A DNA stretch of 64,000 nucleotides from Jatrophihabitans cynanchi (lineage in GTDB: Bacteria; Actinomycetota; Actinomycetes; Mycobacteriales; Jatrophihabitantaceae): positions 1,798,001-1,862,000 of the forward strand of contig NZ_CP097463.1 of assembly GCF_027247405.1 (NCBI RefSeq), written 5' to 3'. Position 1 is the first letter of the stretch, and the number at the start of each line of letters is the position of its first letter. Positions 1-64,000 of this stretch are shown here, piece after piece. The position numbers and the translations under genes are program-made. The notes below the pieces were generated by a model. That model saw nothing but the letters and a program-made list of their open reading frames with translations. It did not search any database and was not told the origin of the DNA.

Positions 1-360
1 CATGCCGTCGACGACCAGGTCGGCGCCGGCCAGCAGCTGCGGGTCGGCTTCGTGGGCGCGTCCGCGGGCCCGGTCGAACGCGACCAGCCCGTCGGCGTGC
101 GCGCGTGCCGGGTCGAGCAACAGCGCGTCCACCCGTGCTCCGCGCGCGGCCAGCCGGGCGCCGGCGAACAACGCATCGCCGCCGTTGTTCCCGCCGCCGA
201 CGAGCAGCACGACGTGTGCGCCGTAGACGCGGTCGAGCAGCGCGGCGCACTGCACCGACAGCGCGTGCGCGGCCCGCTGCATCAGCTCACCTTCAGGCAG
301 CCGCGCCATCGCGTCGGACTCGGCGGCACGCACCTGCGCGACGGAGTGCACGCCGCGCAT
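1..360 (-). CDS. nnr: NAD(P)H-hydrate epimerase/dehydratase, N-terminal part (cut by window edge)
   Basis: The first 120 codons of a YjeF_N (NAD(P)HX epimerase) domain are visible; the rest, normally including the ADP-dependent dehydratase domain in actinobacteria, lies beyond position 1. The diagnostic stretch VGGGNNGGDALFAG is at about residues 54-67. The enzyme repairs hydrated, inactive NAD(P)H in the cytoplasm. The ATG shares its A with the TGA of acpS (TGATG), so the two are translationally coupled, as in many actinobacteria. Identity is firm from the motif; the presence of the C-terminal domain is inferred. Confidence 0.9.
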   Translation of the reverse strand, partial: MRGVHSVAQVRAAESDAMARLPEGELMQRAAHALSVQCAALLDRVYGAHVVLLVGGGNNGGDALFAGARLAARGARVDALLLDPARAHADGLVAFDRARGRAHEADPQLLAGADLVVDGM

Positions 361-731
361 CAGCCGGACTCCGCGATCACGGTCGCCGACGCGATCCCGC
401 CGTCGTGCGAGAGCGAGACGTGCCAGCGCGTCACGCCCAGTGCGGCGGCCCGCTCCGCGACCGTCCCGGTCACCGCGAGCGAGGGCCGGCCCACGTCGTC
501 GGTGCTGATCTCGGCGTCCGTCCAGAGCATCCCGCCACCTCCGCCCAATGCCTTCGCCAGCGCCTCCTTGGCCGCGAACCGGGCCGCAAGCGATTCGGCC
601 GAACGCGGTTCGCCGCCGGGAGTGACGAGCTCTGCCCGCGTGAACAGGCGGCGCGAGAGCGAGGGCGTGCGCTCGATCGCCTCGGCGAACCGGGCGACCG
701 GGCACACGTCGATACCCACGCCGACGATCAC
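360..731 (-). CDS. acpS: Holo-[acyl-carrier-protein] synthase
   Basis: This 123-residue protein transfers the phosphopantetheine arm of CoA to a serine of acyl carrier protein, activating it for fatty acid synthesis. The metal-binding motif [10 protein letters not shown] is at residues 6-15, and the second signature, [14 protein letters not shown], is at about 50-63. The C-terminal WHVSLSHDG strand is also present. Length is typical of the family. It lies between a ferredoxin-NADP reductase gene (8 bp away) and nnr (1-bp overlap), the usual actinobacterial acpS-nnr pairing. Confidence 0.95.
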
Positions 732-739
732 GAAACCCC

Positions 740-1762
740 TTACGCCGTAGGCGATCCGCCCTCAGGCGCATAGTCGGACAAGTGCCCGGGGAAAGCGGAC
801 ACCTTCGGGTTCAGGTAGGCGGCCGCATTGTTGACCGCGGTAGCGACCTCGCCGAAGCCGGTGGCGATCAGCTTCACCTTGCCGTCGTAGTCGACGATGT
901 CGCCGGCGGCGTAGATGCCCGGCACGGTGGTGCGGCCCTGCGTGTCGACGACGATCTGCCGCTTCTGGATGTCGATACCCCACTCCATCAGCGGGCCGAG
1001 GTTGGCGGTGAAGCCGAGGGCGGCCACCAACTTGTCGCACGGCAGCGTGCTGATCTCGCCCTTGATGTCGACGTCCACCTCGGCCACGTCCGGCTCGCCG
1101 CGCACGGCGCTGACCTGCGCATCGGTCAGCATCGCCACTGACGACGCCTTGAGCAGCTCGACCGAGTGCGGGTGCGCCCGGAACTCGCCACGGCGGTGCA
1201 CGATCGTCACCGACTTGCCGATCGGCTCGAGCATCAGCGCCCAGTCCAGCGCGGAGTCGCCACCGCCGACCACGACGATGTGCTGGCCCTCGTACGCGGT
1301 CGGATCGGGCACGAAGTGGAACAGGCCGCGGCCCAGGTACTCCTCCCCGGCCGGCAGCGGCCGCGGCGAGAACGTCCCGATCCCGCCGGTGATCACGATC
1401 GCGCGGCACTCGATGCGCGTGCCCTCGGACGTGGTGACCGCGAACTGTGCGCCCTCGCCGTCGCCGACCACCCGCTCCAGGCCGACCGCTTGATGGCCGA
1501 GCAGGTACTGCGGGTCGTGCGGCGCCGCCTGGGCGAGCAGCTGCGCGACGAGCTCCCGTCCCTTGATCGCGGGGAAGCCCGCGACGTCGAAGATCGCCTT
1601 CTCCGGGTACATCGCGGTGATCTGGCCGCCCGGTTCCTCCAGCGAGTCGAGCACGGCCGTCGACAGCTTGCGCACGCCGGCGTAGTAGGCGCCGAACAGG
1701 CCCACCGGGCCCGCGCCGACGATGAGCAGGTCCACCGCGATGTTGCCCGTACCGTCCGTCAC
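740..1762 (-). CDS. Thioredoxin-reductase-like ferredoxin--NADP(+) reductase
   Basis: A 340-residue two-dinucleotide-fold flavoprotein. The FAD loop GAGPVG is at residues 16-21 and the NADPH loop GGGDSA at 166-171. The C-terminal FAD motif, beginning AAGD, is followed by [17 protein letters not shown]. There is no CxxC redox pair, which separates it from true thioredoxin reductases and matches the YumC-type ferredoxin/flavodoxin-NADP reductases. It probably moves electrons between NADPH and ferredoxin in the cytosol. The start is GTG. It lies between glmS and acpS on the same strand, 49 bp after glmS and 8 bp before acpS, with no obvious functional link to either. Confidence 0.85.
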
Positions 1763-1811
1763 AGCCGCGAGCCTACCGACAGCGGGCTGCGAACAGGCGG
1801 TCGCCGCGCAG

Positions 1812-3659
1812 TCACTCCACCGTGACGGATTTGGCCAGGTTACGCGGTTTGTCGACGTCGTAGCCGCGAGCCTGCGCGATCTCGGCGGCCAGCACCTGCA
1901 GCGGCACCGTGGTGACGAACGGGGTGAGCAGCGTCGGCACGGCCGGTACCTCGATCAGGTAGTCGGCGTGGCTGCGCGCAACCAGGTCGCCCTCCTCGGC
2001 GATCACGATGGTGCGCGCGCCCCGGGCCTTGATCTCGGCGATGTTGCTGCCCATCTTCTGGTGCAACACCGGACGGCCGATCGGCGAGGGCATGATGACG
2101 ACCACCGGCAGGCCGTCCTCGATGAGCGCGATCGGGCCGTGCTTGAGCTCGCCGGCCGGGAAGCCCTCGGCGTGCATGTACGCCAGCTCCTTGAGCTTGA
2201 GCGCGCCCTCCAGCGCGACCGGGTAGCCGACGTGCCGGCCGAGGAACAGCACCGCCTTGGACGTCGCGATCTCGCGGGCCACGGCCCGGACCGCGTCCAG
2301 CTGCTCGAGCACCCGCGCGATCTGGTCCGGGATCGCGGCCAGGGCGTCGAACTCACGCTGGATCTCATCGACGTACTTGGTGCCGCGGGCCTGCGCGAGC
2401 GCCAGGCCCACCAGTTCGACGGCGGCGATCTGTGCCAGGAACGCCTTCGTGGACGCGACCCCGATCTCCGGGCCGGCGTGGGTGTACAGCACGGCGTCGG
2501 ACTCGCGCGGGATCTGCGCGCCGTTGGTGTTGCAGATGGCGAGCACCTTGGCCCGCTGGGTGCGCGCGTACCGCACCGCTTCGAGCGTGTCGGCGGTCTC
2601 GCCCGACTGGCTGATCGCGACGACTAGCGTCTGGCGGTCCAGCACCGGGTCGCGGTAGCGGAACTCCGACGCCAGCTCGACCTCGACGGGAACCCGGGTC
2701 CAGTGTTCGATCGCCTGCTTGCCGATCAGCCCGGCGTGGAACGAGGAGCCACATGCGACGACAAACACCTTGTCGACGTCGCGCAACTCCTGCGCGTCCA
2801 GACGCTGCTCGTCCAGCACGATCTGCCCGTTCAGCAGGTGGCCACGCAGTGTGTCCGCGACGGCGCCGGGCTGCTCGTCGATCTCCTTGAGCATGAAGTA
2901 GTCGTAGCCGCCCTTCTCGGCGGCGGCGAGGTCCCAGTCGACGTGGAAGTGGTTGCCGTCGACGGGCGCACCGGTGAAGTCGGTGATGGTGTAGCCGTCG
3001 CGGCGGATCTGCACGACCTGGTCCTGCCCGAGCTCGACCGCTTCCCGGGTGAACTCGATGAACGCGGCCACGTCGCTGCCCAGGAACATCTCGCCGTCGC
3101 CGACCCCGACGACGAGCGGAGAGTTGCGCCGCGCCGCCACGACCACGTCCGGTTCGGCGGTGTCCAGGAACACCAGGGTGAACGCGCCCTCGAGCCGCCG
3201 GCAGACCGTGCGCACCGCGTCGGCGAGGGACTCGGCGGCTCCCTGCAGTTCGGCCGCGACGAGGTGCGCGACCGTCTCGGTGTCCGTCTCGCTGACCAAC
3301 TCGACGCCGGCGGCCTCGAGCTCGGCCCGCAGCGCGGCGTAGTTCTCGATGATGCCGTTGTGGACGACGGCGATCCGCCCGGACGTGCTGGTGTGCGGGT
3401 GCGCGTTCTGGTCGTTCGGCGCGCCGTGCGTGGCCCACCGGGTGTGCCCCATCCCGGTGCTGCCGGCGATGGAACGGTTCGCCAGCTCCTTGTCCAGGTT
3501 CTCGATGCGCCCGGCCTTCTTGGCCGTCTGCATCGCACCGTCCGGCCCGATCACGGCCACGCCGGCCGAGTCGTAGCCGCGGTACTCGAGCCGCCGCAAC
3601 CCCTCGACCACGACGTCCAGGGCGGCCCTGGGCCCGACGTATCCGACGATTCCGCACAT
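1812..3659 (-). CDS. glmS: Glutamine--fructose-6-phosphate aminotransferase (isomerizing)
   Basis: This 615-residue enzyme makes glucosamine-6-phosphate from fructose-6-phosphate and glutamine, the entry step to UDP-GlcNAc and peptidoglycan. The initiator Met is followed directly by the nucleophilic Cys of the class II amidotransferase domain (MCGIVGYVG, residues 1-9). Two SIS isomerase domains fill the C-terminal part; GSSFHAG and SQSGETADT mark the first. The C-terminus NLAKSVTVE is typical. It faces the divergent MBL-fold gene. With glmM about 3.3 kb away it supplies the same pathway, and it opposes the catabolic nag cluster at 21.8-30.5 kb. No glmS-type ribozyme is evident upstream. Confidence 0.97.
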
Positions 3660-3732
3660 GGGAACAGACTACGTGAGCCGGCGTCGTCGCCCGGTCACCT
3701 CGGACGCGGGCGCATCGCCTAACGTGCAGTAC

Positions 3733-4740
3733 ATGAGTGATCGCCACGCCTGGGAGCAGCCCGGGGCCCATGAAGCCGCGCCCGGCGTGTTCCGGATCCC
3801 GCTGCCGCTGCCGGGCGATCACCTCAAGGCCGTCAACGTGTACGCGATCGTCGACGGCGAGCAGGTGGTGCTGATCGACGGCGGTTGGGCGCTCGAGGAC
3901 TCGGCCGAGCTGCTCGCGGCAAGCCTGGACAAGATCGGCTTCGCGCTCGGCGGTGTCCGCGAGTTCCTGGTCACGCACGTGCACCGCGACCACTACACGC
4001 AGGCGGTGGCGATCCGCCGCCAGTTCGGCACCCCGGTCTCGCTCGGTGAGGGCGAACGCCTCGCGCTGCAGGCGATCCACACGATAGATGCGCATCCGGA
4101 CGTGGCGAACCTGTACCAGGCCGGCGCGTTCGAGCTGTCCAAGGCGCTCGCCGCGTGGCAGGGCGAGCGCGACCTCACCAACTGGGAGGACCCGGACACC
4201 TGGCTCACCGACGGGCTCGAGATCCCGCTGCAGACCCGGACGTTGCGAGTGATCGCCACCCCCGGCCACACGCGCGGCCACGTGGTCTTCCACGACGCCG
4301 GGTCGAACCTGCTCTTCGCCGGCGATCACGTGCTGCCGCACATCACGCCGTCGATCGGGATCGAGCTCAGCCGCCCGGAGTCGCCGCTGCGCGACTACCT
4401 GTCCTCGCTGCGGCTGGTCAAGGCGATGCCCGACGCGACGCTGCTGCCGGCGCACGGGCCGGTCAGCCCGTCGGCGCACGCGCGCGCCGACGAACTGCTG
4501 GACCATCACGAGAAGCGGCTCACCGCGATGGCCGGTTCGGTGGAACGGGGCGCGAGCACCGCGTTCGAGGTGGCCGACTCGATCACCTGGACCCGCCGTG
4601 AGCACCGGCTCGACGACCTGGACCTGTTCAACCAGGTGATGGCCGTCAACGAGACCATGGCCCACCTGGTCGTGCTCGCCGAGCGCGGCTGGCTGACCCG
4701 CACGAGCGTCGACGGCGTCGAGCACTTCGCCCGCGCCTGA
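3733..4740 (+). CDS. Metallo-beta-lactamase-fold hydrolase
   Basis: A 335-residue MBL-fold protein. The metal motif HVHRDH is at residues 82-87. TPGHTRGH (the third metal His), AGDHVLPHITPS (bridging Asp) and LPAHGP follow in order, so all ligands appear intact. A C-terminal helical region of about 80 residues resembles the winged-helix tail of LACTB2-like hydrolases. Substrate cannot be told; thioester or RNA-phosphoester hydrolysis are both possible. An in-frame ATG at 3658 overlaps the glmS start and gives an atypical Arg-rich leader, so 3733 is preferred. A TAACGT hexamer ends 7 nt before this ATG and could be the -10 of a leaderless transcript. Confidence 0.8.
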   Translation: MSDRHAWEQPGAHEAAPGVFRIPLPLPGDHLKAVNVYAIVDGEQVVLIDGGWALEDSAELLAASLDKIGFALGGVREFLVTHVHRDHYTQAVAIRRQFGTPVSLGEGERLALQAIHTIDAHPDVANLYQAGAFELSKALAAWQGERDLTNWEDPDTWLTDGLEIPLQTRTLRVIATPGHTRGHVVFHDAGSNLLFAGDHVLPHITPSIGIELSRPESPLRDYLSSLRLVKAMPDATLLPAHGPVSPSAHARADELLDHHEKRLTAMAGSVERGASTAFEVADSITWTRREHRLDDLDLFNQVMAVNETMAHLVVLAERGWLTRTSVDGVEHFARA

Positions 4741-4758
4741 CCCGGTTCGTACGACCCG

Positions 4759-4796
4759 CCGCGGCCTCAGGGCGCAGCGGGTTGCCCGATCGGGTC
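4759..4796. repeat. 38-bp direct repeat, copy A (over the sulP 3' end)
   Basis: The first 24 bases (4759-4782) are identical to 6887-6910, and the next 14 match at 11 positions. The copy covers the last codons and stop of sulP. It starts with CCGCGGCCTCAGGG. The second copy lies just outside arsR, so the pair brackets the sulP-arsR module in direct orientation. Confidence 0.8.
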
Positions 4797-6443
4797 CGCG
4801 GCGCCGAGCAGCGTCCTCGCGTACCCGATGGCCGCGGGGGTGTCCCGGAAGATCAGCCCGTCGCGGCGCAGGTGCTCGGCGACGCCCAGCCGCCGCAGCA
4901 CCTGGCCGTGTTGCGGACGGATCCCCGACAGCAGCACGGTGATGCCGCGGTGTTCGAGCCGGCTGATCGCATCGCCGAGCACGTGCGCGCCCGTCGCGTC
5001 CACGGTGGTCAGGCGCGACAGGCGCAGGATGATCACCCGCACGTCGGCCACCTCGGTCAGCTCGAGCAGGAAGCGGTGCGCGGCGGCGAAGAACAGCGGA
5101 CCGTCCAGGCGGTACGCCACGATGTTGCGGCTGAGCAGTTCGAACTCCTCGGCCGCGTGGTCGGCCGCGTCGAGCGGTACCTGCTCGAGCTGGGACGATC
5201 GCGCTACCGCGCGCAGCGCGAGCACGACCGCGACCGCGATGCCGACGGTGACCGCCGTGACGAGGTCGACCGCGACGGTGACCGCGAAGGTCGCAGCGAG
5301 CACCACGGCGTCGGACCTCGTGGCGCGGGCGAGCGTGGCCAGCGAGCCGACCTCGACCATCTGCACGCAGGTCGCGATCAGCACGCCGGCCAGCGCGGCC
5401 ACCGGGATCTGTGACACCCAGGGCGCGGCCAGGTAGACGACCGCGGCCAGACCCAGCGCGTGCGTGCAGGCGGCCAGCCGTGAGTTCCCGCCGGACCGGA
5501 CGTTGACCGCGGTGCGCGCGATCGCCGCCGTCGCCGGGACGCCGCCGAACAGGGGCACCACCAGGTTGGCCAGCCCCTGCCCGAACAGTTCGCGATCGGG
5601 ATCATGGCGCTGGCCGACGGTCATCCCGTCGGCGACGGTGGCGGACAGCAGCGACTCGAGCGCCCCGAGCGCGGCCACGGCCAGAGCCGACGGCAGCAAC
5701 GTGCCGATCGAGCCGGGGTCGAGGAAGCCGAGCGACGGCGCCGACAGGCCCTCCGGCAGGCTGCCGATCCGGACTACGGGCAGGTGCGTGAGCCGCGCGG
5801 TCACCGCGACGACGGCGATGGCCAGCAACGAGAACGGCACGCCGGGACGCCAGTGCACGCCGGCGAGCATGACCGCGGCCACCCCGAGGGCGATGGCGAG
5901 CGGCCACGGGTGCGGGTCGGCGGCGAAGTGGCGGACGGCGGACCAGGCCGACTGCCAGGCCTTGTCCCCGCCGCCGGCGGCCCCGAGCGCCGCAGGCACT
6001 TGTTGCAGCACGATCACCACGGCGATCCCAGCAGTGAACCCCTCGATCACCGGCGCCGGAAGGTAGCGAGCCGCGCGCCCCAACCGCAGCACGGCGGCCA
6101 GGACCAGGATCGCGCCGGCGAGCAGACCGACGGTGAGCACACCGTCGACCCCGAAGCGGTGCACGACCGGGATCAGCACGACGGTCATGGCGCCGGTCGG
6201 CCCGGACACCTGCAGGTTCGAGCCGCCGAACACGGCCGCGACCGCGCCGGCAACGATCGCGGTCACCAGGCCGGCGCCGGCCCCGGCACCTGACGCGACT
6301 CCGAACGCCAGCGCGAGCGGCAGGGCCACCAGCGACACGGTGAGGCCGGCGAGAAGGTTCTGCCGCGGATGGCGCCGGGCGGTCTGCCAGTCCGAGGCAC
6401 GCGGGAGCAGCGCGCGCGTCCGCGCGATGAACGGGTGACTCAC
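4767..6443 (-). CDS. SulP family anion transporter with STAS domain
   Basis: A 558-residue SLC26/SulP membrane protein. An amphipathic N-terminus is followed by about 10-12 hydrophobic helices (residues 28-410), beginning NLLAGLTVSLVALPLALAFG. The NLQVSGPTGAMTVV stretch near residue 85 is the family signature around the substrate site. A cytoplasmic STAS domain occupies about 435-550 (LSRLTTVDATGAHVLGDAI). Relatives move sulfate, bicarbonate or other small anions; the substrate is not resolved here. The GTG start overlaps the arsR stop by 4 bp (GTGA), so the two are co-translated. The 3' end lies in a direct repeat shared with the far side of arsR, hinting that the pair is a discrete module. 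Confidence 0.9.
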   Translation of the reverse strand: MSHPFIARTRALLPRASDWQTARRHPRQNLLAGLTVSLVALPLALAFGVASGAGAGAGLVTAIVAGAVAAVFGGSNLQVSGPTGAMTVVLIPVVHRFGVDGVLTVGLLAGAILVLAAVLRLGRAARYLPAPVIEGFTAGIAVVIVLQQVPAALGAAGGGDKAWQSAWSAVRHFAADPHPWPLAIALGVAAVMLAGVHWRPGVPFSLLAIAVVAVTARLTHLPVVRIGSLPEGLSAPSLGFLDPGSIGTLLPSALAVAALGALESLLSATVADGMTVGQRHDPDRELFGQGLANLVVPLFGGVPATAAIARTAVNVRSGGNSRLAACTHALGLAAVVYLAAPWVSQIPVAALAGVLIATCVQMVEVGSLATLARATRSDAVVLAATFAVTVAVDLVTAVTVGIAVAVVLALRAVARSSQLEQVPLDAADHAAEEFELLSRNIVAYRLDGPLFFAAAHRFLLELTEVADVRVIILRLSRLTTVDATGAHVLGDAISRLEHRGITVLLSGIRPQHGQVLRRLGVAEHLRRDGLIFRDTPAAIGYARTLLGAADPIGQPAAP

Positions 6444-6799
6444 CGGCGCGGGCCGCGGGGTGCCCGATGGCGCAGTTCGGCGAGCAACTCCCCCTGGCCG
6501 GCGAGGATCGCGGTGAGGAACCGGCGGGCAGCCGTCATCAACTCGCCGACGTCGGCAGCGGCCAGCGAGTAGGTGACGGCGCCGTCGACCCGGTCGGCCC
6601 GCACGATTCCGGCCCGGCGCAGCACGGCCAGCTGCTGGGACAGGCTGCTCGGCTCGAGTTCGAGCTCGGCGAGCAGTTCACGCACCTGCATCGGGCGCGT
6701 CTGCAGCAGCTCCAGCACCCGGATGCGCACCGGATGTCCGAGGGTGCGGAAGAAGTCGGCCTTGGCCTGGTACAGCGGGATGGGAGCCGAGCGCTTCAC
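6440..6799 (-). CDS. ArsR/SmtB-type winged-helix repressor
   Basis: A 119-residue regulator with the HTH_5 fold: FFRTLGHPVRIRVLELL at about 16-32, the recognition helix region SSLSQQLAVLRRAGIV at about 51-66, then the beta wing. It contains no cysteines, so it does not carry the ArsR or CadC metal thiolate sites and probably senses something else. It is the first gene of an arsR-sulP operon with a 4-bp GTGA overlap, so it most likely represses the transporter and itself. The start is GTG at 6799 with no clear Shine-Dalgarno; the short AT-rich upstream segment holds a candidate operator. Confidence 0.88.
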   Translation of the reverse strand: MKRSAPIPLYQAKADFFRTLGHPVRIRVLELLQTRPMQVRELLAELELEPSSLSQQLAVLRRAGIVRADRVDGAVTYSLAAADVGELMTAARRFLTAILAGQGELLAELRHRAPRGPRR

Positions 6800-6840
6800 G
6801 GTGATGATTGTTTATGTAATTGCAAACTTCTTCAAGTCGT
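6800..6840 (-). promoter_or_regulatory. AT-rich promoter/operator segment for arsR-sulP
   Basis: A markedly AT-rich stretch in a very GC-rich setting lies directly before the arsR GTG. It contains the near-palindrome TGTAATTGCA (6815-6824; 8 of 10 bases symmetric), a size and position typical for an ArsR-family operator. The exact -10 and -35 cannot be assigned with confidence. Confidence 0.5.
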
Positions 6841-6886
6841 CAACCGAGTGACCTGCGCCATTGGCTCTGTCCGATCAGGCAACCGT

Positions 6887-6924
6887 CCGCGGCCTCAGGG
6901 CGCAGCGGGTCGCTCGATCAGGTC
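6887..6924. repeat. 38-bp direct repeat, copy B (between glmM and arsR)
   Basis: Near-identical to 4759-4796, with 24 of 24 and then 11 of 14 bases matching. Read on the minus strand it encodes a relic of the SulP C-terminus, ending RPAAP and stop, although it now lies downstream of glmM and outside the sulP-arsR pair. Its edge touches the glmM stop codon. Confidence 0.8.
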
Positions 6925-8284
6925 AGACGGATGCGACGACCGCTGCGACGCGCCGGGCGATCGCGTCGGCGTGCTCCTGCGTGCCGGCCTCGACCATCAC
7001 CCGCACCAGTTGCTCGGTGCCCGACGGGCGCAACAGGATCCGCCCCGCGTCGCCGAGTTCGGCGGCCGCCGCCGACACCGCGCCGGTGACTGCCGCCGAG
7101 GCTGCCACCGCTGCCTTGTCGCCCACCCGGACGTTGACCAGCACCTGCGGCAACCGGTGCACCACGGCGCCCAGCTTGGCGAGGGGCTCGCCGGTCCGCA
7201 CGACCCGCGCCATAAGGTGCAGCGCGGTCAGCAGCCCGTCGCCGGTGGTGGCGGCGTCGGTGAACACCACGTGCCCGCTCTGCTCCCCGCCGAGGTTGAG
7301 ACCGCGCGCGCGCAGCGCTTCGAGCACGTAGCGGTCACCGACCGCGGTGGTGACGACCGCGATACCGGCCTCGCGCATCGCGTGGTGAAAGCCCAGGTTG
7401 CTCATGACCGTGGCGACGACCGTGTCCTCGCGAAGCAGCCCGGACTCGCGCAGCGACAGCGCGCAGATCGCCAGGATCTGATCGCCGTCGACGAGCACGC
7501 CGGACGAGTCGACCGCCAGGCAGCGATCGGCGTCACCGTCGTGGGCGATCCCGAGGTCGGCACCGGCCGCCTGCACGGCGGCGATCAAGCCGTCCAGGTG
7601 CGTGGAACCGACCCCGTCATTGATGTTCAGCCCGTCCGGCGCCGCGGCGATCTCGCTCACCCGGGCGCCCGCGCGGCGATACAGTTCGGGCGCGACCAGG
7701 GAGGCGGCGCCGTGCGCGCAGTCGACGACCACGTGCAGCCCGTCCAAGCGCTGCGGAACGGCCCCGAGCAGATGGGTGAGGTAGCGCTCGGCCGCATCGG
7801 TCGCGTCCCGCACCCGGCCGATCTGGGCGCCGGTGGGGCGGCTTGCCGGCCCGGTGACGACGGCCTGTTCGATCTCGAGTTCGAGCTGGTCCGGCAGCTT
7901 GTGGCCACCGCGCGCGAACAGCTTGATGCCGTTGTCGGGCATCGGGTTGTGCGAGGCCGACAGCATCACGCCCAGGTTGGCGCCGTACGCCGCGGTGAGG
8001 AAGGCGATCGCCGGGGTGGGCAGCACGCCCACCCGCAGCACGTCGGCACCGGACGAGGTCAGCCCGGCCACCACCGCGGCCTCGAGCATCTCGCCGGACG
8101 CGCGGCCGTCGCGGCCGACCACCGCGAGCGGACGCTGCGCCCCCGCGGTGGCCGTGCCGGCTGTGTCCCCGAGGTGCGCGACCAGCACCCGAGCCGCCGC
8201 GCCGGCGACGGCGAGGGCGAGTTCGGGCGTCAGGTCGCCGTTCGCGAGGCCGCGAACGCCGTCGGTGCCGAAGAGCTGGCGCAC
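6923..8284 (-). CDS. glmM: Phosphoglucosamine mutase
   Basis: This 453-residue alpha-D-phosphohexomutase converts glucosamine-6-phosphate to glucosamine-1-phosphate for UDP-GlcNAc synthesis. Landmarks in order are GTDGVRG (6-12), the phosphoserine loop SASHNP (109-114), the Mg loop DGDADR (249-254), the sugar loop GGEQSGH (332-338) and the phosphate loop RPSGTE (419-424). All key residues are intact. The GTG start shares one base with the rpsI stop (TAGTG), giving the conserved rplM-rpsI-glmM operon. GlmM acts after GlmS, encoded upstream in the same region. Confidence 0.97.
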
Positions 8285-8676
8285 TACCGCTTGGAGTACT
8301 GCGGCGCCTTGCGGGCCTTCTTCAGTCCGTACTTCTTGCGCTCCTTGACCCGCGGGTCACGGGTGAGGAAGCCGGCCTTCTTCAGGGCCGGACGGTCCTC
8401 CGGCTCCAGGCCGATCAGCGCGCGCGCGATCGCCAGGCGCAGCGCACCCGCCTGGCCGGTGACTCCGCCGCCGGTCAGCGACGCGATGACGTCGAACTGG
8501 CCGTCCTTCTCCAGCGTCACGAACGGCTCGCGGATCAACTGCTGGTGCACCTTGTTCGGGAAGTAGTTCTCCAGGGTGCGCCCGTTCAGCTTGAACTCGC
8601 CGCTGCCCGGGATGAGCCGGACGCGGACGACGGCCTCCTTGCGACGGCCGACGACTGGGGCATTGGCGTTGCTCAC
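8284..8676 (-). CDS. rpsI: 30S ribosomal protein S9
   Basis: A 130-residue uS9. It has the [12 protein letters not shown] strand near the N-terminus, the [20 protein letters not shown] helix and the basic C-terminal tail ending SKR that reaches the P-site tRNA in the ribosome. The GTG start overlaps the rplM stop by 4 bp (GTGA), and its own stop overlaps glmM by 1 bp, so the three genes form one transcription unit. Confidence 0.97.
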
Positions 8677-9113
8677 TGGCTTACCTGCTTGATCTCGAAC
8701 GGCTGGGGCTTCTGCGCGGCGTGCGGGTGCTCGGGTCCGGCGTAGACCTTCAGCTTCTTCAGCTGGGCCCGGCCGATGCTGTTCTTCGGCAGCATGCCCT
8801 TGACCGCGAGCTCGATGACCCGCTCGGGCTTGGTCTCGAGCAGCTCACCGACGGTGCGCTTGGACAGGCCGCCCGGGTAGCCCGAGTGGCGGTACCGGTA
8901 TTCGTCGCGCTTGGCGGCGGCGACGGCGACCTTCTCGGCGTTCACGACGATGACGAAGTCGCCGACGTCGATGTGGTTGGCGAACTGCGGCTTGTGCTTG
9001 CCGCGCAGCAACCGGGCGGTCTGGCTCGCCAGCCGGCCCAGCACCACGTCGTTCGCGTCGATGACGTGCCAGCGGCGCTCGATCTCGCCGGGCTTGGGGC
9101 TGTAGGTACCCAC
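8673..9113 (-). CDS. rplM: 50S ribosomal protein L13
   Basis: A 146-residue uL13, one of the early-assembling proteins of the large subunit. [18 protein letters not shown] (about 13-30) and the [10 protein letters not shown] loop are diagnostic. The GTG at 9113 gives the family N-terminus [10 protein letters not shown]; an upstream extension to 9233 is open but has no L13 character. It heads the rplM-rpsI-glmM operon, with a convincing promoter about 130 bp upstream. Confidence 0.95.
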
Positions 9114-9239
9114 TGATCCCACTCTCTCGGTCTTCACGCCGCGAGCCGACTCGCTGCCGGACGGCGCCCCCACGGTCGGTTCTGTCGAGACCCCGGGGCA
9201 TGGCCTGCGCGCGCAGGGACGCCTGCGCACCAATCGGCC

Positions 9240-9269
9240 ACTCTACCGGGGGCCGCGGACCGGCTCCAA
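9240..9269 (-). promoter_or_regulatory. Probable promoter of rplM-rpsI-glmM
   Basis: On the minus strand a TTGGAG -35 (9264-9269) and a TAGAGT -10 (9240-9245) are separated by 18 bp. This leaves a leader of about 120 nt before the rplM GTG. The architecture matches the candidate infA and rpsL promoters in this window. The segment also faces the divergent sortase gene. Confidence 0.55.
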
Positions 9270-9358
9270 ATCGCGCGGTCCGCCGAATCTCATGCCGGCT
9301 TCACTCGTTGAGCCAGGAGTCCAGGCAGTCCGACGCACGGAACGGGGGCATCGCAGCC

Positions 9359-10006
9359 ATGATCCGGCAATCCGGCGCCGTGCGCCCGCGAACCGTGGAC
9401 CGACTGCCGTTCTGGTGCGTCCTCGCCGCGATCGCGCTGCTCGCCTGCGCGGCGATCAGCTGGGTCATCTCCCCGACGTGGGGTAGGCACAACACGCTTG
9501 CCGCGGCCCGCGACGTCGGCCGGGTTCCCACCGCGCCGGGAGCCCTGGCCGCGCTCGTCACGCCCGAGCAGATCGAGATTCCGAAGCTGCACGTGAAGGC
9601 GCCGATCGTCGCGATCGGCACCACGGCCGGACGCGAGCTGGCGGTGCCCACCGATCCCCGCGTCGTCGGGTGGTGGCGGCACGGGGCTGCGCCGGGCGCG
9701 CGGCACGGCACGGCGGTGCTGGCCGGGCACATCAACTACGCCGGCGTCGAAGGCAGCCTGGCGCGCATCGGCACGCTCGACCCGGGCGACGTGGTGTACG
9801 TGCGCGGACTGCACAAGGGCAAGCGGACCACGGTCAGGTTCAAGATCACCGGGGTGCGCACGTACCAGAAGACGGCCTTGCCGTACCGGCAGATCTTCGA
9901 CCAGTCGACCGTCGGCAGACTGGCGATCGTGACCTGCGGCGGTCCGTTCGACGCGAGCACCGGCAACTACCTGGACAACATCGTCGCGTACGCCGTCCCG
10001 GGCTGA
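9359..10006 (+). CDS. Class F sortase
   Basis: A 215-residue membrane-anchored transpeptidase or peptidase. One N-terminal transmembrane helix (about 18-38) is followed by a short linker and a sortase barrel. The catalytic His is in VLAGHINYAG (His124) and the Cys in AIVTCGGPFD (Cys193), with the downstream NYLDNIVAYA typical of class F. The ATG at 9359 is preferred, with a G-rich ribosome-binding segment about 10 nt upstream; an extension to 9200 lacks sortase character. No sorted substrate (LPxTG-like) or pilin gene lies nearby, so its client is unknown. It ends directly against the convergent ABC-F gene. Confidence 0.88.
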   Translation: MIRQSGAVRPRTVDRLPFWCVLAAIALLACAAISWVISPTWGRHNTLAAARDVGRVPTAPGALAALVTPEQIEIPKLHVKAPIVAIGTTAGRELAVPTDPRVVGWWRHGAAPGARHGTAVLAGHINYAGVEGSLARIGTLDPGDVVYVRGLHKGKRTTVRFKITGVRTYQKTALPYRQIFDQSTVGRLAIVTCGGPFDASTGNYLDNIVAYAVPG

Positions 10007-11643
10007 TCACCGCGGCCGGGCGACCCGCGTCTCGTCGAAGACCGGCTCGTCCGATTCGTACACCGAGCCGTCCGCGCCGAAGATCACGAACCGGTCCATG
10101 GAGCGGGCGAACCAGCGGTCGTGGGTCACCGCGACGACGGTGCCGTCGAAGGACGCCAGCCCCTCCTCGAGCGCCTCTGCACTGAGCACGTCGAGGTTGT
10201 CCGTCGGCTCGTCCAACAGCAGCAGGGTCGCCCCGGACAGCTCCAGCATCAGGATCTGCAGCCGCGCCTGCTGGCCGCCGGACAGCGAGCCGAACACCTG
10301 ATCGCCTTGCTGGTTCAGGCCGTACCGCCGCAGCGCACCCATGGCGCGGCCGCGGTCCAACCCCGACCGGGCGGCGTCGCCCTCCCACAGCAGGTCGACC
10401 AACGTCCGGTCCTGCCACTGCGGGTGTGCGTGGGTCTGGGCGAACAGCGCGGGGACGACTCGGGCGCCGAGCCGCCAAGAGCCGCCGTGCGCCACCGGAT
10501 CGCCGGCCAGCAGGCGCAGGAAGTGCGACTTGCCGGCGCCGTTCGCGCCGAGCACGCCGACCCGTCGCCGTAGTAGATCTCCGTGTCGAACGGGTGCATC
10601 AGGCCGGTCAGCTCCAGGCCGTCACAGGTCACCGCGCGCACGCCGGTGCGGCCGCCACGCAGTCGCATCGTGACGCGCTGCTCCTCGGGCTTGTCCGGCG
10701 GCGGCCCGGCCGCCTCGTAGCGCTCGAGCCGACGTGCCATCACCCGGTACTTCTGCGCCATGACCTCGCTGACCCTGGCCTGGATCTGCAGCGTGCGGAC
10801 CAGCTCCTTGAGCCGCGCGTGCTCCTCGTCCCAGCGCCGGCGCAGCTCGGCCATCCGTTCGTGCTTGGCGGCCCGCGCCTCGTGGTAGGACGCGAACCCG
10901 CCACCGTGCACCCAGGTGTCGCCGCCCTCCACCGTGACGATCCGGTCGGCCACCCGCGCCAGCAGTTCGCGGTCGTGGCTGACGAACAGCACCGTCTTCG
11001 ACGTCTCCCGCAGCCGCTGTTCGAGCCAGCGCTTGCCCGGCACGTCCAGGTAGTTGTCCGGCTCGTCGAGCAGCAGTACCTCCTCCGGGCCGCGCAGCAG
11101 CAGCTCGAGCGCGAGCCGCTTCTGCTCGCCGCCGGACAGCGTCGTCAGCTCGCGGTACTTGCACCGCTCGTACGGGACGCCCAGCGCGGCCACGGTCACC
11201 GTGTCCCACAGCACCTCGAGGTCGTAGCCGCCGACGTCGCCCCAGCGCGCCAGGGCGTGGGCGTAGTCGAGCTGCGTCGCCTCGTCGTCGCGTTCCATCA
11301 GCACGATCTCGGCCGCCTGCAAGCCGGTCCAGGCGTCGTTCAGCTGCGGGGCGGCGAGGTCGACCAGGAAGTCCTGCACGGTGGTGGCGTCCCGGACCGA
11401 GCCCACGAACTGCCGCATGACGGCCAGCCCACCGGTCGAGACGATCGCACCGCGCTGCGGCCGCAGGTCCCCCGCGATCAGGCGGAGCAGCGTCGTCTTG
11501 CCCGCGCCGTTCGCCCCGACCAGGGCCGCCTTGGCGCCGTCGCCGACCCGGAAACTGACGTCCCCCAGCAGCACCCGCCCGTCCGGCAGGGTGTGGCTCA
11601 CCCCCGAGACGTCGACATAACCCACCCGGGCAGTGTGCGGCAT
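10007..11643 (-). pseudogene. ABC-F family ATPase, interrupted by a single-base frameshift
   Basis: Two ABC ATPase domains in tandem without membrane segments, the layout of the ABC-F ribosome-associated family. The first domain has GANGAGKTTLLRL, LSGGEQKRLALE and LLLDEPDNYLDV, followed by a charged linker (residues ~255-340 from 11643). The second domain has GANGAGKSHFLRLL, LSGGQQARLQILM and LLLDEPTDNLDV, but in another reading frame. Near 10561-10565 (minus strand GGCGACGGGTC), restoring one C after GAC gives the expected Tyr-Tyr-Gly-Asp-Arg-Val-Gly-Val run into the second Walker A. This is therefore a -1 indel, either a real inactivation or a sequencing error. The start is uncertain: ATG 11643 or GTG 11625. 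Confidence 0.85.
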
Positions 11644-11692
11644 CCCGGCGAGGGGCGCACCCGCTATTGCGGACCGGGTGCAGAATCGGCGC

Positions 11693-13057
11693 ATGACCGC
11701 CGATCTCGCCACGCTGCGCGATGCTCTGCCGGACGGCGCGCTCGTCACCGATCGCGACGTAGTCGCCGGCTACCGGCAGGACTGGGCGAAGGACCCGACC
11801 GCCGGTTGGCCGCTGGCCGTGGTTCGCGCGACGTGCACCGCCGACGTCCAGGCGACCTTGCGCTGGGCGAGCGAGTTTCTCGTCCCGGTCGTACCCCGCG
11901 GCGCAGGCTCGGGCCTGTCCGGCGGCGCGACCGCGGTCGACGGCGGGCTGGTGCTCACCACCGAACGGATGCGCGAGATCGCGGTGGACCCGGTCTCTCG
12001 CGTCGCGGTCGTGCAACCCGGGCTGCTGAACGCGGAGGTCAAGCGCGCGGTGGCCGAGCACGGCCTGTTCTACCCGCCCGACCCGTCCTCGTTCGAACTG
12101 TGCTCGATCGGCGGCAACGCGGCGACGAATGCCGGCGGGCTGTGCTGCGTGAAGTACGGGGTGACCAGCGACTACGTGCTCGGCATGCAGGTCGTGCTCG
12201 CCGACGGAACCGCGCTGCGCCTCGGTGGGCCGCGGCTGAAGGACGTCGCGGGGCTGTCGCTGACGAAGCTGTTCGTCGGCTCCGAAGGGCTGCTGGGTGT
12301 CATCACCGAGTTGACGCTGCGACTGGTCCCGGCGCCGCCGCCCGCCTCGACCCTGGTGGCATCGTTCGCCTCGATCGACGCGGCGGCCGACGCCGTGCTC
12401 GCGATCACGTCGCGGCTACGTCCGTCGATGCTGGAGTTGATGGACCGCACCTCGATCAACGCGGTCGAGGACTACACGAAGATGGGCCTGGACCGCACCG
12501 CCGAGGCGCTGCTGATCGCCCGCTCCGACGCTCCGGGCGCCACCGCCGCAGAGGAGATCGCGATCATCGAGCAGGCCTGCCGTGACCACGGCGTCGACGA
12601 GGTGTTCTGCACCGACGATCAGGACGAGGGCGAGGCGTTCGCCGCGGCACGCCGGGCGGCGTTCCCCGCACTGCAGCAACTGGGTTCGCTGCTGCTGGAG
12701 GACGTGGGCGTGGCGCTGCCGCGGCTGCCCGAACTGGTGCGCGGCATCGAACAGATCGCGCGGAAGTACACGACCACGATCGCGGTGGTGGCTCATGCCG
12801 GTGACGGCAACACGCACCCGCTGGTCGTCTTCGACCCAGCCGATGCCGACGCCACCTCCCACGCGTACGAGGCGTTCGGCGCGGTGATGGATCTGGCGCT
12901 CGACCTCGGTGGCACGATCACCGGCGAGCACGGGGTCGGTCGCCTGAAGAAGGACTGGCTGCCGGCGTACCTCGGTGAGGACGTGATGGCGCTGTCCCGC
13001 CGCATCAAGGACGCGCTGGACCCGGCCGGCATCCTCAACCCGGGTGCCGTGCTCTGA
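11693..13057 (+). CDS. FAD-linked oxidase (GlcD / D-lactate dehydrogenase-like)
   Basis: A 454-residue VAO/PCMH-type flavoprotein. The FAD-binding stretch PRGAGSGLSGGATAVDGG is at about 68-85. The C-terminal substrate domain carries HAGDGNTHP near 367 and TGEHGVGRLKKDWL near 409. These are the marks of the glycolate oxidase GlcD / D-2-hydroxyacid dehydrogenase group, which oxidises small alpha-hydroxy acids such as D-lactate or glycolate. No GlcE, GlcF or iron-sulfur partner is adjacent, so it probably acts alone. The ATG at 11693 fits the family N-terminus. It is divergent from the ABC-F gene; its last codons are the template for a tandem repeat that follows. Confidence 0.87.
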   Translation: MTADLATLRDALPDGALVTDRDVVAGYRQDWAKDPTAGWPLAVVRATCTADVQATLRWASEFLVPVVPRGAGSGLSGGATAVDGGLVLTTERMREIAVDPVSRVAVVQPGLLNAEVKRAVAEHGLFYPPDPSSFELCSIGGNAATNAGGLCCVKYGVTSDYVLGMQVVLADGTALRLGGPRLKDVAGLSLTKLFVGSEGLLGVITELTLRLVPAPPPASTLVASFASIDAAADAVLAITSRLRPSMLELMDRTSINAVEDYTKMGLDRTAEALLIARSDAPGATAAEEIAIIEQACRDHGVDEVFCTDDQDEGEAFAAARRAAFPALQQLGSLLLEDVGVALPRLPELVRGIEQIARKYTTTIAVVAHAGDGNTHPLVVFDPADADATSHAYEAFGAVMDLALDLGGTITGEHGVGRLKKDWLPAYLGEDVMALSRRIKDALDPAGILNPGAVL

Positions 13058-13100
13058 CTGCCGGGTGCCGTGCTCTGACTGCCGGGTGCCGTGCTCTGAC
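13040..13100 (+). repeat. 21-bp tandem repeat, about three copies, at the oxidase 3' end
   Basis: Copies at 13040-13060, 13061-13081 and 13082-13100 (last one truncated). The first copy is the gene's own terminus (Gly-Ala-Val-Leu-stop), so the repeat arose by duplicating the coding end. Each copy contains CCGGGTGCCGTGCTCTGA, so each repeats the TGA. Confidence 0.9.
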
Positions 13101-13117
13101 CGTGCGTGTCAGTGCGG

Positions 13118-13452
13118 CCGATCGAGGTCTGCACGCAACAGTGCCCGCAGAGCCCGATACCCGAACGAACCACGCGACTCGCGACCGATCGAGGTCTGCA
13201 CGCAACAGTGCCCGCAGAGCCCGATACCCGAACGAACCACGCGACTCGCAGCCGATCGAGGTCTGCATGCAACAGTGCCCGCAGAGCCCGATACCCGAAC
13301 GAACCATGTCACTCGCGACCGATCGAGGTCTGCACGCAACAGTGCCCGCAGAGCCCGATGCCCGACCGAACCACGCGACTCGCGACCGATCGAGGTCTGC
13401 ATGCAACAGTGCCCGCAGAGCCCGATACCCGAACGAACCACGCGACTCGCAA
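13118..13452. repeat. 67-bp tandem repeat, five copies
   Basis: Units start at 13118, 13185, 13252, 13319 and 13386, an exact 67-bp period with a few substitutions. A degraded sixth begins at 13453 (CCCACCGAGGTCGAATCGG). Every unit contains CGAGGTCTGCA, CAACAGTGCCCGCAGAGCCC and CGAACGAACCA. TCTGC and GCAGA within a unit can pair around a 14-nt loop. The period is not a multiple of three, and long stop-free frames run through on both strands. It fills most of the 506-bp gap between the oxidase and the YhhN gene; I see no gene in it. Confidence 0.92.
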
Positions 13453-13563
13453 CCCACCGAGGTCGAATCGGTCGCGTCGCGCGGGCCCGGCTGCACGGTG
13501 CGGCCGGGAACGCACCGGCCGCGCTCGCGTCGGCGCCAACCACCGCCGGGCATACTGCCGCCC

Positions 13564-14208
13564 ATGACCATCGGCTTGTTGCTGGCCGCCGCGATCGTGG
13601 CGGTCGGCGACTGGGCGGCGGTGGGCCGGCGCTACTTCCGCATCGAGTACCTGCTCAAGCCGCTGACACTCGTCCTGTTGATCGCGGCAGCCGCGGCCGC
13701 CGATCTCGGTGCCGCCAAGGTCTGGGTGCTCGCCGCGCTCGCGTTCAGCCTGGCCGGCGACGTCGCGCTGGTGTGCAGCGACCGCGCGGCCGCCGAGCCC
13801 GACAGCGCCCTCCTAATCGGTCTGGGCAGCTTCCTGCTCGGCCACGTCTGCTACCTGATCGCGTTCGCGCGGCACGGCGTGCACGGGCTGTACCTGCTGG
13901 CCGGGCTGCTTGTGGTTGCCGGAGCCGCGGCGCTGAGCCTGCCGCAGGTGCTCGCGGGGGCGCGGCGGACCGGCGGTCGACAGCTCGCGATCATCGTGGC
14001 CGGCTACGCGGTACTACTCGCCGCGATGGCCGTGTTCGCCGTCGGGACGGGCACGATCGCGACCGCGCTCGGCGGGCTGCTGTTCCTCGCGTCGGACACG
14101 GTGCTCGGCCACGACCGGTTCGTCCGTCGAGTGCCGCGCGGCCCGCTTCTCGTGATCGTCAGCTACCACGCAGCGCAACTGCTCATCGTCATCGGGCTGC
14201 TGCGCTGA
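13564..14208 (+). CDS. YhhN family membrane protein (lysoplasmalogenase-like)
   Basis: A 214-residue integral membrane protein with about seven or eight hydrophobic helices. YLLKPLTLVLLI near residue 30, FSLAGDVALV near 63 and FLASDTVLGHDRF near 175 are the YhhN/TMEM86 signature, with conserved aspartates facing the membrane core. Eukaryotic members hydrolyse the vinyl-ether bond of lysoplasmalogens; bacterial substrates are less certain. The ATG at 13564 is preferred: an open frame continues upstream into the 67-bp repeats but is not protein-like. It is followed 44 bp later by the hydrolase gene. Confidence 0.85.
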   Translation: MTIGLLLAAAIVAVGDWAAVGRRYFRIEYLLKPLTLVLLIAAAAAADLGAAKVWVLAALAFSLAGDVALVCSDRAAAEPDSALLIGLGSFLLGHVCYLIAFARHGVHGLYLLAGLLVVAGAAALSLPQVLAGARRTGGRQLAIIVAGYAVLLAAMAVFAVGTGTIATALGGLLFLASDTVLGHDRFVRRVPRGPLLVIVSYHAAQLLIVIGLLR

Positions 14209-14252
14209 TCCCTCCCCCACGGTCCGGCCGCGGCTGCCAATAGGCTCGGCCC

Positions 14253-14843
14253 ATGCCGCCGCGCCGCCCGCTCCGCTCCGTCCCCGTCGTCATCGTGCAC
14301 GGCTGGCGCGGATCCGAGCCCAAGCACTGGCAGAGCTGGCTGGCCGCGCAGTTGCTCGACGCCGGCCGCGAGGTGCGCTACCCCGACCTGCCCGATGTCG
14401 AGACGCCGTCGCTGGACGCCTGGCTCAGCGCACTCGACGCGACGCTGGCCGGGCTGCCTGAGGAGGGCTTCGACGTCGTGGCGCACTCGCTCGGCGCCGT
14501 GCTCTGGCTGCACCACGTGGCTGCCGACAGCGACGCCCCGCGCCCGGCCCGGGTCGCCCTCGTCGCTCCCCCGTCGCCGGCCACCCGGATCCCCGAGATC
14601 GTCGGATTCTTCCCGCCGCCACTGGACATCGACCTGGTCCGGCACGCCGGCGGCGGGACGGTGCTGGTCGGCGGCGAGGGTGATCCCTACACACCCGAGG
14701 GCATCGGCGCCGCCTACGGACTGCCACTGAAGATCGCAACGACCGTCATTCCGGGCGGCGCACACCTGAACGTGGACACCGGCTACGGGCCGTGGCCGGC
14801 GGTGCTGTCCTGGTGCAACCGCGACAACCTCGCCTTCTACTGA
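14253..14843 (+). CDS. RBBP9/YdeN family alpha/beta hydrolase
   Basis: A 196-residue compact serine hydrolase. The N-terminal VHGWRGSEPKHWQSWL is the family hallmark. The catalytic triad is visible as Ser79 in VAHSLGAVL, Asp144 in GEGDPYTP and His171 in PGGAHLN, with the trailing GYGPWP also conserved. It is cytosolic, with no signal sequence. Physiological substrates of bacterial members are mostly unknown. It follows the YhhN gene on the same strand and its stop overlaps the tail of a decayed minus-strand gene. Confidence 0.87.
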   Translation: MPPRRPLRSVPVVIVHGWRGSEPKHWQSWLAAQLLDAGREVRYPDLPDVETPSLDAWLSALDATLAGLPEEGFDVVAHSLGAVLWLHHVAADSDAPRPARVALVAPPSPATRIPEIVGFFPPPLDIDLVRHAGGGTVLVGGEGDPYTPEGIGAAYGLPLKIATTVIPGGAHLNVDTGYGPWPAVLSWCNRDNLAFY

Positions 14844-15040
14844 GTGGCCGGTTGGACGGACGGGCCCGGACGGACGGGCTCGGGCGACCAGCCGGGCGGG
14901 GCGAGCAGGTAGCCGAGCCGCCCACACCAGCGTCGGCTCACCCGCAGATCCCGAACGATCGCCGCGTACTCGTAGTAGTCCGGATCGCTGGCGTGGTGCA
15001 CGCGGTGGTGCGAGGGCGTCGCGGGCGCAGAGCGAGACGG
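14837..15040 (-). pseudogene. Sterol desaturase / fatty acid hydroxylase remnant
   Basis: Directly after the truA stop, and in the same frame, the minus strand encodes a start-less fragment. It begins with TPSHHRVHHASDPDYY, the third histidine box of the fatty acid hydroxylase superfamily. It jumps straight to EYAAIVRDLRVSRRWCGRLG and YLLAPPGWSPEPVRPG, which resemble the C-terminal tail of actinobacterial family members. About 50 residues normally between these parts are missing and the upstream two thirds of the gene are absent. It ends with TAG at 14837-14839. It looks like an internally deleted relic. Family assignment is by motif only. Confidence 0.7.
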
Positions 15041-15895
15041 TCAGGACGGCGCGGCCCGCATCGCGCGCGTCTGCTCGATGCGCGCAGCCAACTCGTCGTC
15101 CGCGGGGTAGCGGACCTCGACCAGGGTGAGCCCGTGCGCCGGCGCCACCGATGCCGCCGCCCGCTCGGCCCGCGGCAACTGGGCGGCCGGCCAGGACGGC
15201 TGCTTGCGCCCCTCGCCCACCGCGATCAGGGCGCCGACGAGCGAGCGCACCATCGAATGGCAGAACGCGTCCGCCTGTACCGTGCACGCGATCAGCTCGC
15301 CGCCACGCACGACGTCGAGCGCCTGCAGGGTGCGGATCGTGGTGCCGGTGTCACGCGGCTTGCAGTACGCGGCGAAGTCGTGCAGGCCCAGCAACTCGCT
15401 CGCCGCGGTGGCCATCGCGGTCTCGTCCAGCCGGCGCGGCCAGCTCAACACGTGGCGGCGGAGCCGCGGATCGGGCACGCCGTCGCAGATCAGGTACTCG
15501 TAGCGCCGCCAGAGGGCGCCGAACCGGGCGTCGAACTCGGCCGGCACCGCCCGCGCGGCGCGCACCCGGACGTCGGCCGCGAGCAGCCGGTTCAGCCGGT
15601 GCGCCAGCCGGTCGCCCTCGGCTGCCCAGGTCGGCGCCGCGACGTCCAGGTGCGCCACCTGCCCGCTCGCGTGCACGCCGGCATCGGTGCGTCCGGCCAC
15701 CGTCACCGCGACCGGCCGGCGCAGCACGGTGCCGAGGGCGTCCTGCAGCACCCCTTGCACCGTGCGCAGGCCCGGCTGCGCGGCCCAGCCGGCGAAGTCG
15801 GTGCCGTCGTAGCTCAGCTCCAGCCGGACACGAACGAGCCCGCCGGCCGCTGAGTCATCAGCGGGCTCGGCGGGCTCGTTCGGCGAACTCACCAC
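15041..15895 (-). CDS. truA: tRNA pseudouridine(38-40) synthase
   Basis: A 284-residue TruA that isomerises uridines 38-40 in the anticodon arm of many tRNAs. The catalytic aspartate is Asp71 in VAGRTDAGVHA. YDGTDFAGW near 29 and the FHSMVR-like FCHSMVRSLVG of the C-terminal half are also present. The start is a GTG doublet (15895 or 15892); the first about 18 residues are a non-conserved leader, so an internal start is possible. It sits 6 bp downstream of rplQ, the conserved end of the alpha operon. Confidence 0.95.
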   Translation of the reverse strand: MVSSPNEPAEPADDSAAGGLVRVRLELSYDGTDFAGWAAQPGLRTVQGVLQDALGTVLRRPVAVTVAGRTDAGVHASGQVAHLDVAAPTWAAEGDRLAHRLNRLLAADVRVRAARAVPAEFDARFGALWRRYEYLICDGVPDPRLRRHVLSWPRRLDETAMATAASELLGLHDFAAYCKPRDTGTTIRTLQALDVVRGGELIACTVQADAFCHSMVRSLVGALIAVGEGRKQPSWPAAQLPRAERAAASVAPAHGLTLVEVRYPADDELAARIEQTRAMRAAPS

Positions 15896-15901
15896 GCGGG
15901 A

Positions 15902-16639
15902 CTACTTCGCGTCGTCGGCTTCCGCGTCGTCGGCTTCCGCGTCGCCCTGCGCGGCGGTGTCGGCCGAATTCGCGGCACCAGCCTCGGCCTCGCCAGCAGC
16001 CTCGTCCGCAGCCTCGTCAGTCACCTCGTCCGCGGCCGCGTCGGTCTCCTCGACACCGGCGGACGCAAGCGAACCGGTGTCCGCACCGGCCTCCAGCGCG
16101 GCCTCGTCAGCGCTGGCGACGGACGTGTCCTCGTCGGCGCCGGCGGCCTGCTCGGCGACAGCCGCGGCGGTGGCGGACTCGGCGGCCGCCTCCTGCGCGA
16201 TCTCGCGAGTGCGGCCGGTCGGCGCCTTCTTGGCGGCGGTCCTGGTGCCGCGCGCCCGCTCGGCCTCCTTCACGACCGTCCGGAACTCCTCGACGATCTC
16301 GATGATGGCCATCGGCGCGTTGTCGCCCTTACGCGGATTGGTCTTGATGATCCGCGTGTAGCCGCCCGGCCGCTCGGCCATCTTCGGGCCGATCTCGGCG
16401 AACAGCTTGTGCACGACGTCCTTGTCGCGGATGACCGTCATGACCTGACGGCGCGCGTGCAGGTCCCCGCGCTTGGCGAAGGTGATCAGCCGCTCGGCCA
16501 GCGGGCGCAGCCGCTTGGCCTTGGCCTCGGTGGTCGTGATCCGGTCGTGCTCGAACAGCGAGGTCGCCAGGTTCGCGAGCATCAGCCGCTCGTGCGCGGG
16601 CGAGCCACCGAAGCGGGGCCCCTTCGTAGGCGTAGGCAT
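15902..16639 (-). CDS. rplQ: 50S ribosomal protein L17 with long acidic C-terminal tail
   Basis: Residues 1 to about 118 are a standard bL17 ([21 protein letters not shown] at the start, [26 protein letters not shown] near 90). The remaining about 125 residues are Ala/Glu/Asp-rich low complexity, ending in two DDAEADDA-like units. Actinobacterial L17 proteins often carry such extensions, but this one doubles the protein. The tail's 3' DNA is itself short-period repetitive (CGTCGTCGGCTTC units near 15906-15940). It follows rpoA by 58 bp and precedes truA. Confidence 0.96.
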
Positions 16640-16697
16640 GTCGTGCTCCTCAGTGACCCGAAAACGGATCAGGTTCTGTGTGTTTGTCGGGGAGGAC

Positions 16698-17726
16698 TTA
16701 CAGCTGCTCGGTCTCGGCGAAGTCGCCGTCGCCGTTGTCGAAGTCGTCGTCGCCGTACGACTCGACCGAGGTGGGCAGCTCGAATCCGGGCGGGCTGTCC
16801 TTCAGGGCCAGGCCCAGGCCGTGCAGCTTGATCTTGACCTCGTCGATGGACTTGGACCCGAAGTTGCGGATGTCCAGCAGGTCGGCCTCACTGCGTCCGA
16901 CGAGCTCACCCACGGTGTGGATGCCCTCGCGCTTGAGGCAGTTGTACGAGCGGACGGTGAGGTCCAGGTCCTCGATCGGCATCGAGAACGCGGCGATGTC
17001 GGCCACCTCGGCCGGCGACGGTCCGACGTCGATGCCCTCGGCCTCCTCGTTCAGCTCGCGGAACAGGCCGAACAGCTCGACCAGGGTGTGGCCGGCGCTG
17101 GCGACCGCGTCGCGCGGGGTGATCGAGCTCTTGGTCTCCACGTCGACCACGAGCCGGTCGAAGTCGGTGCGCTGCTCGACACGGGTGGCCTCGACCGCGT
17201 ACGTCACTTTCAGCACCGGCGAGTAGATCGAGTCGACCGGCACGCGGCCGATCTCCTGCCCGGGCTGCTTGTTCTGTACCGCGGTGACGTAGCCGCGCCC
17301 ACGCTCGACGACCAGCTCGATCTCCAGCCGGCCCTTCTTGTTGATCGTGGCGATCTTCAGGTCGGTGTTGTGGACGGTGACCCCGGCCGGCGGCGCGATG
17401 TCCGCGGCGGTGACCTCGCCCGGGCCCTGCTTGCGCAGGTACATGACCACCGGCTCGTCGCTCTCGGAGCTGACCACCAGCTCCTTGAGGTTCAGGATGA
17501 TGTCGGTGACGTCCTCCTTGACCCCTTCGACGGTGGTGAACTCGTGCAGCACGCCGTCGATGCGGATGCTGGTGACGGCCGCACCGGGAATCGAGGACAG
17601 CAGCGTGCGCCGCAGCGAGTTGCCGAGGGTGTAGCCGAAGCCGGGCTCCAGCGGGCCGATGATGAACTTCGACCGGGTGTCGGTGATGGGCTCCTCGGTG
17701 ACCGAGGGGCGCTCGGAGATCAGCAC
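16698..17726 (-). CDS. rpoA: DNA-directed RNA polymerase subunit alpha
   Basis: A 342-residue RNA polymerase alpha subunit. The N-terminal domain (about 1-230) dimerises and nucleates polymerase assembly; [21 protein letters not shown] is at about 31-51. The C-terminal domain (about 250-320), with [15 protein letters not shown] and [16 protein letters not shown], binds UP elements and activators. An acidic tail follows. The start is GTG, with AAGGAG 9-10 nt upstream. It belongs to the alpha operon between rpsD and rplQ; the 91-bp gap to rpsD contains a small CCCCGC/GCGGGG hairpin near 17800-17812. Confidence 0.98.
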
Positions 17727-17817
17727 TGGTGTGCTCCTTGTAGGTCGTGGACGCCCGCTATATGACGTCCTGACTATTCGTTGTGCAGCGTCGTGATCAC
17801 CCCGCTGCGGGGCCTGC

Positions 17818-18423
17818 TTACTTCGAGTACAGCTCGACGATCAGCTGCTCCTGGACCGGGATCTCGATCTGGGCCCGGACGGGGAGCGAGTGAACGAGGA
17901 TGCGCAGCTTGTTCGGCACGATCTGCAGCCAGGCCGGAACCGGTCGCTCGCCGAAGGTCTCGCGGGCGATCAGGAACGGCGTCGTCTCCAGGGACTTCGG
18001 CTTGACGTCGATGATGTCCCACTGCGACACGCGGTAGCTGGGGATGTCGACCTTGTGGCCGTTGACCAGGAAGTGGCCGTGGCTGACCAGCTGGCGGGCG
18101 TGGCGGCGGGTGCGCGCCAGGCCGGAACGGTAGATCACGTTGTCGAGCCGGGACTCGAGGATCTGCAGCAGGTTGTCGCCCGTCTTGCCCTGCCGGGAGA
18201 CGGCCTCTTCGTAGTAGCGACGGAACTGCTTCTCCAGCACGCCGTAGCTGTACTTGGCCTTCTGCTTCTCCTGCAGCTGCAGCAGGTACTCGCTCTGCTT
18301 GATGCGCGAGCGGCCGTGCTGGCCGGGCGGGTACGGACGGCGCTCGAATGAGCTGTCGCCGCCGACCAGGTCGACGTTGAGCCGGCGCGAGATGCGGGTC
18401 GCGGGACCGGTGTAGCGAGCCAT
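17818..18423 (-). CDS. rpsD: 30S ribosomal protein S4
   Basis: A 201-residue uS4, a primary 16S rRNA binder and, in many bacteria, autogenous regulator of the alpha operon. RPYPPGQHG near 29 and an S4 RNA-binding domain at about 92-155 ([27 protein letters not shown] region) are evident. It has no cysteines, so it is the zinc-free form. It follows rpsK by 5 bp. Confidence 0.97.
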
Positions 18424-18428
18424 CTAGA

Positions 18429-18833
18429 TCAAACCCTCCGGCGCTTCGGCGGACGGCAACCGTTGTGCGGCTGCGGGGTGACGTCGGAGATCGTGCCGAC
18501 CTCCAGGCCGGTGGCCTGCAGCGAGCGGATCGCGGTCTCGCGGCCCGAACCGGGGCCCTTGACGAACACGTCGACCTTCTTCACGCCGTGCTCCTGCGCC
18601 TTGCGCGCTGCGTTCTCGGCGGCCATCTGCGCGGCGAACGGCGTGGACTTGCGCGAGCCCTTGAAGCCGACGTGCCCTGCCGACGCCCAGCTGATCACGT
18701 TGCCCTGCGGGTCGGTGATCGAGACGATCGTGTTGTTGAACGTGCTCTTGATGTGGGCCTGGCCCACGGCGATGTTCTTCTTCTCCTTGCGGCGGACCTT
18801 CTTGACCGCTCCTTTTCGTGCCGGACCCGGCAT
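18429..18833 (-). CDS. rpsK: 30S ribosomal protein S11
   Basis: A 134-residue uS11 of the small-subunit platform. The [19 protein letters not shown] strand, the [16 protein letters not shown] segment and the C-terminal [18 protein letters not shown] are diagnostic. Its ATG overlaps the rpsM stop by one base (TAATG), giving coupled translation in the alpha operon. Confidence 0.97.
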
Positions 18834-19213
18834 TACTTCTTACCTGCCTTCTTCTTGCCGGCAATGGTCTTCTTCGGACCCTTGCGCGTGCGGGCGTTGG
18901 TCTTGGTCCGCTGGCCGTGCACGGGCAGGCCGCGGCGGTGCCGGATGCCCTGGTAGCAGCCGATCTCGATCTTGCGGCGGATGTCGGCGGCAACCTCGCG
19001 GCGCAGGTCGCCCTCGACCTTGAAGTTGGCGTCGAGGTAGTCGCGGAGCTTGACGAGGTCGTCGTCGCTCAGGTCGCGGGCGCGCAGGTCGGGGCTGACC
19101 CCGGTGGCCTCGAGCGCCTGCTTGGCGCGGGTACGGCCCACGCCGTAGATGTAGGTGAGCGCGATCTCCATCCGCTTCTCGCGGGGGAGGTCGACGCCGG
19201 CAAGTCGTGCCAT
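18833..19213 (-). CDS. rpsM: 30S ribosomal protein S13
   Basis: A 126-residue uS13 of the 30S head, contacting the P-site tRNA and the large subunit. [20 protein letters not shown] begins the protein, and the [26 protein letters not shown] segment near 87-112 is characteristic. A lysine-rich tail ends it. The 157-bp gap upstream, towards rpmJ, is unusually long for this operon and holds two hairpins. Confidence 0.97.
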
Positions 19214-19275
19214 ACGGGCGGTTCTCCTGAATCTGTTACGTCGAAGGTGTGGTGCGCACCCGCCCGGCTGTTGTT

Positions 19276-19344
19276 CCGGGGGCCCTGCCCCGGATACCGG
19301 CTCCGGCCTTCGCCCGGAGGTGGACCTGACCGATGCGGTCAGGT
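19276..19344. other. Two hairpins in the rpmJ-rpsM spacer
   Basis: A 6-bp stem CCGGGG/CCCCGG (19276-19281 with 19288-19293) and a 9-bp perfect stem ACCTGACCG/CGGTCAGGT with a 3-nt loop (19324-19332 with 19336-19344). They sit in the 157-bp space between rpmJ and rpsM, so they could tune read-through, protect an mRNA end or bind an autoregulating protein. No U tract follows. Confidence 0.55.
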
Positions 19345-19370
19345 TGGCGTGCGCTTAGTGGTGCGGCTGC

Positions 19371-19484
19371 TCAGCCCTGGCGCTGCTTGTGGCGCAGGTT
19401 CTCGCAGATCACCATGACCCGACCGTTGCGACGGATGACCTTGCATTTGTCGCAGATCGGCTTGACGCTCGGCTTGACCTTCAC
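19371..19484 (-). CDS. rpmJ: 50S ribosomal protein L36 (zinc-binding form)
   Basis: A 37-residue bL36: GTG start, [14 protein letters not shown] at the N-terminus and [10 protein letters not shown] at the C-terminus. The zinc ligands Cys11, Cys14, Cys27 and His32 are all present, so it is the C+ form; a zinc-free paralogue may exist elsewhere. It lies 54 bp after infA, the standard infA-rpmJ-rpsM order. Confidence 0.95.
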
Positions 19485-19538
19485 GGTCGCGTTTCCTTTG
19501 CAGTGAGCTCGGTGGCAGTGATGGCTACCGGTAGCGGC

Positions 19539-19760
19539 TTACTTGTAGCGGTAGACGATGCGCCCGCGGGTGAGGTCGTACGGCGAGAGCTCCACCACCA
19601 CGCGGTCCTCCGGGAGGATGCGGATGTAGTGCTGACGCATCTTGCCGCTGATGTGGGCGAGCACCTTGTGTCCGTTGCTCAGTTCCACCCGGAACATCGC
19701 ATTGGGAAGTGGCTCGACCACGCGGCCTTCGACCTCGATGGCCCCGTCCTTCTTGGGCAT
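19539..19760 (-). CDS. infA: Translation initiation factor IF-1
   Basis: A 73-residue single S1-like OB-fold protein that occupies the ribosomal A site during initiation. [20 protein letters not shown] and the ending [12 protein letters not shown] are typical. GGAGGA lies just upstream of the ATG. It is now the first gene of the unit infA-rpmJ-rpsM-rpsK-rpsD-rpoA-rplQ-truA, because the usual upstream neighbour map is 11.9 kb away. Confidence 0.97.
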
Positions 19761-19877
19761 ATCCTCCGCTTTTCGTCGCTAATTCGGTCCGTGCACCGGC
19801 GCTGCACACGAGGGTCCACCTCTTCGACCCGCGGCCACAGCGGGCATGGGAAAAGGGGCGGCAGGCGCCAACGACCG

Positions 19878-19907
19878 AGTCTACCCGGCGGCGTGTCCCC
19901 TTGCCAA
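19878..19907 (-). promoter_or_regulatory. Probable promoter of the infA-alpha operon
   Basis: On the minus strand TTGGCA (19902-19907) and TAGACT (19878-19883) are 18 bp apart. The TAG of the -10 hexamer is also the stop codon of the upstream membrane-protein gene (19881-19883). The predicted leader to infA is about 110 nt. Confidence 0.6.
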
Positions 19908-20360
19908 AACGCCCCTGCCGGCCCTCGGCTGCGCCCAGACCAGTGGCGTGACCAGGATCGCGGCGAGGGCGACGATCAGCGCGATCCGGGGCGAACCGTT
20001 CGCCATCGCGAGGAACACCGCGAAGCCGAGCGCGAGCGTGCCCAGCCGGGCCAGGCGACGCGTGGCGTCGGTGCGCCGGCGCAGCGCGGCGATCACGAAC
20101 GCGGCCGCGGCGAACACCACGAACGCCCGGATCGGCGACTGGCTGACGTTGGTCACCTGGCCCGGGACGTAGTAGCCGGGCAGATAGGTGTCCGGAGTGC
20201 AGTAGGTGTACTCGGTGTAGCCGCAGTCGCCGTACATGGTGATGCCCGGGCTCAGGAAGCCGGCACCGACGTCCCAGACCAGCCCCATCGGTGCCAGGCA
20301 GAGCAGCGCGGCCGTCCAGAGCCGCACGGCGACCGGCAGCCGCGCGAACGGATCGCGCAT
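19881..20360 (-). CDS. Small membrane protein of unknown function
   Basis: A 159-residue protein with a hydrophobic N-terminal helix (about 10-36). A tyrosine- and cysteine-containing external loop follows (ITMYGDCGYTEYTYCTPDTY near 40-59), then two or three further helices (about 78-95 and 105-145). I do not recognise a family. Its ATG shares one base with the stop of the Pro/Gln/Tyr-rich membrane protein upstream (TGATG), so the two are co-translated and may form a complex. Its stop codon forms part of the infA -10 box. Confidence 0.7.
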   Translation of the reverse strand: MRDPFARLPVAVRLWTAALLCLAPMGLVWDVGAGFLSPGITMYGDCGYTEYTYCTPDTYLPGYYVPGQVTNVSQSPIRAFVVFAAAAFVIAALRRRTDATRRLARLGTLALGFAVFLAMANGSPRIALIVALAAILVTPLVWAQPRAGRGVLARGHAAG

Positions 20361-20953
20361 CACCAGGTGTGACCGGCCGATGGCTGGCCGCCGGCCGGGG
20401 ACTTGCCCGGCGCGACCCAGGCGGCGACGGCGCCCGCGGCCACGCCGATCGTCGTCAACAGCGAGGTGTTGGAGCCGACCGACGGAAGCACGAACAGCAC
20501 CCAGTACAGGACGAGTGCACCGGCACCCACGACGGCGGTCTGCCAGGCGCGCGCCGCGGTCATGCCGAAGCTGTGGCCCGCGACCGGCGCGAGAGTCAGC
20601 ACCGCACCGGCGATCGCCAGACCGCCCCAGGCGTGCACCGAGTGCCACGCGTTGGCGCCGTCCTCCTTGAGCGAGATGCCCAGCACCACGCCGAGGATGC
20701 TGACCAGCCCGAGTGTCCAGACGAGGGCGGACGTGCGGGACACCGGCTGTGCGCCGGTCGCGGCGTACGCACCGGTCCAGCCGGCCGGCGGTGGCTGCAT
20801 CGGCTGGCCCACCGGATAGCCGGGCTGGGTGGGGGTGCCCTGGTACGGGGCCTGGTACGCGGCCTGGTGCGGCTCCTGGTACTGCGGCTGGTACGGGGGC
20901 TGGTACTGCGGCTGGTGCGGCTGTGCGATCGGGCCCTGCTGCGGATGCGTCAC
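20360..20953 (-). CDS. Membrane protein with Pro/Gln/Tyr-rich N-terminus
   Basis: A 197-residue protein. The first about 65 residues are a low-complexity cytoplasmic segment built of PYQPQYQ- and AYQAPYQ-like units. Four hydrophobic helices follow (about 75-95, 105-125, 135-155 and 160-180). Such tails are common on small actinobacterial membrane proteins, often of DUF4190 or Tim44-like type, but I cannot assign a family. It is co-directional with, and overlaps, the next membrane gene. Confidence 0.7.
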   Translation of the reverse strand: MTHPQQGPIAQPHQPQYQPPYQPQYQEPHQAAYQAPYQGTPTQPGYPVGQPMQPPPAGWTGAYAATGAQPVSRTSALVWTLGLVSILGVVLGISLKEDGANAWHSVHAWGGLAIAGAVLTLAPVAGHSFGMTAARAWQTAVVGAGALVLYWVLFVLPSVGSNTSLLTTIGVAAGAVAAWVAPGKSPAGGQPSAGHTW

Positions 20954-21001
20954 GGTTCCTCCACGGACTGCGGCGCGCCAGCACGCCGCGAATCCCCGAC
21001 T

Positions 21002-21733
21002 CTAGCGGGCAGTGAGCCGCGCGACGAAGGTGTACCGATCGCCGCGGTACCAGCTGCGCACCCACTCCACCGGCTCGCCGTTCGCGTCGAAGCTGTGCCT
21101 GCTGAGCACGAGCATCGGCGAACCGGTGTCGGTGTCGAGCAGGTCGGCCTCCCGCGGTGAGGCCGCGGCCGTCTCGATCGTCTCGTCAGCCGTGACCGGG
21201 ACGACGCCGTACTCGTCGTCCAGCACCCGGTACAGCGACGCCGCGCGGCGCAGCTTGGCGATCAGCCCGGGAAAGCGTGCCGCCGACAGCTGCGAGGTCT
21301 CCACCGCCATCGCGGCCCCGTCGACCAGGCGCAGCCGCTCGATCACGTACACCGGCGCGCCGGCGTTGATCCGCAGCCGCCCGGCGACCTCTTCGCTCGC
21401 GCGCCTGCGCCCGGTGTCGAGCAACTGGGTCGTCGCGGCGTAGCCGGCGGCGGCGGCCTGCTCGGTGAAGCTGGTCATCTCCAGCGGCCAGCTGATCTTC
21501 GGCTCGGCGACATACGTGCCCGAGCCCTGTCTGCGCACCAGGCGGCCCTCACCGACCAGTTCGCTCAGCGCCTGTCGCACCGTGGTTCGCGAGGTGCCGA
21601 GTTCGACGGTGAGCACCCGTTCGGTCGGGACGAGGCTGCCCGGCGGCAGCGAGCTGATCAGCTCGAGCAGGTGCCGCTTGACCACGTAGTACTTCGGCTC
21701 GCGCGGCGCGCGCTCGTTCGCTGCGACGACCAC
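21002..21733 (-). CDS. GntR/HutC family regulator with UTRA domain (DasR-like)
   Basis: A 243-residue repressor. A GntR winged helix occupies about 12-80 (VPTERVLTVELGTSRTTVRQALSELVGEGRLVRRQGSGTYV), and a UTRA effector domain about 95-240 (APVYVIERLRLVDGAAMAVE, ending WYRGDRYTFVARL). HutC/DasR-type members sense phosphorylated amino sugars. GTG 21733 is chosen because AAGGAGAT lies 6-7 nt upstream; longer TTG or ATG starts are possible. It is divergent from the amino-sugar genes, and GTCTA-centred operator candidates lie between them, so it very likely controls the cluster and itself. The name DasR is by analogy only. Confidence 0.88.
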   Translation of the reverse strand: MVVAANERAPREPKYYVVKRHLLELISSLPPGSLVPTERVLTVELGTSRTTVRQALSELVGEGRLVRRQGSGTYVAEPKISWPLEMTSFTEQAAAAGYAATTQLLDTGRRRASEEVAGRLRINAGAPVYVIERLRLVDGAAMAVETSQLSAARFPGLIAKLRRAASLYRVLDDEYGVVPVTADETIETAAASPREADLLDTDTGSPMLVLSRHSFDANGEPVEWVRSWYRGDRYTFVARLTAR

Positions 21734-21768
21734 CGAATCTCCTTCACGCCGTGCCTGCCGAACCGTAC

Positions 21769-21784
21769 GCATGTCTACACCATT
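21769..21784. promoter_or_regulatory. DasR-like operator candidate 1
   Basis: GCATGTCTACACCATT matches the published Streptomyces dre consensus ACTGGTCTAGACCAGT at 11 of 16 positions, with 9 of 10 in the GTCTAGACCA core. It lies just upstream of the regulator gene, well placed for autoregulation. Confidence 0.5.
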
Positions 21785-21814
21785 GACACCCACGGGGTAA
21801 CCCGGCACGCTCAA

Positions 21815-21830
21815 AGTTGTCTAGTCCATT
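21815..21830. promoter_or_regulatory. DasR-like operator candidate 2
   Basis: AGTTGTCTAGTCCATT matches the dre consensus at 12 of 16 positions and sits 26 bp before the glycosidase start. With its flank it reads, on the minus strand, GTAAATGG followed by CTAG; the same GTAAATGG flank is present at the importer operator at 25160. Confidence 0.65.
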
Positions 21831-21856
21831 TACTCTATGGCATCGCGGAGCACTCC

Positions 21857-23302
21857 TTGTCGATCGATCCTCACATCCGGCGCCTGGCGCTGTCGTGTCT
21901 GCTGCTCGGCTTTCAGGGGCCGACCCCGCCGCGGTGGCTGCTGGACTGCCTCGCCGACGGGCTGGGCGGTGTCGTGCTGTTCGGCTCGAACCTGCGCGGG
22001 AACGACGTGCGGGCGCTGACCGAGTCGCTGCGCAAGGCGGCCGGGCAGGACATCGTCGTGGCGCTCGATGAGGAAGGCGGTGACGTCACCCGCCTGGACG
22101 ACACGCGCGGCAGCGCGAGCCCGGGCGCCGCCGCCCTCGGCTTCCTCGACGACCCGGTCGTGACCGAGCAGGTGTACGGCGCGATCGGAGCACGGCTGGC
22201 GCACTGCGGTGTGACGCTCGATCTGGCACCGGTCGCCGACGTCAACCTCGACCCGCTCAACCCGGTGATCGGGGTCCGCTCCTTCGGCGCCGATCCCGAG
22301 GTCGCGTCACGCCAGGTCGCCGCGGCGGTGCGGGGACTGCAGCACAGCGGGACCGCGGCCTGCGTCAAGCACTTCCCCGGGCACGGGGCGACGCGCGCCG
22401 ACTCGCACCATCAGGTCGCCACGCTGGATCGTTCACGTGCGCAGTTGGAGTCGGTCGAGTACGCGCCGTTCCGCGCCGCTATCGCCGCGGGCGCGCGCTC
22501 GATCATGACCGGCCACCTGCTCGTGCCGGCGCTGGACGCCGGCAACCTGGCCACGGTCAGCGCCGCGATCACGACCGGGGTGCTGCGCGACGAACTCGGC
22601 TTCACCGGCACCGTCGTCACCGACGCGCTCGAGATGCGTGCGCTGTCCGGGACGATCGGCATGCTCGACGGCTTCGTCCGAGCGCTCGCCGCCGGCGCCG
22701 ACGCGATCGAGACCGGAGCGCTCGAGCATCCGCAGCTCGTCGCGGAGATCCCGGCGGCCGTGGCACGGGCGATCGACGGCGGGCAGCTCACCCTCGAGCG
22801 GCTGCGCGACGCAGCGGCCCGCACGGCGCGACTCGCCGGGCCGGGCGACCCGTCCGCCGGGTTCGATCCCGACATCGCGGCCGGTGCCGCCGCCCGCTGC
22901 ATCGAGGTGCTCGGCACGTTGCCGCCGCTCACCGCGCCCCTGGTGCTCGAGTGCCGCCCGCCGGGCGGCATGGCCTCCGGTGAGCTGCCGTGGACCCTCG
23001 CCGAACCGCTCGCCGCCCTGGTTCGCGGGACGCAGGTGCTGACCGTCCGCGGCCCGGACGACCTGGCCGCGATCGCGCCGCGTTCGGCGGGGCGATCGCT
23101 GGTGGCCGTGGTCCGCGATCCGGCCCGGTACCCGTGGCAGCAGCAGGTCGTGGCCGCGGCACAGGCACATCCGGCCGCAGTGCTGGTCGACGTCGGCTGG
23201 CCCGGCCCGTCCGCGCCGCAGTTGCCGGCAATCCGCACGCGCGGCGTGGCGCCCGGACTGCTCGCCGCCGCGGCGGCCGTCCTGGCCGGAGCGGATCGAT
23301 GA
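21857..23302 (+). CDS. Glycoside hydrolase family 3 beta-N-acetylhexosaminidase (NagZ-like)
   Basis: A 481-residue cytoplasmic enzyme (no signal peptide) that should remove beta-GlcNAc from muropeptide sugars or chitooligosaccharides. The substrate loop KHFPGHG is at 171-177, the catalytic Asp-His dyad loop ADSH at 181-184 and the nucleophile Asp256 in VVTDALEM. The catalytic barrel ends near 345; the last about 135 residues form an extra alpha/beta region not present in short NagZ proteins. TTG 21857 is chosen because CGGAG lies 6 nt upstream and the fold begins there. It overlaps the SIS gene by 4 bp (ATGA) and is first in the plus-strand operon. Confidence 0.88.
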   Translation: MSIDPHIRRLALSCLLLGFQGPTPPRWLLDCLADGLGGVVLFGSNLRGNDVRALTESLRKAAGQDIVVALDEEGGDVTRLDDTRGSASPGAAALGFLDDPVVTEQVYGAIGARLAHCGVTLDLAPVADVNLDPLNPVIGVRSFGADPEVASRQVAAAVRGLQHSGTAACVKHFPGHGATRADSHHQVATLDRSRAQLESVEYAPFRAAIAAGARSIMTGHLLVPALDAGNLATVSAAITTGVLRDELGFTGTVVTDALEMRALSGTIGMLDGFVRALAAGADAIETGALEHPQLVAEIPAAVARAIDGGQLTLERLRDAAARTARLAGPGDPSAGFDPDIAAGAAARCIEVLGTLPPLTAPLVLECRPPGGMASGELPWTLAEPLAALVRGTQVLTVRGPDDLAAIAPRSAGRSLVAVVRDPARYPWQQQVVAAAQAHPAAVLVDVGWPGPSAPQLPAIRTRGVAPGLLAAAAAVLAGADR

Positions 23303-24309
23303 GCGCGCCACAGCCCGGGGCGCTGATGGCCGCGGAGATCGCCGAGCAGCCGGCGGCCCTCGCCCGGCTGCTCGAGGACAGCGAGCAGGTGCGCGAGGCG
23401 GCCGGGCGGATCCGTCGCGCCGCGCCCCGCTTCCTGCTCGCCGCCGCCCGCGGTACCAGCGATCACGCCGCGTTGTATGCCAAGTACCTGGCCGAGATCC
23501 GGCTCGGGCTGCCCGCCGGGCTCGCGTCCCCGTCGTCGATGACCGTGTACGGCTCGCGCCCGAACCTGGCCGAGGTGCTGTTCCTCGCGGTCAGTCAGTC
23601 CGGCGGGTCGCCGGACCTGGTCGACTCGACCGCCGCGGCCCGCGAGTGCGGCGCCCTGACCGTGGCGGTGACCAACGCGCCGGACTCGGCACTGGCCGCC
23701 GCAGCCGAGATCCACGTCGACATCCGCGCCGGCACCGAACGGGCTGTCGCTGCCACCAAGACGTACACGGCGGAACTGCTCGCGCTGTACCTGTTGCTGT
23801 CCGGCGAACGGCCGCCGGCCGGCGCGCTGCCGGATGCGGCGGAGCGGACGCTGGCCTTCACCGCGCCCGAGCAGGTGGCCGCCCGCTACGCCGGCGTCGA
23901 CCGGCTGGTGGTGACCGGGCGCGGCTACTCCTACCCGAGCGCCCGCGAGGCGGCACTGAAGCTGATGGAGACGAGTTACCTGTCGGCTCAGGCGTTCTCC
24001 GGCGCGGACCTGCTGCACGGGCCGCTCGCCATGATCGACGCGGATGTTCCGGTCATCGCGATCACCTCGCCGGGACGCGGCGGAGCAGCGATGATGCCTG
24101 TCGTGGAACGACTGCGCGACAACGGCGCCGCGGTGCTGCAGGTCGGGCCGGCCGACGGGCTGCCGCTTTCCACCGACGGGATCGCCGAAGAACTCCTGCC
24201 GATCCTGGAGATCCTTCCGTTGCAGCGGCTCGCGCTGCGCCTCGCCCTCGACCGCGGCCGCGATCCGGACCGCCCGCGCGGCCTGTCGAAGGTGACGCGT
24301 ACGTGGTGA
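23299..24309 (+). CDS. SIS-domain glucosamine-6-phosphate deaminase-like protein
   Basis: A 336-residue protein of two SIS domains without the amidotransferase part of GlmS. LLAAARGTSDHAALYAKY and AVSQSGGSPDLVDS mark the first domain; TGRGYSYPSAREAALKLMET and LHGPLAMIDAD the second. The ending DRPRGLSKVTRTW is typical of NagB-II/AgaS-like deaminases. It probably converts glucosamine-6-phosphate, made by NagA, to fructose-6-phosphate and ammonia. No classical NagB is present in the cluster, which supports the role. It overlaps both neighbours by 4 bp. Confidence 0.85.
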   Translation: MSAPQPGALMAAEIAEQPAALARLLEDSEQVREAAGRIRRAAPRFLLAAARGTSDHAALYAKYLAEIRLGLPAGLASPSSMTVYGSRPNLAEVLFLAVSQSGGSPDLVDSTAAARECGALTVAVTNAPDSALAAAAEIHVDIRAGTERAVAATKTYTAELLALYLLLSGERPPAGALPDAAERTLAFTAPEQVAARYAGVDRLVVTGRGYSYPSAREAALKLMETSYLSAQAFSGADLLHGPLAMIDADVPVIAITSPGRGGAAMMPVVERLRDNGAAVLQVGPADGLPLSTDGIAEELLPILEILPLQRLALRLALDRGRDPDRPRGLSKVTRTW

Positions 24310-25154
24310 GCGAGCGGCCCGAACTCGACCTGCTGCCCACCCGCGCCGTCGTCGAGCTGCTGCTGGACGGTGAGCAGCGGGTGGTGCCCGCGGTGCGCGC
24401 GCAGGCCGCCGCGATCGCCGGCGGTGCGGACCTGATCGCCGCGCGGATGCGCGCCGGCGGGCGGTTGCTGTTCACCGGCGCCGGGACATCCGGACGGATC
24501 GCCGCCGCCGAGGCGGCCGAGCTGCCGGGGACGTTCGGGCTGGACCGCGCGCTGGTCGCCGCGCGGGTGGCCGGCGGGGCGGTCGGCACCGACGAGCACG
24601 AGGACGACCTGGCGGGCGCGCAGGCCGACCTGACGGCGCTGGCGATCACCGCCGGCGACGTGCTCGTCGCGGTCGCCGCCAGCGGGACGACGCCGTACAC
24701 GCTGTGCATCGCTGGGGCGGGGCGCTCGACGGGCGCGCAGGTGATCGCCGTCGTCAACGTCCCGGCATCGCCGCTGGCCGACCTGGCCGACGTCGCCGTG
24801 GAGGCGGTGGTCGGCGACGAGGTGCTGCGCGGCTCGACCCGGCTGAGCGCGGGCAGCGCACAGAAGATCGCGCTCAACGCGCTGACCACGGCGGCCATGG
24901 TCCGCCTCGGCCGGGTGCACGGCGACCTGATGCTCGACGTGGTCGGGGCGAACGCCAAGCTGCGCGCGCGATCCGCCGGCATCGTCGCCGAGATCGCGGG
25001 CTGCTCGCCGGAGGCCGCCGCGCGCGCCCTGGCGAGTTGCGGTTCGGCGCGTGCCGCGGTCGTGCATCTCGTCCTGGGTCTTCCGCCGTCGGTGGCCACT
25101 GCCCGTGCGGCGCAGCACATCACACTTCGGGACGCACTGCGATCGAACTCTTGA
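24306..25154 (+). CDS. murQ: N-acetylmuramic acid 6-phosphate etherase
   Basis: A 282-residue SIS-family lyase that cleaves the lactyl ether of MurNAc-6-phosphate to GlcNAc-6-phosphate and D-lactate. FTGAGTSGR is at 57-64, the first catalytic Glu is Glu72 in AAELPGTFG and the second is Glu99 in DEHEDD. ASGTTPY and GSTRLSAGSAQKIALN also match. GTG 24306 overlaps the previous stop as GTGA; GTG 24303 is an alternative. Its presence shows that the cluster handles cell-wall MurNAc, not only chitin sugars. Its stop codon lies inside the -35 box of the importer promoter. Confidence 0.9.
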   Translation: MSERPELDLLPTRAVVELLLDGEQRVVPAVRAQAAAIAGGADLIAARMRAGGRLLFTGAGTSGRIAAAEAAELPGTFGLDRALVAARVAGGAVGTDEHEDDLAGAQADLTALAITAGDVLVAVAASGTTPYTLCIAGAGRSTGAQVIAVVNVPASPLADLADVAVEAVVGDEVLRGSTRLSAGSAQKIALNALTTAAMVRLGRVHGDLMLDVVGANAKLRARSAGIVAEIAGCSPEAAARALASCGSARAAVVHLVLGLPPSVATARAAQHITLRDALRSNS

Positions 25155-25199
25155 CACCGTAAATGGTCTAGGCCAATATCCGAAGTTGTCTACATCAAT
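25151..25199 (+). promoter_or_regulatory. Importer promoter with two DasR-like operators
   Basis: TTGACA (25151-25156) and CAATAT (25174-25179) are 17 bp apart. AATGGTCTAGGCCAAT (25162-25177), matching the dre consensus at 13 of 16 positions, fills the spacer. A weaker copy, AGTTGTCTACATCAAT (25184-25199), is centred exactly 22 bp downstream, two helical turns away. Binding would block polymerase directly. The -35 overlaps the murQ stop codon. Confidence 0.65.
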
Positions 25200-25229
25200 C
25201 GTGGTAGGTCAACTCAACCGGAGGCGAGC

Positions 25230-26546
25230 TTGAAGCGCAGAGCACTGGCCGCGATCCTCGCGGTCGCAACGGCGGCCGCACTGGCGACCGCGTGCAGTTC
25301 CTCGAAGTCGTCCGGTGGTGATGGCAAGGGGCTGGCACTGAGCACCGAGGGCAAGGGCAAGACGGTCACCGTGTGGCTGCAGGGTGATGCCAAGGGCTGG
25401 CAGGACGTGGTCGACCAGGCCAACCAGCGTTTCGAGCAGGAGACCGGCGCCAAGGTCGATCTCCAATGGCAGAACTGGCAGAACTACACCACCAAGCTCG
25501 ACTCGACGTTCGCGGGCAGCACCGGCATCCCGGACGTGGTCGAACTGGGCAACACCCAGATGGCCTCGTACATGGCGGCGGGCGCGTTCGCCGACCTGTC
25601 GAGCCTGAAGAGCAAGTTCGACAACAGCGACACCTGGATGAAGGGCCTGCTCGACACCACCGTCTACAACGGCAAGCAGTACGGCGTCCCGTACTACGGC
25701 GGCGTGCGCACCGTCATCTACCGCAAGGACATGTGGCAGGCGGCCGGCATCACCACCCCACCGACGAGCCTGGATGAGCTGTACTCGGACCTGGACAAGC
25801 TCAAGGCGGCCCACTCCAGCGACCCGAACTTCTCGGCGTTCTACATGCCCGGCCAGTACTGGTACGCGGCGATGACCTTCGTCCATGACGCGGGGAGCAC
25901 CATCGCCACCGAGAAGGACGGCAAGTGGACGGCGCAGCTCAACAGCGCCGAGGCGCAGAAGGGCCTGGAGAACTGGAAGAAGCTGGCCACCGAGTACTCC
26001 TCGGGCGGTGCCACGAAGAACGAGGCCGACCAGGACGGCGTGATGGCCAAGGGGCACGTTGCCACGATCTTCGGCAGCGGCTGGGAGATGGGTGTCGTCG
26101 CCGACCCCAAGACGGGTGACCCGAAGCTCAAGGACCAGCTGGCCACCTTCGCGATGCCGAGCGAGACCGCGGGCAAGTTCATGCCGAGCTTCTTCGGCGG
26201 CTCGGACCTCGCGGTGCCCGCCAAGGCGAGCAACCAGGGCCTGGGCGCCGAGTGGCTGCGGATCTTCACCGACCAGAAGAGCATGACCGCGCTGGCGAAG
26301 TACGCGATCCCGAACTCCAGTTCCCTGCTGGACACCTACCAGAGCCAGTCCGACGCGAACAAGATCAGCGGCCAGGCCGCGCAGCAGACCTGGGTGACAC
26401 CGACGTCGCCGAACTGGGCGAACGTCGAGAGCGGCAACATCCTGCAGAACATGCTGCAGGACATCGTCACCGGTAAGAGCAGCATCGCCGACGCCACTAA
26501 GGCCGCCGACGACAAAATCGACAGCACGCTCAACGCGACCGGCTGA
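25230..26546 (+). CDS. ABC transporter sugar-binding lipoprotein
   Basis: A 438-residue family 1 extracellular solute-binding protein. The N-terminal signal ends in the lipobox LATAC, making Cys22 the lipidated residue. VTVWLQGDAKGWQDVVDQ begins the mature fold, and FGGSDLAVPAKASN is typical of CUT1 sugar-binding proteins. It should capture GlcNAc, chitobiose or muropeptide sugars outside the cell and deliver them to the two permeases. The start is TTG with GGAGG 6 nt upstream. It is the first gene of the importer unit and is followed by a strong hairpin before the permeases. Confidence 0.9.
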   Translation: MKRRALAAILAVATAAALATACSSSKSSGGDGKGLALSTEGKGKTVTVWLQGDAKGWQDVVDQANQRFEQETGAKVDLQWQNWQNYTTKLDSTFAGSTGIPDVVELGNTQMASYMAAGAFADLSSLKSKFDNSDTWMKGLLDTTVYNGKQYGVPYYGGVRTVIYRKDMWQAAGITTPPTSLDELYSDLDKLKAAHSSDPNFSAFYMPGQYWYAAMTFVHDAGSTIATEKDGKWTAQLNSAEAQKGLENWKKLATEYSSGGATKNEADQDGVMAKGHVATIFGSGWEMGVVADPKTGDPKLKDQLATFAMPSETAGKFMPSFFGGSDLAVPAKASNQGLGAEWLRIFTDQKSMTALAKYAIPNSSSLLDTYQSQSDANKISGQAAQQTWVTPTSPNWANVESGNILQNMLQDIVTGKSSIADATKAADDKIDSTLNATG

Positions 26547-26569
26547 GCCGGCCGCGGACCGGAGCACGA

Positions 26570-26604
26570 CGAGCCGGTGCCGGATCGCCTCCGGCACCGG
26601 CTCG
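26570..26604 (+). other. 14-bp perfect hairpin between binding protein and permease
   Basis: Arms at 26570-26583 and 26591-26604 pair perfectly (CGAGCCGGTGCCGG with its complement) around a 7-nt loop. Stem-loops here are known in other sugar ABC operons to protect the binding-protein mRNA and lower permease expression. No U-run follows, so read-through is expected. Confidence 0.8.
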
Positions 26605-26613
26605 CGCCACGAG

Positions 26614-26625
26614 AAGGAGGTGATC
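26614..26625 (+). promoter_or_regulatory. Near-complete Shine-Dalgarno before the first permease
   Basis: AAGGAGGTGATC is a 12-nt uninterrupted complement to the conserved bacterial 16S rRNA 3' tail. The GTG at 26629 lies 8 nt after GGAGG and is taken as the start. The GTG inside the Shine-Dalgarno (26620) is in frame but too close. It may offset the hairpin just upstream. Confidence 0.75.
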
Positions 26626-26628
26626 GCC

Positions 26629-27561
26629 GTGACGGCAGACCGTCCCGGCCGCGTCGGCGGTTTACGCGCAACCGGCCTGCCGTACCTGCTGATCCTTCCC
26701 GCCGTCCTGATCGTGGTGGCGGTCGCGGGCTGGCCGCTTGTCAAGATCGTCGTCCTGTCGCTGTCGAAGCAGGAGAGCAGCAAGTTCGCGCTGTTCCACC
26801 ACCGCGGCAGCACGCCGTTCGTCGGCCTGGACAACTACACGGCCGTGTTGACCGACTCGAACTTCTGGACCGTCGTCATCCGCACGGTGGTCTTCACCGC
26901 CGTCAACGTCGTCATCAGCCTGCTCCTCGGGATGGCCTTCGCGATCCTGATGAACCGGGTCTCCAACTGGGCCCGGCTGCTTCTCACCGCGGTGCTGCTG
27001 TTCGTCTGGGCAGTGCCCTCGACGGTGTCCAGCCAGGTCTTCTACTGGATGTTCAACAACCAGTTCGGCGTGGTGAACTACCTGCTCGGCAAGCTGCCCG
27101 GCGTGCACCTGCAGGGTCACGACTGGTTCGCCGACCCGGTGCAGGGGCTGGCCGTCGTGTCCGTCGTGGTCATCTGGGGTGCCCTGCCACTACTGGCGAT
27201 CTCGCTACACGCCGGGCTGACCCAGGTGCCGCCCGACGTCCTCGAGGCCGCCCGCGTCGACGGGGCATCCAGCTGGCAGAGCTTCCGGAACGTGACGCTG
27301 CCCTACCTGCGTCCGCTGCTCATCATCATGACCACGCTGTCGATCATCTGGGACTTCGGCGTGTTCAACCAGATCTTCTTCATGCGCAACGGCCACCCGG
27401 AGCCCGGTTACCAGACGATCGGCGTCTACATGTACGCCGAGGGAGTCGGGAGCAGTCGCTACAACGTGGGCTCGACGATCGCGATCCTGATGATGGTGGC
27501 CGTGTTCGCGATGATGGCGGTATACATCCGCCAGTTGATCCGGATGGGCGACACCGAATGA
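26629..27561 (+). CDS. ABC sugar transporter permease, MalF type
   Basis: A 310-residue inner-membrane subunit with six transmembrane helices, beginning LPYLLILPAVLIVVAVAGWP. The EAA loop DVLEAARVDGASSWQSFRNVTLP near 205-225 is the contact to the ATPase. It pairs with the following permease to form the channel for the sugar captured by the lipoprotein. No ATPase gene is in the cluster; a shared MsiK-type ATPase elsewhere is the usual actinobacterial solution. Confidence 0.92.
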   Translation: MTADRPGRVGGLRATGLPYLLILPAVLIVVAVAGWPLVKIVVLSLSKQESSKFALFHHRGSTPFVGLDNYTAVLTDSNFWTVVIRTVVFTAVNVVISLLLGMAFAILMNRVSNWARLLLTAVLLFVWAVPSTVSSQVFYWMFNNQFGVVNYLLGKLPGVHLQGHDWFADPVQGLAVVSVVVIWGALPLLAISLHAGLTQVPPDVLEAARVDGASSWQSFRNVTLPYLRPLLIIMTTLSIIWDFGVFNQIFFMRNGHPEPGYQTIGVYMYAEGVGSSRYNVGSTIAILMMVAVFAMMAVYIRQLIRMGDTE

Positions 27562-27583
27562 CTACCCCGGACGTGATCACGAC

Positions 27584-28498
27584 ATGACGGCAGTGATCAG
27601 GGCGCACGTCGATCCGGCCGACCCCGCCGAGCGAGCGGCGACGACGGCTGCGGCCGACCGGCCACAGCCGCGCAGCCGCGCCCGCTGGGCGTGGAACGCC
27701 CTCGCCGTACTGCTGTCGGTGATCCTGGGTGCGCCGATCTACTGGATGCTCATCACCTCGTTCATGACGGGCGCGGACCTGAGCAGGTCGACCCCGCAGT
27801 TCGTCCCGGTCCGGCCCACCCTGCGCGCGTTCCGCGAGATACTCGGCGATCCGGTGTTCCGGCAGAACCTGCTCAACACCCTGATCATCACGCTCGCCGC
27901 GGTCCTGATCAGCCTCGTGGTCGGCTTCCTCGGTGCACTCGCGATCGCGCGACTTCGCTTCGCCGGACGCAAGGTGTTCGTCCTCACCGTGCTGGTCGTG
28001 CAGATGATCCCGCTGCTCGCGCTGACAATTCCGCTCAGCCTGCTGCTGGACCAGTTCCAGCTCAAGAACAGCCTGACCGGCGTGATCATCTCGTACCTGA
28101 TCTTCTCGATGCCCTACACCGTATGGACGTTGCGCGCCTTCATCGCCGGCATCCCGAAGGAGCTGGACGAGGCCGCGATGGTCGACGGGTGCACGCGTTG
28201 GCAGACGTTCTACAAGGTCATCCTGCCGCTGACCGGACCGGGGCTCGTCGCCACCGGCGTGTACTGCTGGATCCTTGCCTGGAACGAGTTCGTGGTCGCG
28301 AACACACTGCTGCTCGACAACAACAAGCAGACCCTGATGGTGTACCTGTTGCAGTTCCAGGCCAGCTCGACACACGGCGCGGACTACGCCGGGCTGATGG
28401 CGGCGGCGACGCTGACCTCACTGCCCGTGGTGGTCTTGTTCGTCATCTTCCAGCGCCGCATCACCGCCGGCCTGACCGCGGGGGCGGTGAAGGGCTGA
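27584..28498 (+). CDS. ABC sugar transporter permease, MalG type
   Basis: A 304-residue six-helix permease with a charged cytoplasmic N-terminus (about 1-35). The EAA motif KELDEAAMVDGCTRWQTFYK is near 193-212. The AWNEFVVANTLL segment, typical of MalG-like subunits, is near 235. It forms the transmembrane pore with the preceding MalF-type protein. Its stop shares one base with the ROK kinase start (TGATG). Confidence 0.92.
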   Translation: MTAVIRAHVDPADPAERAATTAAADRPQPRSRARWAWNALAVLLSVILGAPIYWMLITSFMTGADLSRSTPQFVPVRPTLRAFREILGDPVFRQNLLNTLIITLAAVLISLVVGFLGALAIARLRFAGRKVFVLTVLVVQMIPLLALTIPLSLLLDQFQLKNSLTGVIISYLIFSMPYTVWTLRAFIAGIPKELDEAAMVDGCTRWQTFYKVILPLTGPGLVATGVYCWILAWNEFVVANTLLLDNNKQTLMVYLLQFQASSTHGADYAGLMAAATLTSLPVVVLFVIFQRRITAGLTAGAVKG

Positions 28499-29412
28499 TG
28501 GGCGTGATCGGCATCGACGTCGGCGGCACGAGCATCAAGGGCGCCCGGTTCGCCGACGACGGCAGCATCGCCCGCCGCGGCGTCGTGCCCACGCCGCAGC
28601 ACGACGTCGCCGCTACCGTGCGCGCCCTCGCCGCCGAGCTGATCGACGGCGGCAACATCGACGGCGGCAGCATCGACGGCGGCAGCGTGACGGCGGTGGG
28701 CGTGGCCGTCCCGGGAATCGTCGAGGACGGTGTCGTGCGCTACGCGGCGAACCTGGCCTGGCGGGACGTCCCGCTGCGCGCCCTGCTCGCCGATGCGCTC
28801 GGGCTGCCGGTCACCGTCGCGCACGACGTGGGCGCCGCCGCGCTGGCCGAGGCCGGCGACGACGAGCTGCTGTACGTCTCGCTCGGCACCGGCATCGGTG
28901 CCGCGCTCGTGGCTGGCGGGCAGGTGCGGCACGGCGCGACCGGCCAGGTCGCCGAGATCGGCCACATCCCGGTGTGGCCGGACGGCGAACCGTGCGCGTG
29001 CGGGCAGTTCGGCTGCCTCGAGGTGTACGCATCCGCTGCCGGCGTGGCGCGCCGCTACGGCCGGCCGGGGGCGACGTCGGCCGACGTCCTCGCGCGGTCG
29101 GGGAGCGAACCGGCCGCCGGTGCCGCCTGGTCGGACGCCGTCACGGCGCTCGGCCTCGCGCTGGCGACCGCGACCCTGCTGTTCGACCCGGCCCGCATCG
29201 TGCTGGGCGGCGGTCTGGCCCAGGCGGGCGACCCGCTGCTGGCACCGGTGCGCGCGGCGCTGGCGGGACGGCTGACGTGGCGTTCCGCGCCACCGGTCGT
29301 GGCCGCGCGATACGGGCTGGACGCCGGGGTGCGCGGTGCCGCACTGCTTGCCGAACGCCTGCCGGCGGGAACTGCCGACACTGACGCTGGAGAGGTTGGT
29401 CGCGCGCGATGA
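28498..29412 (+). CDS. ROK family amino-sugar kinase
   Basis: A 304-residue ROK kinase, probably phosphorylating GlcNAc (perhaps MurNAc) after import. The phosphate loop GIDVGGTSIKGA is at 5-16, the catalytic Asp in AHDVGAAAL near 107, and the zinc site is His156, Cys166, Cys168 and Cys173. No DNA-binding domain is present, so it is an enzyme and not a ROK repressor. A 15-bp in-frame triplication (28642-28686) adds IDGG units in a surface loop near residues 49-63. It overlaps its neighbours by 1 and 4 bp. The ABC route delivers unphosphorylated sugar, so a kinase is needed before NagA. Confidence 0.88.
   Translation: MGVIGIDVGGTSIKGARFADDGSIARRGVVPTPQHDVAATVRALAAELIDGGNIDGGSIDGGSVTAVGVAVPGIVEDGVVRYAANLAWRDVPLRALLADALGLPVTVAHDVGAAALAEAGDDELLYVSLGTGIGAALVAGGQVRHGATGQVAEIGHIPVWPDGEPCACGQFGCLEVYASAAGVARRYGRPGATSADVLARSGSEPAAGAAWSDAVTALGLALATATLLFDPARIVLGGGLAQAGDPLLAPVRAALAGRLTWRSAPPVVAARYGLDAGVRGAALLAERLPAGTADTDAGEVGRAR
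28642..28686 (+). repeat. 15-bp in-frame triplication inside the ROK kinase gene
   Basis: Three adjacent 15-bp units, ATCGACGGCGGC plus AAC, AGC and AGC, encode three copies of a five-residue IDGG(N/S) motif. Length is a multiple of three, so the frame is kept. Confidence 0.9.
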
Positions 29413-30527
29413 CGGTACTGGCAGGTGCTCGGGTAGTGACCCCGGACGGCGTGCTCGAACCGGGTTGGGTGTCGATCGACGGCGGCCGGATCGCCGCGGT
29501 CGGAGCCGGCGCGGGGCCGCCGGGAGCCGAACCCGTCTCCGGCTGGCTGCTGCCCGGCTTCATCGACCTGCACGTCCACGGCGGCGGCGGTCACGACTTC
29601 ACCTCCTCGCCGGCAGACATGGCCGCCGGTGTCGAGTTCCACCGCCGGCACGGCACCACCCGCGCGCTCGTGTCGCTGATGGCGGGCGGGATCGACGCGA
29701 TGTGCACGCAGCTGGGCTGGGCCGCCGAACTGGCCGGGTCCGGCGCGATCCTCGGCGCCCACCTCGAAGGCCCGTTCCTGGCGTCGGCTCGCTGCGGCGC
29801 GCAGAACAAGGCACATCTGCTGGCTCCGGACCCGCTGGTGCTCGCCAAGCTGCTCGACGCCGGCCAGGGCACCGTGCGCACCGTGACGATCGCGCCGGAG
29901 GTACCCGGCGCGATCGGCGTGGTCGAGGCGATCGTCGCGGCCGGTGCTGTCGCGGCGGTCGGGCACACCGATGCCACCTACGAGCAGGCGAGCGCGGCGT
30001 TCGCGGCCGGCGCGTCCCTCGCCACCCACCTGTTCAACGCGATGGGTTCGATGAGCCAGCGCGCGCCCGGACCGGCCGTGGCCGCGCTCGACGCCGGCGT
30101 GTACGTCGAGCTGATCAATGACGGCGTGCACGTGCACGAGGCCCTGGTCCGGTTGGCCGCCCGCGTCGCCCCCTCGCGGCTGGCCCTGATCACCGACGCG
30201 ATCAGCGCGACCGGCGTGGGCGACGGGCACTACACGTTGGGCGACCAGGCCGTCGTGGTCGAGTCCGGCAGGGCGAGGCTGGCCGGCGACGACCGGCTGC
30301 GGCTGGCGGGCAGCACGCTGACCATGGACGTGGCGGTGCGGCGCGCGGTGCAGTCGGTCGGGCTGTCGATCGAGGCCGCCGTCGCCGCTGCGTCGACCAA
30401 CCCGGCGCGGCTGCTCGGGCTGTCCGGCGTGTGCGGAGCGATCGCCCCGGGTCTGGCCGCCGACCTGGTGCTGATGGACGACGACCTTCAGGTGCAGCAG
30501 GTGATGAGGGCCGGCGCCTGGCTCTGA
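29409..30527 (+). CDS. nagA: N-acetylglucosamine-6-phosphate deacetylase
   Basis: A 372-residue amidohydrolase converting GlcNAc-6-phosphate to glucosamine-6-phosphate and acetate. Metal and catalytic residues are in place: His55 and His57 of LHVHGGG, Glu120 of AHLEGPF, His186 of GHTDATY, His207 of THLFNAM and the catalytic Asp263 of ITDAISATG. Its start overlaps the kinase stop (ATGA). It is the last gene of the plus-strand amino-sugar cluster and feeds the SIS deaminase encoded upstream. Confidence 0.95.
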   Translation: MTVLAGARVVTPDGVLEPGWVSIDGGRIAAVGAGAGPPGAEPVSGWLLPGFIDLHVHGGGGHDFTSSPADMAAGVEFHRRHGTTRALVSLMAGGIDAMCTQLGWAAELAGSGAILGAHLEGPFLASARCGAQNKAHLLAPDPLVLAKLLDAGQGTVRTVTIAPEVPGAIGVVEAIVAAGAVAAVGHTDATYEQASAAFAAGASLATHLFNAMGSMSQRAPGPAVAALDAGVYVELINDGVHVHEALVRLAARVAPSRLALITDAISATGVGDGHYTLGDQAVVVESGRARLAGDDRLRLAGSTLTMDVAVRRAVQSVGLSIEAAVAAASTNPARLLGLSGVCGAIAPGLAADLVLMDDDLQVQQVMRAGAWL

Positions 30528-30535
30528 CCCCAGAC

Positions 30536-30620
30536 CTTCTCCGTTGAGTGGCGGGTTACGCGTTCAGTGGCGGGCTACAAGCCGCCACTGAACCGGAAAG
30601 CCGCCACTCAACGGGAGCAG
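30536..30620. repeat. 85-bp palindromic element, copy 1
   Basis: Nested inverted repeats: outer arms CCGTTGAGTGGCGG (30541-30554) and its complement (30601-30614), inner arms GTTCAGTGGCGG (30562-30573) and its complement (30582-30593), with an 8-nt loop. The two left arms are near-copies of each other. It matches 31585-31669 at 82 of 85 positions in the same orientation. It begins 9 bp after nagA. Confidence 0.93.
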
Positions 30621-30707
30621 CGGGGGGGGTGTGGACAAGCTGGTCCTCGTCCACAGACGGGGGCTGACCGGTCGCGTCGGGTGGGCTTGTTGCGCACACT
30701 GCCGGAC

Positions 30708-31541
30708 ATGGCTGAGCTGATTCGCGTCACCCGGGGGGTATGGAGACGTGCGGACGAGGTCTGCGATCTCGCCGCGCGATGCGCCGCCATCCTGAGCGCA
30801 TGTCCGGACGGCAGCGTCGTGGCCGGGCGGGCCGCCGCACAACTGCACGCCCTCTGGCTCCCTCCAGGCGCTGCCGGCACCGTCGATGTCGTGCTTCGAC
30901 GCGACGCGGTAGTCCCGCGCGCCCACTCGCACAGCATGCGCGGCGAACTGCGCAGCCGCCGCCGCACGCTGCACCCGGACGAGATCGTGCTTGTCCAGGG
31001 CGTGCCGGTGACCAGTGCGGCGCGTACCTGGCTCGACCTTTCCGAGTCTCTGGCGATGCCCGACCTGGTGGCGCTGGGCGACAGTGTCCTGCGCGGAGGC
31101 GATACCGCGCCGGCCGAGCTCGCCGGCGTCGTGTCCCGGGGATACCACCGCCGGGGCGTCGTTCGGGCACGTCAGGCATTGCCGCTGCTGAACGCGCGCT
31201 CGCGGTCCCGTCCGGAGAGTCACTTCAGGTATGCCCTTGTCAGCGCAGGACTCCCGACGCCGGACGTCAACCTGCCGATCTACAACGAGCTTGGCGAGTG
31301 GCTCGCCGAACCTGACCTGAGCTATCCGGACGCGATGTTGGCGCTGGAGTACAACGGCGCCGAGCACGCCGAGGCGACCCGGATGCGACGCGACTACACC
31401 CGCACGTTCGACGTGCAGTACCGAGGCGGCTGGCGCGTGGAGACGTTCGGACCGGCCGAGATCTTCGGGCGACCGGATCAGACGGCACAGTTCGTCAAGG
31501 AGCTGCGGCGCGAACGGCTCAGCCGCCGCCGCATCGCCTGA
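30708..31541 (+). CDS. DUF559-type protein (AbiEi-like N-terminus, nuclease-like C-terminus)
   Basis: A 277-residue protein of a type common and unnamed in actinobacteria. The N-terminal half resembles AbiEi/AbiEi_4 antitoxin-like regions. The C-terminal part (about 165-270) resembles the DUF559/Vsr PD-(D/E)XK fold, with EPDLSYPDAMLALEYNG near 200-216 supplying the acidic pair. The expected lysine is replaced by Tyr-Asn-Gly context, as is usual in DUF559. Function unknown; cleavage activity is not shown. The ATG at 30708 is preferred. A 7-bp inverted repeat (TGTGGAC/GTCCACA, 30630-30655) lies upstream. The gene is alone and bracketed by 85-bp palindromic elements. Confidence 0.72.
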   Translation: MAELIRVTRGVWRRADEVCDLAARCAAILSACPDGSVVAGRAAAQLHALWLPPGAAGTVDVVLRRDAVVPRAHSHSMRGELRSRRRTLHPDEIVLVQGVPVTSAARTWLDLSESLAMPDLVALGDSVLRGGDTAPAELAGVVSRGYHRRGVVRARQALPLLNARSRSRPESHFRYALVSAGLPTPDVNLPIYNELGEWLAEPDLSYPDAMLALEYNGAEHAEATRMRRDYTRTFDVQYRGGWRVETFGPAEIFGRPDQTAQFVKELRRERLSRRRIA

Positions 31542-31584
31542 CTGGTGCGGTACAACGGGGCGCGCCAGGACGCACCGAGCCGCC

Positions 31585-31669
31585 CTTCTCCGTTGAGTGG
31601 CGGGTTACGCGTTCAGTGGCGGGCTACAAGCCGCCACCGAACCGGGAAACCGCCACTCAACGGGAGCAG
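31585..31669. repeat. 85-bp palindromic element, copy 2
   Basis: 82 of 85 bases match copy 1 at 30536-30620, in direct orientation about 1.05 kb away. The outer arms are intact; one change (CCACCGAAC) introduces a mismatch in the inner stem. It ends 13 bp from the map stop codon. Confidence 0.93.
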
Positions 31670-31682
31670 CCACGGGACGGGC

Positions 31683-32522
31683 TCAGGCCGCGTACGCGCT
31701 GAGCTCGATGCCGCGCTCGGCCAGGGCGGCGCGGCCACCGTCCTCGGCGGTCAGCACCCACGGGCCGTCCTGCAGGATGGCCACCGTGTGCTCCCAGTGC
31801 GCCGCCCATGAGCCATCGGCCGTCGACACCGTCCAGCCGTCGTCCAGCTCCTGCGTCGCCCGCGAGCCGAGCGTGATCATCGGCTCGATCGCGAGCGTCA
31901 TGCCCGGCGTTAGCCGCGGGCCCTTGCCGGCCCGGCCGTGGTTCAGGATGTGCGGCGCCATGTGCATGGCCGTGCCGATGCCGTGGCCGCCGTAGCCGGT
32001 GACGATGCCGTAGCGGCCGGAGGCCCGGACCGAACTCTCCACCGCGTGCGAGATGTCGGTCAGCCGGCCACCGGACCGCGCCGCCGCCAGGCCGTCCCAC
32101 AACGAGCGCTCACACGCCTCGGACAACGCCCGCGCCTCGTCGGAAACCTCGCCCACGCAGACCGTGATGGCCGCATCGCCGTGCCAGCCCTCGACGATCG
32201 CGCCGAAGTCGATCGAGACGAGGTCGCCGTCGGCCAGCTTCTCCGCCGCGGACGGGATGCCGTGCACGACCCGGTCGTTCACCGATGCGCAGATGACCGC
32301 GGGATACGGCCCGTTGCCGATGTCGTAGTGCAGGAAGGACGACGTCGCGCCGGCCTCGCGCAGCACGTCGCGGGCGATCGAGTCCAGGTCGGCGGTCGAC
32401 ACGCCGGGGGCGGCCGCGTCGTGCATCGCCGTCAGCGCGCGCGCCACCACCAGGCCCGCTCGGCGCATCAGCGCGATCTGGTCCAGGTCCTTGATCTCGA
32501 TGCGCTCGGGGAACGTCCGCAT
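31683..32522 (-). CDS. map: Methionine aminopeptidase type I
   Basis: A 279-residue enzyme that removes the initiator methionine from nascent proteins. The pita-bread metal ligands appear in order: two aspartates in [18 protein letters not shown], His in GYGGHGIG, Glu in AIEPMI and Glu in WEHTVAI. ATG 32522 lies 4 bp after the adk stop; upstream in-frame codons lie inside adk. It closes the secY-adk-map unit. Its normal downstream neighbour infA has been separated from it by 11.9 kb. Confidence 0.96.
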
Positions 32523-32526
32523 GGCC

Positions 32527-33180
32527 TCAGCCGGCGAACGGAGCGAGCGCGGCGATGGCCCGCTCGGTGACGTCCTCGACGGTACCGAGCGCATCGATCG
32601 AGACCAGTTGGCCACGCCCGTCGTAGAACTGGACTAACGGCGAGGTCTGGGCGGAGTACACCTCGAGCCGGTGCCGCACGGTGTCCGGGTAGTCGTCGTC
32701 TCGGTGGTAGAGCGCACCGCCGCACTTGTCGCAGACGTCCGGTCTGGTCGTCGGGTCGTACTCGACGTGCCACACGTGGCCGCACTGCTTGCAGGTGCGC
32801 CGCCCGGACAACCGCCGCACCACCTCGTCGTGGTCGACCTCCAGGTCCAGCACCACGCTGAGCGAGCGGTCGAGCGAGGCCATGATGCCGTCCAGCTCGC
32901 GAGCCTGCAGCACGTTGCGCGGGAAGCCGTCCAGCAGGAAGCCCTCGACGGCGTCGTCCTGCGCCAGCCGGTCGCGCACCATCGCGTTGGTGACCTCGTC
33001 GGGCACGAGATCGCCGGCGTCCATGTACTTCTTGGCCAGCCTGCCGAGCTCGGTCCCGCCGGACACGTTGCTCCGGAAGATGTCCCCGGTCGAGATCTTC
33101 GGGATGGCGAAGTGCTCGGCGATGAATTCGGCCTGGGTCCCCTTCCCGGCACCCGGCGGGCCGACGAGTACCAGCCTCAT
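32527..33180 (-). CDS. adk: Adenylate kinase (zinc LID form)
   Basis: A 217-residue long-type adenylate kinase, interconverting ATP + AMP and 2 ADP. The P-loop GPPGAGKGT is at 7-15 and the AMP-binding DGFPRN at 84-89. A structural zinc site of four cysteines (Cys130, Cys133, Cys150 and Cys153) sits in the LID. Many actinobacterial adenylate kinases have the short LID without zinc, so the Cys4 version is worth noting. Its ATG overlaps the secY stop by one base. Confidence 0.97.
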
Positions 33181-34493
33181 CAGCGAAGGAATCCCTCGTA
33201 GTTGCGCTGCATCAGCTGGCTCTCGATCTGCTTGACCGTGTCCAGGCCGACGCCGACCATGATCAGCACCGCGGTGCCGCCGAACGGGAAGTTCTGCGCG
33301 TTGCTGCTGGTGATCGAGAAGAAGAAGTTCGGCAGCACCGCCACGATGCCCAGGTACAGCGAGCCGGGCAGCGTGATGCGGGACAGCACGAACTGCAGGT
33401 ACTCCGCAGTCGGGCGCCCGGGCCGGATACCGGGGATGAAGCCGCCGTACTTCTTCATGTCGTCCGCGCGCTCGACCGGGTCGAACGTGATGCCGACGTA
33501 GAAGTAGGTGAAGAAGATGATCAACGCGAAGTAGACGATGATGTAGACCCACGACGACTGGTTGATCAGGTAGTTGTTCACCCAGCGTTCGAAGGCCGAG
33601 GCCGAGGTGCCGTTGCTGGTCAGCTGGCTGATCAGCTGCGGGATGTAGAGCAACGAGGAGGCGAAGATGACCGGGATGACGCCCGCCTGGTTCACCTTCA
33701 GCGGCAGGTAGGTGGACGTGCCGCCGTACTGGCGCCGGCCGACCATCCGCTTGGCGTACTGCACCGGGATCCGGCGCTGGGCCTGTTCGACGAACACGAC
33801 CGCGATGATGATCGCCAGCCCGAGCGCGCAGATCAGGGTGAAGACGAACCCGCCGGCGTTCTGCAGGATCGTCTGGCCCTCGTTGGGGATGCGCGCCGCG
33901 ATCGAGGTGAACATCAGCACGCTCATGCCGTTGCCGACGCCGCGGTCGGTGATCAGCTCGCCGAGCCACATGATGATGCCGGTACCGGCCGTCATGCACA
34001 GGACCATCGTGGACAGCGTCCACATGTCGTCCTTGTACAAGATCGCGCCCTGGCAGCTCGGGAACAGCTGCCCCGAGCGCGCCAGCGCGATGAACCCGGT
34101 CGACTGCAAGATGCCCAGGCCGATGGTCAGGTAGCGGCTGTACTGGGTCAGCTTCTGCTGGCCGGACTGCCCCTCCTGCTTGAGCTGCTCGAAGCGCGGG
34201 ATGACCACGACCAGCAGCTGGATGATGATGCTGGCCGTGATGTAGGGCATGATGCCCAGCGCGAACGCGGACAGCCGAAGTAGCGCACCGCCGGAGAACA
34301 GGTTGATCAGCGAGTAGACGTTCGCGTTGTCGCCGGCCTGTGCCTGGTTGATGCAGTCGTTGATCGCATGCGTGTTCGTGTTCGGGGTGGGCACCGAGGC
34401 GCCCAGCCGGTACAGCGCCAGCATGGCCAGGGTGAACAGCAGCTTCTTGCGCAGGTCCGGCGTTTTGAACGCCGATGCGAATGCGCTGAGCAC
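33180..34493 (-). CDS. secY: Preprotein translocase subunit SecY
   Basis: A 437-residue channel protein of the Sec translocon with ten predicted transmembrane helices. The N-terminus [29 protein letters not shown] and the loop [19 protein letters not shown] are diagnostic. It lies between rplO and adk in the spc cluster. The 133-bp upstream gap contains a 6-bp TCCCGG/CCGGGA hairpin (34596-34611) that may end the rplO transcript partly, and a weak TAGCCT -10-like element. Confidence 0.97.
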
Positions 34494-34626
34494 GTGTCCT
34501 CCTGCGGAGCTGATCCGGTGTGCGCCAACGGTGCCGGCGACGAACTAAGTGTGGTACCAGACGCTCGGAGACGGCTCGCTCAGGCTAACAGTCCGTCCCG
34601 GAGCGCCGGGAATGCGGCGGCTCCGC

Positions 34627-35070
34627 TCAGCGCTCGGTGACCGAGCCGCCCGCCGCGAGGATCTTCTCGCGTGCGGTGTCGGAGAACTTGTCGGCGGTGA
34701 TCGACAGCTTCACGCTGCCCAGCTCGCCGTTGCCCAGGACCTTCACCGGCTCGCCCTTGCGGACCGCGCCCGCGGCGACCAGCTCGGCCACGCCGACTGT
34801 GCCGCCCTCGGGGAACAGCTGCGCGAGCGCGGCCACGTTGACGACCTGATACTCGACGCGGAACCGGTTCTTGAAGCCCTTGAGCTTCGGCAGCCGCATG
34901 TGCAACGGCAGCTGACCGCCCTCGAAGCTGGCCGGCACCTGGTAGCGGGCCTTGGTGCCCTTGGTGCCACGGCCGGCGGTCTTGCCCTTGGAACCCTCAC
35001 CGCGACCCACCCGGGTCTTCTTGGTGTGGGAGCCGGGCGCCGGACGCAGGTGGTGAACTTTCAGCGTCAT
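34627..35070 (-). CDS. rplO: 50S ribosomal protein L15
   Basis: A 147-residue uL15. The glycine- and arginine-rich N-terminus ([20 protein letters not shown]) followed by [20 protein letters not shown] is characteristic. It lies 3 bp after rpmD and is the last ribosomal gene of the spc cluster before secY. Confidence 0.97.
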
Positions 35071-35073
35071 GCT

Positions 35074-35256
35074 CTACTCGACCTCCTCGACCGACACCAG
35101 GTGGGTGACGGTCGCGACCATGCCCCGGAACTCCGGGCGGTCTTCCTTGACGACGACGTCGTTGATCCGCTTCAGGCCGAGCGAACGCAGCGTCTCGCGC
35201 TGGTTCTGCTTGTAGCCGATCCCCGACTTGATCTGGGTGATCTTCAGGCGCGCCAT
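35074..35256 (-). CDS. rpmD: 50S ribosomal protein L30
   Basis: A 60-residue uL30. [20 protein letters not shown] at the N-terminus and [15 protein letters not shown] mark the family. The ATG at 35256, 2 bp after the rpsE stop, gives the standard protein; an open extension to 35448 runs over rpsE and is rejected. Confidence 0.95.
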
Positions 35257-35258
35257 GC

Positions 35259-35873
35259 TCAGGCCCCCTGTCCCGCCCGCGCCCGCAGCATGCCGGCCGG
35301 AGCGACGTCCTCGAGCGGCAGGCCGCGGCGGGCCGCCACCTCCTCCGGACGCACGAGCTCCTTCAGCGCAGCGACGGTTGCGTGCACGATGTTGATCGGG
35401 TTGTCCGAGCCGAGCGACTTGGACAGCACGTCGTGGATGCCGGCGCACTCCAGTACGGCGCGCACCGGACCACCGGCGATGACGCCGGTACCGGGGCTGG
35501 CCGGCTTGAGCAGCACCACGCCGGCGGCCTTCTCACCCTGCACCGGGTGCGGGATCGTCTGCTGGATCCGCGGGACCTTGAAGAAGTTCTTCTTGGCCTC
35601 CTCGACACCCTTGGCGATCGCGGCCGGAACTTCCTTGGCCTTGCCGTACCCGACGCCGACCGTGCCGTCGCCGTCGCCGACGACGACCAGGGCGGTGAAG
35701 CTGAACCGGCGGCCACCCTTGACGACCTTGGCGACGCGGTTGATCGTCACCACGCGCTCGAGATGCGTGCTCCGCTCGGCCTGTCCGCCACGGTCACGCC
35801 GGTCGCGACGCTCGCCGCGCTGACCGCCCTGGTCGGTACCGCCTGTGCGGGCTCCGCGCTGGGGTCCGGGCAT
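35259..35873 (-). CDS. rpsE: 30S ribosomal protein S5
   Basis: A 204-residue uS5. An N-terminal Gly/Arg-rich extension of about 35 residues, common in actinobacteria, precedes the dsRBD-like domain ([27 protein letters not shown]). The second domain has [22 protein letters not shown] 35873 is used; an upstream frame reaching 35942 lacks conservation. S5 contributes to decoding accuracy. Confidence 0.96.
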
Positions 35874-35904
35874 CAGCTTTTCTCCTTGCGTGCGTTGGTC
35901 ATAT

Positions 35905-36294
35905 CTAGAACTCCAGTCCGGCTTCGCGCGCCGCGTCGGCAAACGCGGCGATGCGGCCGGTGTAGGTGTTGCCGCCCCGGTCGAAGACGACCTTGCTCAC
36001 GCCGGCGGCCTTGGCCGCCTCGGCGAGCTGGCTGCCGGCCTGCCTCGCCTTGGCCGTCTTGTCGCCGTCGCCGAGCTTGAAGGTCGACACCGACGCGAGC
36101 GTCACGCCCAAGCCGTCGTCGACGAGCTGAGCGAACAGGTGCCGCGCGGACCGGCTGACGACCAGGCGCGGCCGCTCCGCCGTCCCGGCGACCTTCTTGC
36201 GCAGCCGGAAGTGCCGGCGTGCCTTGGCGACCCGGCGGGTGGCCGAGACGCCGGCCGAGCGGCGAGCCTGCTTGGCGATCGTGGATGCGCCCAT
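35905..36294 (-). CDS. rplR: 50S ribosomal protein L18
   Basis: A 129-residue uL18 that anchors 5S r[27 protein letters not shown] near 24-47 and the ending [21 protein letters not shown] are typical. Its ATG shares a base with the rplF stop (TAATG). Confidence 0.97.
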
Positions 36295-36836
36295 TACTTC
36301 TTCCCTGCCTTACCGGCCTTACGACGGATGACCTCACCCTGGTAACGCACGCCCTTGCCCTTGTACGGGTCGGGCTTGCGCAGCTTGCGGATGTTGGCGG
36401 CAACCTCGCCGACCTTCTGCTTGTCGATGCCCTCGACCGCGAACCGGGTCGGGGCCTCGACGCGGAACGAGATCCCGTCCGGCGCCTTGACCAGGACCGG
36501 GTGCGAGAAGCCGAGCGCGAACTCCAGGTCGCTGCCCTTGGCGACGACGCGGTAGCCGGTGCCGACGATCTCCAGGGTCTTGGTGTACCCCTCGGTCACG
36601 CCGGTGACCATGTTCGCGATGAGCGTGCGCGAGAGCCCGTGCAGTGCCTTGGACTCGCGCTCGTCGTTCGGGCGGGTGACGGCGATGACGCCGTCATCGC
36701 CGCGGTCGACCGCGATGGGCTCGGCCACGGTGTGGCTGAGCGTGCCCTTGGGGCCCTTGACGGTGATCAACTGGCCGGCGATCGTGACGTCCACGCCGGA
36801 CGGCACGGTGACCGGCAACCTGCCGATGCGAGACAT
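36294..36836 (-). CDS. rplF: 50S ribosomal protein L6
   Basis: A 180-residue uL6 with two tandem L6 domains. [17 protein letters not shown] starts the protein and the C-terminal [21 protein letters not shown] is the family signature near the GTPase centre. It follows rpsH by 11 bp. Confidence 0.97.
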
Positions 36837-36847
36837 AGCAGACCCCC

Positions 36848-37255
36848 TTACCAGACGTAGGCGAGGACTTCCCCGCCTACTCCACGCTTGGCGGCCTGCC
36901 GGTCGGTCAGGAGGCCGGATGAGGTCGAGAGGATCGCGACGCCGAGGCCACCGAGCACACGAGGCAGCCCGGTCGACTTGGCGTAGACGCGAAGGCCCGG
37001 CTTGGACACGCGCCGGACGCCGGCGATGCTGCGCTCGCGGTTCGGCCCGTACTTCAGGTCCAGCGTGAGCACCCGGCCCGGCTGGCCCTCGGGGGCATCG
37101 GCGATCTGGAAGCCCGCGATGTAGCCCTCCTGCTTGAGGATCTCGGCGATGTGACCCTTCAGCTTGGAGTGCGGCATGGAGACGACGTCGTGGTACGCCG
37201 AGTTCGCGTTGCGCAGACGAGTCAGCATGTCTGCGATCGGGTCTGTCATGGTCAT
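36848..37255 (-). CDS. rpsH: 30S ribosomal protein S8
   Basis: A 135-residue uS8, a primary 16S binder and spc-operon regulator in Escherichia coli. [20 protein letters not shown] and the C-terminal [26 protein letters not shown] are diagnostic. Two ATGs six bases apart are possible starts; the first gives the usual MTMTDPI. Confidence 0.97.
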
Positions 37256-37331
37256 GTGTTGCTCTTCTTTCTCGCGGCGGTTCCTAACGGCCTGCCACGA
37301 AGAGTTGCAGTTGATCTTTCGGTGGGGTGAC

Positions 37332-37517
37332 TTACCAGGACGACTTGGTGACGCCGGGCAGTTCGCCCGCGTGCGCCATCTCGCGCAGGCAGATCCGGCA
37401 CAAGCCGAACTTGCGGTACACCGAGTGCGCCCGACCGCAGCGCTGGCACCGCGTGTAGCCGCGGACGGCGAACTTCGGCTTGGCCGCGGCCTTGTTCTTC
37501 AGGGCGGTCTTCGCCAT
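37332..37517 (-). CDS. rpsZ: 30S ribosomal protein S14, zinc-binding type Z
   Basis: A 61-residue uS14 of the short zinc form, with Cys24, Cys27, Cys40 and Cys43 forming the ribbon. Actinobacteria often also keep a zinc-free S14 under Zur control elsewhere. Its ATG overlaps the rplE stop by one base. A 76-bp gap follows before rpsH. Confidence 0.96.
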
Positions 37518-38089
37518 CAGCTGTTCTCCTTAAAGGGGAAGCCGAGCGCCTTGAGCAGCGCGCGTCCCTCGTCATCGGTCTTGGCGGTCGTCACGACGGT
37601 GATGTCCATGCCGCGCGGGCGGTCGATCGAGTCGGGGTCGATCTCGTGGAACATCGACTGCTCGTTCAGCCCGAACGTGTAGTTGCCGTTGCCGTCGAAC
37701 TGCTGGTCCGACAGGCCGCGGAAGTCGCGGATGCGTGGCAGCGCCAGCGACAGCAGCCGGTCCAGGAACTCCCACATCCGGTCGCCGCGCAGCGTGACCT
37801 TGGCGCCGATCGGCATGCCCTCGCGCAGCTTGAACTGCGCGATGGACTTGCGGGCGCGCTGCACGAGCGGCTTCTGTCCGGTGATCAGGGTCAGGTCACG
37901 GACCGCACCGTCCATGAGCTTGCTGTCCTTGGCGGCCTGGCCGACGCCCATATTGACGACGATCTTGACGAGGCCGGGGATCTGCATCGGGTTCGCGAAG
38001 GAGAACTGCTCCTTCAGCGCCGGCGCGATGTCCTCGCGGTAGCGGGCCTTGAGCCGCGGCACCGGAACCTCAGCGGTCGGAGCGCTCAT
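37517..38089 (-). CDS. rplE: 50S ribosomal protein L5
   Basis: A 190-residue uL5 that binds 5S rRNA and contacts the P-site t[23 protein letters not shown] near 33-52, [17 protein letters not shown] and [21 protein letters not shown] are diagnostic. It is linked by one-base overlaps to rplX upstream and rpsZ downstream. Confidence 0.97.
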
Positions 38090-38406
38090 CAGATGTCCTT
38101 CCCGGAACGGCGCGAGACGCGCACGTTCTTTCCACTCTCGTCATCGCGCCGGTAACCGACACGCGTCGCCTTGCCCTCGCCGTCGATCACCATGACGTTG
38201 CTCGCGCTGATCGCGGCCTCGACGTGCTCGATGCCGCCGGCCTTCGCGCCACGCGAGGTGGTCGAGAGCCGGGTGTGCTTCTTGACGCGGTTCACGCCCT
38301 CGACGACCACCTTGTTCGTGATCGGGTCGGCCGCGATGACCTTGCCCTTCACTCCCCGGTCCTTGCCGGCGATGACGACGACCTCGTCGCCCTTCTTAAT
38401 CTTCAC
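38089..38406 (-). CDS. rplX: 50S ribosomal protein L24
   Basis: A 105-residue uL24 with the KOW motif ([20 protein letters not shown] at 3-22), an assembly initiator of the 50S subunit. The start is GTG, 2 bp after the rplN stop. It overlaps rplE by one base. Confidence 0.97.
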
Positions 38407-38408
38407 GG

Positions 38409-38777
38409 CTAGAGCACCTCCGGTGCCAGCGAGATGATCTTCATGAACTTCTTGTCGCGCAGCTCACGGCCGACCGGGCCGAAGATGCGCGTGCCACGCG
38501 GCTCGCCGTCGGCCTTGATCAGGACTGCGGCGTTCTCGTCGAAGCGGATGTAGCTGCCGTCGGGCCGGCGCCGCTCCTTCACGGTGCGGACGATGACCGC
38601 CTTGACGACATCACCCTTCTTCACGCCGGCACCCGGCAGCGCGTCCTTGACGGTCGCGACGATGGTGTCGCCGATGCCGGCGTAGCGCCGACCCGAGCCA
38701 CCCATCACCCGGATGCACAAGATCTCCTTGGCACCGGTGTTGTCGGCGACGCGCAATCGCGATTCCTGCTGAATCAC
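38409..38777 (-). CDS. rplN: 50S ribosomal protein L14
   Basis: A 122-residue uL14 with the standard start [20 protein letters not shown], from a GTG codon, and the end [12 protein letters not shown]. It is the first gene after an 82-bp gap from rpsQ that contains a structured hairpin. This is the classical S10/spc operon border. Confidence 0.97.
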
Positions 38778-38801
38778 TTCGACTCCAGATCCTTGTGATC
38801 G

Positions 38802-38833
38802 CGCCTACGTTCCGGACGTCCCGGCATTAGGCG
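38802..38833. other. Hairpin at the rpsQ-rplN (S10/spc) border
   Basis: Outer stem CGCCTA/TAGGCG (38802-38807 with 38828-38833), inner stem CCGG/CCGG (38812-38815 with 38821-38824), with 4-nt internal loops. It lies in the only sizeable gap between the S10 and spc gene groups, so it may be a control or processing site. Confidence 0.55.
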
Positions 38834-38859
38834 AAGATCGCTACTTTCCTGTGAAGGCT

Positions 38860-39123
38860 TCACTTGGCCTTTTCGAGAACCTCGACCACACGCCAGCGCT
38901 TGGACGCCGACATCGGGCGGGTCTCCATGATCAGCACGCGGTCGCCGACGCCGACCTCGTTGGTCTCGTCGTGCGCCTTGAGCTTGTTGGTGCGGCGCAG
39001 CACCTTGCCGTAGAGCGCGTGCTTGACGCGGTCCTCGACGGCGACCACGACGGTCTTGTCCATCTTGTCGCTGACGACGAGCCCCTCGCGGGTCTTGCGG
39101 TTACTCTCGCGGTTCTCACTCAT
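38860..39123 (-). CDS. rpsQ: 30S ribosomal protein S17
   Basis: An 87-residue uS17 with an OB fold. [24 protein letters not shown] and [24 protein letters not shown] are the family marks. It overlaps rpmC by 4 bp (ATGA) and ends the S10 gene group. Confidence 0.97.
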
Positions 39124-39365
39124 GATGCGGTAACACCTTCACTGGCTTGCGCGGGAGCGACCGAGAGGCCGAGCTCACGCTCGTGCAGGATCGTGTAGAT
39201 CCGCGCGATGTCGTGGCGCACGGTGCGCAGTCGCCGGTTGTTGTCCAGCTGCCCGGTGGCCGTCTGGAAGCGGAGGTTGAACAGCTCCTCCTTGGCCTCG
39301 CGCAGCCGCGTCTCGAGCTCGTCGTCGTGCAGCTCGCGCAGTTCGGCCGTGGTCGTGCTCGCCAT
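39120..39365 (-). CDS. rpmC: 50S ribosomal protein L29
   Basis: An 81-residue uL29. [23 protein letters not shown]-like helices (residues 20-43) and [18 protein letters not shown] are typical; a short non-conserved tail follows. It lies near the peptide exit tunnel in the ribosome. It overlaps rplP by 1 bp and rpsQ by 4 bp. Confidence 0.96.
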
Positions 39366-39784
39366 CAGAGATCACCTGCTTCACGCTTGACGATGCGGCA
39401 CTTCATGGGCAGCTTGTGGATCGCGCGGGTCAGCGCCTCGCGGGCGACGACCTCGTTCGGGTAGGAGAGCTCGAACAGCACGCGACCCGGCTTGATGTTG
39501 GCGATCCACCACTCGGGCGACCCCTTGCCCGAACCCATCCGGGTCTCGGCGGGCTTCTTGGTGAGCGGACGGTCCGGGTAGATGTTGATCCACACCTTGC
39601 CGCCACGGCGGATGCGCCGGTTGATAGCGATACGGGCCGACTCGATCTGCCGGTTCGTCACGTACGCCGACTCCAGCGCCTGGATGCCGTACTCGCCGAA
39701 GCTCACCTTGGTGCCGCCGGACGCGGTGCCCTTGCGGCTCGGGTGGTGCTGCTTGCGGTGCTTGACCCTGCGGGGGATGAGCAT
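39365..39784 (-). CDS. rplP: 50S ribosomal protein L16
   Basis: A 139-residue uL16, which positions the A-site t[42 protein letters not shown] and the [20 protein letters not shown] loop are diagnostic. It lies 2 bp after rpsC. Confidence 0.97.
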
Positions 39785-39786
39785 GA

Positions 39787-40758
39787 CTACTTCTCCGTGC
39801 TCTCGTTGTTCGCCTCGGCGTCCGCGGAGCCCTCGGGCTGCGTGACCGGCGACGGCGCCTCGGCCGCGATGTCCGCGGCGGCGGCGGCCTCGGTGGTGAC
39901 CGGCGCGACCTGCACCTCGGCCGCGGCGACCGCGCTCTCGACCGCCGCGGTCTCGACGGCGGGGGTCTCGACGGCCGCCTCGCCGGTCGGGGCCGACGCG
40001 GCGCGACCGGCATCGGTGCTCACGCCGGTGGTGCCCTGCGAGCCGGAGCGGCGTGGCCGCGAGGCCGGCCGGTCACGGCGCTGGCGCAGCGCCTCGGCGG
40101 CCTGGGCGGCCTCGCGCTCGGCACGCGACCCGGTCGGCACCTCGCCCTTGTAGATCCACACCTTGACGCCGATCCGCCCGAACGTGGTGCGCGCCTCGTA
40201 GAAGCCGTAGTCGATGTTCGCGCGCAGCGTGTGCAGCGGCACCCGGCCCTCGCGGTAGAACTCCGAGCGGCTCATCTCGGCGCCGCCCAGGCGGCCGGAG
40301 CACTGCACCCGGATCCCCTTGACGCCCGGGGACTTCAGCGTCGACTGCATGCTCTTGCGCATCGCCCGCCGGAAGCTGACCCGGTTGGACAGCTGCTCGG
40401 CGACGCCCTGGGCGACCAGTTGCGCGTCACCCTCGGGGTTCTTCACCTCGAGGATGTTCAGCTGCACCTGCTTGCCGGTGAGCTTCTCCAGCTCGCCGCG
40501 GATGCGGTCGGCCTCGGCGCCACGGCGGCCGATCACGATGCCCGGACGCGCGGTGTGGATGTCGACGCGAACGCGGTCACGGGTGCGCTCGATCTCGACC
40601 TTGGCGATGCCGGCGCGCTCCATGCCCTTGCTCATCAGCTTGCGGATCGCCACGTCCTCCTTGACGTACTCCGCGTACTGCTTGTCGGCGAACCAGCGAC
40701 TCTTCCAGTCGGTGGTGATGCCCAGGCGGAACCCGTTCGGGTTGACCTTCTGGCCCAT
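39787..40758 (-). CDS. rpsC: 30S ribosomal protein S3 with Ala/Thr/Glu-rich C-terminal tail
   Basis: A 323-residue uS3. The first about 215 residues are canonical: [20 protein letters not shown], the KH domain near 50-110 with [20 protein letters not shown], and [10 protein letters not shown] near 200. The last about 105 residues are low complexity, rich in Ala, Val, Thr and Glu ([17 protein letters not shown]-like), absent from most bacterial S3. It overlaps rplV by one base. Confidence 0.96.
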
Positions 40759-41150
40759 TACTTGGCCCGTCCCTTCTTGCCGGCGGGCGCATCCACGCTC
40801 TCGACCTCGATGGTGATGTGGCTGGTGCGCTTGCGGATGCGGTAGGCACGGCCCTGCGCGCGGGGGCGGAAGCGCTTGAGCGTCGGCCCCTCGTCGACGT
40901 AGGCACGCGAGACCACCAGGGTCTGCGGGTCGAGCGAGAAGTTGTGCTCGGCGTTCGCGATCGCGCTCGCCAGCACCTTGGCGATCGGCTCACTGGCCGC
41001 CTGGGGGGCGAACTCGAGCATCGCCAGCGCCTGCTGCGCGGGCATGTCCCGGATGAGGTCGATGACGCGGCGTGCCTTCATCGGCGTCACGCGGACATGG
41101 GTCGCCCGCGCGAACGCGGTACGCACCTCGTCAGTCTGTGGGGAACTCAT
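40758..41150 (-). CDS. rplV: 50S ribosomal protein L22
   Basis: A 130-residue uL22 whose hairpin lines the exit tunnel. [16 protein letters not shown]-like (residues 18-34) and the loop [24 protein letters not shown] are diagnostic. The tunnel loop shows no insertion or deletion of the kind linked to macrolide resistance. Confidence 0.97.
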
Positions 41151-41151
41151 A

Positions 41152-41433
41152 TCAACCTCTCCGCGACCGGCGGTCGTCCTTGACGTGCCCCTTGAAGGTG
41201 CGCGTCGGGGCGAACTCTCCGAGCTTGTGACCGACCATGCCCTCGGTCACGAACACCGGGACGTGCTTGCGACCGTCGTGCACCGCGATCGTGTGCCCGA
41301 GCATGTCCGGGATGATCGTGGAGCGCCGCGACCAGGTCTTGATCACGTTCTTGGAGCCCTTGTCGTTCTGGTCGTCCACCTTCTTGAGCAGGTGGTTGTC
41401 GACGAAGGGGCCCTTCTTCAGACTGCGTGGCAT
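41152..41433 (-). CDS. rpsS: 30S ribosomal protein S19
   Basis: A 93-residue uS19 of the 30S head. [19 protein letters not shown] and [27 protein letters not shown]-like sequence (residues 53-79) are characteristic. It lies 9 bp after rplB and 1 bp before rplV. Confidence 0.97.
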
Positions 41434-41442
41434 CAGATCCTC

Positions 41443-42276
41443 TTAGCGCTTCTTGTTGGTCTTGCGGCGGCGGACGATCAGCTGGTCGCTGGCCTTGCGG
41501 CGACGGGTGCGGCCCTCGGGCTTGCCGTTCGGGTTCACCGGGTGCCGGCCTCCGGACGTCTTGCCCTCACCGCCACCGTGCGGGTGGTCGACCGGGTTCA
41601 TCGCCACACCGCGGACGCTGGGACGCTTGCCCTTCCAGCGCATCCGGCCGGCCTTGCCCCAGTTGATGTTGCTCTGCTCGGCGTTGCCGACCTCGCCGAC
41701 GGTTGCGCGGCAGCGCACGTCGACGTTGCGGATCTCGCCGGACGGCATGCGCAGCTGGGCGTACGGGCCGTCCTTGGCGACCAGCTGCACGCTGGCTCCC
41801 GCCGAGCGGGCGATCTTCGCCCCGCCGCCCGGACGCAGCTCGATGGCGTGGACCACGGTGCCGACCGGGATGTTGCGCAGCGGAAGCGCGTTGCCCGGCT
41901 TGATGTCCGCGCCCGGGCCGTTCTCGACCCGGTCGCCCTGCTTGAGCAGCCGCGGCGCGAGGATGTAGCGCTTCTCCCCGTCGGCGTAGTGCAGCAGCGC
42001 GATGCGTGCGGTGCGGTTCGGGTCGTACTCGATGTGCGCGACCTTCGCCGGCACCCCGTCCTTGTCGCTGCGCCGGAAGTCGATCACCCGGTAGGCGCGC
42101 TTGTGCCCGCCGCCCTGGTGCCGCGTGGTGATCTTGCCGGAGTTGTTGCGGCCACCGCGGTTGTGCAGCGGGCGGACCAGCGACTTCTCCGGCGTGTCAC
42201 GCGTGATCTCGGCGAAGTCCGCCACCGAGGAGCCACGACGGCCCGGGGTGGTCGGCTTGTACTTGCGAATTGCCAT
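41443..42276 (-). CDS. rplB: 50S ribosomal protein L2
   Basis: A 277-residue uL2, needed for subunit association and the peptidyl transferase centre. [18 protein letters not shown] begins it; the conserved [20 protein letters not shown] (about 222-241) with the essential histidine and the basic C-terminus are intact. It lies 2 bp after rplW. Confidence 0.98.
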
Positions 42277-42278
42277 CG

Positions 42279-42575
42279 TCAGCTACCAATCTGGCCGAAG
42301 ACGTCGATCCGGTCGCCGTCGCGGAGCGTCACGATGGCGCGCTTGACGCTCTTGCGCTGGCCGTAGCCGAATCGGGTCCGCTTGCGCTTGCCCTGCCGGT
42401 TGAGCGTGTTCACGTCGGTGACCTTGACGTTGAACACCTTCTCCACCGCGATCTTGATCTGGGTCTTGTTGGCGTGCGGGTGGACGTCGAACGTGTACTT
42501 GTTCTCGTCCAGCAAGCCGTAGCTCTTCTCCGAGATCACCGGAGCGAGCAGCACGTCGCGTGGGTCGTCGAACAT
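42279..42575 (-). CDS. rplW: 50S ribosomal protein L23
   Basis: A 98-residue uL23, the docking site for trigger factor and SRP at the tunnel exit. [23 protein letters not shown]-like (residues 7-29) and [17 protein letters not shown] are diagnostic. Its ATG overlaps the rplD stop by one base. Confidence 0.97.
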
Positions 42576-43282
42576 CAGGCCTCCTCGGCACTCTCGGTTG
42601 CTTCGGCGGCTTCAGCGCTGGTGGCGGCACCCTTGGCCGACTTGCCCTTGGCGGGGCCGGCGAGGAACGCGTCCAGCGCGCCCTTGGTGAACACCACGTC
42701 GTCGCTGATCAGCACGTCGTAGGTGTTCAGCTGGCCGGGCTCGAGGATGTGCACGGTCTGCACGTTGCGCAGGCTCTTCCAGGTCAGCTCGTCCGAGCGC
42801 TCGGCCACGACCAGGATGTTGGCCGCACCGCTGACCTTGGCCAGCGTGGCGGCGGCGTCCTTGGTCGACGGCGCGTCACCGGTGACCAGCGAGGACACCA
42901 CGAACAGCCGCTCGTTGCGGGCCCGGTCCGAGAGCGCACCGCGCAGGGCGGCGGCCTTCATCTTCTTGGGCGTGCGCTGGTCGTAGCTGCGCGGCTGCGG
43001 GCCGTGCACCACGCCGCCACCGGCGAACTGGGGTGCGCGGGTGGAGCCCTGGCGGGCGCGACCGGTGCCCTTCTGGCGGTACGGCTTCGCGCCGCCGCCA
43101 CGGACCTCGCCGCGGGTCTTGGTCGAGTGGGTGCCCTGCCGCGCGGCGGCCAGCTGGCCGACCACGACCTGGTGGATCAGCGCGACGTTCAGCGGGACGT
43201 CGAAGACCTCGTCCGGAAGCTCGACCTCCGCGCTCTTGGCTGCGGTGTCGGCCGGGTTCTGCACGGTGACTGACAGCGCCAT
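42575..43282 (-). CDS. rplD: 50S ribosomal protein L4
   Basis: A 235-residue uL4. The tunnel loop [30 protein letters not shown]-like region is at about 50-80, and residues 108-213 form the C-terminal globular part. A short Ala/Glu tail follows. In Escherichia coli L4 represses the S10 operon; no such leader is identified here. ATG 43282 lies 2 bp after rplC. Confidence 0.97.
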
Positions 43283-43284
43283 GA

Positions 43285-43938
43285 TCAGGCTCCCTTCGCC
43301 GCGGTACGGACGAGGACCAGCCCGCCCTTGGGACCGGGAACGGCACCCTTGATGAGCAGCAGTCCGCGCTCGGTGTCGACCTTGTGCACGACCAGGCTCT
43401 GCGTGGTCTGCCGCTCGTGGCCCATCCGGCCGGCCATGCGCAGCCCCTTGAACACGCGGCCCGGTGTGGCGCAGGCGCCGATCGAACCGGGCTTGCGGTG
43501 GTTGCGGTGCGAGCCGTGCGAGGAGGAGACGCCGGCGAAGCCGTGGCGCTTCATGACGCCCGCGGTGCCCTTGCCCTTGGTGGTGCCGCTGACGTCGACG
43601 ATGCTGCCGACCTCGAACACGTCCGCGGTCAGCTCCTGCCCGACGGTGTAGTCGGCAATGGCGTCGGTGCGGACCTCGACGAGGTGCCGGCGCGGGGTGA
43701 CCTCGGCGGCCTTGTAGTGCCCGGCCACCGGCTTGGTGACCTTGCGCGGGTCGATCTGCCCGTAGGCGAGCTGGACGGCGGTGTAGCCGTCCTTCTCCTG
43801 GGTGCGGATCTGGGTGACGACGCACGGCCCGGCCTTGACGACGGTCACCGGGACTATCCGGTTGTTCTCGTCGAAGACCTGGGTCATGCCGAGCTTCTCG
43901 CCCAGGATGCCCTTGGTGTCTCGGCTTTCGTTAGCCAT
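43285..43938 (-). CDS. rplC: 50S ribosomal protein L3
   Basis: A 217-residue uL3. [22 protein letters not shown] at the N-terminus, and the W-loop equivalent [25 protein letters not shown]-like region at about 142-166, mark the family. It is near the peptidyl transferase centre. It follows rpsJ by 17 bp in the S10 cluster. Confidence 0.97.
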
Positions 43939-43955
43939 TGGTCTCAGATCTCCGC

Positions 43956-44261
43956 TTACTGGATGTTGACGTCGACCGATGCCGGCAGGTCGATGCGCAT
44001 GAGCGCGTCGACCGTCTTCGGCGTCGGGTCGAGGATGTCGATGAGCCGCTTGTGGGTGCGCATCTCGAAGTGCTCGCGACTGTCCTTGTACTTGTGCGGC
44101 GAACGGATGACGCAGTAGATGTTCTTCTCCGTCGGCAGCGGCACCGGGCCGACGACCCGGGCACCGGTGCGCGTCACGGTCTCGACGATCTTGCGCGCGC
44201 TGGCGTCGATGGCCTCGTGGTCATAGGCCTTGAGCCGAATGCGGATCTTCTGTCCCGCCAT
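43956..44261 (-). CDS. rpsJ: 30S ribosomal protein S10
   Basis: A 101-residue uS10, also the NusE elongation factor partner. [19 protein letters not shown] and [30 protein letters not shown]-like sequence (residues 38-67) are diagnostic. It heads the S10 cluster, 99 bp after a strong terminator behind tuf, so a promoter should lie in 44262-44360, though I cannot place it. Confidence 0.97.
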
Positions 44262-44360
44262 AGTGGCTGACTCACCTTCACTGTTTTCGGTAGTGCTGCT
44301 GCCTCAGGAACGAGCTCGCCCGCCGGTGGCCCGTCGGAGAGCGGTCTTGCGGTCTCAGGT

Positions 44361-44394
44361 CGAGGCGGCCGGTCCGGATGAACCGGCCGCCTCG
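44361..44394 (-). terminator. tuf terminator hairpin
   Basis: A perfect 13-bp GC-rich stem, CGAGGCGGCCGGT (44361-44373) with its complement (44382-44394), and an 8-nt loop, 14 bp after the tuf stop. No U tract follows, as is common for actinobacterial terminators. It separates the str operon from the S10 cluster. Confidence 0.8.
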
Positions 44395-44407
44395 GCCGTC
44401 GACGGTG

Positions 44408-45601
<1,194 letters not shown>

Positions 45602-45669
45602 GGTGGATCCCTTTCCCTCTGGGACGGTGCCGGGTTCTTCCCGGCTTGTTGGACTGTTTGTTTTAGGAG

Positions 45670-47766
<2,097 letters not shown>

Positions 47767-47806
47767 GATTCCTTCTGTTCGTGACGGGCGGAGCGATTCG
47801 CTTGGC

Positions 47807-47847
47807 GGGCTCGTGCTTGTCGGGATCCCCGACACGTCTTCGAGCCC
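47807..47847 (-). other. Compound hairpin in the rpsG-fusA spacer
   Basis: An outer 7-bp stem GGGCTCG/CGAGCCC (47807-47813 with 47841-47847) encloses a perfect 7-bp stem TGTCGGG/CCCGACA with a 3-nt loop (47818-47824 with 47828-47834). It lies in the 108-bp rpsG-fusA spacer, so it may regulate fusA relative to rpsL-rpsG or be an RNase III site. Confidence 0.65.
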
Positions 47848-47874
47848 CTGGGCGAGAGAACTGGGTGGGACTGC

Positions 47875-48348
47875 TTACCAGCGGTAGTGCGCGAAGGCCT
47901 TGTTGGACTCGGCCATCTTGTGGGTGTCCTCGCGGCGCTTGACGCTGGCGCCGAGGCCGTTGCTGGCGTCGAGGAGCTCGTTCGTGAGGCGCTCGGTCAT
48001 GGTGGTCTCGCGCCGCACCCGGGAGTAGCTCACCAGCCAGCGCAGGGCCAGCGTGGTGCTGCGGCCGGGCTTGACCTCGATCGGCACCTGGTAGGTGGCG
48101 CCACCGACGCGGCGGCTCTTGACCTCGATGGCCGGCTTGACGTTGTCCAGGGCTCGCTTGAGCGTGACCACCGGATCGGTGCCACCGGTCTTGTCCCGGG
48201 TGCCCTCGAGGGCGCCGTAGACGATGCGCTCGGCCACCGAGCGCTTGCCGCTCAGCAGGATCTTGTTCACCAGCTGGGTGACGAGCGGGGAGTTGTAGAC
48301 CGGGTCGACCACGAGCGGACGACGCGGCGCAGGACCCTTGCGGGGCAT
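47875..48348 (-). CDS. rpsG: 30S ribosomal protein S7
   Basis: A 157-residue uS7, primary binder of the 16S 3' domain and the str-operon autoregulator in Escherichia coli. [20 protein letters not shown] and [22 protein letters not shown]-like sequence near 72-93 are typical. A small CCCCC/GGGGG hairpin (48381-48396) lies in the 54-bp gap from rpsL. Confidence 0.97.
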
Positions 48349-48402
48349 ACTAGATCTCCTCTTTCTTCGCGATGGGGATGCCCCCGCGCGTGGGGGAGCT
48401 CA

Positions 48403-48777
48403 TCACGACTTGTCCTTCTTCGCGCCGTAACGACTGCGCGCCTGCTTGCGGTTGCGAACGCCCTGGGTGTCCAGCGAGCCGCGGATGATCTTGTAGCGGA
48501 CGCCGGGGAGGTCCTTCACCCGGCCGCCACGCACGAGCACGATCGAGTGCTCCTGCAGGTTGTGGCCGACACCCGGGATGTAGGCGGTGACCTCGATGCC
48601 GCTGGTCAGGCGCACGCGAGCCACCTTGCGAAGGGCCGAGTTCGGCTTCTTCGGCGTGGTGGTGTAGACGCGGGTGCAGACACCGCGGCGCTGCGGGGAA
48701 CCCTTCAGCGCCGGGGTCTTCGTCTTGCCGATCTTGTCCTGCCGGCCCTTGCGGACCAGTTGCTGGATCGTAGGCAT
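48403..48777 (-). CDS. rpsL: 30S ribosomal protein S12
   Basis: A 124-residue uS12 at the decoding centre. [20 protein letters not shown] starts it; [18 protein letters not shown] and [19 protein letters not shown] carry the residues where streptomycin resistance arises. Lys43 and Lys88 are both wild type, so no resistance allele is present. ATG 48777 is used although the frame stays open to 49008. It is the first gene of the str operon, with a long leader of about 230 nt. Confidence 0.97.
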
Positions 48778-48986
48778 GCGGCCTGCAATCTCCTCGCTCG
48801 CTCGAGTTGTGCTCGTGACGTCGGTGCTCGTTAGGGCACGTGGCCCCGGCGATTCCCCTGCTGTTGTCTTGTCCGCCGTCCGATCCCCGAGGTCGGGCGT
48901 GTCGCCCTCGCTCAGGCCAGCCCGTGGTGGATTCCTCGGTCTGGACGGATGGCCCCGCGCGACGGCACTGCCGCGCACAGGTCGGG

Positions 48987-49004
48987 GCCCGGATTCCTCC
49001 GGGC
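48987..49004 (-). other. Leader hairpin of the str operon with GNRA loop
   Basis: On the minus strand a 7-bp stem GCCCGGA/TCCGGGC closes a GGAA tetraloop. It lies about 5-25 nt after the predicted transcription start, so it would cap the 5' end of the rpsL leader. Possible roles are mRNA stability or protein binding. Confidence 0.6.
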
Positions 49005-49014
49005 ACAAGAGGCA

Positions 49015-49044
49015 AGCCTACCCGGGGGCGCGGCGTGATTCCAA
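49015..49044 (-). promoter_or_regulatory. Probable promoter of rpsL-rpsG-fusA-tuf
   Basis: Minus-strand TTGGAA (49039-49044) and TAGGCT (49015-49020) with an 18-bp spacer, in the 462-bp gap between rpoC and rpsL. This predicts a leader of about 230 nt. Between the leader hairpin and rpsL no reading frame or other strong structure was recognised. Confidence 0.6.
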
Positions 49045-49190
49045 ATCGCCCCCGCCCCTGAAGTTGTGCCCCCGCGGCGCACCGTACTCCGGCCACCCGG
49101 CGAGCCCGGGACCGAAGTGGCGTGAGCGAGAGTAAGAGTCGCGCGGGTACAGGTCGTCACCCGGGCAGCAGGCCGCCGCGGACGCACGGA

Positions 49191-49220
49191 ACGGGCCGGC
49201 CCCCGAGGGAGCCGGCCCGT
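49191..49220 (-). terminator. rpoC terminator hairpin
   Basis: A perfect 10-bp stem, ACGGGCCGGC (49191-49200) with GCCGGCCCGT (49211-49220), and a 10-nt loop, 19 bp after the rpoC stop. GC-rich without a U tract. It would end the rpoB-rpoC transcript before the str promoter. Confidence 0.75.
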
Positions 49221-49239
49221 CCTGACGTGCTGCCGTGGA

Positions 49240-53142
<3,903 letters not shown>

Positions 53143-53185
53143 GGTTCCTACCTTCTGTGGGTGTTGCAGTTCGTGCTGGTTGGGC

Positions 53186-53236
53186 TTGGCCCCGTAGCAG
53201 GGCGACACGCCGCGGCGGTGCCTGCTACGGGGCCAA
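53186..53236 (-). other. Perfect 16-bp hairpin between rpoB and rpoC
   Basis: TTGGCCCCGTAGCAGG (53186-53201) and its exact complement (53221-53236) enclose a 19-nt loop that itself contains the palindrome CGCCGCGGCG. It occupies half of the 97-bp spacer, ending 4 bp from the rpoB stop. It could be a processing or partial termination site adjusting the beta/beta' ratio. Confidence 0.85.
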
Positions 53237-53239
53237 CTC

Positions 53240-56686
<3,447 letters not shown>

Positions 56687-56796
56687 GATGCGTCCTTCCA
56701 AGGACTACTGACCGGGCCGAACTGCGCAGCCCCGGGCACCACAAAACAGGCCGCTGAGGTTGTCCAGACGGTCCGAAGGGTGGCAGAGGGCAGCGC

Positions 56797-56833
56797 AAAG
56801 TTGCAGTCTAGCAACTTTGGGCATGGCGAGCAA
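56797..56833 (-). promoter_or_regulatory. rpoB promoter with -10 inside a perfect inverted repeat
   Basis: Minus-strand TTGCTC (56828-56833), a 17-bp spacer and TAGACT (56805-56810). The -10 box is exactly the 6-bp centre of AAAGTTGC-N6-GCAACTTT (arms 56811-56818 and 56797-56804). The leader to rpoB is about 110 nt. A DNA-binding protein recognising the palindrome would directly control RNA polymerase synthesis. Confidence 0.7.
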
Positions 56834-57072
56834 GGCCACCCCCCGCGACCGAGCCGACCTCGGCGCCGCGGTCCCGGCGACCGACGGCCACCGCCTCCTG
56901 CGTGCGCCCCAGCCGAGTACTTCAGCCAATGGCGTGTGCAGAAAGGGTGCCTCGCCGATGCCCCTGCGTCAAGCATTTCCGCCGATCTCAAACGCCGCGA
57001 GAACCGCCAAAGCGCGCACGCAGGTCAGCGACCGACCGTTTCGTGGGCGGCAGCACCACCCGGTGCGGCCTC

Positions 57073-57180
57073 CGCCGAAGATCCGCGCGCCGCCGTGTCG
57101 GCCGACTCCAACGCGATGAGCTCCCCCGCCGAAGTGCCGCGCGCCGCCGTAGCGGCCGACCACAACGCGATGAGCTCCCC
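57073..57180. repeat. 54-bp tandem duplication
   Basis: Units 57073-57126 and 57127-57180 share CGCCGAAG, CCGCGCGCCGCCGT, CGGCCGAC and AACGCGATGAGCTCCCC with about eight differences. The period is 18 codons, so it reads as an 18-residue repeat in some frames, but no gene is evident. Confidence 0.75.
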
Positions 57181-57261
57181 CGCAAGCGGGAGGTACCCCC
57201 AGCGCGAAGAGCCCGCGCCGGCGCGAGCGAAGCGAGCTTGCCGATCGGCCCGCGCGATCCT

Positions 57262-57293
57262 CCCCCGCCGGCTACGCCTCGACTGGCGGGGGG
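57262..57293 (-). terminator. Candidate terminator of the mce operon
   Basis: CCCCCGCC (57262-57269) and GGCGGGGG (57285-57292) form an 8-bp stem with a 15-nt loop, about 60 bp after the last mce-operon gene on the minus strand. It is followed by further C-rich and G-rich pairs. Confidence 0.5.
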
Positions 57294-57354
57294 ACCCCCA
57301 GCCGCTTTGGGGCGGTCGCAAGGTCTGAGCCGCGCGGATCAAATCGGCGCGGAT

Positions 57355-58125
57355 TCAGGCAGCCGGCGCGTACTCGTAGTTGGCGACCAGCCAGTGGCCA
57401 TGGCTTTGCTGCATCGTGACCCGGGCGCTGAAGATCGACAGCTTGGGGGCGTTGGAGCCGGTCTGGCTGTTCGTCGTGGACAGCTGGCCGAAGATCAGCA
57501 CGGTCCACTGCGAGCCGTCCTTGCTGATCGACTCGATCCCGGCACTGTTGACCTGGGCGGTCTGGGTGAACTGGACCTTGGCGGCCTGCGGCTTGATCAG
57601 CTTCTCCATGGCGGTGCGGTACTGGCCGGTCAGCTTGCCGGTGGTGCAGGCCAGCCCGCTCTTCTCCGCCGCGTCCAGCTTGCGGTAGTCGTAGGTGTTC
57701 ATCGTGGCCATGCAGGTCTTCGCGGCGGCAAGCACCTCGGTGCGCTGGTGCTGGACGTCGACGTGCGGCGTGGCCCACCAGATGCCGTGGCTGGCGGTGA
57801 CGCCGAAGCCGAGCAGGACCACGACCAGTGCCGCCAGCAGGCCGGCCGGCAGCCAGGCGAGCCGGCCGGGTGAGTCCGGGCGGTTCCGCTCCCGCGCGGG
57901 CGCCACGGACCTAGGTGTAGTCGGTTCGGGCGCCACCGACTGCGGCGCGGCCGCCTCGGGTGCGACCGGCGCCGCCTCGGGTGCGGCCGGGCCGGGCCGG
58001 GGAGCGGGTCGCGCCGCACCCGGCGTGGGCCGGCCGCCGATGCGGCGCGCCCGGCTGGCGGCCCCGGGGCCCGGTGTGGGGCGCGTGGCCGGCTGCTCGG
58101 TCCGCTGCTCGTCGGCGTCGTTCAT
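57355..58125 (-). CDS. Mce-associated membrane protein with Pro/Ala-rich N-terminus
   Basis: A 256-residue single-pass protein. About 85 residues of Pro/Ala-rich cytoplasmic sequence precede a transmembrane helix (WLPAGLLAALVVVLLGFGVTA, near 89-109). An external domain of the NTF2-like Mce-associated type follows (KTCMATMNTYDYRKLDAA through HGHWLVANYEYAPAA). Such proteins help assemble or stabilise the Mce lipid importer at the cell envelope. ATG 58125 overlaps the previous stop by 4 bp (ATGA). It is the last gene of the operon. Confidence 0.82.
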   Translation of the reverse strand: MNDADEQRTEQPATRPTPGPGAASRARRIGGRPTPGAARPAPRPGPAAPEAAPVAPEAAAPQSVAPEPTTPRSVAPARERNRPDSPGRLAWLPAGLLAALVVVLLGFGVTASHGIWWATPHVDVQHQRTEVLAAAKTCMATMNTYDYRKLDAAEKSGLACTTGKLTGQYRTAMEKLIKPQAAKVQFTQTAQVNSAGIESISKDGSQWTVLIFGQLSTTNSQTGSNAPKLSIFSARVTMQQSHGHWLVANYEYAPAA

Positions 58126-58658
58126 GACAGGTCGATCCCCTGCAGGTCGGACGCGAGCCACTTGGAGCCGGAGTGCACCATCGTCAGCTGGATGCGCTTG
58201 GGGATGGCCGCCGACGTCTTGCCCGTGTCGTCGACCCGATAGCCACTTGCCACGACCAGAACCAGCAGCCCCTTGACCGGGCTGCCACCCTCCAGCGCGA
58301 CGTCGCTCACGGTGGCCTTGATGTCGAACTTGTTCTTGGTCAGTTGCACCAGCGTCGTGGCCTTGTCCTTCTGCAGATCACTCTTGAGTTGGCCGGTGAC
58401 CCCGGCCAGAGCGCGGGCGAAGTCGGCGTCGAAGCGGGCCCGCGAGTAGGTCAGCAGGTTCACCGTCTGCACCGCGGCGGCCTTGAGCGCAGCCTGCTCG
58501 CCGGAGCTGAAGGCGGCTGCCGGAGCGGCCTTCTCGTGCCGGTCCCGGGCCGGGTAGACCACGACGAACAGCAGCACGGCGAGCACCGCCGCGACGACGG
58601 CCAGCACGCCGGCGGCGACCCACGGGGGACGCGCCAGCGGTTCGCGTACAGATGCCAT
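58122..58658 (-). CDS. Mce-associated membrane protein
   Basis: A 178-residue single-pass protein: short cytoplasmic start, a transmembrane helix (PPWVAAGVLAVVAAVLAVLLFVVVY-like, residues 11-35), then a periplasm-side NTF2-like domain (AVQTVNLLTYSRARFDADFARAL, KTSAAIPKRIQLTMVHSGSKWLASDLQ). It resembles the Mas proteins encoded beside actinobacterial mce genes. It is paired with the next protein by a 4-bp overlap and follows mceF by 66 bp. Confidence 0.83.
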   Translation of the reverse strand: MASVREPLARPPWVAAGVLAVVAAVLAVLLFVVVYPARDRHEKAAPAAAFSSGEQAALKAAAVQTVNLLTYSRARFDADFARALAGVTGQLKSDLQKDKATTLVQLTKNKFDIKATVSDVALEGGSPVKGLLVLVVASGYRVDDTGKTSAAIPKRIQLTMVHSGSKWLASDLQGIDLS

Positions 58659-58724
58659 CGTCTACCTCGAATTCTCAGGTCCGCGCTACCGGCCGGCGCC
58701 GCGGACGTGGTGCCCGGGGGCAGG

Positions 58725-60014
58725 TCAGTTCAGCGCGGTGGTCAAGATCGCGATCCAGGACCGGTCACCGAGGATCGCGGCGCGACCGCCGACGTCCCCC
58801 AGTCTGACAGTGTTCGCCGTGGTGGCGCGGGGGTAGGCGACCCCGCCGCCGGACTCGCTGATCGGGTCGCCGCCGGGCACATTGGCCGAGCCGCGCACGC
58901 TCGTCCCGCTGCTGACCGGCGCGGTGCAGCGGGCACCCACGTTCGGCGCCTTCGGCTCGGTCTGGCTGGGCTGGCGGCGGTCGGTTCCGCCGTACCCCTG
59001 GCCGCCCTTTTTGGGGTCGCCACAGTCCGGCGGGTCCATCTGGGACTGCAGCACGAATCCCAGCCGGCCGCAGGTGGCGTTGCCGCACGAGCCACCGGTG
59101 CCCAGGGAGGTCTGCCCGCCCGCGGCGAGCGCCGGGTACAGCTCGAGGATCTCCTCGATCCCGTCGAGGTGGCGCACCAGCACGTCGCCCAGGGACGCCA
59201 GGTTGGCCAGCGTGGCACCCAGGTCGGTCCGGTTGTCCTTGATGAAGCTGCCGATGACCGACACGTCGGCCGGGCCGTTGCGCAGCAGCTTGCGGATGTC
59301 GCCGTCGCTCGCCTTCAGCTGCTGGGACAGCAGGTTCAAGCTGTGCGTGAAGCTCTGCAACGGCTGCGCCTCGGCCAGCTGGGTGTCCAACACCTTCGCG
59401 GCCGACTGGATGAGCGCGATGGTGCTCGGCAGGTTCTGCTGCGCCGTCTCGAGCACGTTGTTGGACGAGTCCAGCAGCGAGCCCAGCGCCTCGCCACGGT
59501 TGGCGAACGCCTTGCCCAGCTCGGTGACGGTCGTCTGCAGCGACGGGATGTCGACCGAGGTGACCAGCGCGTCCAGGTTGGTCATCAGCTGCTGCGCCGA
59601 TACCGGGATGCGCGTCTTGTCCATCGTGATGATCTCACCGCCCTTCAGGTACGGCCCGGTACCGTCGGGCGGGACGAGGTTCACGTACTGCTCGCCGATC
59701 ACCGACCGGTCCGAGACCGTGGCGGCGGTGCTGACCGGGATCTTCGGGTCGTTGCAGTCGTCCAGGTGCAGGTCGACCTTGACGCCCTTGTCGATCAGGC
59801 TCAGCCGGCCCACCCGGCCGACGGTCACACCGCGGTAGGTGACCTCGGCGTTGGTGAAGATGCCGCCGGAGTCGGGGAACTCGGCGCTGATGGTGCAGGC
59901 GTCCGATCCGATCCCCCGGAACAGGCCGACGTACTCGGCGCTCACGTACGACACGCCCACCAGGGTCAGGACGACGAACAGGATCAGCTGGACCTTGACC
60001 GATCGACGCAGCAT
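58725..60014 (-). CDS. MCE family protein, MceF position
   Basis: A 429-residue protein. An N-terminal helix (VQLILFVVLTLVGVSYVSA) precedes the MCE/MlaD domain at about 35-115 (YRGVTVGRVGRLSLIDKGVKV). A long helical region for tube assembly (about 135-280) and a Gly/Pro/Ser-rich tail follow. Six Mce proteins form the lipid-transport tube between membrane and outer envelope; the last in order is called F. It is followed by the two Mce-associated genes. Confidence 0.87.
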   Translation of the reverse strand: MLRRSVKVQLILFVVLTLVGVSYVSAEYVGLFRGIGSDACTISAEFPDSGGIFTNAEVTYRGVTVGRVGRLSLIDKGVKVDLHLDDCNDPKIPVSTAATVSDRSVIGEQYVNLVPPDGTGPYLKGGEIITMDKTRIPVSAQQLMTNLDALVTSVDIPSLQTTVTELGKAFANRGEALGSLLDSSNNVLETAQQNLPSTIALIQSAAKVLDTQLAEAQPLQSFTHSLNLLSQQLKASDGDIRKLLRNGPADVSVIGSFIKDNRTDLGATLANLASLGDVLVRHLDGIEEILELYPALAAGGQTSLGTGGSCGNATCGRLGFVLQSQMDPPDCGDPKKGGQGYGGTDRRQPSQTEPKAPNVGARCTAPVSSGTSVRGSANVPGGDPISESGGGVAYPRATTANTVRLGDVGGRAAILGDRSWIAILTTALN

Positions 60015-60021
60015 CAGCTCA

Positions 60022-61185
60022 TCACCTGCCCACTCCGATCAGCGCGGGCTGCAGCGAACTTGCCCCGGACGAGTCCGTCGTCAGCGGCGTCGCGGCTACG
60101 TCGCCGGCCCCGGCGGGCACCAGGTTGCACAGCTTCTTGTTCAGCCCGCACAGCTCGTTCGTGAGGTTGAAGTCGAGATACAGGTGCAAGTTGGCGTAGT
60201 CGCCGCGGATCATTTCGGTGGTCTTGCCGACCGGGAACGGGAAGCTGAGCGCCACCTTCATCGCCCTGGGCAGGTTCTGGCCGGCCGCGGCGAGCTCGTG
60301 CAGCACCGGGGTGAGACTGTTCAGCGAGGAGACGAAGTTCTGCTCGGTTCCGGTGATCACCCGGGTCGCGACGTCACCCAGGTTGGCCAGGCTGGAGAGC
60401 ATCGTGACCAGCTGGCCGCGCTCGTCCTTGAGGATCTGCAGCGCCTGCGGGAAGGTGTCCAGGGCGTTCACGATGGTGCGCTTCTGCGCGTTGAGGCTGA
60501 CGGCGAGCCGGTCCAGCGCCTCCAGTGCGTCGACGATGTCGTTCTTCTGGCGATCCAGGGTGCCGACGAACGTGTTCAGCTGACCCAGCAGGTCACGGAC
60601 GGCGCCCTCGTTGCCCTTGAGCGCCTTGTTCAGCTCGGTGGTGATGATCCGGATCTGCTGCAGGCCGCCGCCGTTGAGCAGCAGCGAGAGCGCCCCGAGC
60701 ACCTCCTCGACCTCCGGCGCGCTGCCGGTGTGATCGATCGGGATGACCGAACCGTTCTTCAGCTCGGTCGCGGCGGGCTTGTCGGTCGGCTGCTGCAGGG
60801 CGACGTACTTCTCCCCCAGCAGCGAGGTCATCTTCACCTCGGCGCGCGCGTTCGCCGGAAGCTGGACGTCGCGGTTGACCAGCAGCGTCACCCGGGCCGT
60901 CCAGCCGTTGGTGGCCGGATCCCCGCTCCGGCTGCCGTCCTCGGCCGCACTGAGCCGGATCGACTCCACCTTGCCGACGGCGACGTCGTTGACCTTGACC
61001 GCCGACTGCGGCACGAGGTCCAGTACGTCGCGGAAGTAGACGGTGACGTGGTACGGATGCGCGCCCAGGTCGGCGCCGCCGGGCAGGTCCGCGCTGTACA
61101 GCCCGGAGAACCCGCAGCCGGACAGCGTCACGGCTGCTGCGGCGAGGCCGGCGACCCCGGCGAGGACGATCCCACGGCGCGCCAT
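60022..61185 (-). CDS. MCE family lipoprotein, MceE position
   Basis: A 387-residue protein. The signal sequence ends with lipobox LSGC (Cys24), the mark of MceE-type (LprK-like) lipoproteins. The MCE domain is at about 44-125 (YHVTVYFRDVLDLVPQSAVKVNDVAVGKVESI-like region), followed by helices to about 300 and a short tail. It overlaps mceD by one base. Confidence 0.88.
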   Translation of the reverse strand: MARRGIVLAGVAGLAAAAVTLSGCGFSGLYSADLPGGADLGAHPYHVTVYFRDVLDLVPQSAVKVNDVAVGKVESIRLSAAEDGSRSGDPATNGWTARVTLLVNRDVQLPANARAEVKMTSLLGEKYVALQQPTDKPAATELKNGSVIPIDHTGSAPEVEEVLGALSLLLNGGGLQQIRIITTELNKALKGNEGAVRDLLGQLNTFVGTLDRQKNDIVDALEALDRLAVSLNAQKRTIVNALDTFPQALQILKDERGQLVTMLSSLANLGDVATRVITGTEQNFVSSLNSLTPVLHELAAAGQNLPRAMKVALSFPFPVGKTTEMIRGDYANLHLYLDFNLTNELCGLNKKLCNLVPAGAGDVAATPLTTDSSGASSLQPALIGVGR

Positions 61186-62381
61186 CAGCCACCACCTACC
61201 GGGATCAGGCCGCCGAGGCCGCCGTCGAGCAACTGCTGGATCAGCGCCTGCAGCGCGGCCGGATCCACGCCGGACGGCAGCGAGCCGCCGCCGGGAAGCT
61301 TGGCGATCACCTGCTGGCAGGTCTTGGCGATCTCGCCGGTCAGCGGCCCGAGCAGGTTGCCGACCGGCGCGAGCAGGCCGCCGGCGTTCAGCAGCAGGCA
61401 GATCTGGCCGGGGTCGGTGATGGAGGCGAGATTGCTCCGGGTGCCGACGACGCCGAGGTCGTCCTGGTACGCGTGCACCAGGTTCGCGAGCGCGATCGGC
61501 CCGACCGCCAGCGTCTCGTTGATCGACGCCTTCTGCTTGATCAGGACCCCGGTGATGTCCTTGAGCCCGCTCAGATCGGTGTGCACCTTGGCGGCGTTGT
61601 CGTGGACGAACGTGGCGACCGAGTCCAGGGCGTTGCCGAGATTGTGCAGCGCGGCTCCCAGGTCGGCGCGCTCGTTCGCCAGATCGCCGGCGACCTGTGC
61701 CAACTGCTCCTCGAAGTGCCGGACCTGGGTGTCGCTCGCGGCGAGCGCCTGGGTGAACGCCTGCAGGTTCTTCACCGTGCCGAACAGGTCCTCCCGACCG
61801 TCGGAGAGGGTCTTGGCCGCCTGCGACAGCGCGGTGATGCTCTGGCCGAGCGCGGCGCCGTTGCCCTGCAGGTTGGCGGCCGCGACCTTGACGAACGTGT
61901 CCAGCGCACCGTCGGAGTTCGCGCCGTTCGGGCCGAGCGCGGTCGAGAGCTTGTCCAGTGCGGCGTAGATGTCGTCCAGCTCGGCGGGCGAGGCGGTGCG
62001 GGACAGCGGGATCGTGGCGCCGGAGGCGAGCTTCGGACCGCCGTTGTACGCCGGCGCCAGCTGGACGTAGCGATCGCTGACCAGGGAGTTCGCGATGATC
62101 ACCGCGACCGCATCGGCGGGGACGTCGTACTTGCTGTCGTACTCCAACTTGACCGCGACCGAGGCACCCTGCGGAGTGACGTTGTCGACCTTGCCGACCT
62201 TCACGCCCAGGATCTCGACCGGAGTGCCGGGATACACGCCGACCGCGGACGCGAAGTGCGCGGTGACCGAGCGGGTCCCGCGACCGCCGAGCAGCACGTA
62301 CAGCCCGACGCCGAGCGCGACCGCGACGACGACTACCCCGACCACGACCCTGGTCAGGTTCGCGGACAGCCTGGCGATCAT
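61185..62381 (-). CDS. MCE family protein, MceD position
   Basis: A 398-residue protein: N-terminal transmembrane helix (about 11-31), MCE domain at about 38-120 (GTPVEILGVKVGKVDNVTPQG), then a long helical segment to about 290 and a Gly/Leu-rich tail. It overlaps mceC by 4 bp (ATGA) and mceE by 1 bp, showing tight co-translation of the tube subunits. Confidence 0.87.
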   Translation of the reverse strand: MIARLSANLTRVVVGVVVVAVALGVGLYVLLGGRGTRSVTAHFASAVGVYPGTPVEILGVKVGKVDNVTPQGASVAVKLEYDSKYDVPADAVAVIIANSLVSDRYVQLAPAYNGGPKLASGATIPLSRTASPAELDDIYAALDKLSTALGPNGANSDGALDTFVKVAAANLQGNGAALGQSITALSQAAKTLSDGREDLFGTVKNLQAFTQALAASDTQVRHFEEQLAQVAGDLANERADLGAALHNLGNALDSVATFVHDNAAKVHTDLSGLKDITGVLIKQKASINETLAVGPIALANLVHAYQDDLGVVGTRSNLASITDPGQICLLLNAGGLLAPVGNLLGPLTGEIAKTCQQVIAKLPGGGSLPSGVDPAALQALIQQLLDGGLGGLIPVGGG

Positions 62382-63427
62382 GAGCCGCCCCCGACGAGCA
62401 GCCCGACGACGCCGCCGGCGCTGAAGTTCTGGATGTAGTTGTCGAACCAGCGTCCGTTGCCCAGGGTGTTGTTGAAGACCCGGTAGAACGGGCCGAGCAG
62501 CGCCAGGCCGCGGTCGAGGCTGTCCTGGTTCTTCTGCAGCAGGGTCAGCAGGCCGTGCAGCTGGTCCAGCAGCGGGCCGAGCGTCTTCTGGTTGTCCGCG
62601 ACCAGACCCTGCAGCTGGGTCGACAGCGTCGTGGTGTTCACCAGCAGCGAGTGGATCGCGGCCCGCCGGTTGTTCAGCTCGTCCAGCAGCAGGCCACCGT
62701 CCGAGATCAGTTTCTGCAGGTCGGCGTCGCGGGAGGCGAGCACGCCGGTGACCTCGTTGGCCTTCTGCAGCAGGTTGCGCAGCTGCGCGTCCCGCGAGGC
62801 GATGGTGTTGGACAGCCGGGTCATTCCGCTGAGCACGTTCTGCACCGAGGCCGGGGTGCCCTTGAAGTCGTCGGACAGCACCCCGAAAGCCTTCGCGAGC
62901 GCGCCGGTGTCGATGTCCTGCACGGTGTGGGTCAGCTCGGTGAAGGCGGGGTACACGTCGAACGGCGAGGTCGTGCGGGACAGCGGGATGGTCGCACCGG
63001 GCCGCTGTTTCGCGGTGCCCGTCGAATCGACGGACAGGTACTTCGCACCGAGCAGCGTCTTCAGCTTGATAGCCGCGGTGCTCCGGTCACCGATGAAGGC
63101 GCTCTTGACCCGGAAGGTGACCTTGACCTTGTTGCCGGCCAGGGCGACCTCGTCGACCTCACCCACCTTCACGCCGGCGACCCGCACCTCGTCACCGGAG
63201 CGCAGCCCCGCGGCTTCGGAGAAGTACGCACTGTACGAGGTGCCGCCGCCGATCAGCGGCAGCTTGCTGGCATTGAACGCGGCCCACAGGATCACCAGGA
63301 TGAGCACCAGGCCGATGGCGCCGATCGGCGTGGGGTTGCGCGCGCTGAACGGCTTGCCGCCGATGTTGGTGCGGCGGGTCTTGACCGGCTCCGACTCGGC
63401 GGCCGGCGGCGTCCGGGGCTCGCTCAC
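62378..63427 (-). CDS. MCE family protein, MceC position
   Basis: A 349-residue protein with a 37-residue charged cytoplasmic leader. A transmembrane helix (IGAIGLVLILVILWAAFNA) and an MCE domain at about 60-140 (GLRSGDEVRVAGVKVGEVDEV) follow, then a helical region. GTG 63427 overlaps the mceB stop as GTGA; the open extension to 63520 lies inside mceB. The C-terminal YIQNFSAGG segment resembles other MceC-type subunits. Confidence 0.86.
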   Translation of the reverse strand: MSEPRTPPAAESEPVKTRRTNIGGKPFSARNPTPIGAIGLVLILVILWAAFNASKLPLIGGGTSYSAYFSEAAGLRSGDEVRVAGVKVGEVDEVALAGNKVKVTFRVKSAFIGDRSTAAIKLKTLLGAKYLSVDSTGTAKQRPGATIPLSRTTSPFDVYPAFTELTHTVQDIDTGALAKAFGVLSDDFKGTPASVQNVLSGMTRLSNTIASRDAQLRNLLQKANEVTGVLASRDADLQKLISDGGLLLDELNNRRAAIHSLLVNTTTLSTQLQGLVADNQKTLGPLLDQLHGLLTLLQKNQDSLDRGLALLGPFYRVFNNTLGNGRWFDNYIQNFSAGGVVGLLVGGGS

Positions 63428-64000
63428 GAGTTGCACCTCGCAGCCGTCGTCGTCGGCACCAGCCCGAGGTCCAGGCTCTTGGCGCCGCCGGGCAGCGTGA
63501 TCGCGCCGGTGATCGAGCACAGGTAGAAGTTGAGCCAGGACCCGTAGCTGGCCGTGCGGATCAGGCCGGCCACCGTCGGGGGCAGATCCTGCAGGAAGGT
63601 CTGCACCGTCCCGCTGCCCTGGTTCAGGTTGCCGACGAGGCCGGTCAGTTCGGTGATGTCCTTCGCCAATGGGCCGCGCGCCTTGGTGAGCAGCCCGGCC
63701 GTTGAGGTGGCCAGGTCGTTGATTCCGTTGATCGCGTTACCGATCGTGGTGCGGTCCTGGGCCAGCCCGGACACGAACCCCTGCAGTTGCACGATCAGGT
63801 TCGACAGTTCCGCATCGCGGCTGCCGACCGTGGTGAGCACCGAGCCGAGGTTGGTGACGACGTCCCCGATCACCTTGTCCTTGTCGGCCAGGCTGTTGGT
63901 CAGGTCGCCCAGGGTGCTCAGGAGCAGCTCCAGGCTGCCGCCCTCACCCTGCAGCGCCGAGATGATCTCGCCGGACAGCTGGTTGATCTGGTCGGCGGCC
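63424..64000 (-). CDS. MCE family protein, MceB position (C-terminal part, cut by window edge)
   Basis: The last 191 codons of a gene whose 5' end is beyond position 64000; the frame is open to the edge. The helical region (LSGEIISALQGEGGSLELLL, GSVLTTVGSRDAELSNLIVQ) and the terminal WLNFYLCSITGAI segment with two late cysteines are typical of the second Mce subunit. The MCE domain itself is off the window. Confidence 0.82.
   Translation of the reverse strand, partial: AADQINQLSGEIISALQGEGGSLELLLSTLGDLTNSLADKDKVIGDVVTNLGSVLTTVGSRDAELSNLIVQLQGFVSGLAQDRTTIGNAINGINDLATSTAGLLTKARGPLAKDITELTGLVGNLNQGSGTVQTFLQDLPPTVAGLIRTASYGSWLNFYLCSITGAITLPGGAKSLDLGLVPTTTAARCNS

Follow-up and report, generated by a model that had tools for sequence, protein, structure and literature searches.

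The closest described counterparts of the locus reported here are the RAYT genes. According to excerpts of one study (PMC2817692), these are single genes bracketed by palindromic REPs, which are dispersed over extragenic sites and are particular to each gene; REPs measure 20–40 bp according to a further study (PMC3733652). A second point of comparison is the AbiE type IV toxin–antitoxin system, in which proteins of the AbiEi family attach to DNA at two or four inverted repeats of 23 bp, as stated in the excerpted text of PMC7319586.

We analyzed a window of 64,000 nt from the genome of Jatrophihabitans cynanchi (NZ_CP097463.1, positions 1,798,001–1,862,000), in which a gene is flanked by two copies of a long palindrome. 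The arrangement resembles that of RAYT genes in this flanking, which is also found around many homologues, and in the dispersal of the repeats over the genome, mostly at sites spanned by no ORF. It differs in the orientation of the pair (the REPs around RAYT genes are inverted, whereas the pair in the window is direct and both orientations occur in the family), in the length of the palindromes, which are about 72–74 bp long and contain several repeats of one site, and in the protein, which has an AbiEi-like and a DUF559/PD-(D/E)XK-like part. With AbiEi and Rv2827c the protein shares N-terminal similarity and, if it binds its palindrome, a target composed of repeated inverted sites, four in this case. 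However, its C-terminal half is nuclease-like, the sites flank the gene at either end and are dispersed over the genome, and no AbiEii (DUF1814) toxin gene was found beside it. Members of the family also match the DUF559/Vsr-like (PF04480) and MTES_1575 (PF18741) endonucleases and share a conserved E, D, E with them. In open-licence PubMed Central, preprints excluded, we found no paper in which palindromes, whether flanking or dispersed, are linked with DUF559, MTES_1575 or AbiEi proteins.

Structure of the locus

The two elements are 87 bp long and agree at 84 of 87 positions, or at 82 of 85 when delimited as in an earlier note on this DNA, which had rightly described them as near-identical and direct. 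Compared as a direct pair they show 97% identity and compared as an inverted pair 80% complementarity. Each copy is itself a palindrome with 33-bp arms (88% and 85% complementary) around a centre of 8 nt, and the two-tier architecture described before is clearly recognizable in both: every copy carries four GTT(G/C)AGTGGCGG sites, two in each orientation (Table 1). Allowing at most one mismatch, the 12-mer of the arms occurs nine times in the window compared to 1.36 expected occurrences, a number reached in none of 100 shuffles, and eight of the nine occurrences are the palindrome arms themselves.

Table 1. Positions of the palindrome copies, their arms and the bracketed gene in the window
Feature	Position	Strand	Remarks
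Upstream repeat copy	30535..30621	+	Palindrome proper 30541-30614; 7 bp after nagA; 1 of 24 genomic copies
Arm 1, upstream copy	30543..30554	+	GTTGAGTGGCGG
Arm 2, upstream copy	30562..30573	+	GTTCAGTGGCGG
Arm 3, upstream copy	30582..30593	-	Inverted
Arm 4, upstream copy	30601..30612	-	Inverted
Bracketed gene, 277-aa protein	30708..31541	+	AbiEi-like N-terminal part; DUF559/MTES_1575-like PD-(D/E)XK part with E170, D203, E214
Downstream repeat copy	31584..31670	+	Palindrome proper 31590-31663; 42 bp after gene; 12 bp from map
Arm 1, downstream copy	31592..31603	+	
Arm 2, downstream copy	31611..31622	+	
Arm 3, downstream copy	31631..31642	-	One mismatch
Arm 4, downstream copy	31650..31661	-	

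The pair sits in the intergenic gaps between two convergent neighbours. The ORF before the upstream copy ends at 30527 and the minus-strand ORF after the downstream copy has its stop end at 31683, so that the distances given previously for the 85-bp elements, 9 bp after nagA and 13 bp before map, hold. The two gene names fit as well: the adjacent ORFs match the Pfam families Amidohydro_1 (along with Amidohydro_3) and Peptidase_M24, respectively, and no others. Readings for Rfam RNAs and promoters found nothing at the locus.

The start of the bracketed gene is best read at 30708, in a reading frame that is open from 30567. Its protein gave no Pfam match at E ≤ 1 and nothing in NCBIfam, so that Pfam does not directly support the label DUF559 of the earlier note for the window protein itself; among 26 aligned family members 15 match DUF559 (PF04480) and 13 match REase_MTES_1575 (PF18741). 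The Pfam models AbiEi_4 and AbiEi_1 are each matched by 3 of the 26 members and not by the window protein, in which PADLOC AbiEi models match stretches within residues 3–165 (best E 2.8e-8, residues 33–165). When the profile of the 26 members was compared with the PDB, we obtained 3hrl (endonuclease-like) with an E of 4.4e-7 in the C-terminal part, and in the nuclease part a weak match (E 0.0089) to 3r3p, a 'mobile intron protein' that we take to be a homing endonuclease. This weak match and a cassette at a site that is empty elsewhere (see below) recall the Vsr-like homing endonucleases; the cassette here differs from them in being intergenic, with neither an intron nor a host coding sequence around it. 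Of 76 homologues, 75 have the presumed catalytic residue E170, all 76 have D203 and 74 have E214; these three are also present in the window protein, whose residue 216 is N, compared to D in 62 of the 76 homologues. From these similarities we read the protein as a predicted AbiEi-like DNA-binding part fused to a DUF559-type PD-(D/E)XK nuclease. A structure model computed from the sequence of the window protein alone was uninformative (mean pLDDT 35.7).

Dispersed copies in the genome

A comparison of the 87-mer with its own 4.5-Mb genome gave 52 rows; after merging the two strands and dropping four matches (E above 1, 14–19 bp) these correspond to 24 places. The element is thus dispersed in many copies, an outcome that the earlier note had named as support for its view, and a restriction to the window locus is excluded. 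All 24 copies follow the two-tier plan, with arms that are invariant or nearly so and with variable spacers. In the hairpin covariation of the 24 copies a single pair of arm columns (24/49) shows clear variation at both positions, and 18 of the copies keep it paired; we claim no selection at the level of structure, because the arms are too invariant for covariation to tell.

A distance of 1,049 bp separates the two copies in the window, whereas no other neighbours lie closer together than 13.7 kb, which makes the window gene the only closely bracketed gene in its genome. The cores of the two window copies agree at 69 of 72 positions and those of the next best pairs at hardly fewer, 68 of 72, so that the window copies need not be a recent duplication; a few further bases beyond the core are also shared by them. 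According to rough gene calls, 18 of the 22 copies outside the window are spanned by no ORF (at 7 of these 18 an ORF touches an edge); in two copies (L039 and L042) only the 5' end of an ORF call covers the element, and two others (L040 and L045) lie inside the 3' end of an ORF. Within 12 nt of the copies the left flanks are rich in pyrimidines (mean 0.74) and the right flanks are rich in purines (mean 0.76). No target-site duplication was detected at any of the 24 copies (k from 3 to 9, offset at most 3), which rules against a MITE of a DDE transposon. Two more homologues of the gene in this genome (L034 and L035) have a downstream palindrome that occurs at four and three places, respectively (E below 0.01); by the flank-repeat score both genes are unbracketed.

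Bracketing of homologues in other genomes

A protein-similarity search found homologues in 29 of 41 genomes, the window's own included. In this first set, taken from the order of the window, we observed a pair of near-identical repeats, one on each side of the gene, in 47 of 79 homologues with usable flanks (46 of 78 when the window gene is left out). The 79 remained from 92 loci after ten that were not re-found by tblastn and three in which a flank was shorter than 60 bp had been set aside; one of the ten (L088) does have flanking palindromes, and six listed homologue places were left out of the locus set. For evaluation we determined how often controls reach the bracketing score, which was the case in 9 of 1,912 cross-locus comparisons, 8 of 1,405 random window positions, 0 of 20 nagA loci and 3 of 101 other ORFs of the window's genome. 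The ORFs of the last control come from the window together with 25 loci of ten kb, of which 22 were chosen around the element; a codon-position filter kept the window gene and its closest paralogue in the genome out of it, and all three of its positives lie in one locus (L049). Long repeats surround three ORFs in this 10-kb locus (L049:555-8348), perhaps as an insertion element or a duplication. The map gene was not found in the 1.5-kb flanks of the 19 other nagA loci.

In a second, phylum-wide set obtained with a profile 14 of 30 homologues are bracketed (13 of 29 without the window gene) compared to 0 of 758 in the control, and outside the order of the window the fraction is 11 of 26. One homologue of the genome G029 counts as unbracketed in this set (L213) and as bracketed in the first (L099), its gene end being probably misplaced in the second. 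By flank comparison, bracketing repeats were not detected in 32 of 79 and 16 of 30 homologues of the two sets. A profile search of the phylum found the protein family in 61 of 149 sampled genomes, again including the window's own; at least ten matches per genome were counted in G029, G048, G065, G072, G113, G120, G131, G135, G160, G179 and G181.

Regarding orientation, the better reading is direct in 26 of the 47 bracketed loci of the first set and inverted in 21. The downstream copy begins 0–73 bp past the stop codon in 34 of 35 displayed loci. At several loci (L143, L089 and L129) the arms agree between the two copies and the loops differ, and at some others (L100, L216, L229 and L241) the gene lies between tandem arrays or plain repeats instead of single palindromes. 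In a relative with an incomplete genome (G016), only a distant homologue of the window gene was found; weakly similar elements (71–73%) occur there at L061–L063, one of them near a nagA gene.

Repeat families of individual genes

In order to see how far the repeats are shared between genomes, 13 gene-flanking repeats were compared with eight genomes. We obtained 448 matches, and the best 150 of them all lie in the repeat's own genome. Among these matches listed, the repeat of G026 occurs at no fewer than 40 places and that of G003 at no fewer than 24; the genome G010 harbours three families with at least 9, 13 and 3 places, and a separate gene of the nuclease family belongs to each of them. 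Such counts are lower bounds, as the best 150 of 448 matches include 2 of 35 for G014 and 2 of 24 for G000, the genome of the window. The repeats of L033, L101, L099, L143, L086 and L112 are found, among the matches listed, at their own gene or at one to four places. When 7 of the 13 repeats were compared with four genomes from which they do not originate, a single match appeared, 75% identical, between the G003 repeat and the window's genome; it lies at G000:C1:2868367-2868450, outside the 24 copies described above. Over 60 loci, repeat similarity and protein similarity are weakly linked (Mantel test, Spearman 0.149, reached in 0 of 1000 permutations), and this link may reflect shared ancestry.

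Presence and absence between congeners

One of the G010 genes offers a comparison between related genomes. Its cassette of palindrome, gene and palindrome measures 1.2 kb and lies downstream of a gene whose C-terminus resembles citramalate synthase, a name that we assigned ourselves. The citramalate-synthase-like gene is present in eight congeners, and the cassette is missing in all five of those in which both flanks could be aligned; in the remaining three (L195, L197 and L198) the right side did not align and they were left out of the comparison. A finder for short-loop palindromes detected both palindromes in G010 and none in the five congener gaps. Thus relatives lacking the cassette, which the earlier note had named as one possible support, do exist at this homologous site, but they retain neither of its palindromes, so that a single element left behind, the other half of that expectation, was not seen. 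In two of the gaps we recognized by eye a different inverted repeat with a longer loop, of the GAGTTACGCGTAAC type (L193:1732-2280 and L194:1732-2180), which is doubled in L193.

The three repeat families of G010 gave no match in any of the eight congeners, and the same pieces do match G010. Five of the congeners have no homologue of the gene at E ≤ 1e-5 and three have distant ones only. Repeats and genes therefore come together. We consider a gain of the cassette by G010 the likelier history, as compared with many losses. A corresponding empty-site comparison at a solo palindrome of G010 gave no result, as the right flank is unaligned in the congeners; to the right of this palindrome (L174) lies another tandem array with units of about 30 bp.

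A probable unit of nuclease gene and palindromes

Taken together, we consider it probable that the gene and the palindromes form one unit which works like REP/RAYT on the basis of an unrelated nuclease. The AbiEi-like N-terminal part would probably bind the arm sequence, of which each palindrome offers four GTTSAGTGGCG sites, two facing two. A palindrome built from four repeated sites fits the binding of AbiEi-family proteins to two or four inverted repeats mentioned above, and the conserved nuclease residues suggest that bound DNA may be cut. The C-terminal DUF559-type part would then probably nick or cut at or near the palindrome, or at a hairpin that it might form, and repair of the break would copy palindromes, and occasionally the whole palindrome–gene–palindrome cassette, into new intergenic places. 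The transposition would thus be the work of the protein itself. What we observed is the bracketing, the dispersed copies, a repeat family particular to each gene, the conserved nuclease residues and a homologous cassette that differs between congeners; binding, cutting and a causal role of the protein in the spread are inferences from these. Against this view stand the homologues without bracketing repeats, the mixed orientation of the pairs, the brackets in array or plain form, the families with few places among the matches listed and the lack of target-site duplications.

RAYT genes are REP-flanked too, yet Y1_Tnp (PF01797) was found in none of the five genomes with these repeats that we searched (the control was positive in 5 of 14 known genomes), for which reason we favour a nuclease-driven, REP-like unit. 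A RAYT identity is ruled out by this result and by the missing Pfam match of the window protein. The earlier idea of a palindrome-bounded cassette in a REP/RAYT-like relation is partly supported and extends to many homologues, each of them paired with a different repeat; the action of the protein on the palindromes, which belongs to that idea, is probable. More tentatively, and with somewhat less than even confidence, we suggest a new class of mobile elements that is common in the phylum: an AbiEi–DUF559 nuclease would recognize its own arms and spread both a minimal palindrome and the cassette without a known transposase, probably through cutting of palindromic or hairpin DNA followed by repair copying, and several independent gene–palindrome pairs may share a genome. 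If this is true, gene–repeat partnerships arose more than once, with RAYTs and with an unrelated nuclease family, and many unannotated palindromic repeats as well as solitary AbiEi/DUF559-like genes in these genomes would be accounted for. The gene–palindrome pairs represent directly testable protein–DNA pairs with many natural variants.

Several other explanations have to be weighed. The protein could chiefly be a DNA-binding regulator, with the palindromes as operators that serve autoregulation at the gene and act elsewhere as regulon or nucleoid-organising sites, their copies being spread by ordinary recombination. AbiEi and Rv2827c indeed autoregulate via two or four inverted repeats, as far as the excerpted text of PMC7319586 goes, and conservation is far higher in the arms than in the spacers, which is what binding sites should show. 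However, a second copy just downstream of the stop codon in nearly all displayed loci, nuclease residues that are kept in 74–76 of 76 homologues and a cassette that is present or absent as a block between G010 and its congeners make this explanation unlikely. We regard it as quite unlikely, moreover, that the palindromes are spread by another transposase, or by replication or repair at hairpins, and that the gene is a passenger which tolerates them. Bacterial palindromic repeats can be mobilised in trans (compare PMC2817692), and several repeat families occupy few places among the matches listed, which speaks for this reading. What speaks against it is the confinement of the best 150 of 448 matches to the repeat's own genome, with one weak match when repeats were compared with other genomes, the three different families of G010 with a nuclease-family gene each, the absence of Y1_Tnp from all five genomes searched and the lack of the target-site duplications that most DDE transposases leave.

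Because PADLOC AbiEi models match the N-terminal part with E values down to 2.8e-8, a solitary AbiEi/DUF559-type defence nuclease was considered as well, which the palindromes would check, load or address and for which the dispersed copies would serve as self marks or decoys. Both adjacent genes, an amidohydrolase and an M24 peptidase, are no defence partners, and the copy numbers differ widely between families among the matches listed, so that we hold this reading to be improbable. Least credible, and in our view scarcely to be expected, is that the palindromes merely insulate a horizontally acquired gene or terminate transcription in both directions around it. Long G+C-rich intergenic hairpins between convergent neighbours would suit such a function, but terminators would be neither near-identical on both sides nor particular to a gene, and a search for intrinsic terminators (a stem–loop followed by a T run) found 0 sites in 30400–31800.

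Array forms of the repeats

A scan of viral sequences found no relative. The family of L100 in G010 (G010:C1:2917149-2917330 and 1889013-1889134) consists of tandem arrays with units of about 32 bp, in opposite orientation to the left and to the right of the gene. A scan of contigs for the element, in which the query was approximate as its spacer was set to 8 and that of the window is 7, returned one Agrococcus contig with tandem arrays. At L031:3100-3400 this contig carries 20-bp units with (G/C)AGTGGCG followed by inverted units, that is, the same arm in the form of an array.
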